A stretch of 64,000 nucleotides of DNA from Acidobacteriaceae bacterium KBS 146 (GTDB taxonomy: Bacteria; Acidobacteriota; Terriglobia; Terriglobales; Acidobacteriaceae): positions 3,224,001 to 3,288,000 of the forward strand of contig JHVA01000001.1 of assembly GCA_000688615.1 (NCBI GenBank). Direction: 5' to 3'. A program made the translations under genes and the position numbers. Below, one piece after another: positions 1 through 64,000 of the stretch; the stretch's first letter is position 1; each line of letters starts with the position of its first letter. Under the pieces are notes generated by a model that saw nothing but the letters and a program-made list of their open reading frames with translations, did not search any database and was not told the origin of the DNA.

Positions 1-1893
1 GTCTTCAGTGCGAAAGTCTTGGCCGGAGATGAGAGGGATCTTCATCGTCGAGAACCAGTTCGGGGAAACGTTTAAAAAGAAGGCGGGAGTCGGACTGGGA
101 GGCGCACCGTTGATCGAGATGTCGCTATTGATCCGGATGCGCCCAAGAAGCGGCCAGCGCGAAATTGTGACCGAGTTCACGCCAGGGGTGGCACGGAGCG
201 CCTCGACCGTCTGATTCCAGACGACGGGAAGCTGTCCTTTGTCTGCGACGGTTTCGAGCAGAAGAAGACGGTCGGTGGAGAAGCCCAACGGGCGATTCTG
301 CAAGTGCTGGAAGGATGCGACGAAGAGCGATGACAGAAAGAGGACCAGGAAACAGAAAGCGACTTGAACAGCGATGCCGCCGCGCATGAGACGACGTGGC
401 GAGTGCGGATCTTCACCGCCTTTGAGAGCGGCGATGGGTGCGACGGCAGAGGCGCGGAGAGCCGGAAGCAAACCAAGAAATAGAGCAACGAGGAGAAAGA
501 GTCCGAAGCCGAACAGAAGCACACCCCAGTCGGCAGGAAGAGCAAGACGTGCAGGGTCGTCGGGCGGATTGATGAGACTGAGCACAAAGGGCGCCGCCCA
601 AGCCGCAAAGGCTGCGCCAAGGATGGAAGTCAGGAGGGCGAGCAACGCGCTCTGGGTGAGGATGAGCTGGACGAGGCGGCGACGGCCGGCTCCGATCGAG
701 ATTCGCAGAGCCATCTCCTGGGTGCGGGCGGCTACCTGGGCGGTCATCATGTTAACGACGTTGACGCAGGCGATGAGCAGGACGAGAGCGACCAGGAGAC
801 CGAGAATGCCTAGTAGACGACGATAGTCCTTCTGGAGATCGGAGATGCCGGCGCCGGCGGGATGGAAGACCAGCGTTTTATTGAGCAAGCGGTCGATCTT
901 CGCTTGGGGCATGTCGCGGAAGCACTTGGAGCACTGGACCTCGAAGGCGCGGCTGACGGCGGAGAGATGCTGGCGGAGCGGCTCAAGGTCGCTGTTCGGG
1001 TCGATGTTGGGTTTCGGCATCAGGAATGCACGATGCCAGATGACATTATCCTGGGTGGCGAGGCTGTTCGTGTTGAGCGGCAGAAAAATGTCAGTGATAG
1101 TTCCTTTTTCCGTTCCGGTGAAATCGCGAGGGCCTACGCCGATGATCTCGAAGATCTGGTTGCCAATGTGGAGCGACTTACCGAGGGCATGAGGATCATT
1201 GCCGAAACGTCTATTCCAGTAGTCCCAGGAAAGGACCGCGTAGGGAGCGGCGCTGGGACCTCGGTCGTCCGAAGAGGCGAGCAGGCGACCAAGCGAGGGC
1301 TTAAGGCCGAAGACGGAGAACATGTTGCCGGAGACATACGCGACGTGGGCTTTCTCCATGTCGTCGTCGGTGGACCAGGCGATGTCGGTGCGATCGGCAT
1401 CGCTGATGGCGATGAGGTCAGCCTGATCCTTGACGGCGTCGCGCATCAGGTTGAAGTCCGGCGTGGCCCAGTGGCCATCCTCGGCATGCTTGCCGTCGAA
1501 GAGAGTCACCATCCGGGAGAGCACATAGAGCTTGCTGGAACCGGAGATGGGCAAAGGCCGCCAGAGCAGGGCGTCCATAAGACGGAAGGCTGCAACACAG
1601 GAACCAATCCCGAGAGCTAAAGAAAGCACCGCGGCCGCGGACGCAAACTTATTGCGGCACAGCTGTCGCCAGCCGAAACGTACATCAGCGAGCATAGACT
1701 CAAGCCATCCGGCGACACGAATCCTGTGGCTCGTCTCGCGGGCGCGAAGCATCGAACCGAATGCACGACGCGCCTCTCTGGGATCCCGTCCTGAGAGGAT
1801 GGCTTCTTCAAGGTGCGACTGCAGCTCTTCCTGGATCTCACGATTCAAGCGCTCGCCCCGTATGGCATTCGAGATACGCGACCACAAAGACAT
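1..1893 (-). CDS. ADOP-type FtsX/MacB-like permease, 3' end cut by window edge
   Basis: Large orphan ABC-type permease of the acidobacterial ADOP kind; the start and 631 codons are visible and the frame runs off the left edge without a stop. The ATG at 1893 follows the PadR stop (1897-1895) by one base. The N-terminus has the short helical segment typical of ADOPs (NREIQEELQSHLEEA near residue 18, then an EARRAFGS motif), followed by a first membrane segment near residues 75-100 (AAVLSLALGIGS), a long extracytoplasmic MacB-like domain, and an FtsX block (LGILGLLVALVLLIACVNVV) continuing into RTQEMALRISIGAG. The second FtsX block lies outside the window. The substrate is unknown. No ATPase gene is adjacent. 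Pairing with an upstream PadR gene points to transcriptional control by that regulator. Confidence 0.9.
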   Translation of the reverse strand, partial: MSLWSRISNAIRGERLNREIQEELQSHLEEAILSGRDPREARRAFGSMLRARETSHRIRVAGWLESMLADVRFGWRQLCRNKFASAAAVLSLALGIGSCVAAFRLMDALLWRPLPISGSSKLYVLSRMVTLFDGKHAEDGHWATPDFNLMRDAVKDQADLIAISDADRTDIAWSTDDDMEKAHVAYVSGNMFSVFGLKPSLGRLLASSDDRGPSAAPYAVLSWDYWNRRFGNDPHALGKSLHIGNQIFEIIGVGPRDFTGTEKGTITDIFLPLNTNSLATQDNVIWHRAFLMPKPNIDPNSDLEPLRQHLSAVSRAFEVQCSKCFRDMPQAKIDRLLNKTLVFHPAGAGISDLQKDYRRLLGILGLLVALVLLIACVNVVNMMTAQVAARTQEMALRISIGAGRRRLVQLILTQSALLALLTSILGAAFAAWAAPFVLSLINPPDDPARLALPADWGVLLFGFGLFLLVALFLGLLPALRASAVAPIAALKGGEDPHSPRRLMRGGIAVQVAFCFLVLFLSSLFVASFQHLQNRPLGFSTDRLLLLETVADKGQLPVVWNQTVEALRATPGVNSVTISRWPLLGRIRINSDISINGAPPSPTPAFFLNVSPNWFSTMKIPLISGQDFRTED

Positions 1894-1894
1894 A

Positions 1895-2224
1895 TCATGC
1901 CTCCCGCAGAACCCGATTGATTGCCAGGCTGACGGACTTCCAGCGCGACTCTTCCACACCCAGTTGCTTCTTGCCTGCAGCGGTCAGTTCGTAAACGCGG
2001 GCGCGGCGGCCAGTATCTTTCTTGATCCACTCGGCTCGAATCAAGCCCGCCTCCTCCATCCGGTGGAGCGCTGGATAGAGCGAACCTTCCTCTGCGCGGA
2101 GCACTTCGCCGGACGCGCTTGCGATAGCAGCCATGATGGCGTATCCGTGAAGCCGCGGCCGCCGCGACAATATCTTCAGCACGAGCAAATCGAGTGAGCC
2201 TTGCAGAGCATCGGTCTTCGCCAT
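1895..2224 (-). CDS. PadR family transcriptional regulator (locus A)
   Basis: 109-residue winged-helix repressor. It begins DALQGSLDLLVLKIL, continues LHGYAIMAAI, then [17 protein letters not shown] (recognition helix and wing) and ends in a short dimerisation helix (SRWKSVSLAINRVL). Its length fits the single-domain PadR subfamily. It lies directly upstream of the ADOP permease on the same strand; the two reading frames are one base apart, so they are almost certainly co-transcribed and probably translationally coupled. The ATG at 2224-2222 lies inside a perfect palindrome that also covers the -10 region (separate entry), so autorepression is likely. The effector is unknown. Confidence 0.93.
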   Translation of the reverse strand: MAKTDALQGSLDLLVLKILSRRPRLHGYAIMAAIASASGEVLRAEEGSLYPALHRMEEAGLIRAEWIKKDTGRRARVYELTAAGKKQLGVEESRWKSVSLAINRVLREA

Positions 2225-2265
2225 ACTAAGATGTCTTTATATAGACATCTTAGTATGGGTGTCAA
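2221..2265 (-). promoter_or_regulatory. Palindromic operator and promoter of padR locus A
   Basis: A perfect 16-bp inverted repeat (arms 2221-2236 and 2243-2258, arm CCATACTAAGATGTCT) surrounds a 6-bp spacer. It contains ATGT and ACAT half-sites of the kind PadR proteins bind. On the minus strand TTGACA (2265-2260) is followed after 17 bases by ATATAA (2242-2237), a good sigma-70 promoter. The palindrome runs from just after the -35 box, over the -10 box, to the ATG start codon, so transcription should begin only a few bases before the start. Operator function is inferred from position and symmetry. Confidence 0.75.
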
Positions 2266-2586
2266 TGAGATTGTCTGACGCATCCAGGCGGCCTGGCGTC
2301 CTATGACTTCGTGCGCGTATGAGCGCGAAATCGCCGAGCCACTCATCGACGAAGGATTGGTACCCGATAAATCGGCTTCCGCTACTGATCCTCAAACTCA
2401 AGTGGCGATGACAGTTAATGCATTGTCCGCTCCGGTCTGTGGTTTCAGGTTCGGTCAGATGCGGATACGTGCCGAAGGCACGCGCTGAAATCTAACGGAG
2501 AGACGTGAGTAGGGCCTTTCCGGCTCAGCGCTACTTCATCGTTACGCCTCGATTTGCCGCGTACAAGGTTGAATCAGTGGGAAGAA
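2266..2586. other. Gene-free stretch
   Basis: Between the PadR operator and the end of the M20 peptidase gene. Short open frames here have no recognisable protein features and no convincing ribosome-binding site. No clear terminator, repeat or RNA structure was seen. Confidence 0.5.
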
Positions 2587-3738
2587 TTACTCGGTTGCAA
2601 CCAGCATCGCTGCCAGGAGAGCGGTACGCGGCACGATGTGCTCAACCAGGATGTGCTCGTGGGCGGCGTGCGCTCCGGCGCCGATCGCTCCCATGCCATC
2701 CAGCGTCGGAACGCCAAGGGCCGCCGTGAAATTGCCGTCAGATCCTCCTCCGGTCGCAGCTTCATCGAGTGCAAAGCCTAGACCAGAAGCAAGCTTCTTC
2801 GCTCTTTGGAACAACGCAATGGTTCCAGCCTTGCGCTCCATCGGAGGCCGGTTAATGCCGCCCGTAATCGTCAGCTTGCATGCCGAATCGATCGGCTTGA
2901 GGCGGCGAAAGAGGCGTTCGACCTTGCCTGCGTCGCCGGCCCGCACAATCCTGACATCGACCTCCGCACGGGCCTCGGCCGCGATGACATTCGATCGTGT
3001 TCCTCCGGCGATGACTCCGCAGTTCACGGTGAGCCCACGCTTCAGGTCGGTAAATGCGGAGATTCGCTCGATCTGTCTTGCCAGCTCGAGCACGGCGGAG
3101 TGGCCGCTCTCGAAGTCCACACCGGCGTGCGCGCCAATACCCGTGACCCGCACTTCGTAGTGCCCCACCCCCTTGCGGGCGGTCTTCAGCGCAAGCCCCT
3201 GCGCAGGCTCCAGGACGAAGACAGCAGAGGATTCCTTGGCGAGTCGTTCGGTGATCGGACGCGAGACCGGACTTCCGATCTCCTCTTCGCTGACCAGCAG
3301 AAGTGTCACCGGGCGTATCAGGTTGGCCTCGCGCAGCACAGACACCGCAGTCAGCGCCATCACAACGCCAGCCTTCATATCGAGGACGCCCGGACCGTAG
3401 ATCTTGCCGGAGTCCACGCGCCAGGGCATGGACTTCAGGGTCGTATGGGGCCACACCGTATCGAGATGCCCCAGGATAAGAATGGGCTTCTGGCGAGAGC
3501 GCTGGGGGCCGAATCTCAGCTCGTAAACATCTCCGAATTTTTTTTGCCGATGCCGCCGGATCTTGGCCCCGAGTGCCGCCGCCCATCCTGCCGTCAACTC
3601 CTGAGCGGCGTTAACTGCGGATGGATCTTCACTTGGGCTCTCGACCCGGACAAGCTCCTCCAGGTGCTGGAGGAACCAGGGTAGTTTCGCCTGCGTGACG
3701 GAGAGAAGATTTTTGGGGTCTGTATCTATGTAGCTCAT
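2587..3738 (-). CDS. M20 family metallopeptidase (carboxypeptidase G2-like)
   Basis: Predicted zinc exopeptidase or amidohydrolase of 383 residues, the usual M20A length. Zinc ligands and catalytic residues are recognisable in order: HLDTVW (about residue 91), GPGVLDMKAG with the bridging Asp, SEEEIGS with the catalytic Glu pair, an Asp/Glu ligand in VLEPA, and a C-terminal His in GAHAAHEHI. The middle part (GIGAHAGVDFESGHSA) is the dimerisation domain. No signal peptide is seen, so it is probably cytoplasmic. The closest named activity is glutamate carboxypeptidase (CPG2 type), but the substrate cannot be read from sequence. It is transcribed away from lpxC and not obviously in an operon. 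Confidence 0.88.
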   Translation of the reverse strand: MSYIDTDPKNLLSVTQAKLPWFLQHLEELVRVESPSEDPSAVNAAQELTAGWAAALGAKIRRHRQKKFGDVYELRFGPQRSRQKPILILGHLDTVWPHTTLKSMPWRVDSGKIYGPGVLDMKAGVVMALTAVSVLREANLIRPVTLLLVSEEEIGSPVSRPITERLAKESSAVFVLEPAQGLALKTARKGVGHYEVRVTGIGAHAGVDFESGHSAVLELARQIERISAFTDLKRGLTVNCGVIAGGTRSNVIAAEARAEVDVRIVRAGDAGKVERLFRRLKPIDSACKLTITGGINRPPMERKAGTIALFQRAKKLASGLGFALDEAATGGGSDGNFTAALGVPTLDGMGAIGAGAHAAHEHILVEHIVPRTALLAAMLVATE

Positions 3739-3775
3739 TTACCTAAACTTATCTCCCGAATGAAAGGGGGAACTC

Positions 3776-3904
3776 ATGGAAATTAAGGAAAAACTGTGTC
3801 TTTTTTGCAACACTGATACGCTGGCTGGGTTCGATAAGCTAACAAGCGGATTGTATCGGAGACCGTCTTTCGAAGCATGGGACCTCACATTGAGAGAACG
3901 ATAA
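3776..3904 (+). CDS. Possible 42-codon leader ORF overlapping lpxC start
   Basis: ATG at 3776 is preceded by a strong purine-rich ribosome-binding sequence (GAAAGGGGG at 3762-3770). The frame stays open for 42 codons and stops at 3902-3904, 25 bases inside lpxC in another frame. The peptide has a CLFC pair near its start and a basic C-terminus; no family is recognised. lpxC itself has no good ribosome-binding site, so coupled translation from this leader is possible. Chance occurrence cannot be excluded. Confidence 0.25.
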   Translation: MEIKEKLCLFCNTDTLAGFDKLTSGLYRRPSFEAWDLTLRER

Positions 3905-4791
3905 AAGCGGACATTGAATTCTGTGGGGTTGGTCTCCACAGCGGAGCGCAGGTCTCGATGCGCCTGGTTCCCGCACCCGCTGGCTCCGGTATCGTCTTCC
4001 GAAGGACCGACCTCGATAACTTTGAGATTGCAGCGACGGGACGCAACGTCGCCAAGGTCAGTTATGCCACCAGCCTGATGCGCGGCAGCGTTCTGATCTC
4101 AACGACGGAGCATCTGTTGTCGGCCCTCGTAGGTTACGGCGTTGATAACGTCATCGTCGAGATCAACAATCTCGAGGTTCCCATCCTCGATGGAAGCGCA
4201 CTTCCCTACATCCGGGCCTTCGAGGAGACCGGTTTGAAGCAGCAGCGCCGCAAACGCGAGTACATGCGGGTGCTCAAGCCCGTCGAGGTGGAAGACTCAG
4301 GAAAGTTCATCGGCATCTATCCGGGCAAGGGATACGCGATCGACTACACCATCGATTTCCCTGAGCCTATCGGATACGAGACTCTCCGGGTGGACCTGTC
4401 CGTCGGGGACTATGAAAAGCTGATCGCTCCCGCGCGAACCTTTGGTTTCAAAGAAGATGAAGCCATGCTGCGCAATATGGGACTGATTCGTGGAGTCTCC
4501 GATGAGAGCGCCATCATCCTTTCACGCAAGGGAGTTGAGAACGGTCCACTGAGATTTTCTGACGAGTTTGTGCGCCACAAGGTGCTGGATCTGATCGGGG
4601 ATCTGGCCCTTGCAGGAAAGCGCATCGAAGGCCGCGTCGTAGCGGAGCGTGCGGGTCATGCGATGCACACGGCCTTGGTGCAGCGCCTGCTTCGGGACCG
4701 CTCCTCGTGGGAGCTGGTTTATGGCTACGACGAGGCGGCAGAACCACAGGTTGAGAGGGCCGCAAGGCGCCTCGAAGCCGTAACCGCCTAA
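3877..4791 (+). CDS. lpxC: UDP-3-O-acyl-N-acetylglucosamine deacetylase LpxC
   Basis: Zinc deacetylase for the committed step of lipid A synthesis in the cytoplasm. At 304 residues it has the normal bacterial length. The N-terminus (ERTIKADIEFCGVGLHSG) aligns with known LpxC starts. The TEHLLSAL motif puts the Glu-His pair at 78-79; HKVLDLIGDLALAG near 234-247 gives the second zinc His and the Asp; AGHAMH near 259-264 carries the catalytic His. These match the E. coli residue spacing closely. folK follows after 16 bases on the same strand, so the two are probably co-transcribed. Its presence shows the cell makes a lipid A outer membrane. Confidence 0.97.
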   Translation: MGPHIERTIKADIEFCGVGLHSGAQVSMRLVPAPAGSGIVFRRTDLDNFEIAATGRNVAKVSYATSLMRGSVLISTTEHLLSALVGYGVDNVIVEINNLEVPILDGSALPYIRAFEETGLKQQRRKREYMRVLKPVEVEDSGKFIGIYPGKGYAIDYTIDFPEPIGYETLRVDLSVGDYEKLIAPARTFGFKEDEAMLRNMGLIRGVSDESAIILSRKGVENGPLRFSDEFVRHKVLDLIGDLALAGKRIEGRVVAERAGHAMHTALVQRLLRDRSSWELVYGYDEAAEPQVERAARRLEAVTA

Positions 4792-4807
4792 GCGGATTTA
4801 ACCGGTT

Positions 4808-5272
4808 ATGGGGCTTGCAGCGATCGCGCTTGGGTCGAACCTTACCTCGCAGTTTGGGGGGAGGGAGCGTAACCTGCAAACGGCAGTTCAACGGTTACGC
4901 GACGTTGGCGAGGTAAAGGCAATTTCTCCGTTCTACGACACGGAGCCGGTAGGATATCTGGACCAGCCACGGTTCCTGAATGGCGCCCTCATCCTTGAGA
5001 CTTCGTTGACACCCCTGGAGCTGATGCAGACGCTGCTCGCGATCGAACGCGAGATGGGGCGCGAGCGGATTGTGGCCAAGGGGCCGAGGGTGATTGACCT
5101 CGATCTGTTGTTCTACGACAACTGTGTGATGAACACCCCGGAGCTGACGCTGCCGCATCCGGAGATGCATAACCGCAGGTTTGTGCTGGAACCTCTGGTG
5201 GGGATTGCCGAGGACTGGGTACACCCGGTGCTCGGACTTACGGTTGCGGAGATGCTGATCCAGGCACGGTAG
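4808..5272 (+). CDS. folK: 2-amino-4-hydroxy-6-hydroxymethyldihydropteridine pyrophosphokinase FolK
   Basis: Transfers pyrophosphate from ATP to 6-hydroxymethyl-7,8-dihydropterin in folate synthesis. 154 residues, standard length. Recognisable blocks are ALGSNL at the start, SPFYDTEPVGYLDQPRFLNGA (pterin-binding loop), LLAIEREMGRER, GPRVIDLDLLFYDN (Mg-binding Asp pair near residues 97-99) and LPHPEMHNRRFVLEPL. Starts 16 bases after lpxC and is likely co-transcribed with it. folP, the next enzyme of the pathway, is at 57723-58640, so folate genes are not clustered here. Confidence 0.95.
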   Translation: MGLAAIALGSNLTSQFGGRERNLQTAVQRLRDVGEVKAISPFYDTEPVGYLDQPRFLNGALILETSLTPLELMQTLLAIEREMGRERIVAKGPRVIDLDLLFYDNCVMNTPELTLPHPEMHNRRFVLEPLVGIAEDWVHPVLGLTVAEMLIQAR

Positions 5273-5403
5273 GGACTCTTTTCTTGCACGAGGGATTGGC
5301 CGGTCGCTTCAGGGCGTTTGTCTGAGTGACGGCTCCCCATTTTTTTGATGGGGGACGCGATGCGATTTCTTGCGCAGGATGGTTGGCCAGCTCGAAAAAA
5401 GGC

Positions 5404-5432
5404 GGGATTCCTCGCTTCGCTCGGGATGACAC
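5404..5432 (+). repeat. Dispersed intergenic repeat copy 1
   Basis: Copy of a short element containing CTTCGCTCGGGATGACAC. Related copies are at 5978-6014, 8764-8804, 27852-27890 and inverted at 63871-63900, all between genes. The shared core is an AGATCCCTCG- or GGGATTC-like 5' part and an RGAATGACAC/GGGATGACAC-like 3' part. Confidence 0.6.
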
Positions 5433-5484
5433 CTCATAAAGTTAGTGCTGTAACTGCAGTTCGTCACTTTTTCGGGACAGGCGC

Positions 5485-5531
5485 TTCCCATAGACGTTCT
5501 ACCAGAGTATCTTTTTCCCATAGACGTTCTA
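5485..5531 (+). promoter_or_regulatory. Tandem direct repeats upstream of padR locus B
   Basis: TTCCCATAGACGTTCTA occurs at 5485-5501 and again at 5515-5531, exactly 30 bases apart. Each copy contains the palindrome TAGA-N3-TCTA. They lie 49-95 bases before the PadR start and are likely operators for it, placed about three helical turns apart. Apart from these and the dispersed repeat, the 5273-5579 gap holds nothing recognisable. Confidence 0.55.
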
Positions 5532-5579
5532 TTGGAGAGGGATCGCCCTTCTGTATGCGTTCTTGTGGAGGAGAGAGAC

Positions 5580-5924
5580 GTGGCACGATCGAAAGCGCCA
5601 AATGATCAGGAGCTGCTCCAGGGAACCCTGGACATGCTTATTCTCAAGACGCTGGTCATGGGACCGGCACACGGACATGCCATTGCTCAGGTGATCGAGC
5701 ACACCTCGGAAGAGGTGCTGCAGATCGAACAGGGATCGTTGTATCCGGCGCTGCACCGGCTGGAGGATCGTGGATGGCTTTCCTCGACCTGGGGAGCGAG
5801 CGAGAACAATCGTAAGGCAAAGTTTTACAAGTTGACGGCGCAGGGTAAAAAGCAGCTCGCGCTTGAAGAGAATCGGTGGCGGCAGATGAGCCGGGCGATC
5901 GGCCTTGTGATGGGAGAGATTTAG
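5580..5924 (+). CDS. PadR family transcriptional regulator (locus B)
   Basis: PadR repressor of 114 residues from the GTG at 5580, chosen because GGAGGAGAG lies 5-13 bases upstream and because an upstream in-frame start would add 16 residues without family similarity. Core motifs: [48 protein letters not shown], then a TENNRKAKFYKLT-like wing (SENNRKAKFYKLT) and the terminal helix. The ADOP permease starts 134 bases later on the same strand. Tandem repeats upstream are candidate operators. Confidence 0.92.
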   Translation: MARSKAPNDQELLQGTLDMLILKTLVMGPAHGHAIAQVIEHTSEEVLQIEQGSLYPALHRLEDRGWLSSTWGASENNRKAKFYKLTAQGKKQLALEENRWRQMSRAIGLVMGEI

Positions 5925-5977
5925 AGGCGCTTCGTGGCGGTATGAGAAACATGCGGCAACGACAAAGACGGAGTACA

Positions 5978-6014
5978 GGGATTCTCCCCTTCGCGATGCT
6001 CAGGTCAGAATGAC
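5978..6014 (+). repeat. Dispersed intergenic repeat copy 2
   Basis: A divergent copy (GGGATTC at one end, TCAGAATGAC at the other) lying between the PadR gene and its ADOP partner, an unusual site for an insertion in what should be one transcript. Confidence 0.5.
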
Positions 6015-6058
6015 GAACTTTTTTCTTCATTACATCGATAGGAAACAGATCTAAACCA

Positions 6059-8698
6059 ATGAATCTTGCACGATATTTCAAGCGCCGGCGTCGGGATTGG
6101 GAGTTGAAGCAGGAGATGGAGCACCATCTGGCGCTCGAATACGATCTCAATCAGTCTCGCGGAATGGATTCCCAGGAGGCGCGCCGCAGGGCGCACCTGA
6201 AGTTCGGCTCCCGGCAAAAGGTCCACGAAGAGGTGTGGCGGCACAACAGTATCTTCTGGCTGGAAAAGCTGATTCGAGATATCCGCTATTGCGGTCGAAC
6301 GTTGTTGCGCTCTCCGGGCTACACCATCATGGCCGTGCTCACTCTTGGGCTGGGGATCGGAGCGAACACGGCGATCTTTACGGTGATCAATGGTGTTCTG
6401 CTGCGTCCGCTGCCGTATGCGGCTCCCGAGCAGATCGTGCATCTGCAGCAGGCTGCGTCGCGCCTTGGATCTGACCCGATCAGTTTTTCGGTGCAGGAGG
6501 TGCAGGACTATCGCGAGGAGTCGCACAGCTTCTCCGACATGGCAGAGTACCATTCGATGACGTTCACGCTGCTTGGGGCGAAGGTTCCGTCGCGGGTGGT
6601 GACGGGCGTGATCTCCGCGAATTACTTCAACATTCTGGGAGCGAAGCCTGTTCTTGGCCGCCTGTTTACGGCGAACGATGAAACGATGTCGGCGCCGCCG
6701 GTGCTGGTTCTGAGCTATGCGTACTGGCTTAAAGAGTTGGGCGCGGACCCCAAGGTGATTGGCCGTCCTTTTGTAATGAACGATCGCGTCCACACCGTGG
6801 TCGGTATCATGTCTCCTATTCCTGACTATCCCGATGCGAACGACGTTTACATGCCAACGACGTCGTGTCCCTTTCGCTCGAGTGCGGGAATGATTGCCAA
6901 TCGGGACGCACGCGTGTTGAGCGTCTTCGCGCGGCTAAAGCCGGGTGTCTCCGCGGCACAGGCGCAGAACGATGTGGCAACCATCACGCGAAGGCTGGCG
7001 CTGGCGTATCCGAAGTCCTATCCTCCCGGTGCCGGGATCGCGGTCCGGGTTGTTCCGTTGCAGCAGGAGCTTACGCATGCGGCACGATCGACCTTCCTCG
7101 TGCTTCTCGGCGCTGCTGGGCTGGTTCTGCTGCTCGCGTGCGCGAACCTCGCCAATCTGGCGCTTTCCAGGCAGCTTCGTCGCTCGCGGGAGACGGCGAT
7201 CCGTCTCGCCTCCGGTGCGACCACGTGGGATATCTTTCGCCAGTATCTGACGGAGAGCATGATGATCGCGATTGGCGGAGGGCTTCTGGGGCTGGCGATC
7301 GCGGCAGGCGGGCTGAAGCTGCTGGTGGCATACGCCGCAGGGCTGACCCCTCTCTCCGAAGAGATTCGTCTCGACGGCCGGGTCCTGTTCTTCGCTTTCT
7401 GCCTGTCACTGGTGACGGGTGTTTTGTTCGGAGCCATTCCGGGGTTTGTTGCGAGCCGAAGCAAACTTGCCTCTCTGGCGGGCTCGAACGACCGGGCCGT
7501 CGGAAGCGAGACCGGAACGCGCACACGAAACCTTCTCGTTGCGGCACAGGTGGCTTTCTCGTTTGTTCTGCTTGCGGGTGCCGGACTGATGCTGCGCAGT
7601 CTCTATAACCTTCTCTCTGTCGATACGGGATTTAGAACGGCGAATGTTCTCTCGATGAACATCAGCCTCAATTGGACGAAGTACAGCGAGCTCTCACAGC
7701 AGAACGCATTCTTCGGACAGATTCTCGAGCGCGCGGATCAGATTCCGGGGGTACAGGCGGTAGCGATGAGCAGCGTCGTTCCTCTTAACAGCGAGAGGGG
7801 AGGAATGAACAATGGAGTGATCTTTGAAGGGCATCCTCCGCGGCCGGGTGAACCTTTGCCCCAAGTCAGCCATCAGCTGGTGACGGCGGATTATTTTTCT
7901 CTTCTTGGCATTTCCCTGCTTTCAGGACGGTCTTTTACGGACGCGGACACTCGCGATTCCGCTCCGGTCGCGATCATCAATGCCCAGATGGCCAGACACT
8001 ATTGGCCGAAGGAGAATCCTCTGGGGCGGAGGCTCTCGGGAGACCACGGCAAGACGTGGGTGACGATCGTGGGTGTGGTCAGCAACGCGCATCAGTTCGG
8101 GCTGGATCAGGACTTCCAGGATGACGTCTATTTCCCGCAGACGCAGGTGACCTTCATGGGCGACCCGAAGCTACTGCTGCGCACGCGGGAGGACCCAAAG
8201 CGCATCGTCAACCAGATGGTCTCTCTCATTCATCAGGTCGATCCACAGCAGCCTGTTACTGACATTCGTACTCTTGAAGAGCTGCGTAGTGCACAGGTGG
8301 GAGTTCCGCGGGTGACTGCGACGCTGCTGGGAGTCTTTGCCGGATTAGCCCTTTTCATTACGGTGGTCGGGGTGACGGGAACGCTGGGGCTTGCAGTCTC
8401 CCGGCGAACGAAGGAGATCGGAATTCGGATTGCGCTGGGTGCTACTCGTGGTCAGGTATTGGCAAACGTCCTCGCAGGCGGGATGAGGCCGGTTTTGATG
8501 GGCGTGGGTGTGGGTGCTATCGCGGCGGTCTTCTGCACGGGGCTGCTCTCGTCGATGCTGTTTGCGATTCGACCGAACGACCCGGTCACGCTGATAGAGA
8601 TTGCAGCGTTGCTCTGTCTGATGGCGTTTGTTGGGTGTTTGGTTCCGGGGAGACGCGCTGCACAGATCGATCCTAATCGAGCGCTGCGAACGGATTGA
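6059..8698 (+). CDS. ADOP-type FtsX/MacB-like permease (locus B)
   Basis: 879-residue predicted inner-membrane protein. The N-terminal about 75 residues are the helical ADOP region ([16 protein letters not shown], then [14 protein letters not shown]), followed by a first membrane helix near residues 90-115 ([20 protein letters not shown]), a MacB periplasmic-core domain, a first FtsX block near 345-440 ([18 protein letters not shown], then [18 protein letters not shown]), a second large extracytoplasmic domain, and a C-terminal FtsX block ([18 protein letters not shown] near 775). It duplicates the MacB permease layout in one chain. No MacB ATPase or MacA gene is nearby, so a mechanotransmission or export role is inference. 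Follows its PadR regulator. Confidence 0.93.
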
Positions 8699-8763
8699 TT
8701 GCGTGCCTGGAGTAGAGGGACGGGCGATGCTGCTGCGCCGGCTGTTGTGACGGTTAGAACCGC

Positions 8764-8804
8764 AGATCCTTCGACTTCACCTGCGGCTTCGCTCAGGATG
8801 ACAC
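8764..8804 (+). repeat. Dispersed intergenic repeat copy 3
   Basis: Begins AGATCCTTCGACTTC and ends CTCAGGATGACAC, matching the shared pattern of the other copies. Located after the ADOP gene of locus B. Confidence 0.55.
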
Positions 8805-8925
8805 TTCTTTTTAAGAAGACAGGCGGGAGATGACATTCCATCAGGAAGGTAAGGGAATCTTTCGCCTGACTGGTGACGGGGCCGCTATGCTGAATGTCTA
8901 TCAGGGAAGAGAGATGAGGTAGCGC

Positions 8926-10731
8926 ATGGGATGTTGTCGTTTGGCTGCAGCTGTTTTGTTGAGTGCGATGTTGCTGACGGGAGAGTCGTACGCTCAGCAG
9001 CAGCCGATGTGTCATGGGGCGGAGATGATGAGCCTGATCGTTCCTCCGGAGCAGCTTCCTGCACCGGTCAAGATGACAGGGATCGGCAATGGATCGATCC
9101 GGATCAAGGCGGAGAATGAAGAGACACGAGTGTGGTTTACGCAGGGGCTGAACCTGCTGCATGACTTTTGGGATTACGAGGCGGCGCGTGCCTTTGAGCA
9201 GGCCATACGAACGGATCCGAAGTGCGCGATGTGCTACTGGGGACTGTACCAGGCAGAGGTCTTTCGCAGCGCCGATGTTCCGGCGGGTGGAAAAGCTCTG
9301 GATCAGGCTGTCGCTTTGAAGAAGCATACGAGCAAGGCTGAGCAGCTCTACATCGAGGCCGCGGTAGCGGAGCATAAGCAGGCGCTGGAGGATCTGAAGC
9401 CGAAGACGAACGATGCAAAGGCGAAGCCGGTGGAAGGAGCGAAGCATGTAGATTCCGAGGCGACCCTCCTGTACCGCAAGCTGGTGCAGATGGATCCGAA
9501 GGATGTGCAGGCACGAATTTATCTGGCTGGATCGCTGCGCGACGGGTTCGACAAGAAGGGGGAGCCGAATGCGGGCACAGCGGAGGGGCAGCAGATTCTG
9601 GAGACGATCCTGAAGGAGCATCCCGACGATACGGCGGCGAATCACTACTGGATTCATGCGATGGAGCCGGGGAATCATCCGGAGCTGGCGCTGGACAGTG
9701 CGAAGAAGCTGGGTAGTCTTACACCGTCGTCCGGTCACATGGTTCATATGCCGGGGCACATCTTTTATCGGACGGGAGATTATGAATCGGCGCGGGACTC
9801 ATTTCTGGCTTCGATGCGCGTGGATGAGGCGTACATGCACGCGCAGAGCGTGAGTGTGGCGAATGACTGGAATTATGTTCACAACCTGATGTACCTGATC
9901 GCCGATGAGATGGAGGCGGGGCGGCTTCGTGAGGCGATGAAGACGTCTGAGAAGCTGACGGCGGCACGGGGCGAGGTAGGGCCGACGCTCTACCGGCAGA
10001 CTCCGCGGGATGGTATGACGCGGCTCAGCGTGGACCTTCCGGTGCTGCTGCGTGCGGGAGCGTGGACGAGCGCGACGCAGGCGCTGGAGCGAAGCGCTCC
10101 GGCGGAGCCGCTGAAGAATCTGGCGGAGCTGCGCGAGGAGATGCTGAATTACACGCGAGGCATGGAGGCTCTGGAGAGAGTCGATGTGAAGATAGCTACG
10201 GCGATGAGCGATGCCATGGACGCAAAGGTCAAGCAGAAGCCGGTGGAGAGCTCAGACGACATGCCGGGAATGGCTGCGATGTCGCTGTCGAAGGATGCGA
10301 TGGCCAAGCCGGTGCACAGCTATCTGGATGTTGCGGCGATGGAGCTGCGTGCGAGTGTGCTGCTGGCGCAGGGGCGAGGGGTGGAGTCGAACCAGATGTT
10401 TCAGAAGGCGGTCGATGCCGAGCGGGAGCTGGGGTATCGTGAGCCACCGTTTTATATACGGCCGGTAGAGGAGACGCGAGGGGACGCGCTGATGCGAGCG
10501 CGGCGCTACGATGAGGCAAGGCAGGCCTACGAGGCAGCTTTGAAGCAGCGGCCGGAATCGGGGTTCGCACTGTATGGCGTCGCACAGGCCGATGCAGCGG
10601 CGAACCACAAAAGCGAGGCGACTGCCGATTATGCTCACCTGTTGCGGGTATGGGCCAGGGCGGATAGCGATCTGCCACAGCTGAAGGCAGCTCGCGCGTG
10701 GATGGAGCGCCAGGCCGCCGACGGCGAATAG
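8926..10731 (+). CDS. Secreted tetratricopeptide-repeat protein
   Basis: 601 residues with a signal peptide (hydrophobic stretch at residues 5-18, likely cleavage after SYAQ). Helical repeats of TPR type are visible, for example DYEAARAFEQAIRTDPKCAMCYWG (near 80-105), a second set around DTAANHYWIHAMEPGNHPELALDSA, and RYDEARQAYEAALKQRPES near the C-terminus. Many acidobacterial genomes carry similar large secreted TPR proteins of unknown role. A Met/His-containing N-terminal patch (MCHGAEMM) and a Met-rich segment around residue 445 are notable but do not establish metal binding. A terminator follows at 10828. No partner can be named. Confidence 0.75.
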   Translation: MGCCRLAAAVLLSAMLLTGESYAQQQPMCHGAEMMSLIVPPEQLPAPVKMTGIGNGSIRIKAENEETRVWFTQGLNLLHDFWDYEAARAFEQAIRTDPKCAMCYWGLYQAEVFRSADVPAGGKALDQAVALKKHTSKAEQLYIEAAVAEHKQALEDLKPKTNDAKAKPVEGAKHVDSEATLLYRKLVQMDPKDVQARIYLAGSLRDGFDKKGEPNAGTAEGQQILETILKEHPDDTAANHYWIHAMEPGNHPELALDSAKKLGSLTPSSGHMVHMPGHIFYRTGDYESARDSFLASMRVDEAYMHAQSVSVANDWNYVHNLMYLIADEMEAGRLREAMKTSEKLTAARGEVGPTLYRQTPRDGMTRLSVDLPVLLRAGAWTSATQALERSAPAEPLKNLAELREEMLNYTRGMEALERVDVKIATAMSDAMDAKVKQKPVESSDDMPGMAAMSLSKDAMAKPVHSYLDVAAMELRASVLLAQGRGVESNQMFQKAVDAERELGYREPPFYIRPVEETRGDALMRARRYDEARQAYEAALKQRPESGFALYGVAQADAAANHKSEATADYAHLLRVWARADSDLPQLKAARAWMERQAADGE

Positions 10732-11103
10732 GTCCATCAAAAGATGGAGGAAAAATTGGGCCATTGGGGCCAAGACGAACGATGATGGCTGGCTTATAAA
10801 AGAACTCGCATGATGTAACGCTCTCCAGAGGCGCCCAGAAGGCGCCTCCTCTTTTTGCTCGAGAGAGTGCCCGGAGATCTTCGAGCGCTTCTTCATTCCT
10901 GGGTGGATGGGTGGGGCCGAGACGGCTTGTCGGAAAAAAGACCTTCTTTGGGGTCTGCATGTGGGGTGGTGGAGATAGGTCTCCATCTTCTGGTTGAAGA
11001 CGAGTGTCGGCTGGAGCCTTACAGTGGTTCGCTCGGGACAGTTGTTGCAAGTTAGCGTCGCCTAAGAACGCTTGTGTGGTGGTGTGTTTTTGCGAGGGAA
11101 TCA
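10732..11103. other. Gene-free stretch with a terminator
   Basis: Between the TPR gene and the beta-barrel gene. The only clear element is the intrinsic terminator at 10828-10857. The remaining open frames are short and unsupported; the promoter of the beta-barrel gene presumably lies in the right half. Confidence 0.5.
10828..10857 (+). terminator. Intrinsic terminator
   Basis: GAGGCGCC, loop CAGAA, GGCGCCTC, then CTCTTTTT. A GC-rich 8-bp stem followed by a T run, 97 bases after the TPR gene stop. Confidence 0.8.
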
Positions 11104-12162
11104 ATGGTCGGCAATACGAGAAAGATATGGGTGGCCGCAGCGGTGGTTTGGGCTGCGATTGCGGGAAGACAGGGATTTGCGCAGGGGTGCGTTGCGGCGC
11201 ACTCAAACCAGCGCTCGATGGATGAGCTTGTAAAGGCGTGGGATGGCGGGACGCGTTATGGCTGGTCGATCCATAACCTGACGGTCGATATCGGCTACCG
11301 GTTCTTCAACTCGAACAAATACTTTATTGGCGACGCGGAGATTGCGAGGCCGAATGCGGTGCGCAATCACCAGAACATCTTCGATGTCGGGGTGGAGTAC
11401 CGGTTTTCGCCGCAGTGGAGCTTTATTGCGGACGTTCCGGTCTTCAACGGCACACGCAACCAGATCTATCCGCCGACGGGCATCTTTCAGGTGAGCGGAA
11501 TCGGAGACGTCACGCTGGGTGCACAGCGCTGGATCTTCCGCCCGCCGACGGAGTTTGGAGGCAATCTCGCGGTGAGTGCGTCGGTGAAGATTCCTACCGG
11601 CATCAACAATGCGACCGGGTCGGCGCTGTACAAAGGCCAGATCGTCAAGGCGACGGCGGACCAGTCCATGCAGCCGGGCGATGGAGGATGGGGCGTGTCG
11701 CTTGCTGCGCAGGGATACAAGTCAATTTGGCGAAGTGCGGATCTGTACGGGCAGGCGCAGTATCTCTTCAATCCGCGCGATACGAATGGCGTGGTTACGT
11801 TTCGAAGTCAGCCGGGGCAGGGTGTGATGTCGGTGACGGACCAGTATCTGTATCGGCTGGGCGTGTCTCAGGGAATCCCAAAGCTGCGCGGTGTGGCGTT
11901 GAGCCTGGGGGCGCGAGGCGAGGGAGTTCCAGTGCGCGATCTGATCGGAGACAGCAACGGATTCCGCAGGCCGGGAAGCGTGATCTCGCTCGATCCGGGA
12001 TTGATGGTGAACGTGCGCCGCACGACGCTGTCGGTCAACGGTCCCTGGGCGCTGCGGAGAGACCGTCCGCCGAGCGTTCCGGAGATCGAGAACAATACCA
12101 AGAACGGCGATGCCTTCTTTGCGGATTACACCGTGATTATTGGTCTTTCGCATCACTTTTAA
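11104..12162 (+). CDS. Outer-membrane beta-barrel protein (transporter-like)
   Basis: 352 residues from the ATG at 11104, preceded by GAGGGA; an upstream in-frame start (11074) lacks this and would disturb the signal peptide. Residues 1-27 form a signal sequence (KIWVAAAVVWAAIAGRQGFAQG). The mature protein is rich in alternating strands with aromatic girdle residues: VDIGYRFFNSNKYF, FDVGVEYRFSPQW, IGDVTLGAQRWIF, LAVSASVKIPTG, and it ends in ADYTVIIGLSHHF, a typical barrel C-terminus with terminal Phe. It resembles the loosely defined transporter/phenol-pathway barrel family. Ligand unknown. A strong terminator follows. Confidence 0.7.
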   Translation: MVGNTRKIWVAAAVVWAAIAGRQGFAQGCVAAHSNQRSMDELVKAWDGGTRYGWSIHNLTVDIGYRFFNSNKYFIGDAEIARPNAVRNHQNIFDVGVEYRFSPQWSFIADVPVFNGTRNQIYPPTGIFQVSGIGDVTLGAQRWIFRPPTEFGGNLAVSASVKIPTGINNATGSALYKGQIVKATADQSMQPGDGGWGVSLAAQGYKSIWRSADLYGQAQYLFNPRDTNGVVTFRSQPGQGVMSVTDQYLYRLGVSQGIPKLRGVALSLGARGEGVPVRDLIGDSNGFRRPGSVISLDPGLMVNVRRTTLSVNGPWALRRDRPPSVPEIENNTKNGDAFFADYTVIIGLSHHF

Positions 12163-12185
12163 CAGGCGGATCGGGAGTCCGGCCG

Positions 12186-12223
12186 GAGCGATCTGCGTTG
12201 GTTGCAGATCGCTCTTTGTGTTT
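12186..12223 (+). terminator. Intrinsic terminator after beta-barrel gene
   Basis: A perfect 11-bp stem GAGCGATCTGC / GCAGATCGCTC with a 7-base loop, followed by TTTGTGTTT, 23 bases after the stop codon. Confidence 0.85.
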
Positions 12224-12353
12224 CTGGTGGCGGGGTCGTTGGTCAGAGGAGTACGAAGAGCCCCGCTCGATCGAGGAAAGAGGTCTGGTTAATCGGGTGG
12301 GTTCCCCCGTCCTTTAACGCTTACGTAACTTTGATGTAGGATGCTTGCGCTTT

Positions 12354-13493
12354 ATGATCAATCGATTTTTAGGCGCTGTAATTCTTTGCGTGAGCTCGGC
12401 TGTGACGATGAAGGCTCAGGACCCGGCGACGAATCCTTACATGCAGGTGATGGAGAAGGCGTGGGCCCATGCGAAGGCCCATGGCGCGGGCCAGCCGGTA
12501 CTGTCTCCGGTGGATGCCACGGTTTTGAGCGGCGAAGTTCCGCTGAAGGATCTGCAGGCCAAGGGCTTCAAGATTGTGCCGTGGACGACGAACGATCCTG
12601 AGAAGATGCGGACCGAGATCAGGATGGGAGTAGATGGCCTGATTACGGATCGGCCGGATCTGCTGCAGCGAGTGCTGAGAGAAGAGCGGGCAGCAGCGAA
12701 GTCGGCTGAGGAGCGGGAGAGGCTGGCGAAGTTTGATGTGACAGCCCATCGCGGCGGCCGCGGCCTGCGGCCGGAGAACACGCTGCCTTCGTTCGAGAGC
12801 GGGCTGGATCAACTGGTGACGACGCTCGAGACCGATACCGGTGTGACGACCGATGGGGTTTCTCTGATCTGGCATGACCAGTTTCTGAGTCCGCAGAGCT
12901 GTCGGCGTGCGGATGGCAAGCCGTACACGATGGAGAACCGAGTCTTCACGAAGGACATCTCGAGCACGGAGGCGCAGAAGACATTTATTTGCGACAAGCT
13001 CCACTTTGGGACGGAACAGAAGAACGACCTTTCGCTGTCGCCGGTAGCCGTAGCGTTCGCGAAGAAGGAAGGGCTGATGAGCCCGTATGTGCCGACCTAT
13101 GCGGCGCAGCTGTTCCAGTTTGTGAACTTTTACGTGGAGTATTACCGCACGGGTCCGGGCAAGCAGGATGCGCATGCGAAGGAGCGCGCGGAGAATGCGG
13201 AGCGGGTACGGTTCAACATCGAGACCAAGATCATGCCGGAGGGGATTCCCGGCGATGATGGCCACACCAACCACACGGTAGGTCCACAGGCGTTTGTCGA
13301 TGCGCTGTGCGGAGCCATTGTGAAGGGCGGGATGGAGTCACGGTCTGAGGTGCAGAGCTTCGACTTCAGGACCTTGATCCTCGTCGAGGAACAATTTCCG
13401 AAGATTCCTACGTATTACCTGACGGGTCCGGCAAAGATGCTTACGAGCGCCTGGGTCCCGGAGCCGTTAAGGGCGAAGGCAGACGCACGCTAA
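12354..13493 (+). CDS. Secreted glycerophosphodiester phosphodiesterase with displaced C-terminal motif
   Basis: 379 residues from the ATG at 12354, which gives a clean signal peptide (INRFLGAVILCVSSAV). The catalytic GDPD motifs are present: TAHRGGRGLRPENTLPSF (near 128-145), an ETDTG acidic pair, a WHDQ catalytic His, and a downstream ETK. It should hydrolyse glycerophosphodiesters to glycerol-3-phosphate in the periplasm. Unusually, the stretch that normally closes a GDPD domain (VPWTTNDPEKMRTEIRMGVD, then GLITDRPDLL) lies at residues about 72-101, ahead of the HRGG motif, and the C-terminus lacks it. This looks like a circular permutation or domain shuffle. Located between two outer-membrane genes. 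Confidence 0.85.
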   Translation: MINRFLGAVILCVSSAVTMKAQDPATNPYMQVMEKAWAHAKAHGAGQPVLSPVDATVLSGEVPLKDLQAKGFKIVPWTTNDPEKMRTEIRMGVDGLITDRPDLLQRVLREERAAAKSAEERERLAKFDVTAHRGGRGLRPENTLPSFESGLDQLVTTLETDTGVTTDGVSLIWHDQFLSPQSCRRADGKPYTMENRVFTKDISSTEAQKTFICDKLHFGTEQKNDLSLSPVAVAFAKKEGLMSPYVPTYAAQLFQFVNFYVEYYRTGPGKQDAHAKERAENAERVRFNIETKIMPEGIPGDDGHTNHTVGPQAFVDALCGAIVKGGMESRSEVQSFDFRTLILVEEQFPKIPTYYLTGPAKMLTSAWVPEPLRAKADAR

Positions 13494-13531
13494 TCGAGAT
13501 CTGCCGCGCTTGTTTTTCTTCAAGGAGAGCC

Positions 13532-16500
13532 ATGAAACGTTGTATTCACGGTCCCGTCATCGTGCGTATACAAAACGCGATTAGCGTTAGGGGTATGCGC
13601 AAAATCTTCCAATTCCTGACATTGGCACTGGTGTGCCTTGTGCTGCTGCAGGGCCGCGCCCTGGCGCAGTACGAGAACGGCAGTATCGTAGGCACGGTCC
13701 ATGACGGATCCGGTGCGGTGGTTCCGGATGCAACGGTAAAGGTTACAAATATTGCGACTGGCGTTGTGACAACGCGACAGACGAATGACAGCGGTGACTA
13801 TGAAGTCCCAGCCTTGCGGGTAGGCCAGTACAACATTGAAGTGAACAAGGCCGGTTTTGCGCCAACCCGCGCGACTGACATTACGGTCTCGATCGCCGCG
13901 CGGCAGAGAATCGACCTGACGCTGCAGATCGGCGAGACCAGCACCACTGTTGAGGTTTCGGGAGTTTCGCTACAGGTGGAGACGGATACCAGCCAGCGCG
14001 GACAGATTGTGACGCAGTACCAGACGGCGGCGCTTCCGCTGGTGAGTCGCAATTACTCGGACCTGATCGGGCTGACGACGGGCGTGCGACAGACGACGGG
14101 GTCGATGTCGACGGCTTCGAATACGGGCCTGTTGCGCGAGGGATCGTTCAACGTCAACGGGCAGCGCTCGATCTTCAACAACTTTCTGCTGGACGGCATG
14201 GACAACAATGCCTACGGCGAGTCGAACCAAGGTTTTTCGAACCAGATTATTCAGCCGGCACCGGACTCGATTGCACAGTTCCAGGTGGTGACGAACAACG
14301 AGACGGCGGAGTACGGACGCGCCTCGGGCGCGGTGGTGAATGTGGCGTTCGCGCAGGGAACGAATCAGTTCCATGGGCGTGTTTATGAGTTCCTTCGCAA
14401 TACGGACCTGAATGCGACGGGCTTCTTCCGCCCGCCGGGAGGGCAGAAGCCTGCCTATAACCGCAACCAGTTTGGCGGAAATGTCGGCGGCCCGATCGTG
14501 CACGACCATCTGTTCTTCTTCCTCGACTATGAGGGCTTCCGGCAGGCGCGGAAACAGATCTCGTCGGCGACGCTGCCCACACCGAACCAGCTTGCGGGCA
14601 AGTTCAGTAAGACGGTGTATGACCCGTTCGATCAAACGCCGTATGCTGCTGGCGCATCGATCCTGAACTCGCCGCATATTTCGCCTGCGGCTTTAAAGAT
14701 TGCGTCCCTGATTTCGCAGCAGGGACCGACGGCGGCGACGCAGAATAACTTTACGACGCTACAGCGTTCGAACAATTTTTCCGATAAGGGAGATCTGCGG
14801 CTGGACTGGACGCTGAACCAGAAGAATTCGTTCTTTCTGCGCGTCTCGGATTTGAAGCAGAACGCGACGGACTTTCCGGTCTTCGGGCTTCCGCTGGATG
14901 GAAACTCAAATGGAAAACAGCGGATCCTAGACCAGCAGATTGCGCTGGGCTATACGCGCGTGATTGGTTCGAACCAGTTGCTGGATGCGCGGCTTGGATT
15001 GTCGCGAACGAAGGCGGGTAAGTTCTCGCTGTCGATCGGTCAGGATGCCGGGTTGGTGTTCCCGGGCCTGCCGACCGATCCGACAGTAGCGGGCGGTATT
15101 CCCGGTATCGGGATCACTGGCTTTACGGCGCTGGGACGCCAGACGACGAATCCTCAGTTTCAGAACCCGGCTCTGCTGGATCCGAAGGTGAACTATTCGT
15201 GGGTGATCAAGAATCATTCGCTCAAGGCGGGCTACGAATATCAGCAGATCTGGATGGCGGTGCAGGATACAAATCCCCTGTACGGCGGCTTTACCTTTGC
15301 GGGTGGCTACAGCCGTAAGTATGCGAATGGAACGACAGCGGAGACGTCGACAAGCGACAATACCTTCGCGGACTTTCTATGGGGAGCCTCTAGCGCTTAC
15401 TCGCTGTCTTCGTACTTTGTGGCGCATCTGCGAAACCGTTCGAACTTCGGTTACTTCCAGGACGATTGGAAGGTGTCGCCAAAGCTGACGCTGAATATGG
15501 GGCTTCGTTATGAGTACACGACGCCCTACTGGGAGCAAAAGAACCTGCAGTCGAACTTCGATCCGACGCTGGCGGCCTCAAATCCGTTGGGGGCGATGGT
15601 TCCGGTCAGCGCAACGGGGAACAAGTACGGTTACGATCCTGACCGCAACGACTTTGCACCGCGCTTCGGCTTTGCCTACGCGCCGGATGACAAGACGGCG
15701 ATCCGCGGCGGCTATGGCGTCAGCTTTTCGCACTACGATCGTGCTGGCTCGGGTAATATTCTTGCCATCAATCCCCCTGAGGCGCTGTTCGTGACGGTGA
15801 CCCAGAAGCCTGCGCCTGCAGGCGGCACGGGGACGTACACGTCGATGGATCAGGGTTTCCCGAAGAGCACGCTGACCTTCGACCCGAAGACGGACAACGT
15901 CTCCTACATCGACTCGAAGCGATATCGCGACAGCTACGTGCACAACTACTACCTGGATGTGCAGCGCACGCTGGCGAAGAACATTCTGTTCGACGTGGCC
16001 TATGTCGGCAACCATGGACTGAAGCTGCTGCAGTTTGCCAACTACAACCAGGCCGATCCGAATGTGATTGTGAATAAGACCTTCGCTCGTCCGATTCCGA
16101 CGTACGGGGATATCACGATTGCGATGCACCAGGCGTACTCGAACTACAACTCGCTGCAGCTGCGGTATGAACAGCGAATGGTGGCCGGCTTGACGCTGTT
16201 GAACTCGTTTACGTGGTCGCACGCGATGGACAACGCGGGAGCTTCTCTTGAGGCAAACACACCATCGATGCAGGACTACCGCAATCCTGCTGCGGATTAC
16301 AGCCAGTCGGAGTACAACCAGCCGATCGTCAACACGACCTCAGTTGTCTATGAGCTTCCGTTCGGGCGCGGCCGGCGCTTTATGGACACGGGCGGCATTC
16401 TGAACCAGCTGCTGGGACAGTGGCAGGTATCGGCGGTGAACCAGGCGACGTCGGGGTTTCCGTATCAGATCAACTACACGCCTCCGACGGCGAACCAGGT

Positions 16501-16945
16501 CTCGGGCATCGCGGCGAGCTATCGCGGATCGAACCTGTACCGTCCAAATCGGGTCGGCGGGGTGAAGGTGAGCTCGCTGGACAAGTCGAAGGCCACGGCG
16601 AATGCGCTGCAGTACATCAACCTTGCTTCGGTCTCAATTCCGACGAGCCCGAACAGCACGGTGAACGGCATTCCGGTAAGCCCCTTCGGCAACATGTCGC
16701 GGAATCCGGACCGCAGCCCTGCGTTCAACGCGCTGAACATCGCATTCAACAAGCGCTTCGATACACCGATGGAGCGTCTGAAGGTCGAGTTCCGCGGTGA
16801 GCTGTACAACGCTTTCAACCACACGAACTTCACGACTCCGGGAGGTGGCATCTCGGTGTCGTCGTCGGGTGCGCTGACGGGTGGAACGATTACGAACACC
16901 TTCGATCCGCGCATCATTCAGTTTGGAGCGAAGGTGCTGTTCTAA
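13532..16945 (+). CDS. Oar-like TonB-dependent receptor
   Basis: 1137 residues. The ATG at 13532 has AAGGAG 5 bases upstream; a second in-frame ATG at 13595 would give a more ordinary signal peptide (FQFLTLALVCLVLLQGRALA) but has no ribosome-binding site, so the precise start is uncertain. After the signal peptide comes a carboxypeptidase-regulatory-like domain (GSIVGTVHDGSGAVVPDATV), then a plug region (NVNGQRSIFNNFLLDGMDNN, ETAEYGRASGAVVNVA), then a large barrel ending in IIQFGAKVLF. This layout is that of the Oar/acidobacterial TonB-dependent receptors thought to import oligomers. Energy would come from the TonB-ExbBD system at 38812-41520. No catabolic partner adjoins it. Confidence 0.93.
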   Translation: MKRCIHGPVIVRIQNAISVRGMRKIFQFLTLALVCLVLLQGRALAQYENGSIVGTVHDGSGAVVPDATVKVTNIATGVVTTRQTNDSGDYEVPALRVGQYNIEVNKAGFAPTRATDITVSIAARQRIDLTLQIGETSTTVEVSGVSLQVETDTSQRGQIVTQYQTAALPLVSRNYSDLIGLTTGVRQTTGSMSTASNTGLLREGSFNVNGQRSIFNNFLLDGMDNNAYGESNQGFSNQIIQPAPDSIAQFQVVTNNETAEYGRASGAVVNVAFAQGTNQFHGRVYEFLRNTDLNATGFFRPPGGQKPAYNRNQFGGNVGGPIVHDHLFFFLDYEGFRQARKQISSATLPTPNQLAGKFSKTVYDPFDQTPYAAGASILNSPHISPAALKIASLISQQGPTAATQNNFTTLQRSNNFSDKGDLRLDWTLNQKNSFFLRVSDLKQNATDFPVFGLPLDGNSNGKQRILDQQIALGYTRVIGSNQLLDARLGLSRTKAGKFSLSIGQDAGLVFPGLPTDPTVAGGIPGIGITGFTALGRQTTNPQFQNPALLDPKVNYSWVIKNHSLKAGYEYQQIWMAVQDTNPLYGGFTFAGGYSRKYANGTTAETSTSDNTFADFLWGASSAYSLSSYFVAHLRNRSNFGYFQDDWKVSPKLTLNMGLRYEYTTPYWEQKNLQSNFDPTLAASNPLGAMVPVSATGNKYGYDPDRNDFAPRFGFAYAPDDKTAIRGGYGVSFSHYDRAGSGNILAINPPEALFVTVTQKPAPAGGTGTYTSMDQGFPKSTLTFDPKTDNVSYIDSKRYRDSYVHNYYLDVQRTLAKNILFDVAYVGNHGLKLLQFANYNQADPNVIVNKTFARPIPTYGDITIAMHQAYSNYNSLQLRYEQRMVAGLTLLNSFTWSHAMDNAGASLEANTPSMQDYRNPAADYSQSEYNQPIVNTTSVVYELPFGRGRRFMDTGGILNQLLGQWQVSAVNQATSGFPYQINYTPPTANQVSGIAASYRGSNLYRPNRVGGVKVSSLDKSKATANALQYINLASVSIPTSPNSTVNGIPVSPFGNMSRNPDRSPAFNALNIAFNKRFDTPMERLKVEFRGELYNAFNHTNFTTPGGGISVSSSGALTGGTITNTFDPRIIQFGAKVLF

Positions 16946-16968
16946 ACCACGAGAGACACTTTGAACGC

Positions 16969-17010
16969 ATGCCGGTCGCCCGAGAAGGGTGGCCGGCATT
17001 TATTCTTTTG
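16969..17010 (+). terminator. Intrinsic terminator after TonB-dependent receptor
   Basis: ATGCCGG...CCGGCAT stem extended by a TCGCCC/GGGTGG part with two imperfect pairs, loop GAGAA, then TTATTCTTTT. Lies 24 bases after the receptor stop. Confidence 0.75.
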
Positions 17011-17071
17011 GGATCGGCCTCGGGGCAGGGAAGCGGACGGACCGCACCGATAGTGGCGGAGGCGAACCGAT

Positions 17072-18628
17072 TTGATTACAAGCGCAAGAAGGCCGTGCGA
17101 TGCAGGCGTCATCCTCTCGGGGGAATCCCGGCCACCGGCGCGGCCCTGCGGAAGGTGGGTTCTGGCCGCGACGGTGCTGGGATCGAGCATGGAGTTTATC
17201 GACGGCACGGTCGTGAACGTTGCGCTACCTGCCCTGCAGGACGGTCTGCATGCGACGGGGGCGCAAGTCCAGTGGGTGGTGGAGGCTTACGCGTTGTTTC
17301 TTGCGGCACTGCTGCTGGTGGGGGGTGCCCTGGGCGACCGGTTTGGACTTCGAAGGATCTTCCTGACTGGCGTGGCTCTGTTTGCGGCGTCGTCCGTCTG
17401 GTGCGGATTCGCTCCGGACGTGGGTCAACTGATCGCAGGGCGTGCGATTCAGGGCGTTGGGGGAGCGATGCTGGTTCCGAACAGCCTTGCCTTGATCAGC
17501 GCATACTTTCCTGCGGAGGAGCGTGGGAGAGCCATCGGAACGTGGTCGGGTTTCGCTGCCATGATGACGGCTGTGGGACCTGTGGCAGGTGGGCTGCTGG
17601 TCGAGCACGGATCGTGGCGGTGGGTCTTCTTCATCAATGCTCCGCTGGCCGTTATCGCGGTCTGGATCTTGCTGCGGTATGTACCAGAGGTGCAGCGAAC
17701 CGGACAGGATGAAGCGGGCACGCTGGACTGGAGAGGAGCGCTGCTATTGACCGGCGGCCTGGCGGGAGTGACCTTCGCGTTGATTGAGGGCGCAGCAGGG
17801 GGGCGTGCCACCTGGTTGTCGGGGATTGTGGGCGTTTTGCTGTTAGTCGCAGCATTTTTTGAAGAGGCCCACGCATCCGGGCCGCTCGTCCCGTTGTCGC
17901 TGTTTCGCAGTCGCGAATTTACAGGAGCCAACCTGCTGACCTTCTGCCTGTATGCGGCGCTGGGCGGAGCTCTGTTTTATCTTCCGCTGAATCTCATCCA
18001 GATCCAGGGATATCATCCGGCCCAGGCGGGCGCGGCGATGCTGCCCATGGTCGTGCTGATGTTTCTGCTGTCGCGATGGTCAGGCGGGCTGTTATCGCAG
18101 TACGGAGCGCGCGTCCCGTTGGTTATGGGCCCAATGATCGCAACGGTGGGATACCTTCTACTGTCGTGGCCGGGCGTGGGCGGCAGCTACTGGACGACGT
18201 ATTTTCCGGCGGTGCTGGTGCTTGGCTTTGGGATGGCGATCAGTGTTGCCCCGTTGACGGCCGTGGTGATGAGCTCTGTGCAGGAGTCGCGAACGGGCGC
18301 GGCGTCCGGGGTGAACAATGCTGTGTCGCAGGTGGCTTCGTTGCTGGCGCTCGCGGTTCTGGCGCCGGTCTTCTTCCACACGTTTGCAGGGGCGTTGACG
18401 CGAAAGCTCGACGCTGTCCCTGTCTCGGAAGCGACGGTGCAACGAACGATGGAGCAGCGGGCGAAGCTGGGCGCGATCGATACCAGTGATCCGAATGCGA
18501 GGCACGCGGTGGATGAAGCATTCGTCCACGGCTTCAGGATTGTGGCGTGGGTGGCAGCGGGTCTGACGGCCGTCGCTGCGACAAGCGCGGCCGTCACCAT
18601 GAAACCACGGCGAAGCTCACCCAGCTAG
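17072..18628 (+). CDS. MFS drug exporter, DHA2 (EmrB/QacA) family
   Basis: 518-residue permease with 14 predicted membrane helices. The TTG at 17072 is used because GGAGG lies 9 bases upstream and no in-frame ATG or GTG fits before the first helix. Family motifs: MEFIDGTVVNVALPALQ (helix 1), GGALGDRFGLRRIF (motif A), GRAIQGVGGAMLVPNSLALI (motif C region), ERGRAIGTWSGFAAM and GPVAGGLLVEHGSWRWVF. Likely a proton antiporter exporting drugs or metabolites. It converges with the esterase gene; the two stop codons overlap in the sequence CTAG at 18625-18628. Confidence 0.9.
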   Translation: MITSARRPCDAGVILSGESRPPARPCGRWVLAATVLGSSMEFIDGTVVNVALPALQDGLHATGAQVQWVVEAYALFLAALLLVGGALGDRFGLRRIFLTGVALFAASSVWCGFAPDVGQLIAGRAIQGVGGAMLVPNSLALISAYFPAEERGRAIGTWSGFAAMMTAVGPVAGGLLVEHGSWRWVFFINAPLAVIAVWILLRYVPEVQRTGQDEAGTLDWRGALLLTGGLAGVTFALIEGAAGGRATWLSGIVGVLLLVAAFFEEAHASGPLVPLSLFRSREFTGANLLTFCLYAALGGALFYLPLNLIQIQGYHPAQAGAAMLPMVVLMFLLSRWSGGLLSQYGARVPLVMGPMIATVGYLLLSWPGVGGSYWTTYFPAVLVLGFGMAISVAPLTAVVMSSVQESRTGAASGVNNAVSQVASLLALAVLAPVFFHTFAGALTRKLDAVPVSEATVQRTMEQRAKLGAIDTSDPNARHAVDEAFVHGFRIVAWVAAGLTAVAATSAAVTMKPRRSSPS

Positions 18629-19668
18629 CGAGCTTCGCGGTTGGTGATGGCGACGCGAAAGGGTGGCCTGGCCGCTTCCGCCGGATCCTGCGTGTAGTTT
18701 TCCGTGGTCCGGGCCGGATCGTAGCCGCGCCATAGCCAGACCATCTCTTCTGGAAACTCTGCCGCGCCTTCTCCGGGGCTGTGAGGACCTACGCCGAAGC
18801 TGAAGTGGGAGTCATAGCCCTTCAGCTTGAGTGCGTTTGCCAGGCGGATGTTTGCCAGCGGCCAGCTTCCGTAGCGATTGTTCTCCTGGTCATTGGCTCC
18901 GTCCTGCAGCCAGACGCGAAGATTGCGGTGCGGCTCACGCAGAACCTTCTCCGGATAATCCTGGCCGCCATCGGGAACGGCGGGATCTTCGTGCCACTGG
19001 ATGGCGGTGAAGCTGCCGATCCACGAGATGACGCGGCTGAACTCGTCAGGCATCTGCCAGGCCGCGTTGAAGGAGGTGATTCCGCCGGAGGACATGCCGG
19101 TGATGGCGTGGCTGTAGGCATCCTTGCGGAGGTTGTATTTGGCGGCCACTGCAGGGAGCAGTTCGTCGCGGAGAAAGCGAGGGTAGCGGTCGGAGACGGT
19201 GTCGTACTCGGTCGAGCGCATGGAGTCTTTGAGGGTGCGCGACCACTTCTTCGAGTAGGCATCGACGAACTTATAGGTGGGGGTTCCGGGTGCTCCGGAG
19301 ATATCGCCGGGATCGGTGAAGACGGCGATCATGACGGGAATCTTGTGTTGCGCAATCAAGTTGTCGATGACGTTGAGGGCGGGGTGGCTGCCCTTGCGAT
19401 CGATGTAACCACCGCCGTCGTTGAAGACCATGACGGCGGCGGGAGTTTTGGGATCATATTGCGCAGGCACGTAGATCCAGTAGTTGCTGGTCATGCCGTC
19501 GTAGATGTGGCTGGTGATGGTGAGCTTGTCAGAGAGTTTGCCCTCGGGAACTCCTGACTGCTGTTGCGAGTCTGCTGAGAGTGGAGGCGCGGGCGGCGCG
19601 GGGCCGGAGAAGTTTTGCGCGGCGGCGGGAAGCGTCAGCGTGAGAGCGAGCAGAAGGGCGATCTTCAT
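18625..19668 (-). CDS. Secreted alpha/beta-hydrolase esterase (enterochelin esterase-like)
   Basis: 347 residues from the ATG at 19668, giving a signal peptide (KIALLLALTLTLPAAAQ). Longer upstream frames only read through the preceding gene. The nucleophile elbow GMSSGG is near residue 180, after YSHAITG; the domain starts YWIYVPAQYDPKTPAAVMVF, and VFNDGGGYI forms the oxyanion region. Asp and His of the triad probably lie in the DGANDQENN and VGPHSPGEG parts. The family includes esterases acting on siderophores and on feruloyl or acetyl sugar esters, so the substrate is open. It starts 50 bases downstream of the MFS gene on the same strand and is probably co-transcribed. Confidence 0.85.
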   Translation of the reverse strand: MKIALLLALTLTLPAAAQNFSGPAPPAPPLSADSQQQSGVPEGKLSDKLTITSHIYDGMTSNYWIYVPAQYDPKTPAAVMVFNDGGGYIDRKGSHPALNVIDNLIAQHKIPVMIAVFTDPGDISGAPGTPTYKFVDAYSKKWSRTLKDSMRSTEYDTVSDRYPRFLRDELLPAVAAKYNLRKDAYSHAITGMSSGGITSFNAAWQMPDEFSRVISWIGSFTAIQWHEDPAVPDGGQDYPEKVLREPHRNLRVWLQDGANDQENNRYGSWPLANIRLANALKLKGYDSHFSFGVGPHSPGEGAAEFPEEMVWLWRGYDPARTTENYTQDPAEAARPPFRVAITNREAR

Positions 19669-19718
19669 GGCGAAACCACTATACCTCCCGCCGGTGAACG
19701 GATCGTCCTGGAGTGGGA

Positions 19719-21038
19719 CTACTCGGGACTGATGCGAAGGAAGGCGAGGCTGACGAGCAGCATGGAGGCGGCTAGGAAGAAGGGCGATCCCATGAAGGGG
19801 ATGATGGCGTTCGGGCCGATGGATTTGCTGAAGATCCAGGTGAAGATTCCGGGTCCGATGATCCCTGCGATGCCGCGCAGGCTGTTGATGGCACCCTGGA
19901 GCTGGCCTTGTTCGGCAGGATTGGTCCTGCGCGAGAGAACTCCCTGCGCGGAGGGCCATGCGAAGGACATGAGGTTGAGCAGAGGCATGCCCAACCAGAA
20001 GAGCCAGCCGTTGCGGGAGATTCCGAAGAGGCTATAGCCGATGGTTCCACCGATGAGGCCCAGCGCGATACATCTCCGCTCGCGGAGCCTGGCGACGACC
20101 GGCTTCAGAAGGACGGCTCCATAGAGCGCGCTGCCGGCGCCGAGGGTGGCGAGAGCGAGACCGACCGTGCGGTCGCTCCAGCGATAGCGATAGTCGCCGT
20201 AGATGACGAAGACATTCATCAAAGATTGCTGCGCGATGTAACCGAAGAGCAGGACGCCCGAAAGAGCGAGCATACCGTCACGGCGCAGCAGGTTGATGGA
20301 GCCGATCGGATTGGCACGTCGCCAGCAGAAGGCCATGCGATGTTCCGGCGACAGAGACTCGGGCAGGACGAAGAGACCGTAGAGTCCGTTGAGCAGGCTG
20401 AGCCCGGCAGCGACCCAGAAGGGAAGACGCGGGTTGATAGAACCGAGGATGCCACCGACGGAAGGACCAAGGATGAGGCCGAAGCCGAAGGCTCCGCCCA
20501 ATATCCCGAAGGCGGCAGCGCGGCGCTCCTGTGGGGTGACGTCGGCCATGTACGCCATCGCGGTCGGGATGCTGGAGGAGGTGATGCCGGAGATGACGCG
20601 TCCAAGGAAGAGCCAGTGCAGCGCGGGCGCCCAGGCCATCAGGACGTAGTCCAGGCCCAGGCCGAAGTTGGAGACAAGAACGATGGGGCGGCGGCCGATG
20701 CGGTCGGAGAGCGAACCGAGGATGGGTGAGAAGAAGAACTGGACCACCGCGAAGACCGTACCGAAGACGCCGAGCATGCGTGAGGCGCTGGACGTATCGC
20801 CGCTGAGAAAGCTCTCGATAAGGCGAGGCAGCACGGGAGCGATCATTCCCATCGCCAGCATGTCGAGCGAGACGGTGAGGAAGATGAAGATCGCAGCGGC
20901 AGGGCGTGCTGGCGCAGGTGCGATGGCGGTGCCGGCCTCGATGAGCTCAGGAGCGAGAGGAAGGACGAACTCCGGCTCGGTGAGAAGCGGATTGGGCTCG
21001 GTGGTTGCCGACTCTGGATCTTGAGGCGCGTTCGACAT
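19719..21038 (-). CDS. MFS transporter, TetA-like DHA1 family
   Basis: 439 residues from the ATG at 21038, chosen as the last start before the membrane domain; upstream in-frame sequence overlaps the divergent tgt leader. A Pro/Glu-rich cytoplasmic N-terminus of about 50 residues precedes 12 helices. Motifs: VSLDMLAMGMIAPVLPRL (helix 1), GSLSDRIGRRPIVLVSNFGL (motif A, TetA-like), GRVISGITSSSIPTAMAYMA, ERRAAAFGILGGAFGFGLIL. Probably exports tetracycline-like or other small molecules by proton antiport; the real substrate is unknown. Followed on the same strand by the secreted esterase. Divergent from tgt with about 100 bases between the starts. Confidence 0.88.
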   Translation of the reverse strand: MSNAPQDPESATTEPNPLLTEPEFVLPLAPELIEAGTAIAPAPARPAAAIFIFLTVSLDMLAMGMIAPVLPRLIESFLSGDTSSASRMLGVFGTVFAVVQFFFSPILGSLSDRIGRRPIVLVSNFGLGLDYVLMAWAPALHWLFLGRVISGITSSSIPTAMAYMADVTPQERRAAAFGILGGAFGFGLILGPSVGGILGSINPRLPFWVAAGLSLLNGLYGLFVLPESLSPEHRMAFCWRRANPIGSINLLRRDGMLALSGVLLFGYIAQQSLMNVFVIYGDYRYRWSDRTVGLALATLGAGSALYGAVLLKPVVARLRERRCIALGLIGGTIGYSLFGISRNGWLFWLGMPLLNLMSFAWPSAQGVLSRRTNPAEQGQLQGAINSLRGIAGIIGPGIFTWIFSKSIGPNAIIPFMGSPFFLAASMLLVSLAFLRISPE

Positions 21039-21139
21039 GGGCAGAGATAAATCTATGGGAGCCCGGTGAAGGGAGCTCAGAGATTTTAGAGGTTTCTCCC
21101 AAGAGCACGCTCGATTTTGTGATCGATACAATCAAAGAG

Positions 21140-22306
21140 ATGGGTTTGACCTTTGAGATCAGCAAGACCGCGGAGAGCGGCGGCCGCAGAGGCGCGCTTA
21201 CGCTTCCGCATGGAACTGTGCAGACGCCGGTATTTATGCCGGTCGGTACGGCGGCCACCGTCAAGACTGTAGAGCAGGGCGTACTGGAGAGGATCGGGCC
21301 GCCTCGAAGCGATGGACACCCCCGTGGCGCCGAGATCATTCTTGCGAATACCTATCATCTGTATCTGCGCCCCGGGCATGAGTTGATCGCACGGATGGGC
21401 GGGGTGCACCGCTTTATGAGCTGGGACCGGCCCATGCTGACGGACTCCGGAGGCTTTCAGGTCTTCAGCCTGAGCAGCCTGCGCAAGGTGACGCCGGACG
21501 GAGTGGAGTTTCGCTCGCACCTGGATGGGTCGAAGCATTTCTTCTCGCCGGAGCACTCGATCGATGTGCAGATCGCACTTGGGGCCGACATCGCCATGGT
21601 CTTCGACGAGTGTGTGGAGACGCCGGCGAGCTGGGAGCGCACCCAAGAGTCGATGGGGCTGACCCACGCCTGGGCGGCGCGATCCAAGAATCACTTCGAC
21701 GCGAACAAGCATAGGGTTCCGTGGCATGAAGAACGGGACGGAGCAACGCAGAACCTCTTCGGTATTGTGCAGGGCGGAATGTACGCAGATCTGCGGCGAG
21801 AGTCGGCGGAGCGGCTGGTCGAGATGGAGTTTCCCGGCTATGCGATCGGCGGCCTCGCCGTCGGGGAACCGCGCGAGGTGACTCGCGAGATGATTGCAAA
21901 GACGCTGGAGTGGCTGCCAAAAGATAAGCCTCGCTATGTGATGGGCGTAGGGTATCCGGACGAGATTGAAGAGTACGCGAAGATGGGCGTGGACATGATG
22001 GACTGCGTTCTGCCCACGCGGGCAGGGCGGCATGGCCTGCTGTTTGTGCGGGGCGAAGGCGGGGGTCCGGTACGCATGAACATCAAGCGCAAAGAGTATG
22101 CCGAGGACAAGGGGCCGATTGATGCAACGTGCGGCTGCATGGTGTGCGCACGGTACTCGCGGGCGTATCTGCGGCACTTGTTTGTGGCGGGAGAACCATT
22201 GGCCCTGACCCTGAACTCGGTGCACAATCTGCACTTTTACCTGGCGACCATGGACAGGGTCCGCTCGGAGCTCGCGAACTCAGGAACCCCCCAGTCGACC
22301 TTATAG
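21140..22306 (+). CDS. tgt: Queuine/preQ1 tRNA-guanine transglycosylase
   Basis: Exchanges guanine-34 of tRNAs with GUN anticodons for preQ1. 388 residues from the ATG at 21140 (AAAGAG upstream); an upstream in-frame start adds 45 unlikely residues. Signatures: LTDSGGFQVFSLSSLRKV with the general acid/base Asp, FDECVETPAS, GIVQGGMY, AIGGLAVGE, the nucleophile motif MDCVLPTRAGRHG, and the zinc site CGCMVC with a third Cys and a His in YLRHLF. A roughly ten-residue insert (ERIGPPRSDGHPRG) sits before AEIILANTYHLYLRPG. Unlike many bacteria, it is not next to yajC-secDF, which are 13 kb away. Confidence 0.96.
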   Translation: MGLTFEISKTAESGGRRGALTLPHGTVQTPVFMPVGTAATVKTVEQGVLERIGPPRSDGHPRGAEIILANTYHLYLRPGHELIARMGGVHRFMSWDRPMLTDSGGFQVFSLSSLRKVTPDGVEFRSHLDGSKHFFSPEHSIDVQIALGADIAMVFDECVETPASWERTQESMGLTHAWAARSKNHFDANKHRVPWHEERDGATQNLFGIVQGGMYADLRRESAERLVEMEFPGYAIGGLAVGEPREVTREMIAKTLEWLPKDKPRYVMGVGYPDEIEEYAKMGVDMMDCVLPTRAGRHGLLFVRGEGGGPVRMNIKRKEYAEDKGPIDATCGCMVCARYSRAYLRHLFVAGEPLALTLNSVHNLHFYLATMDRVRSELANSGTPQSTL

Positions 22307-22465
22307 CCAAGCAGCCAGTCCTGCGAGACGATACGGGATTTTGTACCCGAAGCATCGCGCTGATGCGCCGTCATACTGAGACTGTCTATGCGATGGGTGA
22401 GAAAGAGTAGACGCGCGCGGGTGTCGCCGTGACGCGACCGGCGATCTGATGCGATAGTGGATCGC

Positions 22466-24493
22466 ATGAATCGACGAGACCTTTTGCGCGGCTCTGGAGG
22501 GCTGCTGGCAGCACGGTATCTTTCTCCGCGAGTTGGATTTGCTGCGATGAGTGCTGAAGGCGAGACAGCCGGACCACCCAGCGATCTGTTGCGTACGACG
22601 TTTTCTTCGGAGCTGCTGCGGGAAAAGCTGGTGCCGGTGGGGCAGTGGCATCCGTATCCACGCGCTACGGAGCGCGATGCGTGGTTGCAGGTTCCTGAAG
22701 ATATACGCGCGGCGATGACGGCACGCGCGGAGGCGGTGAAGGGGCGGGAGTGGCCGTCTCTGCTGGCGACGACGGCTCTGGATTTCAAGCGCAACGGGAA
22801 TCGCTCACGATATGAGAGTGAGCAGTTTGGGCGGCGGAGGCGGCTGATCGATCTTGTACTGGGAGAGTGCGCGCAGGGCGAGAGCCGCTTTCTGGACGAT
22901 ATTGCAAACGGTGTCTGGCTGGTGTGCGAAGAGAGCTTCTGGGGAGCCCCGGCGCACCTTGGAGCGCAGAAGGCCGGGGTTGGGCTTCCGGATGTAGCGG
23001 AGCCGATTGTGGATCTCTTCGCAGCAGAGACGGCTTCCACCATGGCGTGGATCGACTATCTGCTGGGTGATCGCTTGAAGAGCGTGTCTCCTGAGATCGG
23101 GCCACGAATCCAGAGAGAGGCGAAGCGGCGTGTGCTGGATCCGGCACTCGAGCGGGACGATTTCTGGTGGATGGGACTGAGCGCGAAGCGCGGTCATCTC
23201 AACAACTGGAATCCATGGATCAACTCGAACTGGCTGATGACCAATATGCTGCTCGAGACGGACGCGGAACGGCGCCAGCGCGCTGTGGAAAAGAGCTGCC
23301 GCAGCCTGGATATCTTTCTGAGCGACTATTCGCCGGATGGAGGCTGTGAGGAAGGTCCGGTGTACTGGCAGCGCTCTCCGGGGTCGTACTTCGATTGCTG
23401 CCGGACGCTGGCCTCGGCGGTGAATGGAGCAGCCAATGTGATGACGCATCCTTTTGTGCAGCGGATGGGCCAGTACATCGCGGACGTGCATATTGCCGGC
23501 AACGCGTATGTGAACTACGGCGATGCGCATATGGAGGATGCTCCGACTCCGGAGCTGGTGTATCGCTACGGTCTTGCAGCGAAGATGCCATCATTGTCGG
23601 CCTTTGGAGCCTTTCATTCAGCCGAGCAGGGGCTGGGGGCTGCCGGCAGACCGGAAGTACTTGAGAAGGCGCTTGGCGGGGGGCTGCCGACCTTGGCGCG
23701 CACCCTGCCGGATGTGCTGTGTGCACGAGAGATTCGCGAGGCGAAGAAGACCGACGCACTGGGGCGGGATGCCTGGTATCCGTCGCTGCATCTGATGACG
23801 GCCCGGGCCAGGGAGGGGACGACGGAAGGATTTTATCTGGCGGTCCAGGCGGCGAGCAACGGCCGCAGCCACGGCCATAACGATTCAGGAAGCTTCATCG
23901 CCTTTCATGATGGCGAGCCGGTCTTTATCGACGTTGGCGTAGAGGCATATACCGCAAAGACCTTCAGCCCGGAGCGCTACACCATCTGGACGATGCAGTC
24001 GGCGTATCACAACCTTCCGACCATCAACGGAGTGATGCAGCATGAGGGCATGCGCTATGGCGCGAGCGAAGTGAAGTATAGGGGCGGCGGCGCCGCAAGC
24101 TCAGGGATGACCATGAATCTCGCAACGGCGTATCCGGCACAGGCGGGAGTTAAGCGATGGATGCGCGAAGTGGTGCTGGATCGTCGATCGAATATGGTGC
24201 GGCTGACGGAGGACTTCGAGCTGGCGAAGCGAGGCCCGGTGGCGCTGTCATTGATGACCTCGCGAGTGCCGTCGGAGCGTGGCCGGGGCGTGTTTGTGTT
24301 GCACGCGGCAAAGCCGGGAGGGAAGGATGTTTCGTTGAAATACGATGGCGCAGCGCTCGGGTTCAGCATGGAGAAGATTGAGCTGCAGGACGAGGGGATG
24401 CGCCGCTCGTGGGGTACCGCTCTGTATCGTGTGCAGTTGCGCACGCTCAACGATGTCGATCGGGCGCGATGGACAATGGAGATCGCAGGGTGA
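22466..24493 (+). CDS. Heparinase II/III-like protein with Tat-type signal
   Basis: 675 residues from the ATG at 22466; a GTG three codons earlier is an alternative. The N-terminus MNRRDLLRGSGGLLAARYL has a twin-arginine pattern, so export through Tat to the periplasm is likely. An alpha-helical (alpha/alpha toroid) domain covers about residues 60-420 (DDFWWMGLSAKRGHLNNWNP, DGGCEEGPVYW). The second domain contains RSHGHNDSGSFIAFHDGEPV near 470, the hallmark heparinase II/III motif. Likely a polysaccharide lyase on uronate-containing glycans; the exact polymer is unknown. It stands alone rather than in a polysaccharide utilisation cluster. Confidence 0.8.
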   Translation: MNRRDLLRGSGGLLAARYLSPRVGFAAMSAEGETAGPPSDLLRTTFSSELLREKLVPVGQWHPYPRATERDAWLQVPEDIRAAMTARAEAVKGREWPSLLATTALDFKRNGNRSRYESEQFGRRRRLIDLVLGECAQGESRFLDDIANGVWLVCEESFWGAPAHLGAQKAGVGLPDVAEPIVDLFAAETASTMAWIDYLLGDRLKSVSPEIGPRIQREAKRRVLDPALERDDFWWMGLSAKRGHLNNWNPWINSNWLMTNMLLETDAERRQRAVEKSCRSLDIFLSDYSPDGGCEEGPVYWQRSPGSYFDCCRTLASAVNGAANVMTHPFVQRMGQYIADVHIAGNAYVNYGDAHMEDAPTPELVYRYGLAAKMPSLSAFGAFHSAEQGLGAAGRPEVLEKALGGGLPTLARTLPDVLCAREIREAKKTDALGRDAWYPSLHLMTARAREGTTEGFYLAVQAASNGRSHGHNDSGSFIAFHDGEPVFIDVGVEAYTAKTFSPERYTIWTMQSAYHNLPTINGVMQHEGMRYGASEVKYRGGGAASSGMTMNLATAYPAQAGVKRWMREVVLDRRSNMVRLTEDFELAKRGPVALSLMTSRVPSERGRGVFVLHAAKPGGKDVSLKYDGAALGFSMEKIELQDEGMRRSWGTALYRVQLRTLNDVDRARWTMEIAG

Positions 24494-24538
24494 GCGCCGC
24501 GACTGCGATGGCAGCCGGCGGGAGGCGATAAGGAAGCG

Positions 24539-25051
24539 ATGGCGACACGAAAGAAGCCGAAGAAGGCAGAGGAATCGATCGACATCAGCGCGAAGCTGGC
24601 AGAGTCTCTGAGCCAGAAGTCGAAGGCTGAGACCCATGAGGCGCAGGATGCTCCGCAGACCGGAGACCGGGTGACGGTGGGGGAACGGGCGACGGTGTGG
24701 ACGGTCAGCTCGGTAAGCTACGACGGTCGTGAGGTGAATCTCACGATTCCGGGAACGAATCTTGAGCGATTCCGTGTGCCTGTGGATGACTTGAATTTTT
24801 CCGGCAGGGCACCACGCAAGCCGAAGGAGCCTCCCAAACCGAAGATGGATGTGAAGGCAATCCGTGAGCGCATCGAGGAGGCGGAGCACTCTCTCCTGGA
24901 TCACGTGCAGGGGGAGCTTGCCGCGCTCAAGAAGTTCCTGCGCAGCAAGGGAGTCTCTGCGGCGGAGGATCTGGATGGGTTCGCGGAGGGTGTCGAGAAG
25001 AGCTGGAAGGATGCGGTGGAGGCGATCGAGGAGAAGCTCGACGAAGAGTGA
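24539..25051 (+). CDS. Hypothetical protein with basic N-terminus and helical C-terminus
   Basis: 170 residues, ATG with AAGGA upstream. Residues 1-40 are charged and low complexity, rich in Lys and Glu. A compact beta-rich part (GDRVTVGERATVWTVSSVSY, NLTIPGTNLERFRVPVDDL) near 42-90 resembles a small barrel. A Pro/Lys linker follows, then a helical tail (IRERIEEAEHSLLDHVQGEL) likely to form a coiled coil. No signal peptide or membrane helix. Not recognised; starts 45 bases after the heparinase-like gene. Confidence 0.65.
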   Translation: MATRKKPKKAEESIDISAKLAESLSQKSKAETHEAQDAPQTGDRVTVGERATVWTVSSVSYDGREVNLTIPGTNLERFRVPVDDLNFSGRAPRKPKEPPKPKMDVKAIRERIEEAEHSLLDHVQGELAALKKFLRSKGVSAAEDLDGFAEGVEKSWKDAVEAIEEKLDEE

Positions 25052-25125
25052 CCGGTTCTTCGTTTTCCGCTGCCGTATCCCGGATCAGTTTGCTCCGATG
25101 AGGTCTTGCCGATTGTTCGAAAGAT

Positions 25126-26580
25126 CTATGGAAAGACTCCGGCGTTCTTGAAGAACTGGTAGTCGTCCCATTGCTTGGCGTTCTTCAGCCACTCTTCGGT
25201 CTGTGCCGGGGTGTCATGCGGTGCAAAGGGCTGGCTGGAGTCCGCAATGGCGTAGGTCGTTGCGGCGGTGGTGGCGACGCCCTGGTTGAGATCAGCCTGA
25301 TTGACGGAGTCGAAGGAGTCCGACGCTTTGTGGTGGAGCTTGAAGTACTTATCGACATCGTTCCAGAGGACGAGGGTCGGTACACCGAGAAGATCGAAGG
25401 AGATGTGGTCGGTCTGGAAGAGGAACTCGACCGAAGGTGTGGTGTCGTTCGAGCCCAGGCCGGCCAGCAGCGGTTCCACATTCTTGAGGGCTTCTCTCTC
25501 ATCGTCGCGGCCCATCAGGTACCAGCCCTTGGCGCGCTGGGCTCCTGTATCAGAGATCAGGACGCAGTCGATGGAAGCCATATCGGCTTTGTGCTGGCGG
25601 ACGTAGGCCGTGGAACCGAGGATTCCCTGCTCCTCTCCGCCGACGAGAAGGAAGCGGACCGTGCGGCGCGGAGGATGGCCGCTGGTCTTGATGGCGCGGG
25701 CCACATCGATGACCGTGGCAACGCCGGTGCCGTTATCCTGCGCCCCGGTCGCCGGGTGCCAGGAGTCAAGATGGCCTGCGACGATTACGACCTCGTTGGG
25801 TAGATCGCGACCGGGAATCTCGGCGACGACGTTGTCGACCTTGACGTTCTTACGGATGCGGTTTTTGAAGGAGAACTCGACAGCTACAGGCCCGTTATCG
25901 AGCATGCGTTTGATGAGCGCGGTGTCTTCGCTGCCGACCTGTGCGACGGGAGAGTGGAAGAGGCTACCGTCGAAGGTGAGGGCTGTGGCCGATTCTATTC
26001 CGTTGGGTCCGCCGACCAGCAGCAGCGCTTTGGGACCGAGTCCGTTGAGATGATCGAGCCCTTTGATGATCTGGCTGAAGGGCTGGTCACCGAGGCTCTT
26101 TGAGTCCATCAGAACGATGTTGCCCGCGAGTTTTGCCTTCTGGGCATCGATGCCTTCTATCGTTAGATGTTCCAGATAGACGACGTTGCCTTTAACGCCG
26201 CCAGCTGGTGTGGAGGGGCTCCAGCCGAGCGAGTAGATGTGCAGCTGCTGGATGCGCGGAGCGGTGATTCTGCCGGTGGCCGGCGTCTCGGGTTCCCAGG
26301 TTGCAGGAATGGTGAAGGATTCCGTATGGACGTTCGCGAGGCCGAGCGAGCGGAACTTGTCCTGGGCCCAGGCGACGGCGTGCACGTAGTTGTCGGATCC
26401 GGTGAGGCGAGGACCGATTGTGTCGGCAAGCTGGCGGTCGTACTCATACGCCTGACCGTTGACCATGACATCGCCGATGATGCCTGCGACCGCCGATCGT
26501 GTCTCAGGAGAGACGGGCATCTGAGCAGAGGCAAGGCCGGGCAGCAGAAGAGCGATGATCGGAAGCAGGAGGCGGCGCAT
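25126..26580 (-). CDS. Secreted M28 family zinc peptidase
   Basis: 484 residues from the ATG at 26580, giving a signal peptide (RRLLLPIIALLLPGLASAQ). A PA-like insert occupies the first half (GNVVYLEHLTIEGIDAQKAK, GNIVLMDSKSLGD). Zinc ligands: AGHLDSWHPATGAQDNGTG (His and bridging Asp), GGEEQGILGS (catalytic Glu pair), SDTGA (Asp) and FQTDHISFDLLGVP (final His). Expected to be an aminopeptidase or carboxypeptidase Q-like exopeptidase in the periplasm. Faces the hypothetical gene at 24539 tail to tail. Confidence 0.9.
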   Translation of the reverse strand: MRRLLLPIIALLLPGLASAQMPVSPETRSAVAGIIGDVMVNGQAYEYDRQLADTIGPRLTGSDNYVHAVAWAQDKFRSLGLANVHTESFTIPATWEPETPATGRITAPRIQQLHIYSLGWSPSTPAGGVKGNVVYLEHLTIEGIDAQKAKLAGNIVLMDSKSLGDQPFSQIIKGLDHLNGLGPKALLLVGGPNGIESATALTFDGSLFHSPVAQVGSEDTALIKRMLDNGPVAVEFSFKNRIRKNVKVDNVVAEIPGRDLPNEVVIVAGHLDSWHPATGAQDNGTGVATVIDVARAIKTSGHPPRRTVRFLLVGGEEQGILGSTAYVRQHKADMASIDCVLISDTGAQRAKGWYLMGRDDEREALKNVEPLLAGLGSNDTTPSVEFLFQTDHISFDLLGVPTLVLWNDVDKYFKLHHKASDSFDSVNQADLNQGVATTAATTYAIADSSQPFAPHDTPAQTEEWLKNAKQWDDYQFFKNAGVFP

Positions 26581-26662
26581 TGTGTGAACGTACCACAACG
26601 GTGGGGCGAAAGCTTCGCTCTCTCCACTGTGGTCTCGGACGTTTGTGGATGCCTGATGCGGT

Positions 26663-27049
26663 CTAATCCAGCAGACGCTTCGTAAGCGTGTCGAGGATGC
26701 CCTCTGGCGTCTCTTCGCAAAGGCCGGTATGGACCGGTGAGACCTGGATGATGGTGCTGCGGGGAGAGACCAGCCAGTGGAAACGCTCGCGCAACGAAAG
26801 CCTGGCGATAGGGCCCGCGGAGAGATCGCCGGCGGCAACCTGGGGGATGGCCTCAAGGTGGCGGCGAACAAGATCGACGTCGATCTGCTCCCAAAGAGCC
26901 TTCAGGCGAGCTTCGTCGACCTTGACGCGCGCTTCCAGAAACCTATGTTCGAGGCAGAAGACGATGACCCCTGCATTGATGAACTCGCCACGCTCGACGC
27001 GAGGCACGACACGCACGACGGCGTAGTCAAACGAGCTGGGCACGGGCAC
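26663..27049 (-). CDS. DUF3037 protein paired with HipA-like kinase
   Basis: 128 residues from the GTG at 27049, preceded by AGGAGG at a spacing of six. This start lies 23 bases inside the 3' end of the HipA-like gene; longer in-frame starts read the other gene out of frame. Visible features: PSSFDYAVVRVVPRVERGEF, then NAGVIVFCLEHRFL, LEAIPQVAAGDLSAGP and a C-terminal GILDTLTKRLLD. The N-terminal FDYAVVRVVPRVERGEF block is the DUF3037 signature as remembered. No function is known. The overlap with the kinase gene implies translational coupling and a shared task. Confidence 0.8.
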   Translation of the reverse strand: MPVPSSFDYAVVRVVPRVERGEFINAGVIVFCLEHRFLEARVKVDEARLKALWEQIDVDLVRRHLEAIPQVAAGDLSAGPIARLSLRERFHWLVSPRSTIIQVSPVHTGLCEETPEGILDTLTKRLLD

Positions 27050-27812
27050 GGCTGGCCTCCTCTCGAAAGATGGACGAGGCTTTAAGTCGCCGCGTGAAGA
27101 AGTTGGCGTACACCTCGCGCTTTTGTGCGGCGCTGATGCCCTCGTGGTCCCGCAGCAGCCACTTGTCGGGAACGGCCTCAAGAATGGCTGCGAGCTTGTC
27201 AGGAGTGAGGATCAGGCGTGCGCGCTCCTCGGCTTCTTCCATTCTGGTGGCCCAGGGCAAGAGGATGTGGTTCTTCGATTCGCGGAAGGGAGATTCGGCG
27301 CGGTCGAGCATGGTCTCCCAGTCGTGGTGGACGTAGAGCGCGGCGCCGTGGTCGATGAAGTAGAGCTCGCGATGCCAGCACAGAAGATTGGCGTTGCGCG
27401 GGGTGCGATCGACGTTCATCACGAAGGCATCGAACCACACCGCCATCGATGCGGTCTGTGCATCGGCGACCTCGCCTGCAGCGGGGTCGAACATGGTGGA
27501 GCCGGGAAGATAATCGAGCGCGAGATTGAGCCCGACGCTGGCTTTGAGGAGATCGCGAATCTCTTCGTCGGGTTCGTTGCGTCCGAGGGCGGGATCGACC
27601 TCGATGAAGACGAGCTCAGGTACATTCAGTCCCAGCTCGCGTCCGATCTCACCCGCTACCAGCTCAGCAACCAGAGCCAGTGGGCCTTGCCCTGCGCCAC
27701 GAAACTTGAGGACATACATTCCGAGATCGTCGGCTGCGACGATAGCAGGCAGGCTTCCGCCTTCGCGGAGAGCCGTGACGTACTGGGTTGCCCGGACCGT
27801 GCGGAGCTGCAT
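27027..27812 (-). CDS. HipA-like kinase (HipA_2 type)
   Basis: 261 residues, shorter than classical HipA (about 440), lacking the N-terminal HipA domain. Kinase features: YVLKFRGAGQG with the nucleotide-binding Lys near residue 35, ELVAGEIGRELGLNVPELVF resembling the helix-C Glu region, VMNVDRTPRNANLL (catalytic loop with Asp and metal-binding Asn) near 131-144, and YFIDHGAALYVH with the second metal-binding Asp near 151-157. The residues needed for activity all appear present. No HipB-like helix-turn-helix antitoxin gene is adjacent; the partner is DUF3037 instead. Whether this is a toxin, a small-molecule kinase or something else cannot be read from sequence. Confidence 0.82.
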   Translation of the reverse strand: MQLRTVRATQYVTALREGGSLPAIVAADDLGMYVLKFRGAGQGPLALVAELVAGEIGRELGLNVPELVFIEVDPALGRNEPDEEIRDLLKASVGLNLALDYLPGSTMFDPAAGEVADAQTASMAVWFDAFVMNVDRTPRNANLLCWHRELYFIDHGAALYVHHDWETMLDRAESPFRESKNHILLPWATRMEEAEERARLILTPDKLAAILEAVPDKWLLRDHEGISAAQKREVYANFFTRRLKASSIFREEASRARAQLV

Positions 27813-27851
27813 GGATTAAAGTGTAGCCGGTGGGCGGTCGCGGTAGAGAAC

Positions 27852-27890
27852 AGATCCCTCGGCTACGCTGCGCTACGCTCGGAATGACAC
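27852..27890 (+). repeat. Dispersed intergenic repeat copy 4
   Basis: Begins AGATCCCTCGGCTACGC and ends GCTCGGAATGACAC. Lies between the HipA-like gene and the M3 peptidase gene. Confidence 0.6.
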
Positions 27891-27921
27891 TCCTTTGAAG
27901 GAAACAGGGATCGCTGAAAAG

Positions 27922-30003
27922 CTATTTTGCCGCGGTTTGCTGCCCTGCGCGTGTGGCTTTGAACTCTTCGTTGATCCACGACTTCAGGGCGGTCAGATTC
28001 TGCGGCCGGCCGAGAAAATCTTTTACAAGCGCGTCCGCGGGCTTGCTGGCTCCCGGCTCAAGCACGGTGTGACGATACCGCATCGCGGTGGGGCCTTCGA
28101 GCAGATGGGTCTTGTCGAACTGTGAGAAGAAGTCCACGGCGATAACTTTGTCGAGCACGTAGGTGTAGTAGTTGGACGAGTAGCCGGTCAGATGCGTAAA
28201 GCTGGCATACATCCGGTTGCCATCGACGAAGGTGAAATGCGAGAAGCGGTCCGAATCCTCCCGGAGCAGCGTGTCGAAGTTGATTTGTCCGGGATCGCGA
28301 TCGTGAACCTGAAGGGAGTAGGTGGAATAGAACAGTTGACCCTGTACCCATCGCCCGCGTCCGTAGGCTCCGGCGGCATTCATCTTTTCGATGAGGGTGG
28401 GGGGAATGGTCTCGCCGGTCTTGTAATGCCTTGCGAAGGCGGACAGGATTCCGGGATCGCGGAACATCTCCTCGAGCATCTGTGACGGGGCTTCGACAAA
28501 GTCGCCTTCGACGTTGAATCCGCCGGCATTGGACCACTCCCCCTGACCGCCGAGGATGTGGTGCATCAGGTGACCGAATTCGTGGAAGAAGGTGACGACC
28601 TCGCTGTACTCCATCAGGCCGGGATCGTCCGGGACGCCGCCGGAGAAGTTGCAGATCAGAGCGCCTTCGGGCAGCTGTCTTCCACGGATGCCGGGGACGA
28701 TGGGCGCGGAGGAGAACCACTTGTCCTTGCCGTCGCGGGGGTGCATGTCGAGGTAGATTCGTCCGAGCTTCTCTTTGTCGGTGCCGGACGCGTTATAGAC
28801 GTCGAAGGTCGAGACGGAAGGGTCCCACGTCTTTGCGTCGGTGACGGTCCGGAACTCCACGTGGAAGAGCTTTGCAGCGGTCGCGAGAATTCCTGCCTGG
28901 ACTTCGTCGTAAGGAAAGTAGGGGCGAACGCTCTGCGCATCGAAGTCGTACTTGGCGCGGCGATACTGCTCGGACCAGAAGCCCGCATCCGCGGACGAGA
29001 TGTTGGTCAAACCCGTCTGCTGTTGTTTGGCGTAGGCCAGCAGCAGAGCGTACTCCTTGTCGGCTGCGTCTTTGGACGCCTGGTCGACCTCATCGAGGAA
29101 GTGGCGGAGGTTGCTGGCCGAACCGATCATCTGGTCGGCTGTGGCAAGGTCGGCAAAGGTCTTGTATCCCAGTGTCGTCGCCAGATCCTGCCGTGCCTCC
29201 AGAACACTCTTGAGGACTGCAACGTTGGCCGGGTAGGCACGCTGGTTGTAGGCGAGATACATCTTTTTGCGAAGACCAGGGTCAGCGGCGAAGTTCAGTA
29301 CGGGGGTGCTGTCAGGGGAGTCGGTCGTGAGCGCGTAGGTTCCGTCGGCTGCGGGCTTGTGGCGGGCCACGTAGTCCTCAGGAAGACCTTTCAGCTCCGT
29401 CTTGGTTGCAGCGACGGTCAGCTTGCCGTCAGCGACATTGCGGCCGAAGACCAGGGTGGCGTCCGTGATCTTGTCCTGCAGCTTACGAATTTTGGCGCGG
29501 GTGGCTTCGTCCTTGTCGACACCGGCCAGGCGATACTCCAGCAGGGCACGCTCCACATAGTGCCGGGTGGGGGGATCGTTTGCAGGCAGCGGAACGGCGG
29601 CAAGCGCATGATAGACGTTCTGGTTCAGGTTGAGATCGGTCGCGGCCGAGGAGATCTTCGCGACCAACTCCTGTCCCTTGTCGCGCAGCGGAGCGGAGTC
29701 TCCAACGGAGTACATGAGATAGGCTTCGTTGCCTGCCAGAGACAGCTCATTGAGAGCATCGTCGTAGGGCCGGACCGTGTTTTCGACGGTGTGCGCGCTT
29801 TTGACGGCGGTCAGCTTCTCAATATCAGCTTTCTCGGCCTCCAGCCGGGCGTTCACCCAGCTCTCAAGCGCAGCCGGGTCCGCTCCCTTGGTCCAGGCAT
29901 GCAACGGATCCTGCACCGAGTCTTGGGCTGCTGCGGAAAAAGAGACGCAGGCGAGCACCGCGGCGAGTGCAAGACGGGCATGGGGAATCCGGACAGAGAT
30001 CAT
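27922..30003 (-). CDS. Secreted M3 family oligopeptidase
   Basis: 693 residues with a signal peptide (ARLALAAVLACVSFSAAAQ). ATG at 30003 has AGGAGG 4 bases upstream. The zinc-binding motif HEFGHLMHHILGG lies near residue 480, after EVVTFF, with the third ligand expected in EAPSQMLEEM about 25 residues later. The substrate-contact region MYASFTHLTGYSSNYYTYVL is conserved in thimet oligopeptidases. Expected to cleave short peptides in the periplasm, complementing the M28 enzyme just downstream. Monocistronic by context. Confidence 0.94.
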   Translation of the reverse strand: MISVRIPHARLALAAVLACVSFSAAAQDSVQDPLHAWTKGADPAALESWVNARLEAEKADIEKLTAVKSAHTVENTVRPYDDALNELSLAGNEAYLMYSVGDSAPLRDKGQELVAKISSAATDLNLNQNVYHALAAVPLPANDPPTRHYVERALLEYRLAGVDKDEATRAKIRKLQDKITDATLVFGRNVADGKLTVAATKTELKGLPEDYVARHKPAADGTYALTTDSPDSTPVLNFAADPGLRKKMYLAYNQRAYPANVAVLKSVLEARQDLATTLGYKTFADLATADQMIGSASNLRHFLDEVDQASKDAADKEYALLLAYAKQQQTGLTNISSADAGFWSEQYRRAKYDFDAQSVRPYFPYDEVQAGILATAAKLFHVEFRTVTDAKTWDPSVSTFDVYNASGTDKEKLGRIYLDMHPRDGKDKWFSSAPIVPGIRGRQLPEGALICNFSGGVPDDPGLMEYSEVVTFFHEFGHLMHHILGGQGEWSNAGGFNVEGDFVEAPSQMLEEMFRDPGILSAFARHYKTGETIPPTLIEKMNAAGAYGRGRWVQGQLFYSTYSLQVHDRDPGQINFDTLLREDSDRFSHFTFVDGNRMYASFTHLTGYSSNYYTYVLDKVIAVDFFSQFDKTHLLEGPTAMRYRHTVLEPGASKPADALVKDFLGRPQNLTALKSWINEEFKATRAGQQTAAK

Positions 30004-30118
30004 AAAGCCTCCTCAGAAGCGACAGGGAAAAGCGAACAAGGATAAAGTTGTAACGGCGTAGTTGTACTGCAAGCGCACTGTCATCACAATCACTGTCGTC
30101 ACAATAAAGGATTCTTTC

Positions 30119-30619
30119 ATGGCTTCCTCCGCTGATCTGGCCCGGGTAATCCACCAGGAGAACGAGCTCCGGCTCCCACGTTTTGATTTTGAAGATGCGT
30201 GGCGTCTGGGGACGCTGCTTCGCGACCTTGCACTGGCCCGCAAGCATGCGCTGGTGATCGACATCCGGCGCTTCGGGCAGCCGGTGCAGCCGCTCTTTTA
30301 CGTTGCGCTCGGTGGCACCACGCCCGACAACTCCCGCTGGGTGCAACGCAAATCCAACGTCGTGGCGCGGTTTCATCGCAGCTCGTACCAGGTAGGGCTT
30401 TACCTGGCGCAGAGCAACATCTCCTTCAAGGAGAAGTACGCCCTGGACGAGGCTGATTACGCCACGCACGGCGGAAGCTTTCCGCTGCATGTAACCGGTA
30501 CGGGGGTGATTGGCGCGGTGACGGTCTCGGGGCTTCCGCAGCGTGAGGACCACAATCTTGTGGTCGAGGCGCTGGCCCGTTTTCTTGAGCGCGATCCGGA
30601 GTCTTTGCGCCTTCCGTAA
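30119..30619 (+). CDS. UPF0303 / HbpS-like heme-degrading-domain protein
   Basis: 166 residues from the ATG at 30119 with AAAGGA upstream; an in-frame start at 30062 adds 19 residues lacking similarity. Motifs of the UPF0303 group: NELRLPRFDFEDAWRLGTLL, VIDIRRFGQPVQPLFYVALGGTTPDN, WVQRKSNVVARFHRSSY, and GGSFPLHVTGTGVIGAVTVSGLPQREDH. The fold (GlcG/HbpS) is linked to heme or corrinoid binding in some members; no function is proven for this group. Stands alone on the plus strand beside a decayed transporter gene. Confidence 0.85.
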   Translation: MASSADLARVIHQENELRLPRFDFEDAWRLGTLLRDLALARKHALVIDIRRFGQPVQPLFYVALGGTTPDNSRWVQRKSNVVARFHRSSYQVGLYLAQSNISFKEKYALDEADYATHGGSFPLHVTGTGVIGAVTVSGLPQREDHNLVVEALARFLERDPESLRLP

Positions 30620-30649
30620 AGAAGACACGCCGGATGCGGTGACTCTGTG

Positions 30650-31035
30650 TGTTCAACGCGTGCGGCTTGTTGATCTTTTCGAGAGATTGTCCTTCGGCGG
30701 AGACTCCGCCAATCAGGGTGCCGATTGCATAAAAGACACTGATCGCCATCGCGAACCTCGAGAGGAAAGATCTCGCAGACGGTGAGGTAGGCTGCGCTTG
30801 CGGCTGAGGAAGCGATAAAGAAGATTGCGGTCCAGTACCGAGTCTGGGTCACAGCCGAGAGTACCTCCGTGGTGAAGAGCCATCCCGTAGTGGCAAGCAG
30901 AACTCCCCTGAGGGCGTAGGTGAGGGAGATCATCTTCTTGCGTCCAACCGTGTCAAAGAGGGGGCCGATCAGCAGCGGGCCGAGGACCTTGCCCAGCGCA
31001 AAGGGAAAGATAGCTGATTGTGCGTCCGGTATTTT
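30650..31035 (-). pseudogene. Decayed MFS transporter fragment
   Basis: Reading minus from 31035 gives PDAQSAIFPFALGKVLGPLL, then IGPLFDTVGRKK (an MFS motif A), helices LRGVLLATTGWLFTTEV and TAIFFIASSAASAAYLTV, and CEIFPLEVR. A net two-base loss at about 30749 then shifts frame; the next frame reads MAISVFYAIGTLIGGVSA, and this joins directly to EGQSLEKINKP, which looks like the far C-terminus, so an internal deletion is also likely. An in-frame stop at 31038-31036 marks the truncated 5' side. It was probably a sugar- or metabolite-proton symporter. Confidence 0.75.
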
Positions 31036-31130
31036 TTATTGCACATCGAGGTGTTGCTTTCCGCAGAAGAGGCATCATAGGCGATAGAGGTTTCAAAAGA
31101 CGCCGTGGGCAGAGAAGCGCTATGAGACCA

Positions 31131-31170
31131 CACGCCGCCTTGCCCTGCGATTTCGGGCAGGGACGGCGTG
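31131..31170 (+). other. Imperfect hairpin next to orphan terminator
   Basis: CACGCCG at 31131 pairs with CGGCGTG ending at 31170, with a further TGCCC/GGGCA part inside. Together with the terminator just downstream it could be the 3' part of a small plus-strand RNA. No known RNA family was recognised. Confidence 0.35.
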
Positions 31171-31181
31171 ATCCCAGGACT

Positions 31182-31219
31182 GGCCGCGACCCTTTGCAGG
31201 GTGCCGCGGCCTTTTGTTT
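31182..31219 (+). terminator. Orphan plus-strand intrinsic terminator
   Basis: GGCCGCG-ACCCT, loop TTGC, AGGGT-GC-CGCGGCC with a 2-base bulge, then TTTTGTTT. It reads on the plus strand, but the nearest plus-strand gene ends 560 bases upstream at 30619. It also overlaps the stop of the minus-strand AhpD-like gene, where it has no T run. Confidence 0.65.
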
Positions 31220-31740
31220 CAGCGGGTGGCTGCAGCGTGGTCTGCCTGCCACTTCTTGGCTTCGGCCGACTTCAACCACTGGCCCGCAATCTGGCGTGTG
31301 GGAACATTCAGCCGGTTCCAGAGGTTGATGACGGCGACGTTCAGGGTTAGGGCGGCAAGCGCTTTCTCGTCATAATGCTGCGCCGCTTCAAACCAGATGT
31401 CGTCCGGAACTGGATCCGGGCGATCCGCAAGCCGCGTGGCTGCTTCCGCAAAGGCAAAAGCGGCGCGTTCTGCTGCGGTGAAGTAAGGGGCATCGCGCCA
31501 CGCGGCGAGCGCCACCATGCGCTCTTCCGTCTCGCCGATCTGACGCAGGGTACGGGCGTGCATGTCGACGCAGACGCTGCATCCGTTGATCTGGCTGACG
31601 CGCAGATAGATCAGGTTCAGGGTCAGAGCCGGGACGCCGTTGTCCTGTTTGGCGGCGGCTCCGAGGCTCATGAGGGCCTGCATGGCTTCAGGCAGAAGAA
31701 GTGCGGGGTTTGCGAGTCTGGGTTCCATTCTTAGTTCCAC
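31219..31740 (-). CDS. Carboxymuconolactone decarboxylase / AhpD-like protein
   Basis: 173 residues from the GTG at 31740, chosen for AAGGAGA 8 bases upstream; an ATG four codons later is possible. The AhpD-like redox motif CSVCVDMH (Cys-x-x-Cys then His) lies near residues 53-60 in LRVSQINGCSVCVDMHA. The helix-rich remainder (LTLNVAVINLWNRLNVPTRQ) fits the family. Likely an alkylhydroperoxidase-type peroxidase. Such genes are the typical targets and neighbours of ECF41 sigma factors; here it is divergent from one, with a matching promoter (31847-31873). Confidence 0.93.
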   Translation of the reverse strand: MELRMEPRLANPALLLPEAMQALMSLGAAAKQDNGVPALTLNLIYLRVSQINGCSVCVDMHARTLRQIGETEERMVALAAWRDAPYFTAAERAAFAFAEAATRLADRPDPVPDDIWFEAAQHYDEKALAALTLNVAVINLWNRLNVPTRQIAGQWLKSAEAKKWQADHAAATR

Positions 31741-31811
31741 GGATCGGTTCTCCTTCGAGGTGCGGTTTTGCCGGGCTCAGGGCCTGGCGTCGACGGAATC
31801 TGCCGCCGTAC

Positions 31812-31838
31812 TGTCACATTCGACGGAATCAGATCGTC
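31812..31838 (+). promoter_or_regulatory. ECF41-type promoter of the sigma factor gene
   Basis: TGTCACA (31812-31818), 16 bases, CGTC (31835-31838): an exact match to the consensus recalled for ECF41 sigma factors. It reads toward the sigma gene starting at 31955, implying positive autoregulation. Confidence 0.8.
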
Positions 31839-31846
31839 ATCACCCT

Positions 31847-31873
31847 GACGAAGCGAATCGCAAAGATGTGACA
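31847..31873 (-). promoter_or_regulatory. ECF41-type promoter of the AhpD-like gene
   Basis: On the minus strand TGTCACA (31873-31867), 16 bases, CGTC (31850-31847), again an exact match. It reads toward the AhpD-like gene starting at 31740. The two promoters point toward each other with 8 bases between their -10 boxes, so each lies in the other gene's leader. Confidence 0.8.
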
Positions 31874-31954
31874 GCGAGGAAGCGGCAGCGGCAGAAAAAA
31901 TCAGAATGGGCAGATACTGAATCGCGACCGGTGATTTTGCAGAGGGAGTTGAAC

Positions 31955-32866
31955 GTGCAGGAACAGGATTGGCTGGCAGAGCGGTTTGAACAAAACAGAG
32001 GGCATCTGCGTGGTGTAGCGTACCGCATGCTTGGTTCGCTGAACGAGGCTGACGACGCGATTCAGGAGGCCTGGCTGCGGCTGAGCCGCTCTGGTGCGGA
32101 TGACATCGAGAATCTTGCCGGTTGGCTGACGACGGTGGTCAGCAGGGTGTGCCTGGATATGTTGCGGTCCCGGAAGGCGCGGCGCGAGGAATCCATTGAG
32201 GCCCAGCAAGTCGAAAAGAAGTCGCCTGCGGCGGGCAGTTCAGACCCGGAGAGTGAGGCCTTGCTTGCCGATTCCGTAGGAGTGGCGCTGCTGGTGATTC
32301 TGGATCGGCTGGCCCCGGCGGAGCGGCTGGCATTTGTCCTGCATGACCTGTTTGCGGTGTCATTTGAGGAGATCGGTGGAATTCTTGGAAGGTCGGCCAT
32401 GGCAGCACGGCAGCTTGCCAGCCGGGCGCGGCGGCGAGTGCAGGGCGCGCCTGCCGTGACCGACATGGACCGCAGAAGACAGAGCAAGCTGGTCGACCGC
32501 CTTATGACAGCACTGAGGGCCGGAGATGTGCCGGGCATGGTTGCGGTGCTCGATCCTGACTTCGTCTTGCACGTGGACGAAGCGTCGGTGCAGCCCGACG
32601 GGCTGCGGGAGATTCGTGGCGCAGAGGTTTGGGCAAGACAGGCTGTGGTCTTCGCCAAAGGAGCGCACTTTGTGGAACCGGTACTTGTCGACGGGGCTCC
32701 GGGCGTTCTGCTCGCCCCGCACGGCCGCCTGATGCGGGTGCTGCGCTTCACTTTTGCCGGTGACAGGATCACGGGAGGAGAGGTGATCGGCGACAAGGAG
32801 CATCTGGAGCAACTGGACCTGAGCGTGATTGAGACGGATGCAGCCGCAAACATGGCAGGCGAGTAA
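31955..32866 (+). CDS. ECF RNA polymerase sigma factor with C-terminal SnoaL-like domain (SigJ/ECF41 type)
   Basis: 303 residues from the GTG at 31955 with AGGGAG 6 bases upstream; upstream in-frame sequence contains the promoter and is not coding. Region 2: LRGVAYRMLGSLNEADDAIQ, then EAWLRLSR and VCLDMLRSRKARREE. Region 4: LAPAERLAFVLHDLFAVSFE, then EIGGILGRSAMAARQLASRA. Residues about 180-295 form a SnoaL-like domain that in this group controls activity in place of a separate anti-sigma factor. The WLPEP linker usual in ECF41 is not visible, so it may be a neighbouring subgroup. The promoter and the divergent AhpD-like gene match ECF41 behaviour. Confidence 0.92.
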   Translation: MQEQDWLAERFEQNRGHLRGVAYRMLGSLNEADDAIQEAWLRLSRSGADDIENLAGWLTTVVSRVCLDMLRSRKARREESIEAQQVEKKSPAAGSSDPESEALLADSVGVALLVILDRLAPAERLAFVLHDLFAVSFEEIGGILGRSAMAARQLASRARRRVQGAPAVTDMDRRRQSKLVDRLMTALRAGDVPGMVAVLDPDFVLHVDEASVQPDGLREIRGAEVWARQAVVFAKGAHFVEPVLVDGAPGVLLAPHGRLMRVLRFTFAGDRITGGEVIGDKEHLEQLDLSVIETDAAANMAGE

Positions 32867-32914
32867 AGTGGATACATCTGCCGCTCGGAGCGGGCGGGCC
32901 GGAGGTTCAGAACC

Positions 32915-33190
32915 ATGTGCCGGAATATCAAGACGCTGTTCAACTTCGATCCACCGGTTACCGACGACGAGGTACGCGCAGCGTCGCTGCAGTTCGTCCG
33001 GAAGATTACGGGTTTCAACAAGCCGTCCAAGGCGAATGAGCAGGCGTTTCAACATGCGGTGGAGGCGATCGCCGGTATCTCAATGGAGTTGCTGATATCT
33101 CTTGAGACAAGCGCCGAGCCCAAAAATCGGGACGAAGAAGCGGCCAAGGCGAAGGAAAGATCAGCGCTGCGATTTCAAAATCAGAATTGA
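32915..33190 (+). CDS. DUF2277 family protein
   Basis: 91 residues beginning MCRNIKTLFNFDPPVTDDEV and continuing ASLQFVRKITGFNKPSKANE, the full DUF2277 signature. All-helical, no signal peptide. Function unknown; the conserved Cys2 and Asn4 suggest a binding role but nothing more. Starts 48 bases after the sigma factor gene on the same strand and may be co-transcribed. The C-terminal 25 residues are charged and not conserved in the family as remembered. Confidence 0.88.
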   Translation: MCRNIKTLFNFDPPVTDDEVRAASLQFVRKITGFNKPSKANEQAFQHAVEAIAGISMELLISLETSAEPKNRDEEAAKAKERSALRFQNQN

Positions 33191-33351
33191 AGTGGATTGG
33201 GCTCCAGAAGCGGATGGAGAGTACCGGGTATTCTCGGCATCGCTCGATGCCTCACGCCTTCGAATGATGCTGGTCCGCTCAGGTCGAAATGAAGCCGTTT
33301 TGGTTATGCCGGTGGTTTTCCTACAAGAATATTTCTCTGCTAAATAACCGC

Positions 33352-34233
33352 TTAGCTCCGGTCGGCCTCGGCGATGGCGATCTCAGCGCGGTCTTTGCGG
33401 AAAAAACGGTTGATCTCGTCAAACGGGGTAATGTTATCGAGGCGCGCCATGGTGTGGTCTTTGGCGATTCCCTGGGCTGCGGCGATGAAGCCGGTCCAGG
33501 CAGCGCGTGCCAGGGCCGATCCGGTGCTGACACGACGGACCCCGAGATCCTCGAGCTGCTGCAGGGAGAGGGGTGTGCTGCCCGTCACTAAGACATTGAT
33601 TGGGCGAGGGTTCGCCATTTTGACGATCGCCTCGATCTCCGGGCGGGTGCGGGCTCCTGGAGCATAGAGCACATCTGCTCCCGCAACGGCATAGGCCTCA
33701 AGTCGCCGCAGAACCTCGCGAAGAGGCTCAGGATGGCCGGTCAGGAAGGCCTCAGACCGGGCCGTGAGAAGAGCACCGGAGTTTCCGATGGCCTCCCGGG
33801 CTGCACGAATGCGTTCTGTGGCCAGGCCAATCTCATAGAGCGGCTGGGAGGAGTCGCCGGTGGCGTCCTCGATGGAGAGTCCGGCGACCCCTGTGGCCAC
33901 GCAAAGGCGGACATTTTCGGCGACCTCTTTTGGGGAGTGGGCGTAGCCGGATTCGAAGTCGGCGTTCACGGGCAGATCGACGGCGGAGACGATGGAACGG
34001 ATGTGGTCGAGGGCCGCGTCCCGGGGGACTGCCCAATCGGCATCGGGAAGGCCGTGGGAGAAGGCAAAGCCGGAGCTGGTCGTTGCCAGCGCCTTGAAAC
34101 CAAGAGAGCGCAGATACCGTGCCGTGCCGACGTCCCAGGGATTCGGGACGACGAAAAAACCGGATTCGTGGAGCGTGCGAAAGGCGGCGCGGCTGGCTGC
34201 AGAGTTCCTGGTGGCTGAGGACGACGATGGCAT
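33352..34233 (-). CDS. Isocitrate lyase/PEP mutase family protein
   Basis: 293 residues from the ATG at 34233, chosen for GGAGGA upstream. A TIM-barrel enzyme of the PEP mutase superfamily: VVPNPWDVGTARYLRSLGF, LATTSSGFAFSHGLPD, LPVNADFESGYA (Mg-binding Asp and Glu), GVAGLSIEDATGD, TARSEAFLTGHPEPL, and RPINVLVTGSTPLSLQQLED. The KKCGH catalytic loop of true isocitrate lyase is absent, so the oxaloacetate-decarboxylase/carboxyphosphonoenolpyruvate-like branch is more likely. Reaction unknown. Confidence 0.85.
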   Translation of the reverse strand: MPSSSSATRNSAASRAAFRTLHESGFFVVPNPWDVGTARYLRSLGFKALATTSSGFAFSHGLPDADWAVPRDAALDHIRSIVSAVDLPVNADFESGYAHSPKEVAENVRLCVATGVAGLSIEDATGDSSQPLYEIGLATERIRAAREAIGNSGALLTARSEAFLTGHPEPLREVLRRLEAYAVAGADVLYAPGARTRPEIEAIVKMANPRPINVLVTGSTPLSLQQLEDLGVRRVSTGSALARAAWTGFIAAAQGIAKDHTMARLDNITPFDEINRFFRKDRAEIAIAEADRS

Positions 34234-34304
34234 GGGCTTCCTCCGGTTATGTGACGCCACGACACCGGAAGTGACTCTTTTTTTTGGGGAAAGGAGTCAG
34301 GTCT

Positions 34305-34718
34305 TTACTGAATCAGGAAGAGGCGGACTGCCATCACGATACCGACGACGGCCAGTGCGACGGCCAGAGTGAGAGCGGTTCGCGACACCCGGCCGGCAAT
34401 CCACTCGCCTGCGCGGAGATCTCGTATGGTCCGGGCATACCCAACCGCACCGGCCCCCTGGACCAGTACTCCCAGGACGATCAGGGAGATTCCGGTAAAC
34501 GTAGACCCGGCGAAGGCGGCGGGATGATACGGCGCTGAGATCTGGACCTGACGGAGGAAAAGGCCGAAGCGGGCGATCGCAAATCCGAGACCCATCAGGG
34601 CAAGTCCGGTGCGAATCCAGGCCAGCAGGGTTCGCTCGGCAGCGAAGTAGACACGCGGGTCCTTTTCTGCGGCCTGAGTCTCTGCGCTTGGAGTCTCGAC
34701 TTTTTGAACCTCAGCCAT
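34305..34718 (-). CDS. DUF202 (YidH-like) membrane protein
   Basis: 137 residues from the ATG at 34718. It carries the DUF202 block DPRVYFAAERTLLAWIRTGLALMGLGFAIA in two parts (residues about 20-50), followed by two more membrane helices (FTGISLIVLGVLVQGAGAV and TALTLAVALAVVGIVMAV), for three in all. Function unknown. Divergent from the DUF1349-like gene with 74 bases between starts. Confidence 0.88.
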   Translation of the reverse strand: MAEVQKVETPSAETQAAEKDPRVYFAAERTLLAWIRTGLALMGLGFAIARFGLFLRQVQISAPYHPAAFAGSTFTGISLIVLGVLVQGAGAVGYARTIRDLRAGEWIAGRVSRTALTLAVALAVVGIVMAVRLFLIQ

Positions 34719-34792
34719 GGGCCGGATTATAGAGGCAGCCGCCGCTGAGAAGGGGCGATGGGAACGGCATACAATCGCGGCTGGGGGAAATC

Positions 34793-35422
34793 GTGACTCG
34801 ATGGATCTTGTTGACGGCCTGCACCTTCTGCCTTGGTCTTCCGTTGGCGGCACAGACGCCAAAACGTGCCTGGGAGCATGAACCGAAGACGTGGAACGAG
34901 TCCGCCGGGGTTCTGACCGAGACCGTGCCCGCCGGAACGGACTTCTGGAGGGTGACCCACTACGGTTTTATCCGCGATAACGGGCCCTTCCGGTACCAGG
35001 AGCAGAACGGCGACTTCGAGGCAAAGGTCCGCGTCTCCGGGAGATATCGTGAGCTCTATCACCAGGCCGGCCTGATGATCCGGATCGACGAGAAGAACTG
35101 GATCAAGACCGGGATCGAATATGTGAACGGCAGGCAGAACATCAGCGCTGTCGTTACCCGCGAGGTTTCGGACTGGTCGGTCATTCCGCGTTCCGACAGA
35201 CCTGAGTTCATCTGGCTCAGATTGCAACGGAATAATGACACGGTTCGCATTGAATACTCGCTGGATAACGCGACCTGGGAGATGCTGCGGCTGGCCTACT
35301 TTCCGCCAAAGGTGCCTGTAAAGATCGGGATGGTGGCAGCCGCGCCGGGGAAACAGGACTTTCAGGTGACGTTCGATCACTTTACGGTCGGACCGCTGGC
35401 GCCTGCGGGCAAAGAGGATTAG
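34793..35422 (+). CDS. Secreted DUF1349-like (concanavalin-A-fold) protein
   Basis: 209 residues from the GTG at 34793 (GGGGGA upstream). Signal peptide RWILLTACTFCLGLPLAAQ. The mature part is beta-rich with WRVTHYGFIRDNGPFRY, GDFEAKVRVSGRYRELYHQA, GLMIRIDEKNWIKTGIEYVN, and WLRLQRNNDTVRIEYSLDNA, the pattern of the DUF1349/YesU-like family, a lectin-like beta sandwich. May bind carbohydrate, but no catalytic residues can be assigned. Confidence 0.82.
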   Translation: MTRWILLTACTFCLGLPLAAQTPKRAWEHEPKTWNESAGVLTETVPAGTDFWRVTHYGFIRDNGPFRYQEQNGDFEAKVRVSGRYRELYHQAGLMIRIDEKNWIKTGIEYVNGRQNISAVVTREVSDWSVIPRSDRPEFIWLRLQRNNDTVRIEYSLDNATWEMLRLAYFPPKVPVKIGMVAAAPGKQDFQVTFDHFTVGPLAPAGKED

Positions 35423-35549
35423 CGGAATCTACCCGTCAGGCTGCGCGCTACCGTGTGCTGGTGCGACCGTCTGAAGGGTGATGAGGCTGCCTTCTCCGAT
35501 TGAAAGGACACATCTTTACGAATAGGGAAGCCGGAAAGCAGTGGATTTC

Positions 35550-35578
35550 TTGACATGGGGGAGTGCGAACGGCGATGC
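35550..35578 (+). promoter_or_regulatory. Possible sigma-70 promoter of yajC-secDF
   Basis: A perfect TTGACA at 35550-35555 is followed at 17-18 bases by a weak GATGCT-like -10. It is the best promoter candidate in the gene-free interval 35423-35688, which holds nothing else recognisable. Confidence 0.3.
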
Positions 35579-35688
35579 TTAGGGGCTAGGCACTCAATTT
35601 TCGGCCTGTGCGCGGGATGGCGTTTTTTGGCCTTCCTGCGTGATTCGTGTGCGGCAGTGCCTGCCTAACAAGGGATTGGAGTTTGAGG

Positions 35689-36000
35689 ATGTTAGCAATC
35701 TGGTTGCAGAGTATGCCGAGCGGGCTGGGAAGTCTGTCGGGTTTGGCTCTGCCGATTCTATTCTTCGTCGTTCTGTACTTTCTGATGATCGTTCCGAATC
35801 AGAGGAAACAAAAAAAGTGGCAGGCGATGCTGGAGCAGATCAAGTCCGGTGACCGTGTCACGACCAATGGCGGAATTCGCGGCACCGTCCTGACGGTTAA
35901 AGACGATGCGGTGATTCTGCGGGTTCAGCCGGATGGCGTGAAACTGGAGTTCGCCAAGAGCGCGATTGCCGCCGTGACGACCGACGAGCCGGCGAGCTGA
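35689..36000 (+). CDS. yajC: Preprotein translocase accessory subunit YajC
   Basis: 103 residues from the ATG at 35689; upstream in-frame residues are not conserved. One membrane helix (SGLALPILFFVVLYFLMIV) is followed by the conserved QRKQKKWQAMLEQIKSGDRV, then TNGGIRGTVL and a short beta domain. YajC associates with SecDF at the Sec translocon. First gene of the yajC-secD-secF cluster, same strand and order as in most bacteria. Confidence 0.95.
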   Translation: MLAIWLQSMPSGLGSLSGLALPILFFVVLYFLMIVPNQRKQKKWQAMLEQIKSGDRVTTNGGIRGTVLTVKDDAVILRVQPDGVKLEFAKSAIAAVTTDEPAS

Positions 36001-36081
36001 AGTCTGCTCCGAACAAGAGAGATTTGAAGGAAGAGAGCGTGCGCGGCTGAAACTACGCTGCGGACGCTGTGAAGAGAGATC

Positions 36082-37689
36082 ATGGGAAAGAATCTGGCCA
36101 CTAAGACGGCTTTCATTATTGCGGTGCTTCTGGTCTTCTGCTACGGCATTGTGGGGATCCCACACGGTGGCCTTAAAGAATCGATCGCGCGGCGCATCAA
36201 CCTTGGCCTCGACCTTAAAGGCGGAATCCATCTGGTTCTTGAGGTCCACGTCAATGAGGCTGTCGCCTCGGCGGTCGACCGCGATGCGGTAAGGCTGCAG
36301 ACGGACCTGCAGACCGCGGGGATCCCTGGCGTCTCCGCCGGAAGAAGCGATGCGGCCCGGCCCCAGACTATCGTCGTCTCCGGCATCCCGTCGGGAAAGA
36401 TGGCTGATGCGCGCGGCGTCTTCAACGGGGTCAACTACAACATGTACGACGTCGCAACGACGGCGGACGGCGGTGTGACCCTGACCATGAAAGAGGCGTC
36501 GGTCCGGGATCTTGCCAACCGTACCGTCGAGACCTCGATCGAGACCATTCGGGAGCGTGTCGATAAGCTGGGTGTGACCGAGCCGGTCATCCAGAAGTAC
36601 GGCCTCGGCGACAACCAGATTCTGGTCGAGCTTCCCGGCCTCAGCGATCCCGGCCGTGTCGAAGAGATCATTCAATCGACCGCGAAGCTGGAGATTCACG
36701 CCGTTGCCGGTGGCCCTTTCGGCACCGAGCAGGAGGCACTGCAGACCACTGGAGGCATTGTTCCCGCGGATTCCGTACTGATGCATGGTTCCGTCTCTGC
36801 CGGAGCTCCCGATCAGATCTGGCTCCTGAAGCGGGTCAGCGAGGTTGAGGGAACCGATTTTCGCGACGCCCAGCCTTCGACGGACCAGAATGGCCGCCCG
36901 AACATTACCTTCACGCTGACGACGGAAGCCGGAGATCGCTTCTATAAGTACACCAGTGAACACAGTTCGACCAGCTCCTCGCCGGGTTCAATGGCGATTG
37001 TGCTGGACAACAAGGTGAAAGAGGTCGCCAGCATCAACTCGGCGATCCGCGACCGTGGCGAGATCGAGGGCGGATTTACCAAGCAGCAGGCCGCCGATCT
37101 TTCGCTGATGCTGCGCACTGGAGCGCTGCCGGCGACGATCTCGTTTCTCGAGACCCGTACCGTTGGACCGAGCCTCGGCGCCGCTTCCATCCGTCAGGGC
37201 GTCATTGCTGCCGTCGTGGGCCTGTTAGCTGTCATGGCCTTCATGCTGGTCTACTATCGCGGGTCAGGCATCAATGCCTGCCTGGCGCTGATTCTGAACC
37301 TGGTCATTCTTCTTGGCTTCATGGGATTTGCCGGGTCGGTGTTGACCCTGCCGGGAATCGCCGGTGTGATTCTGACCATCGGTATGGGCGTCGATTCGAA
37401 CGTGCTGATCTTCGAGAGAATTCGCGAAGAGATGCGGGCGGGCAAATCCGCAGCCATGGCCGTGCAGCAGGGATTCGCGCACGCCTGGATCACGATTATC
37501 GATACCCACGTGACGACCATCGTCTCGGCATTGATTCTGTTCCTGTTCGGAACCGGGCCGGTGCGAGGGTTTGCCGTCACGCTGGCCTTCGGTCTTCTGG
37601 CCAACCTGTTTACCGCGGTCTTCGTCTCGCGCGTGATCTTCGACGCGCACCTGAAGAACAGGGAGCGCGGCGTAGCCATTTCGATCTAG
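36082..37689 (+). CDS. secD: Protein translocase subunit SecD
   Basis: 535 residues. Uses the proton-motive force with SecF to pull secretory proteins across the inner membrane. Visible: first helix (FIIAVLLVFCYGIVGIP), the D1 motif NLGLDLKGGIHLVLEV near 40-55, the P1 head (ETSIETIRERVDKLGVTEPV, then NQILVELPGL), and the second membrane block beginning RTVGPSLGAASIRQGVIAAV, with GIAGVILTIGMGVDSNVLIF, then ERIREE, carrying the conserved Asp/Asn residues, and DTHVTTIVSALILFLFGTGP. Starts 81 bases after yajC; secF follows after 55 bases. Confidence 0.97.
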   Translation: MGKNLATKTAFIIAVLLVFCYGIVGIPHGGLKESIARRINLGLDLKGGIHLVLEVHVNEAVASAVDRDAVRLQTDLQTAGIPGVSAGRSDAARPQTIVVSGIPSGKMADARGVFNGVNYNMYDVATTADGGVTLTMKEASVRDLANRTVETSIETIRERVDKLGVTEPVIQKYGLGDNQILVELPGLSDPGRVEEIIQSTAKLEIHAVAGGPFGTEQEALQTTGGIVPADSVLMHGSVSAGAPDQIWLLKRVSEVEGTDFRDAQPSTDQNGRPNITFTLTTEAGDRFYKYTSEHSSTSSSPGSMAIVLDNKVKEVASINSAIRDRGEIEGGFTKQQAADLSLMLRTGALPATISFLETRTVGPSLGAASIRQGVIAAVVGLLAVMAFMLVYYRGSGINACLALILNLVILLGFMGFAGSVLTLPGIAGVILTIGMGVDSNVLIFERIREEMRAGKSAAMAVQQGFAHAWITIIDTHVTTIVSALILFLFGTGPVRGFAVTLAFGLLANLFTAVFVSRVIFDAHLKNRERGVAISI

Positions 37690-37744
37690 CCTGGTTTTTT
37701 TGAGATTGCGGGGCCATGGAGCCGCCGCCCGAGGATGTAAGAGC

Positions 37745-38707
37745 GTGGAATTATTTCGTAGTACCAACATCGACTGGCTGGGGAAGAAGTGGTACTTCCT
37801 CGGGTTTTCTCTGATCTTCTCCGTCGCCGGAGTGCTGAGCATGCTGTTCTGGCACGGCATCCCGAAGGGCGTTGACTTTACCGGCGGAACCCAGATTCGC
37901 GTAGCTTTCGACCAGGCTCCGAACGAAGATCATATCCGGCAGGCGATGAACAAAGCCGGTGTTCATGATGCGCGCATCCAGCGCGTCAGCGACCCCAGCG
38001 GCCACGCAGCCAATAAGGTGATCATCGCGCTTCCCATCTCGTCGGCGACCGACCAGGCTCACGACGCGGGAAGGCAGGCGGTCGAGAGTGCCCTTGCCAC
38101 GAACTACCATGATTCGAAGGCAACCGTGGAACAGGTCGAGATCGTTGGCCCCACTGCCGGCAAGCAGTTGCAGAATCAGGCGTTGCTGGCGACGCTCTAT
38201 TCGTTGATCGGCATGCTGATTTATCTCTGGTTCCGGTTTGAGCTGATCTACGGCGTGGCAGCTGTTGTGGCCGTCTTCCACGATACCCTGATCACGGTCG
38301 GTGCCTTCAGTCTGACGAACCAGGAGATCACCCTGACGGTGATCGCGGCGATCCTGACCCTGATCGGCTACTCGATGAACGACACCATCGTGATCTTCGA
38401 TCGTATCCGCGAAAATCTTGCGGCGTCGCGCCGCGAGGCGCTGGCCGATGTGGTGAACCGGTCAATCAATCAGACCCTTAGCCGAACCGTCCTGACCTCG
38501 GGCCTGACCTTCCTCACCGTCCTCAGCCTTTATCTGTTCGGAGGCGAGGTACTGCATGGGTTCTCGTTTGCGCTCGTCGTGGGCATCCTGATCGGAACCT
38601 ACTCGTCGATTGCCGTAGCAGCCCCGATGCTGGTGGCCTACCAGGAGTGGCGGACCAAGCGAGGCAAGGCCGCGACGCTGCCTGCCGGGAAGCGCGTAAA
38701 GGCCTGA
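37745..38707 (+). CDS. secF: Protein translocase subunit SecF
   Basis: 320 residues from the GTG at 37745 (GAGGA upstream); the longer TTG start at 37700 reads unconserved sequence. Motifs: KKWYFLGFSLIFSVAGVLSM (helix 1), KGVDFTGGTQIRVAF (D1), VGPTAGKQLQNQALLATLYS, YGVAAVVAVFHDTLITVGAF, and LIGYSMNDTIVIFDRIRENL (D4-D5 region with the conserved Asp). Six helices. Works with SecD and YajC from the same operon. Confidence 0.97.
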   Translation: MELFRSTNIDWLGKKWYFLGFSLIFSVAGVLSMLFWHGIPKGVDFTGGTQIRVAFDQAPNEDHIRQAMNKAGVHDARIQRVSDPSGHAANKVIIALPISSATDQAHDAGRQAVESALATNYHDSKATVEQVEIVGPTAGKQLQNQALLATLYSLIGMLIYLWFRFELIYGVAAVVAVFHDTLITVGAFSLTNQEITLTVIAAILTLIGYSMNDTIVIFDRIRENLAASRREALADVVNRSINQTLSRTVLTSGLTFLTVLSLYLFGGEVLHGFSFALVVGILIGTYSSIAVAAPMLVAYQEWRTKRGKAATLPAGKRVKA

Positions 38708-38811
38708 AAAAGAGTCGATCCAAATTATTTTGTAAGATTCTCCGGAATTCGGGAACAAACAGAAAAGCCGTGGTGTCTATAGTCAAATAGCTCTTCTCCG
38801 CGAGGCTGGAT

Positions 38812-39543
38812 ATGTTTGAAGATTCATTGATGGAGTCCGGCGGCAAGATCAAGACAAAGTCCAAGTATTGGATGATTGGCACCTTCCTCTTCAATGGTGC
38901 GATCCTTGGAACCCTGATTCTGATCCCGCTGCTGTATCCTGAGGCTCTGCCGAAGACGGCGATGACCGCCATGCTTTCGGCGCCGCCACCACCCCCGCCG
39001 CCACCACCTCCGCCGCCACCGGCGCAGGTGGTCAAGCCGATCAAGATGGTGTCTGAGATCGATCAGGGTCTGCACGCTCCGACCAAGATTCCTAAAGATA
39101 TCAAGATGTTAAAAGAAGAGGCTGCGCCTCCGCCGCAGATGGCCGGTGTCGCGGGTATGAGCGGCATGGGATCGGGCTCTGGCGTTCCTGGTGGCGTAAT
39201 GGGCGGCATTGGAAATGCGCCCGCTCCCACCGTAAAGGTTGAGAAGCCGAAGGGACCGGTCCGCGTATCCAGCGGTGTGGTCGCCGGTATGGCCATCTCT
39301 CAGCCCAAGCCGATCTATCCCCCGATTGCGAAGGCTGCGCATGTCTCCGGTGCCGTTGTACTGCACGCGCTGATCTCCAAGGGGGGAACCATCCAGAATC
39401 TTCAGGTTGTCAGTGGTCCTGAAATGCTGCGCGCCGCCGCTCTCGACGCTGTGCGCAACTGGAGATATAAGCCCTACGTTCTGAACGGGGAGGCAACCGA
39501 AGTCGAGACCACCATTACGGTCAACTTCAACTTCGGCGGTTAG
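38812..39543 (+). CDS. tonB: Energy transducer TonB
   Basis: 243 residues. A cytoplasmic start, one membrane helix (WMIGTFLFNGAILGTLILIP near 20-40), then an uninterrupted run of 13 prolines (58-70), a Gly/Met-rich linker, and the TonB C-terminal domain (ISQPKPIYPPIAKAAHVSGA, VVLHALISKGGTIQNLQVVS, AALDAVRNWRYKPYVLNGEA, VETTITVNFNF). Transmits proton-motive force to TonB-dependent receptors such as the one at 13532. Begins 104 bases after secF, followed by exbB and two exbD genes. Confidence 0.95.
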   Translation: MFEDSLMESGGKIKTKSKYWMIGTFLFNGAILGTLILIPLLYPEALPKTAMTAMLSAPPPPPPPPPPPPPAQVVKPIKMVSEIDQGLHAPTKIPKDIKMLKEEAAPPPQMAGVAGMSGMGSGSGVPGGVMGGIGNAPAPTVKVEKPKGPVRVSSGVVAGMAISQPKPIYPPIAKAAHVSGAVVLHALISKGGTIQNLQVVSGPEMLRAAALDAVRNWRYKPYVLNGEATEVETTITVNFNFGG

Positions 39544-39675
39544 CTCTTTCAAGCGGGTCGCCAGCAGCAGCGACGGCCCGACCCGACAACATTTACTCGC
39601 AAGCACCTCACTCGTTTGGGGAGTTTCCGAATCTGAAATACGAAGCTTAGAGTTTCCAATCAGGAGGAATATTCT

Positions 39676-40416
39676 GTGATTCTCGCTCATCTCGCAAACA
39701 TGGCTCACGTCCCCACCTCGCTCGCAATGTTTTTCCAGGAGGCCCAGGTAGGATTTAGCCCCCTGCAGCTCTGGGGCAACATGGGTAATCTGGCCCGCGC
39801 GGTCGTTATCATTCTCTTCATTATGTCGATCTGGTCGCTGGCCGTGATCATTGACCGTGCGCTTTACTTCTCGGCTGCCCGCAAGCAGTCCCGCGAGTTT
39901 GCTCCGAAGGTTGCCGGTGCTTTGAAGGATGGGCGTCTGGACGAAGCGATCAAGGTCGCTGACCGTTCCAAGAAGTCGCACCTCGCCGAGGTTGTTACGG
40001 CTGGCCTGCAGGAGTTCCGCAGCTTCGGTTCCGGCGGCGCCATCACCGAGGAGCAGATCGAGAGCTCCAAGCGTGCGCTCGAGCGCTCTGAGGCGATCGT
40101 TCATGCCAAGCTGAAGCGCGGTCTTGGCGGCCTGGCCACCATCGGTTCCACCGCACCGTTTATCGGCCTGTTCGGAACTGTCGTCGGTATCTTGAACGCC
40201 TTCCAGCAGATCGCCACCCAGAAGACTTCCGGTATCGGCGCAGTCGCCGGCGGTATCTCTGAGGCTCTCGTAACAACCGCGTTCGGCCTTCTGGTCGCGA
40301 TCCCGGCCGTTATGACCTTCAACTACTTTACCGGTAAGGTTGAGGCCTTCGACGTGGAGATGGACAACAGCTCCTCCGAGCTGGTGGACTACTTCATCAA
40401 GCAGAGCCACCGGTAA
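39676..40416 (+). CDS. exbB: ExbB/TolQ/MotA family proton channel protein
   Basis: 246 residues from the GTG at 39676 with AGGAGG 8 bases upstream. First helix NLARAVVIILFIMSIWSLAV near 36-55, a cytoplasmic domain with AAGLQEF-like helices (VVTAGLQEFRSFGSGGAITE), and the conserved C-terminal pair LGGLATIGSTAPFIGLFGTV and SEALVTTAFGLLVAIPAVMT lining the proton path. Forms the inner-membrane motor with the two ExbD proteins and TonB from the same gene cluster. Confidence 0.95.
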   Translation: MILAHLANMAHVPTSLAMFFQEAQVGFSPLQLWGNMGNLARAVVIILFIMSIWSLAVIIDRALYFSAARKQSREFAPKVAGALKDGRLDEAIKVADRSKKSHLAEVVTAGLQEFRSFGSGGAITEEQIESSKRALERSEAIVHAKLKRGLGGLATIGSTAPFIGLFGTVVGILNAFQQIATQKTSGIGAVAGGISEALVTTAFGLLVAIPAVMTFNYFTGKVEAFDVEMDNSSSELVDYFIKQSHR

Positions 40417-40424
40417 ATTCCGGG

Positions 40425-40520
40425 CTCCCCCTTGGGGGAGTGAAGCACGAAATATCCTGCGAGAATGACAGCTCGTCGCCTCCGGAGTTCGGCAAACGCC
40501 GGGTTCCGGAGGGGGCGAGG
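40425..40520 (+). other. Two strong hairpins between exbB and exbD
   Basis: Hairpin 1: CTCCCCC/GGGGGAG at 40425-40440. Hairpin 2: arms 40475-40493 and 40498-40520, with CTCCGGA/TCCGGAG and GGC/GCC parts around the loop AAAC. Neither is followed by a T run, so they are not plain terminators. They may tune the ratio of exbB to exbD message. Confidence 0.45.
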
Positions 40521-40585
40521 CGAGAGTCAGCTGAGCAGGTCGATCGCAGGAACAGATACGGCGAATCCGGACGGAGTATAGATAT

Positions 40586-41032
40586 ATGGCGATGGCAACG
40601 AGGAACGAAGGGAGCAAGGTCAACTCCAACATCAACGTGACCCCGATGGTGGACGTGATGCTGGTGCTGTTGATCATCTTCATGGTCATCACTCCCATGC
40701 TCAACAACAAGGTCAACGTCGACCTGCCGAAGACTGACTCGGCTACGGTGATGGAAGATGCAAACAAGGAAGACGCGGTGACAATTGCCGTGACTCGCGA
40801 CGGACGTACCTTCCTTGGAGGCGACCAGGTCACTCTCGACGATCTTGGACCGAAGATCTCGGCTAAGCTCGAGAACAAGACCAACAAACAGGTTTATATG
40901 CGCGCCGATGCCCGTGCGAACTACGGCAAGGTCATGGATGCTGTTGATGGAATCCGTGCGGCCGGTGTCAGCCAGTTGGGACTGCTGACGGAGAAGCGCG
41001 AAGAACCCGAGAACGTAACCACGAAGAAGTAG
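40586..41032 (+). CDS. exbD: ExbD/TolR family protein (first copy)
   Basis: 148 residues. Short cytoplasmic N-terminus (NSNINVTPMVDVMLVLLIIF) with the membrane-embedded catalytic Asp in the TPMVDVMLVLLIIF motif, then a periplasmic domain (NKVNVDLPKTDSATVM, VTIAVTRDGRTFLGG, VYMRADARANYGKVMDAVDG). A second ATG two codons later is possible. Partners ExbB at 39676; an ExbD paralogue follows after 53 bases. Confidence 0.93.
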   Translation: MAMATRNEGSKVNSNINVTPMVDVMLVLLIIFMVITPMLNNKVNVDLPKTDSATVMEDANKEDAVTIAVTRDGRTFLGGDQVTLDDLGPKISAKLENKTNKQVYMRADARANYGKVMDAVDGIRAAGVSQLGLLTEKREEPENVTTKK

Positions 41033-41085
41033 GACGCTGATAGCCCCTGGCGGGGACGGCGAAGAGGCGTTGAGGAGAGTTTGCT

Positions 41086-41520
41086 ATGGGAATGAGTGGT
41101 GGAAGTTCAGGCGGAGCAGTATCCGAGATCAACGTTACGCCGTTGATCGATGTGCTGCTGGTGCTTCTGATCATCTTCATGGTGATCGTGCCGGTAACCC
41201 CGAAGGGTCTGGATACGCTGGTGCCGCAGCCTCCCAAGAATAAGACGCAGGACCAGCCGAACGATCGCACGATCGTGGTGCAGGTGCTCTCGAACGGAGC
41301 CGGCGCTCCTTCGTACAAGATCAACGACACCTCCTTTAACAAGCAGGACATCGAGCCCAAGCTGGTGGAGATCTTCTCCGCCCGGCAGGAGAAGGTCATG
41401 TTTGTCAAAGGCGATAAGGACCTCGACTTCAGCAAGGTCGCAGAGGTGATTGACTTTGGTCATCAGGCCGGGGTGGATAACATCGGCCTGATCACTCCTC
41501 GTGTTGAAGCAGGACAATAA
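41086..41520 (+). CDS. ExbD/TolR family protein (second copy)
   Basis: 144 residues, ATG with GAGGAG upstream. Same plan as the first copy: EINVTPLIDVLLVLLIIFMV with the proton-carrying Asp, then a periplasmic domain with VLSNGAGAPSYKINDTSFN and MFVKGDKDLDFSKVAEVIDF. The two copies differ clearly after the helix, so they are old paralogues. Paired ExbD copies are common in acidobacterial and myxobacterial TonB clusters. Confidence 0.93.
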   Translation: MGMSGGSSGGAVSEINVTPLIDVLLVLLIIFMVIVPVTPKGLDTLVPQPPKNKTQDQPNDRTIVVQVLSNGAGAPSYKINDTSFNKQDIEPKLVEIFSARQEKVMFVKGDKDLDFSKVAEVIDFGHQAGVDNIGLITPRVEAGQ

Positions 41521-41551
41521 CTAGTCAGGTCTCGCACCAGAGGTTTGCTTC

Positions 41552-41592
41552 GGGCGGTCCGGCTATGAAAGCGGCCGCCCGATTCATTTGCA
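41552..41592 (+). terminator. Possible weak terminator after exbD
   Basis: GGGCGG/CCGCCC and CGGC/GC-rich inner pairing with loop TATGAAA, followed by the T-containing GATTCATTTGCATTT. The rest of the 41521-41824 interval contains no recognisable element apart from the ribosome-binding site of the next gene. Confidence 0.4.
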
Positions 41593-41824
41593 TTTGAGAC
41601 AACGTTCTATCAGGAATCCGAATCGTTTTGAATGGCCCTGTGCGGAGTTTGCCCTTCAGACGGTTTTTGAAATAGAAAGTACCAAGAATCGCAAGGAATA
41701 GGACATCCGCCACTGGTCACAGGAAGCGGTATACCATACAATCAACCGGCAAGCATAAATTTTGCTTTTGCTGAATTGCCGTCCACAGACAATAGGCGCC
41801 CATTTGAAGGAGATATCACGTCCC

Positions 41825-42646
41825 ATGAAATTGACCGCACGGATCCCGGTTACGGCCGCTCTACTGGCGCTGATGCTTAGTTCTGTAACCGGGTGCAACC
41901 GCCTGAAGGCGCGTGACCAGCTCACCAAGGGCGTGCAGGCGTTCAAGAACGCACGCTATGAGGAAGCGGTCAACCACTTTCAGAACGCAATTGAGCTGGA
42001 CCCGAACTACGACCAGGCTAAGCTCTACCTCGCGACTGCGTACTCGTACCAGGTCGTGCCGAACCTGGATACACCAGAGAACCTCGCGCTGGCACAGAAG
42101 GCAATGTCCGGCTTTCAAGCCGTACTGGCAAAGGATCCTAACGACGTAGGTGCACTCAAACAGATCGCTTCGATCAACTTCAACACAAAGAAGTTCGAAG
42201 AGGCCAAGGAATACCAGAAGAAGGTAATCGCTCTGGCTCCGAACGACGCTGAGGCTCACTATACGGTCGGCGTGGTGGATTGGATTCAAGCCTATAAGAA
42301 TGCGCAAACGGTGCTTTCGTCCGAGGGCATGACCGACGATGGAAACGGCAACGTCAAGAAGAGCAAAGCCGCCTGCCAGAAGCTGCAGGAGCAGAACACC
42401 CCTCTGATCGACGAGTCGCTGCAGTACCTGCAGAAAGCTGTCGAGCTGAATGCGACCTACGACGATGCCATGCAGTATCTGAACCTGTCCTATCGCCGCA
42501 AGGCAGACATTGAGTGCGGAAACGATGCTGCCCGCAAGGATGATCTAGCCAAGGCTGATGAGTGGGCGCAGAAGGCAATGGGAGCCCGCAAAGAGAACGA
42601 GAAGAAGAAGGAAGAGAAGACTCAGGGTGGAGTCACAATGCAGTAG
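41825..42646 (+). CDS. TPR-repeat lipoprotein
   Basis: 273 residues from the ATG at 41825 (AAGGAG 12 bases upstream). The leader TARIPVTAALLALMLSSVTGC ends in a lipobox (SVTGC) so the mature protein starts at a lipidated Cys. Three or four TPR units: NARYEEAVNHFQNAIELDPN, YDQAKLYLATAYSYQVV, EEAKEYQKKVIALAPNDAEA, SLQYLQKAVELNATYDDAMQ. Ends in a Lys/Glu tail. Related TPR lipoproteins often follow ExbD genes in acidobacteria, suggesting a structural role near the TonB complex; that is inference. Confidence 0.85.
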   Translation: MKLTARIPVTAALLALMLSSVTGCNRLKARDQLTKGVQAFKNARYEEAVNHFQNAIELDPNYDQAKLYLATAYSYQVVPNLDTPENLALAQKAMSGFQAVLAKDPNDVGALKQIASINFNTKKFEEAKEYQKKVIALAPNDAEAHYTVGVVDWIQAYKNAQTVLSSEGMTDDGNGNVKKSKAACQKLQEQNTPLIDESLQYLQKAVELNATYDDAMQYLNLSYRRKADIECGNDAARKDDLAKADEWAQKAMGARKENEKKKEEKTQGGVTMQ

Positions 42647-42668
42647 CTTCCAGACTCTCGATGTACAA

Positions 42669-42701
42669 AAGAGCCTCCCAGACCGGGAGGCTCTTCTTTT
42701 T
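42669..42701 (+). terminator. Strong intrinsic terminator
   Basis: Perfect 11-bp stem AAGAGCCTCCC / GGGAGGCTCTT with loop AGACC followed by CTTTTT, 22 bases after the TPR lipoprotein stop. Marks the end of the tonB cluster transcript. Confidence 0.92.
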
Positions 42702-42727
42702 GTTCAGCTGAACTTCCGTCAGCAGCC

Positions 42728-43969
42728 ATGCGTATTCTCCAGCGAATGAAATTCTTTCTAATCCTGTTTTTATGCGCGACGGCGGGGAGATACGCAGCTT
42801 CCCAGGACCTGGTAATCGAAGACGCAAAGGTATACGTGTCACCGGACGCAGCTCCGCTGACCGGGGCGACGGTTGTGGTGCGTCAGGGAAAGATCGCGGA
42901 GCTGACCACTCATCCTGTAAAGGTGAAAGGTGCGACCGTTCTTCCATGCAAGGGCTGCGTTGTTTGCGCTGGCTTCTGGAACACGCATGTTCACTTTATG
43001 GAGCCAAAGTGGTACGACGCGGCCCATGCCCCCGCTGACAAGCTGGAAGAGCAGCTGCAGGCGATGCTGACCCGCGCGGGATTTACGTCTGTCGTCGACA
43101 CGGCCTCGGACCCCGCAAATACAGTAGCGCTGCGAAAGCGTGTGGAGAGCGGCGAGGTGCCCGGACCCCACATCTACACGGCCGGCTGGCCCCTCTTTCC
43201 GGCGCATGCCTTGCCCTTCTATCTGGACGATCTTCCACCAGAGTTCCGTGCACAGTTGGGACAGCCTGAAGACGAGGCTCAGGTGGATGCGCTGATTGAG
43301 CGAAACCGCGCTCTCGGTACCGATGTGGTGAAGCTCTTTACGGGTTCCTATATCAAGCGCGGCAAGGTAGCGCCCATGTCCCTTACCCTTGCCCGCAGAG
43401 CGGTCGAAGACGCGCATCGCAATGGGCGGATCGTCTTCGCGCATCCGTCGAACGCTGAAGGCATTCAAATAGCGATCGACAGTGGCGTAGATGTGCTGGC
43501 GCACGCTCCGGACACCGTGAAAGGAGTCGACGACTCTCTGCTGAAGCGGGCTGTAGAGCATCGCATGACGATGGTCCCGACGCTGAAGCTCTTCTCCGGC
43601 ACCGACAATATCGTGGAGATTCGCGCGATTGTGAAGCGCTTCCACGATATGGGCGGAGCGTTGATGTTCGGCACCGACACGGGCTATCTCACGGACTACG
43701 ATTACACCGAAGAGTTTCGGCAGCTCCACCAGGTTGGCCTCTCCGATCGGGATGTGCTCGCGATGCTGACGACAGTACCGTCGCGCAGGCTTGGTGTCGG
43801 CGCGCAAAAGGGTACGGTGACAAAAGGACTAGCTGCTGACCTCACAGTGCTCTCCACAGATCCCGATTCCGGAGATCCGATCGCATTCACGCAGGTTCTC
43901 TACACCATCGCAGGAGGACGAGTCATCTACCGGCGCGCTGGCGCTGCGCAGACAGGCGCGTTGCGATAA
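42728..43969 (+). CDS. Secreted amidohydrolase family protein
   Basis: 413 residues with a signal sequence (FFLILFLCATAGRYAAS); an ATG six codons in is an alternative start. Metal-dependent hydrolase: NTHVHFMEPKWYD (first His pair) near 85, TDVVKLFTGSYIKRG with the bridging Lys near 195, RIVFAHPSNAEG and VLAHAPDTV (two further His), and MFGTDTGYLTDY (final Asp). The C-terminus (LGAQKGTVTKGLAADLTVLS-like) returns to the small composite beta domain. The family includes imidazolonepropionase-like enzymes and prolidases; substrate unknown. Confidence 0.88.
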   Translation: MRILQRMKFFLILFLCATAGRYAASQDLVIEDAKVYVSPDAAPLTGATVVVRQGKIAELTTHPVKVKGATVLPCKGCVVCAGFWNTHVHFMEPKWYDAAHAPADKLEEQLQAMLTRAGFTSVVDTASDPANTVALRKRVESGEVPGPHIYTAGWPLFPAHALPFYLDDLPPEFRAQLGQPEDEAQVDALIERNRALGTDVVKLFTGSYIKRGKVAPMSLTLARRAVEDAHRNGRIVFAHPSNAEGIQIAIDSGVDVLAHAPDTVKGVDDSLLKRAVEHRMTMVPTLKLFSGTDNIVEIRAIVKRFHDMGGALMFGTDTGYLTDYDYTEEFRQLHQVGLSDRDVLAMLTTVPSRRLGVGAQKGTVTKGLAADLTVLSTDPDSGDPIAFTQVLYTIAGGRVIYRRAGAAQTGALR

Positions 43970-43991
43970 AATTCCGGCCTGTGGGGCCTGA

Positions 43992-45485
43992 ATGAAAAAA
44001 GTGCTGATTGCCAATCGTGGAGAGATTGCTCTTCGCGTGATGCGCGCCTGCCGGGAGATGGGACTGGCAACGGTCGCAGTCTACTCCGACGTCGATCGTG
44101 CGGCGCTCCATGTTGCTTACGCGGACGAAGCGTATCGCCTGGGGCCGGGGCCAGCGACGGAGAGCTACCTGCGGGGTGACCTGATTCTTGAAGTGGCACA
44201 GCAGGCCGGCGCGGATGCGATCCATCCCGGCTACGGATTTCTGTCGGAGAATGCGGAGTTTGCAGAGGCGTGTGAGACCGCAGGCATCACATTCATCGGT
44301 CCTCCGGCGAGCGCGATGCGGGCTCTGGGGTCGAAGACAAAGGCACGGCAGGCGGCCGATGCGGCGCAGATGCCTCGGGTTCCGGGCAGTGTCAAAGGGC
44401 TGGCAACGATTGAGGAGGCCCTCAGCGTCGCGGCGCAGATTGGCTACCCCGTGATGTTGAAGGCTGCAGCCGGAGGCGGTGGCAAGGGGATGCGAGCCGT
44501 TCTCGCGGCGACGGAGATGGCTGCCGCCTATTCCACCGCAAGCAGTGAGGCAGAGCGTAGCTTCGGCTCCGGAGAAGTCTACCTTGAGAAGCTGATTGAG
44601 CGGCCTCGCCACATTGAGATTCAGGTGATCGCGGACACGCATGGCAGTTGTTTGTACCTCGGAGAGAGGGAGTGCTCCGTACAACGGCGGCACCAGAAGG
44701 TGATTGAAGAGGCCCCTTCTGCAGTTGTGGGTGAGGATCTGCGGCGCAGAATGGGGGAGGCAGCGGTGCGGCTTGCCTTGTCGGCAGGCTACGTCAATGC
44801 GGGTACGGTCGAGTTTCTGGTGGACTCCGACCAGAACTTCTACTTTCTCGAGATGAATACACGTCTTCAGGTTGAGCATCCGGTGACCGAGCTGATCACG
44901 GGACTCGACCTTGTTGCCATGCAGCTTCGTGTCGCCATGGGAGAGCCGCTCGGGGTGCGCCAGCAAGAGGTTTATCTGCGCGGCCACGCGATCGAGTGCC
45001 GCATCTACGCGGAAGATCCGGAGAACAACTTCATGCCCTCTCCAGGAAAGATCACACGACTCCTTCAGCCAGGGGGACCTGGCATTCGCGAAGACTGCGG
45101 CGTCTACGAAGGATGGACCGTGCCGCTGGACTACGACCCGATGCTTTCAAAGCTCATCACCTATGGTGCGACGCGTGAGGAGGCCATTACGCGGATGGTT
45201 CGCGCGCTGGACGAATATGTGGTTGGAGGAATCCGCACCAATATCGGGCTGTTCCGCCGCATCCTCCTCGATGAAGAGTTTCGCTCCGCACAGATCGACA
45301 CCGGTTATCTCGATCGCCTTCTCGCGCATTCTGCAACAGAAGACGAAAGTACCGTACCTGAAGACGTGATCGCGCTGGCGGCGGCGATCCTCACGCAGAG
45401 ACAGAAGACCAGCAGTCTCTCTCCCGTGCCGGTTGCCGTCAGCCGATGGAGATCCGCAGGCAGAACCGAAGGTCTACGCGCATGA
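43992..45485 (+). CDS. Biotin carboxylase subunit of an acyl-CoA carboxylase
   Basis: 497 residues. ATP-grasp enzyme carboxylating biotin: MKKVLIANRGEIALRVMRAC, YLRGDLILEVAQQAGADAIH, HPGYGFLSENAEFAEAC, VMLKAAAGGGGKGMRAV (ATP loop), RHIEIQVIADTHGSCLYLGE, ECSVQRRHQKVIEEAPS, FLEMNTRLQVEHPVTELITG, GHAIECRIYAEDPENNFMPS. The last 50 residues extend beyond the AccC core, as in propionyl- or methylcrotonyl-CoA carboxylase alpha chains. It overlaps the biotin-carrier gene by four bases. No carboxyltransferase gene lies in the window. Confidence 0.93.
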   Translation: MKKVLIANRGEIALRVMRACREMGLATVAVYSDVDRAALHVAYADEAYRLGPGPATESYLRGDLILEVAQQAGADAIHPGYGFLSENAEFAEACETAGITFIGPPASAMRALGSKTKARQAADAAQMPRVPGSVKGLATIEEALSVAAQIGYPVMLKAAAGGGGKGMRAVLAATEMAAAYSTASSEAERSFGSGEVYLEKLIERPRHIEIQVIADTHGSCLYLGERECSVQRRHQKVIEEAPSAVVGEDLRRRMGEAAVRLALSAGYVNAGTVEFLVDSDQNFYFLEMNTRLQVEHPVTELITGLDLVAMQLRVAMGEPLGVRQQEVYLRGHAIECRIYAEDPENNFMPSPGKITRLLQPGGPGIREDCGVYEGWTVPLDYDPMLSKLITYGATREEAITRMVRALDEYVVGGIRTNIGLFRRILLDEEFRSAQIDTGYLDRLLAHSATEDESTVPEDVIALAAAILTQRQKTSSLSPVPVAVSRWRSAGRTEGLRA

Positions 45486-45976
45486 AGACATGGCTGCGGC
45501 TCGGTGACAAAAAGCGATGTGTGGAACTCCCGGACAACATTACCGAGCCGGGGCGCCACGCCTGCATCGTCGACAACCGCACCGTCGAGGCGGATGTGAT
45601 GGTGACGGAAGAGAACATTCTTTCGCTGATCGTGGAGGGGAGACAATATCGTTGCCTGCTCGATGGCGATGCCCTCGTTCTTGCAGGGCGCAGGTACGAG
45701 TTTGCCGTAGAAGATCCTCGCTCTTTGCGAGGCCGTTCCGGCGGTGCGGAAGGATCGTCAGGACCGCGAACACTTAAAGCTCCCATGCCCGGACGCGTGG
45801 TGCGCGTGATGGTGTCTGTCGGCGATGAGGTGGAGGCGATGCAGGGAGTCGTCGTCATCGAAGCCATGAAGATGCAGAACGAGCTGAAGGTCCCGAAGGC
45901 GGGCCGCATCTCCAAGGTAGCGGTTGCAACCGATGCTACGGTCGAGGCGGGGCAGGTCCTTATCGTAGTGGAATAG
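45482..45976 (+). CDS. Biotin carboxyl carrier subunit of acyl-CoA carboxylase
   Basis: 164 residues from the ATG at 45482, which overlaps the preceding TGA (ATGA). N-terminal about 85 residues are beta-rich (TWLRLGDKKRCVELPDNI, VDNRTVEADVMVTEENILSL) and probably mediate binding to the carboxyltransferase, as the BT domain does. A short Ser/Gly linker leads to the biotinyl domain: LKAPMPGRVVRVMVSVGDEV, then VVIEAMKMQNELKVPKAGRI with the biotinylated Lys in EAMKM, ending VEAGQVLIVVE. Together with the preceding gene it forms a split alpha subunit. Confidence 0.92.
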   Translation: MKTWLRLGDKKRCVELPDNITEPGRHACIVDNRTVEADVMVTEENILSLIVEGRQYRCLLDGDALVLAGRRYEFAVEDPRSLRGRSGGAEGSSGPRTLKAPMPGRVVRVMVSVGDEVEAMQGVVVIEAMKMQNELKVPKAGRISKVAVATDATVEAGQVLIVVE

Positions 45977-46000
45977 GTTTCCCGAATTAAAAAAGCGTTT

Positions 46001-46053
46001 CCCCTTGACATTCGACAAGAGAAAGGAAGATGCTCTTGTCGAATGTCAAGGGG
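46001..46053 (+). promoter_or_regulatory. 21-bp palindromic operator upstream of padR locus C
   Basis: A perfect 21-bp inverted repeat, arms 46001-46021 and 46033-46053, with an 11-base spacer. The left arm contains TTGACA (46005-46010), a consensus -35 box; no strong -10 follows. The right arm supplies the AAGGGG ribosome-binding sequence before the ATG at 46065. Includes the core GACATTCGAC and its complement. Operator function for the PadR is inferred. Confidence 0.75.
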
Positions 46054-46064
46054 AGTAACTCGCC

Positions 46065-46391
46065 ATGCCGCAATCCGATCTTCTGCAGGGAACCCTGGAC
46101 CTGCTCATTCTGAAAACACTGGCGCTTGAGCAGATGCATGGCTGGGGAATCGCGCAACGAATCCAGCAGGTCTCGCGCAATGTGCTTGAGGTGGGTCAGG
46201 GCTCGTTGTATCCGGCCCTGCACCGGCTGGAGTACAAAGGCTGGATTACCGCGGAATGGGGCGAATCAGAGAACAATCGCAGGGCCAAGTATTACTCGCT
46301 GACCCGGACCGGCAAAAAACAGCTGCAGGCCGAGCTTGAAAACTGGGAGGTACTGACAACCGCCATCGCTCTGGTTTTGAAGGAGGTTTGA
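46065..46391 (+). CDS. PadR family transcriptional regulator (locus C)
   Basis: 108 residues. [54 protein letters not shown] and [20 protein letters not shown] are the PadR helix-turn-helix and wing; a terminal helix completes the domain. Sequence is much closer to the locus B regulator than to locus A. The ADOP permease begins one base after its stop. A long palindrome covers its upstream region, implying autoregulation of the pair. Confidence 0.94.
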
Positions 46392-46392
46392 G

Positions 46393-49068
46393 ATGGACTG
46401 GCTCAGGCTAGTGCGAACTCGTCTTCGGTCGCTGCTGCGGCGAAACAAAGATGTAGAGCTGGATGAGGAACTAGCCTTCCATCTGGACCGCCAGGTGGAA
46501 GAGAGCATCGCTGCGGGGATGGATCCTGCAGAGGCTCGCAGGCAGGCGAGAATCGCCTTCGGGGGAGTGGAGCGATCGAAGCAGCAGTGTCGTGAGAGCA
46601 GGCCGGGATTCTGGCTGGAGGTGCTGGCGCAGGACGTGCGCTATGGGCTGCGGGGCTTTCGAAGAAATCCCATCTTCACCCTCACGGTCGTAGTGACGCT
46701 GATGCTGGGAATTGGGGCGACGACGGCAGTGTTCAGCGTCGTGGACCGGATCCTGTTTCGCGCACTGCCTTATGCGCATGGGGACAGTCTGGTGTCGGTG
46801 GGGCTGGTGCAGTCGCTGGAGACGCAGGAGTTTATGCTGGGCGGCTTCTACTACGACTGGCGCAGGAATCAGACGCCCTTTGAGGCCATGACATCGGAGA
46901 CCGCGGTGACAAGGGAGTGCGATCTGACGGAGGGAAGTCCGGCGCAGCTGAGCTGTCCTACGGTGGAGGTGAACTTTCTGCCTACGCTTGGCATCACTCC
47001 GTTGGCGGGAAGGAACTTTCTGCCGGAGGAGGGAATGCCGGGAGCGCCGAGGGTAGCGCTGATCTCCTATGGGCTTTGGCTGAGGCACTATAACCGTGAT
47101 CCAGCTGTTCTGAATAAGACGATCGAGATCGACGGCAAGCCCGCACGCGTGGTTGGAGTGTTGCCGAAGGACTTTGAGATGCCGCGGCTACAGGCTGCGG
47201 ACGTGATCTTTCCCATGACGATGGACGAGGCCGCGGATCGAAAATCGAACGAAGGCATCGGAGCACCGAAGCGGGTCTTTGCTCTGTTGAAGCCGGGAGT
47301 CAGCGTAGAGCAGGCACAAGCACAGCTGATGCCGCTGTTTGAGCAGACGCAGAAGTGGATTCCGGCGGAGATCCGCTCGAACTTCCGGCTGAAGGTACGT
47401 TCGCTGCGGGATCGCCAAATGCAGGAGGTTCGCCTGACCGCGTGGGTGCTGCTGGGGACGGTGCTGGCCGTGTTGTTGATCGCTTGCGCGAATGTGGCGA
47501 GCCTGCTGATGGCGCGCGGGGCTGCGCGGCAGAGAGAGCTGGCGGTGCGCGCTGCGCTCGGAGCCAGCAGAGTGAGACTTGCCCGGCAGGCGCTGACAGA
47601 GGCGCTGCTGCTCTCGCTGGCAGGCGCCGTGGCAGGGTGTGCGCTCGCAGCGGCCCTGCTGCATGTCTTTCTCGCTATGGCTCCAGCGAGCATTCCTTAC
47701 ATCGCGAGGGTGCAGCTTGATTGGCGGATCGCTGGTATGACGGTGGCGCTGTCGTTGGTGTGTGGTGCATTGTTCGGACTGTTTACTGCGCTGCAGAGAC
47801 CGCGGGAAGAGATGTTGACGGGGCGTTCTACAGCTTCACTCTCTCATGCTGCGGTGCGTCAATGGCTGGTGATGGGACAGATTGCGGCGAGCATGGTTTT
47901 GCTGACAGCCGCAATGCTGATGCTACGCAGCTTCTGGGATCTGGAGCACCAGCAGATAGGAATGCGCGAGGACAACACGGTGACAGCGAGCGTAACGCTG
48001 GGGGCGCGCAACTACACGACCGGGGCAAGCAAGATGGCGTTCTTTCAGCAGCTGGCGACGCGACTGCGGTTCGGTCCGGGCGTGAGCATGGTCTCTGTGA
48101 GCGACTCACTACCGCCGGCGAATGGACATAGCGCAGTGCGTTATGGAGAGATTCTTGTGGATGGCAGGCCGCGGTCCTCCGAGAGAGGAGGCACGGTTGT
48201 GACGTCGCGGTCGATTTCACCGGAGTATTTCAGTGCGCTGGATATATCGGTCGTGCGAGGTGAAGGATTCCGGGACGACGATCTCAACTCCCACGACCGA
48301 GGTGTGGTGTTGAGTCAGCGTTTGACGGAGATGTTATTCCCGGCAGGCGATGCCATCGGCCAGCGAGTGAACTTCGATCACGTTGATTTTCCGACTCATC
48401 CGACGTGGTACAGGGTAGTTGGAGTTGCGGCGAATGTGAAGAACGGCGGACTGAGCGGAGAGCAGACTCCGGAGTACTATTTGCTGCGGTGGAATCGTGC
48501 GGAGGATTGGGTAGGGCGTGGAGTGTGGGGGCAGACGTCCGTGATTGTGGTGCGGAGTTCACTTGCGCCGGATGAGACGGCGAAGTGGATTCGCTCGCAG
48601 GTTGCCGCGCTGGATCCGACTTTGCCAGTCGATATCGCGACGCTGCGGCAGAGGGTAAGCAAACTGGCGGATCGGCCGAGGTTCCAGGCATCGCTGGTTG
48701 GCTTCTTCGCTGCGATTGGACTTGTGCTGGCGATGATTGGACTCTACGGCGTCATTGCTTTTCTGGTGACGCAGAGGGCACAGGAGATCGGCGTGCGGAT
48801 GGCCTTGGGTGCGCGCAGGCAGGACATTCTGCGGCTGGTTATGGCAAGGAGTTTGCGATTGATTACTGCAGGAGTGGCTCTGGGGCTTGTCACTGCGCTG
48901 GCATCGTCGCGGGTGTTGGCATCGCTGCTGTTTGGAGTGGGACCGCGAGACCCGGTGACGTTTGCTGCGGTAACACTGCTGCTGGTTGCGATTGCACTGG
49001 CGGCCACAGCGGTTCCAGCGCGCGCCGCCAGCAGGGTTGACCCAGCGGTAGCGCTGCGCAGCGAATGA
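46393..49068 (+). CDS. ADOP-type FtsX/MacB-like permease (locus C)
   Basis: 891 residues. N-terminal helical ADOP region (NKDVELDEELAFHLDRQVEE, PAEARRQARIAFGG), first membrane helix near residue 93-120 (VVVTLMLGIGATTAVFSVVD), MacB-like extracytoplasmic domain, FtsX block near 350-400 (VLAVLLIACANVASLLMARG, RQRELAVRAALGASRVRL), two more helices, second extracytoplasmic domain, and the terminal FtsX block (TQRAQEIGVRMALGARRQDI) ending in PARAASRVDPAVALRSE. The layout parallels locus B. No ATPase partner is adjacent. Separated from its PadR by a single base. Confidence 0.93.
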   Translation: MDWLRLVRTRLRSLLRRNKDVELDEELAFHLDRQVEESIAAGMDPAEARRQARIAFGGVERSKQQCRESRPGFWLEVLAQDVRYGLRGFRRNPIFTLTVVVTLMLGIGATTAVFSVVDRILFRALPYAHGDSLVSVGLVQSLETQEFMLGGFYYDWRRNQTPFEAMTSETAVTRECDLTEGSPAQLSCPTVEVNFLPTLGITPLAGRNFLPEEGMPGAPRVALISYGLWLRHYNRDPAVLNKTIEIDGKPARVVGVLPKDFEMPRLQAADVIFPMTMDEAADRKSNEGIGAPKRVFALLKPGVSVEQAQAQLMPLFEQTQKWIPAEIRSNFRLKVRSLRDRQMQEVRLTAWVLLGTVLAVLLIACANVASLLMARGAARQRELAVRAALGASRVRLARQALTEALLLSLAGAVAGCALAAALLHVFLAMAPASIPYIARVQLDWRIAGMTVALSLVCGALFGLFTALQRPREEMLTGRSTASLSHAAVRQWLVMGQIAASMVLLTAAMLMLRSFWDLEHQQIGMREDNTVTASVTLGARNYTTGASKMAFFQQLATRLRFGPGVSMVSVSDSLPPANGHSAVRYGEILVDGRPRSSERGGTVVTSRSISPEYFSALDISVVRGEGFRDDDLNSHDRGVVLSQRLTEMLFPAGDAIGQRVNFDHVDFPTHPTWYRVVGVAANVKNGGLSGEQTPEYYLLRWNRAEDWVGRGVWGQTSVIVVRSSLAPDETAKWIRSQVAALDPTLPVDIATLRQRVSKLADRPRFQASLVGFFAAIGLVLAMIGLYGVIAFLVTQRAQEIGVRMALGARRQDILRLVMARSLRLITAGVALGLVTALASSRVLASLLFGVGPRDPVTFAAVTLLLVAIALAATAVPARAASRVDPAVALRSE

Positions 49069-49153
49069 CGTCACAAAATTGTTTCGGCTGGCTCGTGTGC
49101 GAGCTACAATCCTGCAGCACCGTCTTTGTCAAAAAAACTGAGGGAGATGGCAA

Positions 49154-49894
49154 ATGAGTGATGCAGTTGTTGAGCAGGGAACGGGATTGAGCGAAGTCGA
49201 ACGCGTCGTCGACGTCTTCGTCGCTCCCTCTAAGACGTTTACCGATATTCTGCGCAGCGCTCGCTGGTGGTTGCCGTTTGTGGTGATGGTGCTGCTCGGA
49301 CTGATCACCACTGTGGTGGTCGACAGACAAGTTGGATTTGCGAGGGTTGCCGAGAACCAGATCCATCAAAGCCCGAAGCAGGAAGACGCCTTCAACAGCC
49401 TTACTCCTGAGCAGAAGACGGCGCGTCTGCAGGGAATGGCCAAGGGATACAAGTTCTCTTCTTACGCCTCTTTTGTATTCGTCCTCATCTTCGTTGCGAT
49501 TGGTGCTCTGCTCTACTGGGCGAGCTTCAACTTTGGCCTCGGAGCCAGGACGACCTATGGACAGATGTTTGCCGTGTGGATGTATGCTTCGCTGCCACGA
49601 TTAATTACAGGCGGGCTGGCCATCGTTCTTTTGATGACGGGCGTGAACACCGACAGTTACAACCTGCAGAACCCTGTAGGGACGAACCTTGCCTACTACA
49701 TGCCCGACGCCGCTCCCTGGCTTCGCACCGTGCTCAGCTTCTTCGACGTGATCGGCCTGTGGGTACTTGTGCTGCTGGTGATTGGGACCGCGATTGTGGC
49801 AAAGGTGCAGCGAGGCAAAGCCGCAATTGTGGTGATCGGCTGGTGGCTCTTCGGGCTGATCGTTATGACCGGAATTGCGGTCGCCAGCAGCTAA
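49154..49894 (+). CDS. YIP1-family membrane protein
   Basis: 246 residues. A soluble start (LSEVERVVDVFVAPSKTFTD) with the pattern typical of bacterial YIP1 domains, then about five membrane helices (WWLPFVVMVLLGLITTVVV, ASFVFVLIFVAIGALLYWAS, ITGGLAIVLLMTGV, VIGLWVLVLLVIGTAIVA, IVVIGWWLFGLIVMTGIAV). Ribosome-binding site GGGAGATGG upstream. Function unknown in bacteria. It converges on the sialate O-acetylesterase gene with a gap of two bases. Confidence 0.8.
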   Translation: MSDAVVEQGTGLSEVERVVDVFVAPSKTFTDILRSARWWLPFVVMVLLGLITTVVVDRQVGFARVAENQIHQSPKQEDAFNSLTPEQKTARLQGMAKGYKFSSYASFVFVLIFVAIGALLYWASFNFGLGARTTYGQMFAVWMYASLPRLITGGLAIVLLMTGVNTDSYNLQNPVGTNLAYYMPDAAPWLRTVLSFFDVIGLWVLVLLVIGTAIVAKVQRGKAAIVVIGWWLFGLIVMTGIAVASS

Positions 49895-49896
49895 CG

Positions 49897-51390
49897 CTAC
49901 GGTACAGGGTATGAAGTAAAAGTAGAGGCAGGCAGGCCGGCGCCGTTGTACAGATTCGAGGTCGGGAAGTTCGGCCAAGCATAGCGGACGTAGCGAGGCT
50001 CGGCAACGGAAGCACTGGTGACGATAACCGTGTTGCCTTCGATACGAGCCTGTGCCGCAACAAAGTTGCCGTCTGGGCCCGCGATCTCAAAGCCCTCTGG
50101 AGCACCTTTGCTGGTCAACCCGTCAGCATGGTCGAACCACACGTGCATCGCGCCCTTCTCAGGATAAGCAAGGCGGAAGAGCGGACCGGATGCTGTCAGC
50201 TTTTCGCCGTAGACCATCTTTCGAGCCAGAACCGAGAGACGTTCCCCGACGACCTGCTTGTTTGCGGGATGAATATTATTCTTCTCTCCGGCATCGAGGA
50301 TGACGGCCATCCCGGTGTTGGCAAGCGAGAGGGTGCGTCGTTGCGCATCCCGCACCAGACCCCACTCCGACTGAGGGGAACTGGGATAGGCCGAGATCTG
50401 CACAAAGAGGAATGGAAAATCCCCCTGCTTCCACTGGTGACGCCAGTCTTCGATCATTGCCGGGAAGAGATGGCTGTAGAGACTAGCCATGCCTTGATCC
50501 GCATTGCTCTCGCCCTGGTACCAGATCACACCGCGGATCGGCATCGGGGTGAACGGAGCCACCATGGCGTTGTACAGTCCTGCAGGCTGCCAGGAGACCG
50601 GGTCGGGATGCCAGGGAAGGGGAGGCGGTGTCTTGCCCTGCGATCGAGCTTGTTTGTCGAGCTGCTGCAGCCGTTGCACCGAGCTCTCGCTGTCCATATG
50701 CTGCGCGCGCGCGGCAAAGACCGGCATCAGAGAAGCATCCGCAGCTATTCCCGGAAGACTCGTCCAGGCCTCCGCCGGCGTGCCTCCCCAAGTGGAGTCG
50801 ACCAGGCCGATGGGCACGTTCTCCTGTTTCTGAAGGTTGCGGCCGAAGAAGTAAGCGGCGGCGGAAAAGTTGCGCGCCGTATCCGGTGTGCAGACCGACC
50901 AGCCTGTCACGCCTTTGACGTCTTCTAGGGGATAATCCGAAGCATTGTGCTCCACGTGCAGCAGCCGGATCTGAGGATGATTGGCGTCCGCGATCTCTTT
51001 GTCGGCGTTAACGGTTTTGGAGTTGGGGAAGCCTTGCAGCGGCATCTCCATATTCGATTGTCCGGACGCAAACCACAGGTCGCCAACGAGGATATCGTCG
51101 AGGCGAAGGGTATTGGCCGCACGCACCTCGAGCGTGAAGGGTCCTCCCGCTGGCTGAGGAGGAAGGTAGACGCTCCATTTGCCCGTGGGGTCAGCGGTGG
51201 AGTCTCCCGTGCTGCCATGGAAGGAGACCGTAACCTGCTCTCCTGGAGCCGCAATGCCCCAGACGTGAACGGGCATATCGCGCTGAATCACCATGTGGCT
51301 GGAGAAGATCTTCGGTAGAGTGACTTCGGCATTTGCAGCAGGAAAAAGCGAGGCGCAGACAAGAAGCAAAAACAGGGAACGCGGATTCAT
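49897..51390 (-). CDS. Secreted sialate O-acetylesterase-like carbohydrate esterase
   Basis: 497 residues from the ATG at 51390, which has GGAG six bases upstream; an ATG two codons earlier is too close to it. Signal peptide RSLFLLLVCASLFPAANA. Motifs of the SASA/GDSL-type family: LPKIFSSHMVIQRDMPVHVW, then WGIAAPGEQVTVSFHG, DLWFASGQSNMEMPLQGFPN with the nucleophile Ser in GQSNME, IGLVDSTWGGTPAEAW, RGVIWYQGESNA, and a C-terminal DAGEKNNIHPANKQVVGERL with the Asp/His pair. Removes O-acetyl groups from sialic acid or plant polysaccharide; plant-derived glycan is more likely in soil. Confidence 0.92.
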   Translation of the reverse strand: MNPRSLFLLLVCASLFPAANAEVTLPKIFSSHMVIQRDMPVHVWGIAAPGEQVTVSFHGSTGDSTADPTGKWSVYLPPQPAGGPFTLEVRAANTLRLDDILVGDLWFASGQSNMEMPLQGFPNSKTVNADKEIADANHPQIRLLHVEHNASDYPLEDVKGVTGWSVCTPDTARNFSAAAYFFGRNLQKQENVPIGLVDSTWGGTPAEAWTSLPGIAADASLMPVFAARAQHMDSESSVQRLQQLDKQARSQGKTPPPLPWHPDPVSWQPAGLYNAMVAPFTPMPIRGVIWYQGESNADQGMASLYSHLFPAMIEDWRHQWKQGDFPFLFVQISAYPSSPQSEWGLVRDAQRRTLSLANTGMAVILDAGEKNNIHPANKQVVGERLSVLARKMVYGEKLTASGPLFRLAYPEKGAMHVWFDHADGLTSKGAPEGFEIAGPDGNFVAAQARIEGNTVIVTSASVAEPRYVRYAWPNFPTSNLYNGAGLPASTFTSYPVP

Positions 51391-51440
51391 TGGCATCTCC
51401 AGACGCCAACCTTTATATCGCGAAAAAATATTCGATAGAG

Positions 51441-51469
51441 AAAAAGGCACGGTGCAGGACCGTGCCTTT
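51441..51469 (-). terminator. Intrinsic terminator after fabF
   Basis: Perfect 11-bp stem AAAGGCACGGT / ACCGTGCCTTT with a 5-base loop; on the minus strand it is followed by TTTTTCTC. It closes the acpP-fabF transcript. Confidence 0.9.
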
Positions 51470-51492
51470 CGTTGCAGGAAGGGGTTATTAAC

Positions 51493-52743
51493 TTATTCCG
51501 TCCACCGTTTGAAGATGAGTGAACCATTGGTTCCGCCGAAGCCGAAGGAGTTCGAAAGGGCGTAGTCGATCTTGGCCGGCTGCGGTTTGTTGGGAACATA
51601 GTTCAGACGGCACTGCGGATCGGCTTCCACCAGGTTCATCGTGGGAGGCGCAATCTGGTGCTGCATCGCGAGGATGGTGATGCCCGCTTCGAGACCGCCT
51701 GCGCCGCCCAGCAGATGACCAGTCATGGACTTGGTCGAGCTGACCAGCAGCGTACCGTTCTTGGCGCGCTCGCCAAAGACATTCTCAATTGCCTGTGACT
51801 CAAGCGCGTCACCCAGGGGGGTGGAGGTCGCGTGAGCATTCACGTAATCGATCTGGTCCGGAGAGATTCCCGCCACCTTGAGAGCATGGTTCATCGAGCG
51901 AGAGCAGCCTTCGCCCTCGGGAGCCATACCAGTCATGTGGAAGGCGTCAGCGGACAGGCCGTAGCCGATGATCTCCGCCAGAATCTTCGCTCCGCGTGCT
52001 TTGGCAAATTCAAGATCTTCGAGGATCAGGATCCCCGCACCCTCGCCGACCACAAAGCCGTCACGGTCCTTGTCGAAGGGACGGCATGCGTGAATAGGAT
52101 CTTCATTGCGGGTGGAAAGCGCCTTCATGGCAGCGAATCCGCCGACGCCCATGGGCGTGATGGCGGCTTCTGTACCACCGGCGAGCATCACGTCAGCGTC
52201 ACCTCTCTGGATGATGCGGAAGGCATCTCCGATCGAGTGCGCGCTAGTGGTGCAGGCCGTTGCCGTGGCTTCGTTCGGTCCCTTAGCGTTGTAGCGGATG
52301 GAGACATGCCCCGCGGCAAGGTTAACGATCGAGCCCGGAATAAAGAACGGAGAGATCTTCCGTGGTCCACCGGCCAACATGGCGCTGTGTTCCCGTTCGA
52401 TCACGTCAAAGCCGCCGATGCCTGAACCGATGTGAACTCCGACTCGATCCGCAATGTCGTTGGTCACGTTCAGGCCCGAGTGCTTCATCGCTTCGTCCGA
52501 GGCTGCCAGGGCGAAGTGGATAAAGCGGCCCATCTTTCGGGCCTCTTTCTTGTCCACAAACTTTAGCGGATCGAAGTTCTTCACCTCCGCCGCAAAGCGC
52601 ACGGGGTGCCCGGTAAGGTCGAAGGCCGTGATCTCGGCCATCCCACTCTTGCCGGCCATCACGCCGTCCCAGACTTCAGGCGCGGTATGTCCAACCCCGC
52701 ATATCAGTCCGAGGCCGGTTACAACGACACGACGCTCAAGCAT
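51493..52743 (-). CDS. fabF: Beta-ketoacyl-ACP synthase II
   Basis: 416 residues. Elongates acyl-ACP in type II fatty acid synthesis. Catalytic triad: Cys in TATACTTSAHSIGDAF near residue 164, His in YVNAHATSTPLGDALE near 304, and His in STKSMTGHLLGGAGGLE near 341. Ends with NSFGFGGTNGSLIFKRW. Directly downstream of acpP with a two-base gap, the classical acpP-fabF order. A strong terminator follows. Confidence 0.97.
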   Translation of the reverse strand: MLERRVVVTGLGLICGVGHTAPEVWDGVMAGKSGMAEITAFDLTGHPVRFAAEVKNFDPLKFVDKKEARKMGRFIHFALAASDEAMKHSGLNVTNDIADRVGVHIGSGIGGFDVIEREHSAMLAGGPRKISPFFIPGSIVNLAAGHVSIRYNAKGPNEATATACTTSAHSIGDAFRIIQRGDADVMLAGGTEAAITPMGVGGFAAMKALSTRNEDPIHACRPFDKDRDGFVVGEGAGILILEDLEFAKARGAKILAEIIGYGLSADAFHMTGMAPEGEGCSRSMNHALKVAGISPDQIDYVNAHATSTPLGDALESQAIENVFGERAKNGTLLVSSTKSMTGHLLGGAGGLEAGITILAMQHQIAPPTMNLVEADPQCRLNYVPNKPQPAKIDYALSNSFGFGGTNGSLIFKRWTE

Positions 52744-52745
52744 GG

Positions 52746-52988
52746 TTACTTCGCCTTCTGGTTCTTCTCGATGTAATCGGTGGCATCTTTGACGGTCTTG
52801 ATCTTCTCGGCATCCTCATCGGGGATCTGGATATCGAAGGCCTCTTCGAACTGCATGACGAGCTCGACTACGTCGAGAGAGTCGGCGCCCAGGTCCTCCT
52901 GAAAGCTTGCGCCGGGGGTCACTTCGGCCTCATCGACCTGAAGCTGCTCGACAATAATCTGCTTCACCTTTTCATCTACTGCTGCCAT
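52746..52988 (-). CDS. acpP: Acyl carrier protein
   Basis: 80 residues from the ATG at 52988 (GGAG upstream). [20 protein letters not shown], then [20 protein letters not shown] with the phosphopantetheine-bearing Ser37 in DSL, and [20 protein letters not shown]. Highly acidic, four-helix fold. Carries acyl chains for fatty acid and lipid A synthesis; co-transcribed with fabF. Confidence 0.98.
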
Positions 52989-53133
52989 GTCGTTCTCCTG
53001 TATCTCTCTAAAGGTCAAAACCGTGCGGTGCGCGGAAGCCTAATCCCCGCGCAGGCCAATCTCAAGCATACTGAGGGCCTAGCAGAGTGTAAAGCAAACC
53101 GGCCTGCGGGAAAATCAGAGTGTAAAAGGTTTG

Positions 53134-54621
53134 TCAATCTTCTTCATTGGATGCTGCGAGGAAGGTAGTTATTCCAGCGGCCTGATCGAAATCGATGGGG
53201 ATAGATCCGGGGAGAGCCTTCTCCGTCTCAGTCACATCACGAAGGACCTTATCGATGGCACGTGAGCGCACTCCCACATCCTGAATGGTTCTCTGTACCC
53301 GTCCTACCTGATCTTCCATTTTTTTCATAAGATCACCAAATAGGCCGAATTGCTTTTTAGCGCCCGCTAGCACCTTCCACACCTCGTCGCCCTTTTCTTG
53401 GATGGCAAGCATGTGGAATCCCATCTGGAAGCTGGTCAGGATCGCGGAAAGCGTGCTCGGCCCGGCGATTGTGACGCAGCACTTAGACTGGATCTCAGCC
53501 TGCAGCGCATCCCGACGCATTACTTCGGCATATAGACCTTCGGTCGGAAGAAACATGATGGCGTGCGGGGTTGTTCGAGGAGGATTGATGTACTTCGAAC
53601 AGATACGATCTCCCTCAGTACGAATCGCAGACTCGAACGCTTTCCCCGCACCTGCAATCTGGTCTGGGCTTCCGCTCTCGTAGGCGGCCTCGAGACGCTC
53701 CCAGTCTTCGCGAGGAAACTTGGCGTCAATGGGCAGAAGAGTCTCTCCAGAGTGGCCGGGAAAGCGCACCGCGAATTCGACCGCCTCCAGCGATCCCTCC
53801 TTTACCCGGGCGTTCCGGACGAACTGTCCCGGCGCGAGCATCTGTTCCAGCAGCATGCCCAGCTGCACCTCGGCGAATCCGCCGCGTGACTTCACATTGG
53901 TGAAGATACGGCTCAGATCGTTAACGCCATCGGACAGACGCGTCATCTCGCCCAGACCGGTGTGCACGCGACTCAACTGCTCGGTCACCTGCCCGAAGCT
54001 CTCCGTCAGCCGGGTCTGTAGTGTGTCGTTCAACTTCTCATCGACGGTCTGCCGCATCTTCTCCAGTTCAGTGGAGTTGTCGGCATTGAGCTTGTTCAAT
54101 CGCTGCTCGACCGTCTCACGAAGCTGGTTCTGAAGCGCAGTATTGCTGGCCATCAGCTCGTTGAGCTTCTTGTTGAGCGCCTCGCGTAGCTCTACATACT
54201 GCGTATTCGTCTCCGTAGTGAAGCGGCCGATGCGCTGCGAAAGCCCGTCCATCTGGTCGAGCACCGCGCTCCGCAGCTTGTTGTCGGAATCCTTGTTGTC
54301 GGCGCGGAAACCTGTCAGGCCGTCCTGCAAAAGACGGCTCAGTTCGGCGATATTTTGCGTCACCTCGCCGCGCAGGCTGCCGAAGTCCTTCGCGCTGGCC
54401 TCGCGAGTACGCTGCGCCTCGAGCGCGATGTCGTTTCGCATCTCCGCCAGTGACTGGCGGAGATGTCGGTCCAAAGCTTCGCTACGTGCATCCATTCGCG
54501 TCAGCTGATCTGGAATTTGTGCCATGCGCGGGTCAGCCACAGGGGACTGCGGCCTGCGAAGGAGGAGGACAACGACGGCAACCATGGTAACGACTTGGAG
54601 GGCAATAAGAACGGTCAACAT
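53134..54621 (-). CDS. rmuC: RmuC family DNA recombination protein
   Basis: 495 residues. N-terminal membrane helix (LTVLIALQVVTMVAVVVLLL), a long coiled coil (about residues 45-230, for example RHLRQSLAEMRNDIALEAQR), then the RmuC nuclease-like domain: RGGFAEVQLGMLLEQMLAPG, ETLLPIDAKFPREDWERLEA, KYINPPRTTPHAIMFLPTEG, and CVTIAGPSTLSAILTSFQMG. RmuC limits chromosomal inversions in E. coli; mechanism unproven. Confidence 0.94.
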   Translation of the reverse strand: MLTVLIALQVVTMVAVVVLLLRRPQSPVADPRMAQIPDQLTRMDARSEALDRHLRQSLAEMRNDIALEAQRTREASAKDFGSLRGEVTQNIAELSRLLQDGLTGFRADNKDSDNKLRSAVLDQMDGLSQRIGRFTTETNTQYVELREALNKKLNELMASNTALQNQLRETVEQRLNKLNADNSTELEKMRQTVDEKLNDTLQTRLTESFGQVTEQLSRVHTGLGEMTRLSDGVNDLSRIFTNVKSRGGFAEVQLGMLLEQMLAPGQFVRNARVKEGSLEAVEFAVRFPGHSGETLLPIDAKFPREDWERLEAAYESGSPDQIAGAGKAFESAIRTEGDRICSKYINPPRTTPHAIMFLPTEGLYAEVMRRDALQAEIQSKCCVTIAGPSTLSAILTSFQMGFHMLAIQEKGDEVWKVLAGAKKQFGLFGDLMKKMEDQVGRVQRTIQDVGVRSRAIDKVLRDVTETEKALPGSIPIDFDQAAGITTFLAASNEED

Positions 54622-54669
54622 TTCGTCTTTCCTTCGCCAAAGAATAGCACTCCGCTCGCAGTGAGCGGA

Positions 54670-54861
54670 ATGTGGAAACTCCGGATGTACCTGAGGGGAC
54701 TGATCCTCTTTTGGGTCTATGACGGCAGCGCAGGGCAGAAGCGCACCATGGTGCTCTACGAGAAGACACTAAAGATGGTAATGGTCGGTATCAAGCTCGC
54801 GGGCAATCCGTTTCTCCGGCCACTGCACAAGCTCGCCGCTGAGCTCCTGGAGGTGATCTAA
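54670..54861 (+). CDS. Possible small basic protein
   Basis: 63 codons starting at an ATG just after a CCGCTC/GAGCGG hairpin. The peptide (WKLRMYLRGLILFWVYDGSA, then LKMVMVGIKLAGNPFLRPLH) is basic with amphipathic helices, divergent from rmuC and convergent with the fucosidase. No family recognised and only a weak ribosome-binding site, so it may be spurious. Confidence 0.3.
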   Translation: MWKLRMYLRGLILFWVYDGSAGQKRTMVLYEKTLKMVMVGIKLAGNPFLRPLHKLAAELLEVI

Positions 54862-54888
54862 GGCGACGAAGCGGCGCTCGAGAGATTG

Positions 54889-56481
54889 TCAAAGCGCTAA
54901 CGACATTGTGCCCTCGAGTCGCAAAGCGTAAGGCTGGTCTGCCGCTGCGGTTCGATCAGGCAGAGTGCACACCAAACCCTCTGACGTCTGCCTGAACTTC
55001 ACAGGTTTTACTTGTTTGCCCACCAGCGAGACCCGTTCGATCTTAGACTTCTCTGTCGAGAACGACCTCAGGACTGCTTCTCCCTTGGGATACTTATAGC
55101 CAATCGCATAGAGCTTGCCCTCCTTCGTCGTAAATCGGAAGTCGGCTTCGGTGTACGGTCTTTGCTCCTCCGCCTTCACATGTGGCCAATCGAGAATCGC
55201 GGTGGAGCGGCCCCTCCAGTCGCCGTTGGGTGTCGCCGGAACACCCGGACCTTCGCCCGGCCTGATCCATGCCCGTGAACCGTAGACGGCCTCGCCGTTC
55301 TCTGCCAGCCAGTCCCCAAGCGTTCGCAGAGACTGCTGCTGATCCTCCGGAATCGACCCGTCCGCTTTGGGCGAGACGTTGAGCAGCAGATTGCCTCCGC
55401 AGCTCGCCACCGCCATCATCTGGTGAATCAGCGAGAGCCCGCTCGCAACCTTCAGCCCGTCGACATATCCCCACGAGTTTCCGATCGGCGTGTCGCACTG
55501 CCATGCTCCTGCGAAGGGCCACTTTGGAGCATGGTGCGTTCCCTCAAAGTCCTGCACGGTAGCGTAGAGAAACGCATCGTCCTTGGTGGCCAGCGTCGTC
55601 TCGTAGCCACGCTCGCGGGCGCGGTTATAGAGATAAGCCGCCGCCCGCAGCTTCACCTCGTCGTAGGCTCGCGTGTTGACGCCGTTGTCGAAGTAGAGAA
55701 GCTGCGGTGAAAACTTATCCACCAGCTCCTGCACCCGCGCCAGCCAATCCAGTTGAAAGACCTTGGAGTTACTGCCGCTGTTGAACTCCTGGTCGATAGG
55801 AGGACCGTAGAAGCCTGCATACTTCGGATCGAACTGGTCAGTTTTTAGTCCCTTGGCCGGGAAAGCAAAGTACGCGTGCTCCATGCGATGGGAGGAGAGG
55901 CCGAAGATGAAGTTCTCTTTCCGTGCCGCCGCTGCCAGTTCGCCGGTCAGGTCCCGCTTCGGTCCCATCTTTCCCGCGCACCAGGGGGTCAGTGCGGAGT
56001 CATACATCGGGAAGCCGTCATGGTGTTCCGCCACAGGAACCACATAGTGCGCGCCCGCCCGCTCGAAGAGCGAGATCCATTCCTCGGCGTGGTATTTCAC
56101 TGGCTTGAACAGCGGGATCAGGTCCTTGTAGCCGAACTTGTCCTGCGGCCCGTAGTGTTCGGCGTGCCACTTGATGCCGTCGGCATCCTTATACATATGG
56201 CGCTCGTACCATTCGCTATTGTGCGCCGGGATCGAGTACAGGCCCCAGTGGATGAAGATCCCGAACTTAGCCTGGTTGAACCACGCCGGCACCGTGTACG
56301 TATCGCGCAGCGACTCCCAGGTCGGCTGCACAGGCCCGCTGAGATCGGGCTTTGGCGTGGCGTAGGCGTCGGAAGCACCGGCAGGAGCTCCTGTCTGAAA
56401 GGCCTTGAGGCTCGGTGGCAGCAGCGACGAACCGGCTGCCAGTGCGGAGCCGGCGAGCATACGTCTTCGGGAAAAAGGCAT
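54889..56481 (-). CDS. Secreted alpha-L-fucosidase (GH29)
   Basis: 530 residues from the ATG at 56481. Tat-type signal (FSRRRMLAGSALAAGSSLL). GH29 barrel motifs: PAWFNQAKFGIFIHWGLYSI, SEWYERHMY, AGAHYVVPVAEHHDGFPMYD, KENFIFGLSSHRMEHAYF, and LLYFDNGVN near 261-268, where the Asp is the expected nucleophile (an Asn follows instead of the usual Gly). C-terminal beta sandwich of about 150 residues. Releases terminal fucose from glycans in the periplasm. Neighbouring genes are not glycan enzymes. Confidence 0.92.
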   Translation of the reverse strand: MPFSRRRMLAGSALAAGSSLLPPSLKAFQTGAPAGASDAYATPKPDLSGPVQPTWESLRDTYTVPAWFNQAKFGIFIHWGLYSIPAHNSEWYERHMYKDADGIKWHAEHYGPQDKFGYKDLIPLFKPVKYHAEEWISLFERAGAHYVVPVAEHHDGFPMYDSALTPWCAGKMGPKRDLTGELAAAARKENFIFGLSSHRMEHAYFAFPAKGLKTDQFDPKYAGFYGPPIDQEFNSGSNSKVFQLDWLARVQELVDKFSPQLLYFDNGVNTRAYDEVKLRAAAYLYNRARERGYETTLATKDDAFLYATVQDFEGTHHAPKWPFAGAWQCDTPIGNSWGYVDGLKVASGLSLIHQMMAVASCGGNLLLNVSPKADGSIPEDQQQSLRTLGDWLAENGEAVYGSRAWIRPGEGPGVPATPNGDWRGRSTAILDWPHVKAEEQRPYTEADFRFTTKEGKLYAIGYKYPKGEAVLRSFSTEKSKIERVSLVGKQVKPVKFRQTSEGLVCTLPDRTAAADQPYALRLEGTMSLAL

Positions 56482-56629
56482 GCCAGCCACTCTAATGCAG
56501 ACGAAGTAATTACTTCCAGTGCCTCAGGATAGGAGTCCTGCGAGGCAGGTAGAGCGTCTAACCCTCATGGGCGGCAAAGCCCGAGTGCCCTCATTGTAGC
56601 CTTCAGTGCTGCGCAGAAAAGAGGAATTG

Positions 56630-57694
56630 ATGGCCGCAGCAAATTGGCGTTCTCTCTGTCTTGTCTCTCTGGTTTTGGTCTTTCCCTGCGTCGCCTCTCC
56701 GGCAGCACAGCCGACCCCGGCCGATGCCGCGAGGGAAAGAAAGATGACCCTGGAGATTGCGGTAACCCCCTCCTCGGGCGTACCTGTCAGCGGGCTCACG
56801 CAAAACGACTTCAAGGTCTTCGACAACAAGTCACCCCAGGCGATCACTTCCTTTGCGGCGTTGGGCGGCGACAAGGAGCCTGTCCGCGTTCTTCTAGTGC
56901 TCGATGCCATCAACGCAACCTTCACAACAGTCTCAAGCGAACGCGAGCAGATTCTCCGTTTTCTTCGCTCCCATGGAGAGCATCTCTCTTCCCCGACGTC
57001 GCTTGCAGTCGTGACGGAGACCGGGATCTATGTGCAGGATGCGTCTTCGACCGACGGAAATGCTCTCAGCGCTGCGCTCGATCAATACACGATGCGCCTG
57101 CGCACGCTTCGGCGCTCCACGGGGTTCTACGGCGCCACCGAGCGGACGAATCTCTCTCTCCATTCCCTGGCACAACTGGTCGCGCGCGAAGGTGCAAAGC
57201 CGGGTCGCACTCTGATCCTGTGGGCATCGCCCGGGTGGCCGCTGCTGAGCGGCCCAGCCGTCAGCCTGACGGCAAAGCAGCAGAGGCAGATCTTCTCCAG
57301 TGTGGAGCAGCTCTCGACCGAGCTCCGTGAAAATCGAATCACGCTTTATGCTCTCGATGCGCTTGGTACTACCGAAACCATCTTCCGCAGTTCGTACTAC
57401 CTGAGCTTTACGCAAGGCCTCACCAAACCATACGACGCCAATATCGGCAATCTGGCGCTCCAGGTCTTCGCCGCAAACAGCGGGGGAGTAGTCCTGAACT
57501 CCAATGACCTCGGCCTGATGCTCCAGCGTTGCCTTCAGGATGCAACTGCGTATTACGAGATCACCTACGATGCACCGCCTCCGGAGCATCCGGACGAGTA
57601 TCACGCCATTCAGGTTCAGATAGGCAAGCCTGGTCTGACGGCACGCACGCTGAAGGGCTACTACCTGCAGCAAAGCGGGGCCAATTCTCAATAG
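56630..57694 (+). CDS. Secreted VWFA-related acidobacterial protein
   Basis: 354 residues from the ATG at 56630 (GAGGA upstream). Signal peptide RSLCLVSLVLVFPCVASPA. A short N-terminal domain (VPVSGLTQNDFKVFDNKSPQ) precedes a von Willebrand factor A-like fold (VRVLLVLDAINATFTTVSSE, LAVVTETGIYVQ, RTLILWASPGWPLLSG, ITLYALDALG). The perfect MIDAS DxSxS is replaced by DAINA, so metal binding is doubtful. Acidobacteria carry many such paralogues of unknown role. Converges on folP. Confidence 0.85.
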   Translation: MAAANWRSLCLVSLVLVFPCVASPAAQPTPADAARERKMTLEIAVTPSSGVPVSGLTQNDFKVFDNKSPQAITSFAALGGDKEPVRVLLVLDAINATFTTVSSEREQILRFLRSHGEHLSSPTSLAVVTETGIYVQDASSTDGNALSAALDQYTMRLRTLRRSTGFYGATERTNLSLHSLAQLVAREGAKPGRTLILWASPGWPLLSGPAVSLTAKQQRQIFSSVEQLSTELRENRITLYALDALGTTETIFRSSYYLSFTQGLTKPYDANIGNLALQVFAANSGGVVLNSNDLGLMLQRCLQDATAYYEITYDAPPPEHPDEYHAIQVQIGKPGLTARTLKGYYLQQSGANSQ

Positions 57695-57722
57695 TCTGCG
57701 CAGGCAGCGTTGATTTTGCCGG

Positions 57723-58640
57723 TCAACGGCTGCCCAGGACCCCGTCTGCAACAACGGCTGCTTCGACAGCCGGTCTGACGTCGTGGACCCGGAGAATATG
57801 CGCCCCCGAGAGGATTGCCGTGACGTTGGCAGCCGTGGTGGCATGCAGCCGGGCAATGCCGGGGTGCGCGGAAGGGCTGTGTCCGCCCTCCACAGGACCG
57901 CTCTGTCGGACCTGCGTAAGAAAGCTCTTGCGCGACACGCCGACTATGATCGGCAGGTGCAGCCGATGCAGCGCCGAAAGATCCGCGAGCAAAGGGTAAT
58001 TCTCGTCGAGCCGCTTTCCGAAGCCGAATCCCGGATCGATGACGATACGAGAGCGATCGACTCCTGCAGCCTCCGCCTTTGCAATACTGGCTTCCAGTCC
58101 AGTCAGCACCAGGGGAACAACTTTGGAATCCTCCAGAGGAGGAAGAGAACGCCACTCCGAGGGCTTGCCTCGCGTATGCATCAGCACCGCCCCGCATGCC
58201 AGCTCTGCGCAGGCAGAAGACATGGCCGCGTCCCACTGGTGGCCGCTGACATCATTGACGATCTCTGCGCCCGCTTCAATGGCCAGCCAGGCGGTGGAAG
58301 CATGAAAGGTATCGATTGAGACGATCGTCGAAGGCCGCTCGCTAAGGATTGCTGAGAGCACCGGAAGCACGCGGGACTGTTCTTCTTCCGGCGAAACCGG
58401 TGTCGCGCCCGGGCGCGTGGATTCACCGCCCAAGTCGATCAGGTTCGCACCGTCCTCGATCATGGTCATCGCTCGCTCCAGGGCGCGTTCGGGAGCATTC
58501 TCTGGAGTAAAGAAGTGGCCTCCGTCCGAGAAGGAGTCGGGCGTCACGTTCAGTATGCCCATCACGAGTGTGCGATGGCCCAGTGCAAGGGAGCGCGTCC
58601 GCAGCTTCCAGTCGTAGAGCGGGCGTGGGGCAAAGGCCAT
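57723..58640 (-). CDS. folP: Dihydropteroate synthase
   Basis: 305 residues. Joins p-aminobenzoate to dihydropterin pyrophosphate, the step after FolK. Motifs: VMGILNVTPDSFSDGG (pterin loop) near 27, LIDLGGESTRPGATPVSPEE, SIDTFHASTAWLAIEAGAEI, VNDVSG, IVIDPGFGFGKRLDENYPLL (pterin-binding Asp), and IIVGVSRKSFL with the catalytic Lys. C-terminal His-containing RVHDVRPA binds the pyrophosphate. Slightly longer than E. coli FolP. Divergent from dacB with 78 bases between starts. Confidence 0.95.
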   Translation of the reverse strand: MAFAPRPLYDWKLRTRSLALGHRTLVMGILNVTPDSFSDGGHFFTPENAPERALERAMTMIEDGANLIDLGGESTRPGATPVSPEEEQSRVLPVLSAILSERPSTIVSIDTFHASTAWLAIEAGAEIVNDVSGHQWDAAMSSACAELACGAVLMHTRGKPSEWRSLPPLEDSKVVPLVLTGLEASIAKAEAAGVDRSRIVIDPGFGFGKRLDENYPLLADLSALHRLHLPIIVGVSRKSFLTQVRQSGPVEGGHSPSAHPGIARLHATTAANVTAILSGAHILRVHDVRPAVEAAVVADGVLGSR

Positions 58641-58718
58641 GCAAAGATTCTAGAGCGATGCTGCCGGCACAGGAAAATGATCGTTCCTCGTCGCCAGGAT
58701 GCTAGACTTCGCGCATAT

Positions 58719-60395
58719 ATGAAGACAGTAAGCGGCATCACCTTGGCGGTTGCCCTCTTCCTTGTGCCTCTGCCGATGAGTCATGCGCAGAAGCGCGGCT
58801 CCAGAGCCGAGGTCGCTTCGAAGGCAGCGCGCCCTGGTAAGAGTTCCAAGCTGGCCACCGAGATCGAAGCCGTGCTCGCCGGACCTGCCGTTGCGCGCGC
58901 GCATTGGGGTATCAAAGTCACCTCCATGGATGGAGCGGCGATCTACTCGCTCAACGAGGGGCAGCTCTTTCAACCCGCAAGCAACACCAAGATGTTTACG
59001 ACGGCAACCGCTCTCGCTTTGCTGGGACCGCAGACGACCTTTACGACGAAGGTCGTCACCAGGGGAGCCTTCAGTTCACCCGGAAAACTGGTCGGAGACG
59101 TGGTGCTCATCGGCGCCGGCGATGCCAATCTCTCCGGACGCCCGATTCCGTACGTGCCTCCGGCGATGCGCCCGCAGGTACCCCCGGAACAACAGCCGCC
59201 GCCCAGTCCTGCGGCCCTGCGATACCTCGAAGAGATGGCAGACCAGGTCGCGAAGACAGGACTCAAAGTCGTCAACGGAGACATCGTCGGGGATGACAGC
59301 CTCTATCCGTGGGAACCCTATCCGCAGGACTGGTCGATCGATGACTCCGTCTGGGGATACGGCGCTCCGGTCTCCGCGCTCACCATCGACGATAGTCAGC
59401 TCAAGGTGACGGTCACCCCCGGTACGGCTCCCGGCGCTCCAGCGGCTGTGGACGTCGATCCCATCGCGCCGTATTACACGGTCGATGCCACGGCGCTCAC
59501 CACAGGTCCGGCCCGCAGCGGGGATCATGTGCAGATGGATCGGGCGCTCGGGTCAAAGGTGCTTCGCGTCTATGGCTCCATCGCGGTTGATGCTCATCCG
59601 GACGAAGAAGAGATTGCCATCCACGATCCCGCGGAGTACGCGGCGGCTGCGCTGAAGTCGATGCTTGAGGCTCGCGGCATCCTCGTAACCGGTGTCGCGC
59701 GGGCGAAGCACCGCATCGACAACGATGCGCGAGGATTCTTCCAGGCGTCGCACGAGCCGATTCCATCGATGGATTGGAACCGCGTCTATCCGCCCGCTGT
59801 CTCTCCTGCGGACTGCGCCAACAGCTGCGGAGCTGCAACCCAGACCGTTCTGGCGCAACACATCTCCCCTTCGCTGATCGAGGACATGGTCGTCACCAAC
59901 AAGGTCAGCCAGAACCTGCACGCGGAGATGTTTCTGCATAACGTAGGTGCTGCTGTCCTCAACGACGGTTCCACCGTAAACGGGGTCCGCGTCGTCCGAG
60001 CTTTCCTCACCGCAAGAGCGGGTATCGATCCCGACGACTTCGTCTTCTTCGACGGCTCCGGGCTGAGCGGACATGACCTCGTAGCACCACGAGCGACCGT
60101 GCGGCTGCTGCAGTTTGCCAGCACCCAGCCCTGGTTCGCCGACTGGAAACGCACCCTGCCCATCAGCGGCGAGGATGGGTCCCTGGTGGAGCGTTTCGGG
60201 AAATCGACATTGAAGAACCATGTCTTCGCCAAGACTGGAACCCTGAGTGAAGCCCGCGCCCTGAGCGGATACATCGAGTGCGCCAGCGGGAAGACGGTCA
60301 TCTTTTCCATCATGGTGGGCTCACACACGCCGGGATCGTCCGCCGACCGCGTCGCCATGGATAGAATCGTCGAGCTGATCGGCGCAGCAAATTAG
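58719..60395 (+). CDS. dacB: D-alanyl-D-alanine carboxypeptidase/endopeptidase (PBP4, DacB)
   Basis: 558 residues from the ATG at 58719, giving a signal peptide (ITLAVALFLVPLPMSHAQ). Penicillin-binding protein class C: SxxK in PASNTKMF with Ser88, the SxN motif in VTNKVSQNLHAEMFLH, and KTG in VFAKTGTLSEARALSG. The long insertion between SxxK and SxN (about residues 110-340) is the usual PBP4 domain. Trims or cuts peptidoglycan peptides in the periplasm. A Pro/Gln-rich stretch (MRPQVPPEQQPPPSP) is a local oddity. Confidence 0.94.
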   Translation: MKTVSGITLAVALFLVPLPMSHAQKRGSRAEVASKAARPGKSSKLATEIEAVLAGPAVARAHWGIKVTSMDGAAIYSLNEGQLFQPASNTKMFTTATALALLGPQTTFTTKVVTRGAFSSPGKLVGDVVLIGAGDANLSGRPIPYVPPAMRPQVPPEQQPPPSPAALRYLEEMADQVAKTGLKVVNGDIVGDDSLYPWEPYPQDWSIDDSVWGYGAPVSALTIDDSQLKVTVTPGTAPGAPAAVDVDPIAPYYTVDATALTTGPARSGDHVQMDRALGSKVLRVYGSIAVDAHPDEEEIAIHDPAEYAAAALKSMLEARGILVTGVARAKHRIDNDARGFFQASHEPIPSMDWNRVYPPAVSPADCANSCGAATQTVLAQHISPSLIEDMVVTNKVSQNLHAEMFLHNVGAAVLNDGSTVNGVRVVRAFLTARAGIDPDDFVFFDGSGLSGHDLVAPRATVRLLQFASTQPWFADWKRTLPISGEDGSLVERFGKSTLKNHVFAKTGTLSEARALSGYIECASGKTVIFSIMVGSHTPGSSADRVAMDRIVELIGAAN

Positions 60396-60526
60396 TCCTG
60401 CACCATGCCCCGGTACGACGAAATCGAGGTGTCATTCATCGACGCAGCTTAAAATAGAAAGATGAAGCAGAGTTTCGAGGCCAGTCGTCCGCTCCTCCAT
60501 CGCCGGGCCTTCTGCCGGATCTTCGG

Positions 60527-61264
60527 ATGAGCGCAACCACGGCTGAGATTCTCGCCGTTATCTTTCTGGCAACCTTCATCCGTTCGGCCTTCGGATTTGG
60601 CGAGGCGCTGGTGGCGGTCCCGCTGCTTGCTCTCTATCTTCCCTTGAAGGTCGCAGCGCCCCTTGCAGTTCTCGTCTCCATCACCATCGCCGCAGTTGTA
60701 GTGGCGCAGGACTGGCGAAGGATTCACATTCGCAGCACAGGCTGGCTCTTCGCCTCCACGCTGCTTGGAATCCCGCTTGGCCTCCTGCTCTTGACCAGCA
60801 CGCATCAGCGCGCCGTCAAGGTAGCACTTGCGATCGTTATTCTCGCTTTTTCAATTTATTCGCTCATCGGCCGCAAACCTCCGGAGCTGCAGAAGGACAG
60901 TCTTCCCTGGCTGCTGGGCTGCGGTTTTTGTGCCGGAGTTCTGGGCGGCGCCTACGGAATGAACGGCCCTCCGCTGGTCATCTATGGTGCGATGCGCCGG
61001 TGGTCGGCCCAGCACTTTCGTGCCACGTTGCAGGGATACTTCCTGCCCGCAAGCATCATGGGGATGGCCTCCTACTGGGCGGGAGGGCTCTGGACCCGCG
61101 CCGTCACGCACTACTTCCTCCTGTGCCTGCCGGTGTTGTTCCCCGCCATCTGGCTGGGAAGAGTCGTGAATCATCGGCTGCATGGAGATGGCTTTCTTCG
61201 CTACGTCTACCTCGGGCTGATGGCCATCGGCGTTCTTCTTCTGGTGCAGTCCACAATCGGGTAA
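60527..61264 (+). CDS. TauE/SafE family sulfite exporter-like permease
   Basis: 245 residues, about seven to eight membrane helices. AVIFLATFIRSAFGFGEALV (first helix with the GFGE motif), LLALYLPLKVAAPLAVLVSI, GWLFASTLLGIPLGLLLL, and the second half-repeat LLGCGFCAGVLGGAYGMNGP with PPLVIYGAMRRW. Matches the family that moves sulfonates, sulfite or organic acids; substrate unknown. Confidence 0.9.
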   Translation: MSATTAEILAVIFLATFIRSAFGFGEALVAVPLLALYLPLKVAAPLAVLVSITIAAVVVAQDWRRIHIRSTGWLFASTLLGIPLGLLLLTSTHQRAVKVALAIVILAFSIYSLIGRKPPELQKDSLPWLLGCGFCAGVLGGAYGMNGPPLVIYGAMRRWSAQHFRATLQGYFLPASIMGMASYWAGGLWTRAVTHYFLLCLPVLFPAIWLGRVVNHRLHGDGFLRYVYLGLMAIGVLLLVQSTIG

Positions 61265-61372
61265 ACGAATCGAAAAGGAAAAAAAGATGTTCCTTTAGAT
61301 AGGAGCAGTACGGCTTTCTCGTTCGACGAAGCGGAGAGGCCCCGCACTGGTGATGAGAGAATAAGAAACGAG

Positions 61373-61717
61373 ATGAAACGAATCTGTCTTTTGTCGATGC
61401 TGGTCATAGCGCTGACCGGCTGTAAGTCCCTTCCGCCCCCAACTCCTCTGGATCAGCTGAATCCGCAGCAGGCACGTGGGCACCAGGTCTATCAGACTCA
61501 CTGCCTGGTCTGTCATAACGACCGTACCGACACGCCGCTCGCCGGTCCGGCGCTGCGAGGAATCTTCAAGAAGCAGTACCTGCCGAGCGGCGCTGCTGCC
61601 ACCGATGAGCGCGTCTCGGCCACCATTCTTCATGGAAGGAATATGATGCCAGCCCAGAGCAATGCGATCGACCAGCAGGACCTCGACGATCTGCTGGCGT
61701 ACCTGCATACGTTATGA
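61373..61717 (+). CDS. c-type cytochrome lipoprotein
   Basis: 114 residues. Leader KRICLLSMLVIALTGC is a lipobox, so the protein is lipid-anchored. One heme site CLVCH near residues 44-48 in QVYQTHCLVCHND; the distal Met is in GRNMMPAQ near 88-93. Ends in QDLDDLLAYLHTL, typical of class I cytochromes c. A periplasmic electron carrier. It shares ATGA with the next gene, so the two are translated together. Confidence 0.93.
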   Translation: MKRICLLSMLVIALTGCKSLPPPTPLDQLNPQQARGHQVYQTHCLVCHNDRTDTPLAGPALRGIFKKQYLPSGAAATDERVSATILHGRNMMPAQSNAIDQQDLDDLLAYLHTL

Positions 61718-62115
61718 GCGACGAAAACCAGAGCAACGAGAGGGAAGCGGAGGAGATTCGCCGTCTGGAAGCCCGCGCCGGAGGCATGCTGCCCGGCATC
61801 GCGGGAATCTCGATGTTCATGATCTTGATGACCATCCTCAACGCCTTTGCTGCGCTGCGTGGAGCCTTCGGTACCACGACTGCGAGGTACAGTGTGCTCG
61901 GCGTCTGCACCCTGCTCGCGATCGGAGTCTTCGGCCTGCTGCGACTCAAGAAGTGGGGATGGGCCGTCGTGACCGCGGGCTGTCTTCTGCTCAGCTCCGG
62001 CGACTTCTACTTCTTCGAGAAGACGAAGGTCGGCTTCTTTCTCGTTCGCGCCCTGCTGGTGCTGGTCTTCTTTCTTTATCTTGTCCGGGCTTCCGTGCGG
62101 GACCGCATGCGTTAG
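61714..62115 (+). CDS. Hypothetical four-helix membrane protein
   Basis: 133 residues. Charged N-terminus (NEREAEEIRRLEARAGG) then four hydrophobic segments (IAGISMFMILMTILNAFAAL, YSVLGVCTLLAIGVFGLL, WGWAVVTAGCLLLSSGDFYF, GFFLVRALLVLVFFLYLVRA). No family recognised. Overlaps the cytochrome gene by four bases, suggesting a linked role at the membrane. Confidence 0.75.
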   Translation: MSDENQSNEREAEEIRRLEARAGGMLPGIAGISMFMILMTILNAFAALRGAFGTTTARYSVLGVCTLLAIGVFGLLRLKKWGWAVVTAGCLLLSSGDFYFFEKTKVGFFLVRALLVLVFFLYLVRASVRDRMR

Positions 62116-62164
62116 CAGCGCCAGCCTCTGGATGTTTGCGTTCCGCTCGGGACACGATCGCTAC

Positions 62165-62200
62165 AAAAAAATGTGCCGAGGGGTGCTAAACTCCCTCGGC
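62165..62200 (-). terminator. Orphan minus-strand terminator
   Basis: GCCGAGGG / CCCTCGGC 8-bp stem (62175-62200) with a 10-base loop; on the minus strand it is followed by ACA and seven T (62171-62165). All genes around it read on the plus strand, so it terminates something unannotated. Confidence 0.7.
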
Positions 62201-62340
62201 GAACCTGTCCTAAGCTTTGATACGAGTATCCCCGTACCTTCCGGAGCGCACACTCCCTACTCCGGGGGACAGGGATCACCCATTCGTAGTACACCCCCGT
62301 TTCCTCTTGTTCCTCAGATATTTAGCGGACCTGGCCGACC
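62200..62340 (-). ncRNA. Candidate small structured RNA upstream of orphan terminator
   Basis: The gene-free stretch 62116-62436 contains, on the minus strand, an imperfect long hairpin (around CCGGAG/CTCCGG flanked by TGATCCCTGT and its partner ACGGGGATAC) ending in the terminator above. No known RNA family fits; a CC-GGAA-GG loop resembles SRP RNA but the surrounding sequence does not. No promoter was identified, so the 5' end is arbitrary. Confidence 0.3.
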
Positions 62341-62436
62341 CCATCCGCACACCCCTGTGAGCCACTTCGGTTTCGAAGGTGCTTCCAGAAGGAAGGTTTT
62401 CAGCCACCTGTAGAATCCGGAAGGAAGGAGCAGGCG

Positions 62437-62838
62437 ATGATTGCTTTCCTGGCAGAGGGAGTTCCCGATACATGTATGGCTGGAACGTTCCGCTCCTACG
62501 GTGGAGTGGCTTTGCTCGTCACCGTGGTGGGGCTCGCCGAGGCCATCGTTTCGCTCGCCAGAGGGTTTCAGTGGTTCGGGGAGGAGAAGCGCTGCAGGCG
62601 CGAAGGCACGCAGCCTCCGGACCGGCACCGGGCGAAGAGCTGGTTGCTTGGCAGCTGGGTCTTGCTGCCTCCCGTGTGGCTCTATGTCGAAGACATCTTT
62701 CTCTTTCGTCACTTCGGCAAGGCCGCATGCTTCGACGGCTTTCGATACGCGCAGGAGCTTGTGGCCAGGGGCTGGATCGTTGTCGTCAGTGTGCTCGTGC
62801 TCCTGTACTTTGGCCGGGAGATCTTCGGAAGGGAGTAA
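62437..62838 (+). CDS. Hypothetical membrane protein
   Basis: 133 residues; ATG with AAGGAG at a good spacing supports expression. Three hydrophobic segments: YGGVALLVTVVGLAEAIVSL, SWLLGSWVLLPPVWLYVEDI, GWIVVVSVLVLLYFGREIF, separated by a charged loop (EEKRCRREGTQPPDRHRAKS). No family recognised. Confidence 0.65.
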   Translation: MIAFLAEGVPDTCMAGTFRSYGGVALLVTVVGLAEAIVSLARGFQWFGEEKRCRREGTQPPDRHRAKSWLLGSWVLLPPVWLYVEDIFLFRHFGKAACFDGFRYAQELVARGWIVVVSVLVLLYFGREIFGRE

Positions 62839-62962
62839 CTCTTGTGGCCTGCGAAGTCAGAAGTTTAGATGGCTTTGAAGAAGGGCCGCAGTAGAATCGT
62901 TCCTGCGCCGACGGTCACCGGATCGTCGGCATCCGCCAAAGTTGGAGACTCGACCTGCTCGC

Positions 62963-63826
62963 ATGAAGGACTCTGCCGTTCTGCTGATTACATGCCCCGA
63001 CCAGAAGGGGCTCGTGGCCGCCGTCTCGGGCGAGCTCTACCGCTTTGGCGCCAACATTATCCACGCCGACCAGCACCGCGACCACGACGAGGGCCTCTTC
63101 TTCATGCGGGTCGAGTGGACCCTCAGCGACGAAGACGGGCAGCCCTTCGATATCCAGGCCTTCTCCAACGCCTTCACACCCATCGCTCAAAACTTCCGCA
63201 TGGACTCGCAGCTCCACGTCAGCGCTGTAAAGCCGCGAGTCGCCATCTTTGTCTCGCAGCACCTGCACTGCCTTGCTGATCTGCTGCACCGCCATCAGAT
63301 GGGCGAGCTCGACTGCGAGATTCCGCTGATCATCAGCAACCATACCGACGGCGAGCCGCTGGCACGCTTCTACGGCATCCAGTTCCATCACATTGCGTTG
63401 ACCGCGGCGACCAGGCCGGAGAACGAGGCGAAACAGATCGTCCTGCTCGAAGCCGCTGGGGTTGAGCTGGTGGTGCTCGCACGCTACATGCAGATCCTCT
63501 CGCCGGAGTTTGTGCGCCGCTATCCGTATCGCGTCATCAACGTACATCACTCCTTCCTTCCTGCATTTATTGGGGCGCGGCCGTATCACGCAGCTTATAA
63601 GCGCGGCGTCAAGCTGATCGGCGCTACCAGTCACTACGTGACCGAGGAGCTCGATGATGGACCCATCATCGAACAGGACGTCGCCCGCATCTCGCATCGC
63701 GACCAGGTCGATGATCTCATCGCCAAGGGCCGCGATCTTGAGCGCATGGTGCTCTCGCGCGCCGTCGCCTGGCACCTCGACCGCCGCATCCTGCGCTACG
63801 GCAACAAGACCGTTATCTTCGACTGA
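62963..63826 (+). CDS. purU: Formyltetrahydrofolate deformylase
   Basis: 287 residues from the ATG at 62963; an in-frame TTG seven codons earlier is possible. N-terminal ACT domain (LLITCPDQKGLVAAVSGELY, FGANIIHADQHRDHDEGLFF) and formyltransferase-like domain: RVAIFVSQHLHCLADLLHRH, CEIPLIISNH, VVLARYMQILSPEF, INVHHSFLPAFIGARPYHAA, GATSHYVTEELDDGPIIEQD with the catalytic Asn/His/Asp set. Splits 10-formyl-THF to formate and THF, balancing one-carbon units. Last complete gene of the window. Confidence 0.95.
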   Translation: MKDSAVLLITCPDQKGLVAAVSGELYRFGANIIHADQHRDHDEGLFFMRVEWTLSDEDGQPFDIQAFSNAFTPIAQNFRMDSQLHVSAVKPRVAIFVSQHLHCLADLLHRHQMGELDCEIPLIISNHTDGEPLARFYGIQFHHIALTAATRPENEAKQIVLLEAAGVELVVLARYMQILSPEFVRRYPYRVINVHHSFLPAFIGARPYHAAYKRGVKLIGATSHYVTEELDDGPIIEQDVARISHRDQVDDLIAKGRDLERMVLSRAVAWHLDRRILRYGNKTVIFD

Positions 63827-63870
63827 TCCCGGCTGAATCCGGGAATTTCCCCGAACACATCCCACCTGGA

Positions 63871-63900
63871 GTGTCATCCCCGCCTAGGTCGAGGGATCTG
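63871..63900 (-). repeat. Dispersed intergenic repeat copy 5 (inverted)
   Basis: On the minus strand it reads CAGATCCCTCGACC to GGGGATGACAC, a close match to copies 3 and 4. The remaining bases to 64000 show no gene or structure. Confidence 0.6.
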
Positions 63901-64000
63901 CTTTTTGCGGAAGCGGCGCAAGATGCATCCGGAGAAGCGCTGCGGCATGAAAGACGCCGCCTCGGCCAAAAGAACACAGCTTTCGATTAGAGTGTAGTGA

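Follow-up and report, generated by a model that had tools for sequence, protein, structure and literature searches.

The promoter pair and its flanking genes

The locus described here raises the question of whether two promoters that face each other between a sigma factor gene and its neighbor are separate units that happen to overlap or a single element read in both directions. The window (the whole 64-kb stretch of DNA analyzed) contains two matches to TGTCACA-N16-CGTC, against 0.13 expected from shuffles, and both belong to this pair (Table 1). A sequence-only reading had reported exact copies on both strands with -10 boxes 8 bp apart; motif coordinates confirm this, with 31839-31846 separating the facing boxes and the whole element spanning 62 bp. 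The ECF41 consensus given in that reading agrees with the published TGTCACA-N16-CGTC (PMC3426412). Its assignment of the + promoter to the ECF sigma gene and of the - promoter to the CMD/AhpD gene fits the flanking genes, and its placing of each promoter within the leader of the other gene is supported.

The motif by itself is not unusual in this genome, where eight sites compare with roughly seven estimated by chance (11-base pattern, three spacings, 5 Mb) and one site for a reversed-pattern control. What exceeds chance is the occurrence of two sites as a pair rather than of the motif as such. A genome-wide regulon was considered and rejected, as the six further exact single motifs in the genome are a chance number.

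Table 1. Coordinates of the paired promoter element and its flanking features within the window
Feature	Position	Strand	Basis
-35 TGTCACA, sigma gene promoter	31812..31818	+	exact match; consensus in PMC3426412
-10 CGTC, sigma gene promoter	31835..31838	+	exact match, spacer 16
-35 TGTCACA, CMD/AhpD promoter	31867..31873	-	exact match
-10 CGTC, CMD/AhpD promoter (GACG on +)	31847..31850	-	exact match, spacer 16
Dyad core CGTCA-N6-TGACG, common to both promoters; predicted joint melted region	31835..31850		gap-8 conservation; melting inferred
Predicted start, sigma gene	31847	+	G, 9th base past CGTC; extrapolated from S. meliloti
Predicted start, CMD/AhpD gene	31838	-	G on - strand; 9-nt rule from S. 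meliloti
AGGGAG, Shine-Dalgarno-like, sigma gene	31943..31948	+	sequence
ECF sigma gene, SigJ-like, 303 aa, sigma r2 + sigma r4 + SnoaL_2-like tail, GTG start	31955..32866	+	Pfam, NCBIfam, PDB 5xe7
AAGGAG Shine-Dalgarno, CMD/AhpD gene	31750..31755	-	sequence
CMD/AhpD-family gene, CxxC, 173 aa, GTG start; predicted target	31219..31740	-	PF02627 E 1.7e-20, TIGR00778

The CMD/AhpD product carries the PF02627 domain and the CxxC motif of its family (here CSVC). The sigma factor matches the Pfam models Sigma70_r2 (5e-14) and r4_2 (8e-10), while its SnoaL_2 match is weak (1e-4, 23.2 bits, under the cut-off of 27) and its match to the SigJ subfamily model NF007214 (1e-69, 235 bits) also falls under the cut-off, 271. 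Its best solved relative is Mycobacterium tuberculosis SigJ (PDB 5xe7; E 3e-43, residues 9-228). Elsewhere in the window, an HbpS-like haem-degrading-domain gene lies at 30119-30619 (+), with a short imperfect direct repeat, GTCATCACAATCACTGTCGTCACAATAA, upstream of it at about 30080-30108. A remnant resembling a major-facilitator transporter, recognized by eye in two frames at about 30620-31030 (-) (FDTVGRKKMISLTYALRG... then AMAISVFYAIGTLIGG), is probably a decayed gene.

Conservation of the 8-bp gap

Facing pairs were sought across 85,000 species genomes with gaps of 0-30 bp allowed, and at least 119 are present. These listed pairs are a non-random sample and their total is a lower bound; among the matches listed, the gap is exactly 8 in 112 of 119 (94%), 9 in four, 11 in two and 12 in one, and both spacers are 16 bp in 111. 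The listed pairs span Actinomycetota, Alphaproteobacteria, Acidobacteriota, Chloroflexota, a Deltaproteobacterium and others. A homolog of the window's SnoaL-type sigma factor is encoded on one arm of at least 114 of the 119 listed pairs; the CMD gene alone is recognized in four, and neither gene in one. Among 396 genomes of the organism's own phylum, four, including a member of its genus, have the pair, all with gap 8. A search of viral contigs found none.

A protein-based sample, in which loci are picked by the sigma protein only and not by geometry, gives a similar picture. It covers 150 genomes of the organism's own family, 60 of the Actinomycete class and 142 of the Alphaproteobacterial class. 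Both promoters (at most one mismatch each) occur at 16 loci, and the gap is 8 in 11 of them, for which P is about 1e-23 under uniform placement over the 281 offsets examined; the other five have gaps of 20, -56, -66, -66 and -71. (The total set holds 20 gap-8 loci, but several come from genomes picked for having the pair and one is the window itself; the count of 11 excludes all of these.) One of the five, L285, has a degenerate gap-9 pair instead. It and three other members of the sigma clade described below (L271, L282 and L291) carry degenerate facing pairs at gap 9, possibly a sub-lineage with one extra base.

Two other origins of the gap were examined and rejected. Against a generic property of ECF promoters stands GGAAC-N16-CGTC, whose facing pairs in 297 genomes have gaps scattered from 0 to 27 with no preferred value and none at 8. 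An extended single-promoter motif is rejected since unidirectional promoters lack GACG at +8.

A search of 395 genomes with the -35 box only returns mostly background and repeats, although some matches spaced by 48 bp carry CGTC/GACG. Several actinobacterial genomes in that search (e.g. G432, G452 and G472) contain a conserved 57-59-bp inverted TGTCACA...TGTGACA without CGTC boxes (TGTCACAGGCCAACCGGTCGGGAACACCGCCCGGCAGTCGAGCTGTGTGAGGTGTGACA).

The gap is kept whether the target gene encodes a CMD, NmrA/epimerase, PNPOx or glyoxalase protein. Its conservation across phyla is the strongest evidence that the pair functions as one element, and comparison gives good support to the promoter identity and geometry of the pair.

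Anatomy of the gap-8 elements

The consensus of 68 dereplicated gap-8 elements, in which box letters are set by the search and the rest are measured, is TGTCACA-t-N14-t-CGTCA-N6-TGACG-ga-N13-a-TGTGACA. In these elements CGTC is followed by A in 76% of cases, mirrored by T in 79%. Identity outside the boxes is just 40%, and the leaders on the CMD side range from 29 to 102 nt among gap-8 loci; the gap is therefore not simply unmutated sequence.

These observations bear on two alternatives. The inverted repeat could be mainly the operator of a dimeric regulator, which CGTCA-N6-TGACG resembles, rather than a sigma-dependent promoter pair. The strong dyad symmetry of the core agrees with such a role, as does the base past CGTC, A in 76% of cores versus T in 53% of single promoters. 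Yet each arm agrees with the promoter at all 11 positions and has the 16-bp spacer, a SnoaL-type sigma gene flanks nearly all listed pairs, and experiments in two other organisms have confirmed that the motif acts as a promoter (PMC3426412); we find an operator very improbable as the main function. Alternatively, two sigma/polymerase molecules might bind jointly (e.g. through SnoaL-domain dimers) with the gap setting their phase, for which the rigid spacing of the -35 boxes, 55 bp centre to centre, could be cited. But 55 bp is about 5.2 helical turns, which is out of phase, the overlapping -10 and start regions are too small for two holoenzymes, and ECF sigma factors generally require core RNA polymerase for DNA binding. 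Joint binding thus appears extremely improbable.

The sigma gene's first in-frame start codon (the codon assigned as its start) lies at offset 29, 34 or 36 past CGTC in 55 of the 68 elements, in or just past the opposing -35 box, and its Shine-Dalgarno sequence is usually inside the spacer of the target promoter. The window is looser than its relatives: its predicted leaders measure 108 nt for the sigma gene and 98 nt for the CMD gene, and tight packing of leader signals does not explain its gap. A GTG at 31868-31870 (+), inside the opposing -35 box (TGTGACA), is in frame with the sigma gene and would give it an open N-terminal extension of 29 residues. In many relatives the sigma start is at or beside the position of this in-box GTG.

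A sigma factor clade without the ECF41 signature motifs

The sequence-only reading had called the promoters ECF41, and the system agrees with that group in part. The sigma factor has an ECF core with a SnoaL-type C-terminal extension of about 100 residues, TGTCACA-N16-CGTC precedes both its gene and the target gene, and the adjacent gene belongs to the CMD/oxidoreductase/epimerase group, being a CMD gene with CxxC. The two signature motifs of canonical ECF41 are missing: there is no WLPEP in the sigma2-sigma4 linker, and GDKEHL stands near the C-terminus where NPDKL is expected. According to work cited in PMC7730460, contact between WLPEP and NPDKL keeps canonical ECF41 proteins compact and inactive. 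The window's sigma factor may belong to another SnoaL group of the revised classification (ECF56, ECF205, ECF294 or ECF295).

The absence extends to the gap-8 relatives. Both motifs are lacking in all 116 sigma factors at gap-8 pairs, while WLPEP is present in 22 of 32 "single" loci and 71 of 100 "none" loci. In a tree of 211 sigma proteins (FastTree, SH-like support), one branch with support 99 sets apart a group of 111 proteins that includes every one of the 79 gap-8 members and 32 others; WLPEP occurs in 1 of these 111, and 89 of the 90 WLPEP proteins fall on the other side. No gap-8 pair was found outside this clade in the 211-protein tree, and some members within it have gap 9 or no detectable pair. 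At three loci with WLPEP-bearing sigma factors (L238, L239 and L216), the divergent promoters stand back to back with gaps of -56 to -66 and one mismatch each, which suggests another divergent arrangement for canonical ECF41 loci.

Confinement of the gap-8 architecture to one clade means that shared descent contributes to it. It also lends some weight to the view that these are two ordinary divergent promoters, overlapping by chance, whose gap has been inherited without joint function, as does the fact that divergent ECF41 loci with both motifs are already known (PMC3426412, Table 4). Drift, however, would yield many gaps rather than 94% at exactly 8 among the matches listed, and the gap persists through drift of the spacers to 40% identity, exchange of the target gene and changes in the CMD-side leader. 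We regard inheritance without joint function as unlikely.

Predicted start sites and a model for the element

A start mapped in Sinorhizobium meliloti lies 9 nt beyond the end of the motif (PMC3616915), and the SMb20029 promoter as printed ends in a G that is the 9th base past CGTC (PMC6180224); by our reading of the table, this last printed base is the start. Mapped starts in two organisms are G residues (PMC3426412). At position 9 of single promoters, G (53%) and A (29%) predominate, a moderate +1 preference. Extrapolation of this rule, whose mapped starts all come from unidirectional canonical ECF41 promoters, gives the start positions in Table 1, because with a gap of 8 the 9th base coincides with the G that opens the opposing GACG. 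They are 9 bp apart, in keeping with the earlier suggestion that the starts nearly touch. Each predicted start would be base-paired to the final position of the opposing -10 box; with this gap, the +1 G of a promoter lies against the C, and its -1 T against the A, of the opposing -10. Gaps of 5 and 7 are absent among the pairs found, though a gap of 5 would also place G at +1; with a moderate +1 preference, start-site needs alone do not explain the missing gaps of 5 or 7. Why the gap is exactly 8 is only partly explained, and the simplest addition is descent from one ancestral element with purifying selection.

The 62-bp element is probably a single bidirectional promoter with dyad symmetry that serves the neighboring sigma factor, is entered either way and couples autoregulation to the target. 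The genome comparisons directly show the elements, the 8-bp gap and their association with one sigma clade and with genes of the target type. Holoenzyme containing this sigma factor, which presumably recognizes the pair, would dock in either orientation on one core (CGTCA-N6-TGACG between two TGTCACA boxes). One orientation would lead to transcription of the sigma gene, giving positive autoregulation, and the opposite one to transcription of the CMD/AhpD gene as target. Since the predicted start base of each transcript closes the other's -10 box, transcription either way would open the same ~13 bp and, by steric logic, could not proceed in both directions at once. The proportion of sigma factor to enzyme would then be fixed by the DNA, and firing of the target would limit self-amplification of the sigma factor.

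Competition between the promoters is sterically likely, with a precedent in the bidirectional promoters of E. coli, which do not compete at basal activity but do when activity is high (PMC12825309). The balance between sigma factor and target that the sequence-only reading had envisaged is therefore not automatic. More tentatively, and with considerable doubt, the symmetric promoter might serve as the control in a SnoaL-sigma clade that lacks inhibitory motifs: target firing would block sigma firing, feedback would be capped, and the sigma-to-enzyme ratio would be set by a 62-bp element conserved across phyla.

Comparison with known systems

Most of what is known of bidirectional promoters in bacteria concerns the accidental symmetry of sigma70 -10 boxes. 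In this case a whole alternative-sigma promoter is apparently mirrored about a centre fixed at 8 bp; the arrangement occurs in several phyla, almost always beside a SnoaL-type sigma gene. The fixed spacing, competition through common melting, and restraint of a sigma factor without the known inhibitory contact become directly testable questions. The pair also provides a simple sequence signature by which other loci of this kind can be located, and a promoter part ready for use in two directions.

The closest known loci are the <ECF< >COE> loci of ECF41. Wecke et al. 2012 (PMC3426412) counts 55 divergent sigma/target loci (15%); 36 have the motif ahead of the sigma gene and 41 ahead of the target, "often both". 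They share with the window the -35 and -10 boxes and spacer, the SnoaL-tailed ECF sigma factor and the CMD/oxidoreductase/epimerase gene, and differ in that canonical ECF41 proteins have WLPEP and NPDKL. In the accessible text of that paper, nothing is said of how the two promoters are placed with respect to one another, and no overlap, dyad or fixed gap appears. Divergent ECF41 loci with both motifs are already known; the conserved facing 8-bp spacing appears to be new relative to the open-access literature covered. M. tuberculosis SigJ (5xe7) has the linker motif (TWLPEP in the alignment) that the window's sigma factor lacks. The S. meliloti RpoE9 promoter of SMb20029 has the same exact TGTCACA-N16-CGTC with a start mapped 9 nt downstream but, unlike the window, is unidirectional, serves a target-sigma operon and has no opposing promoter (PMC3616915, PMC6180224).

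The bidirectional promoters of E. coli and Salmonella described by the Grainger group (PMC10268837, PMC12825309) resemble the window in having pseudo-symmetric DNA used by polymerase in two orientations, and in the reciprocal overlap of -10 and start (PMC10268837), which the gap-8 geometry shares if starts fall where predicted. Their divergent starts are 7-25 bp apart, against a predicted 9 bp in the window. The geometry differs: theirs arises from the symmetry of one sigma70 -10 box, with starts usually 18 bp apart (PMC10268837, PMC12825309), whereas in the window two full -35/-10 promoters of an alternative sigma factor are opposed, with a conserved gap of 8 bp between them, and join a sigma gene to its predicted target.
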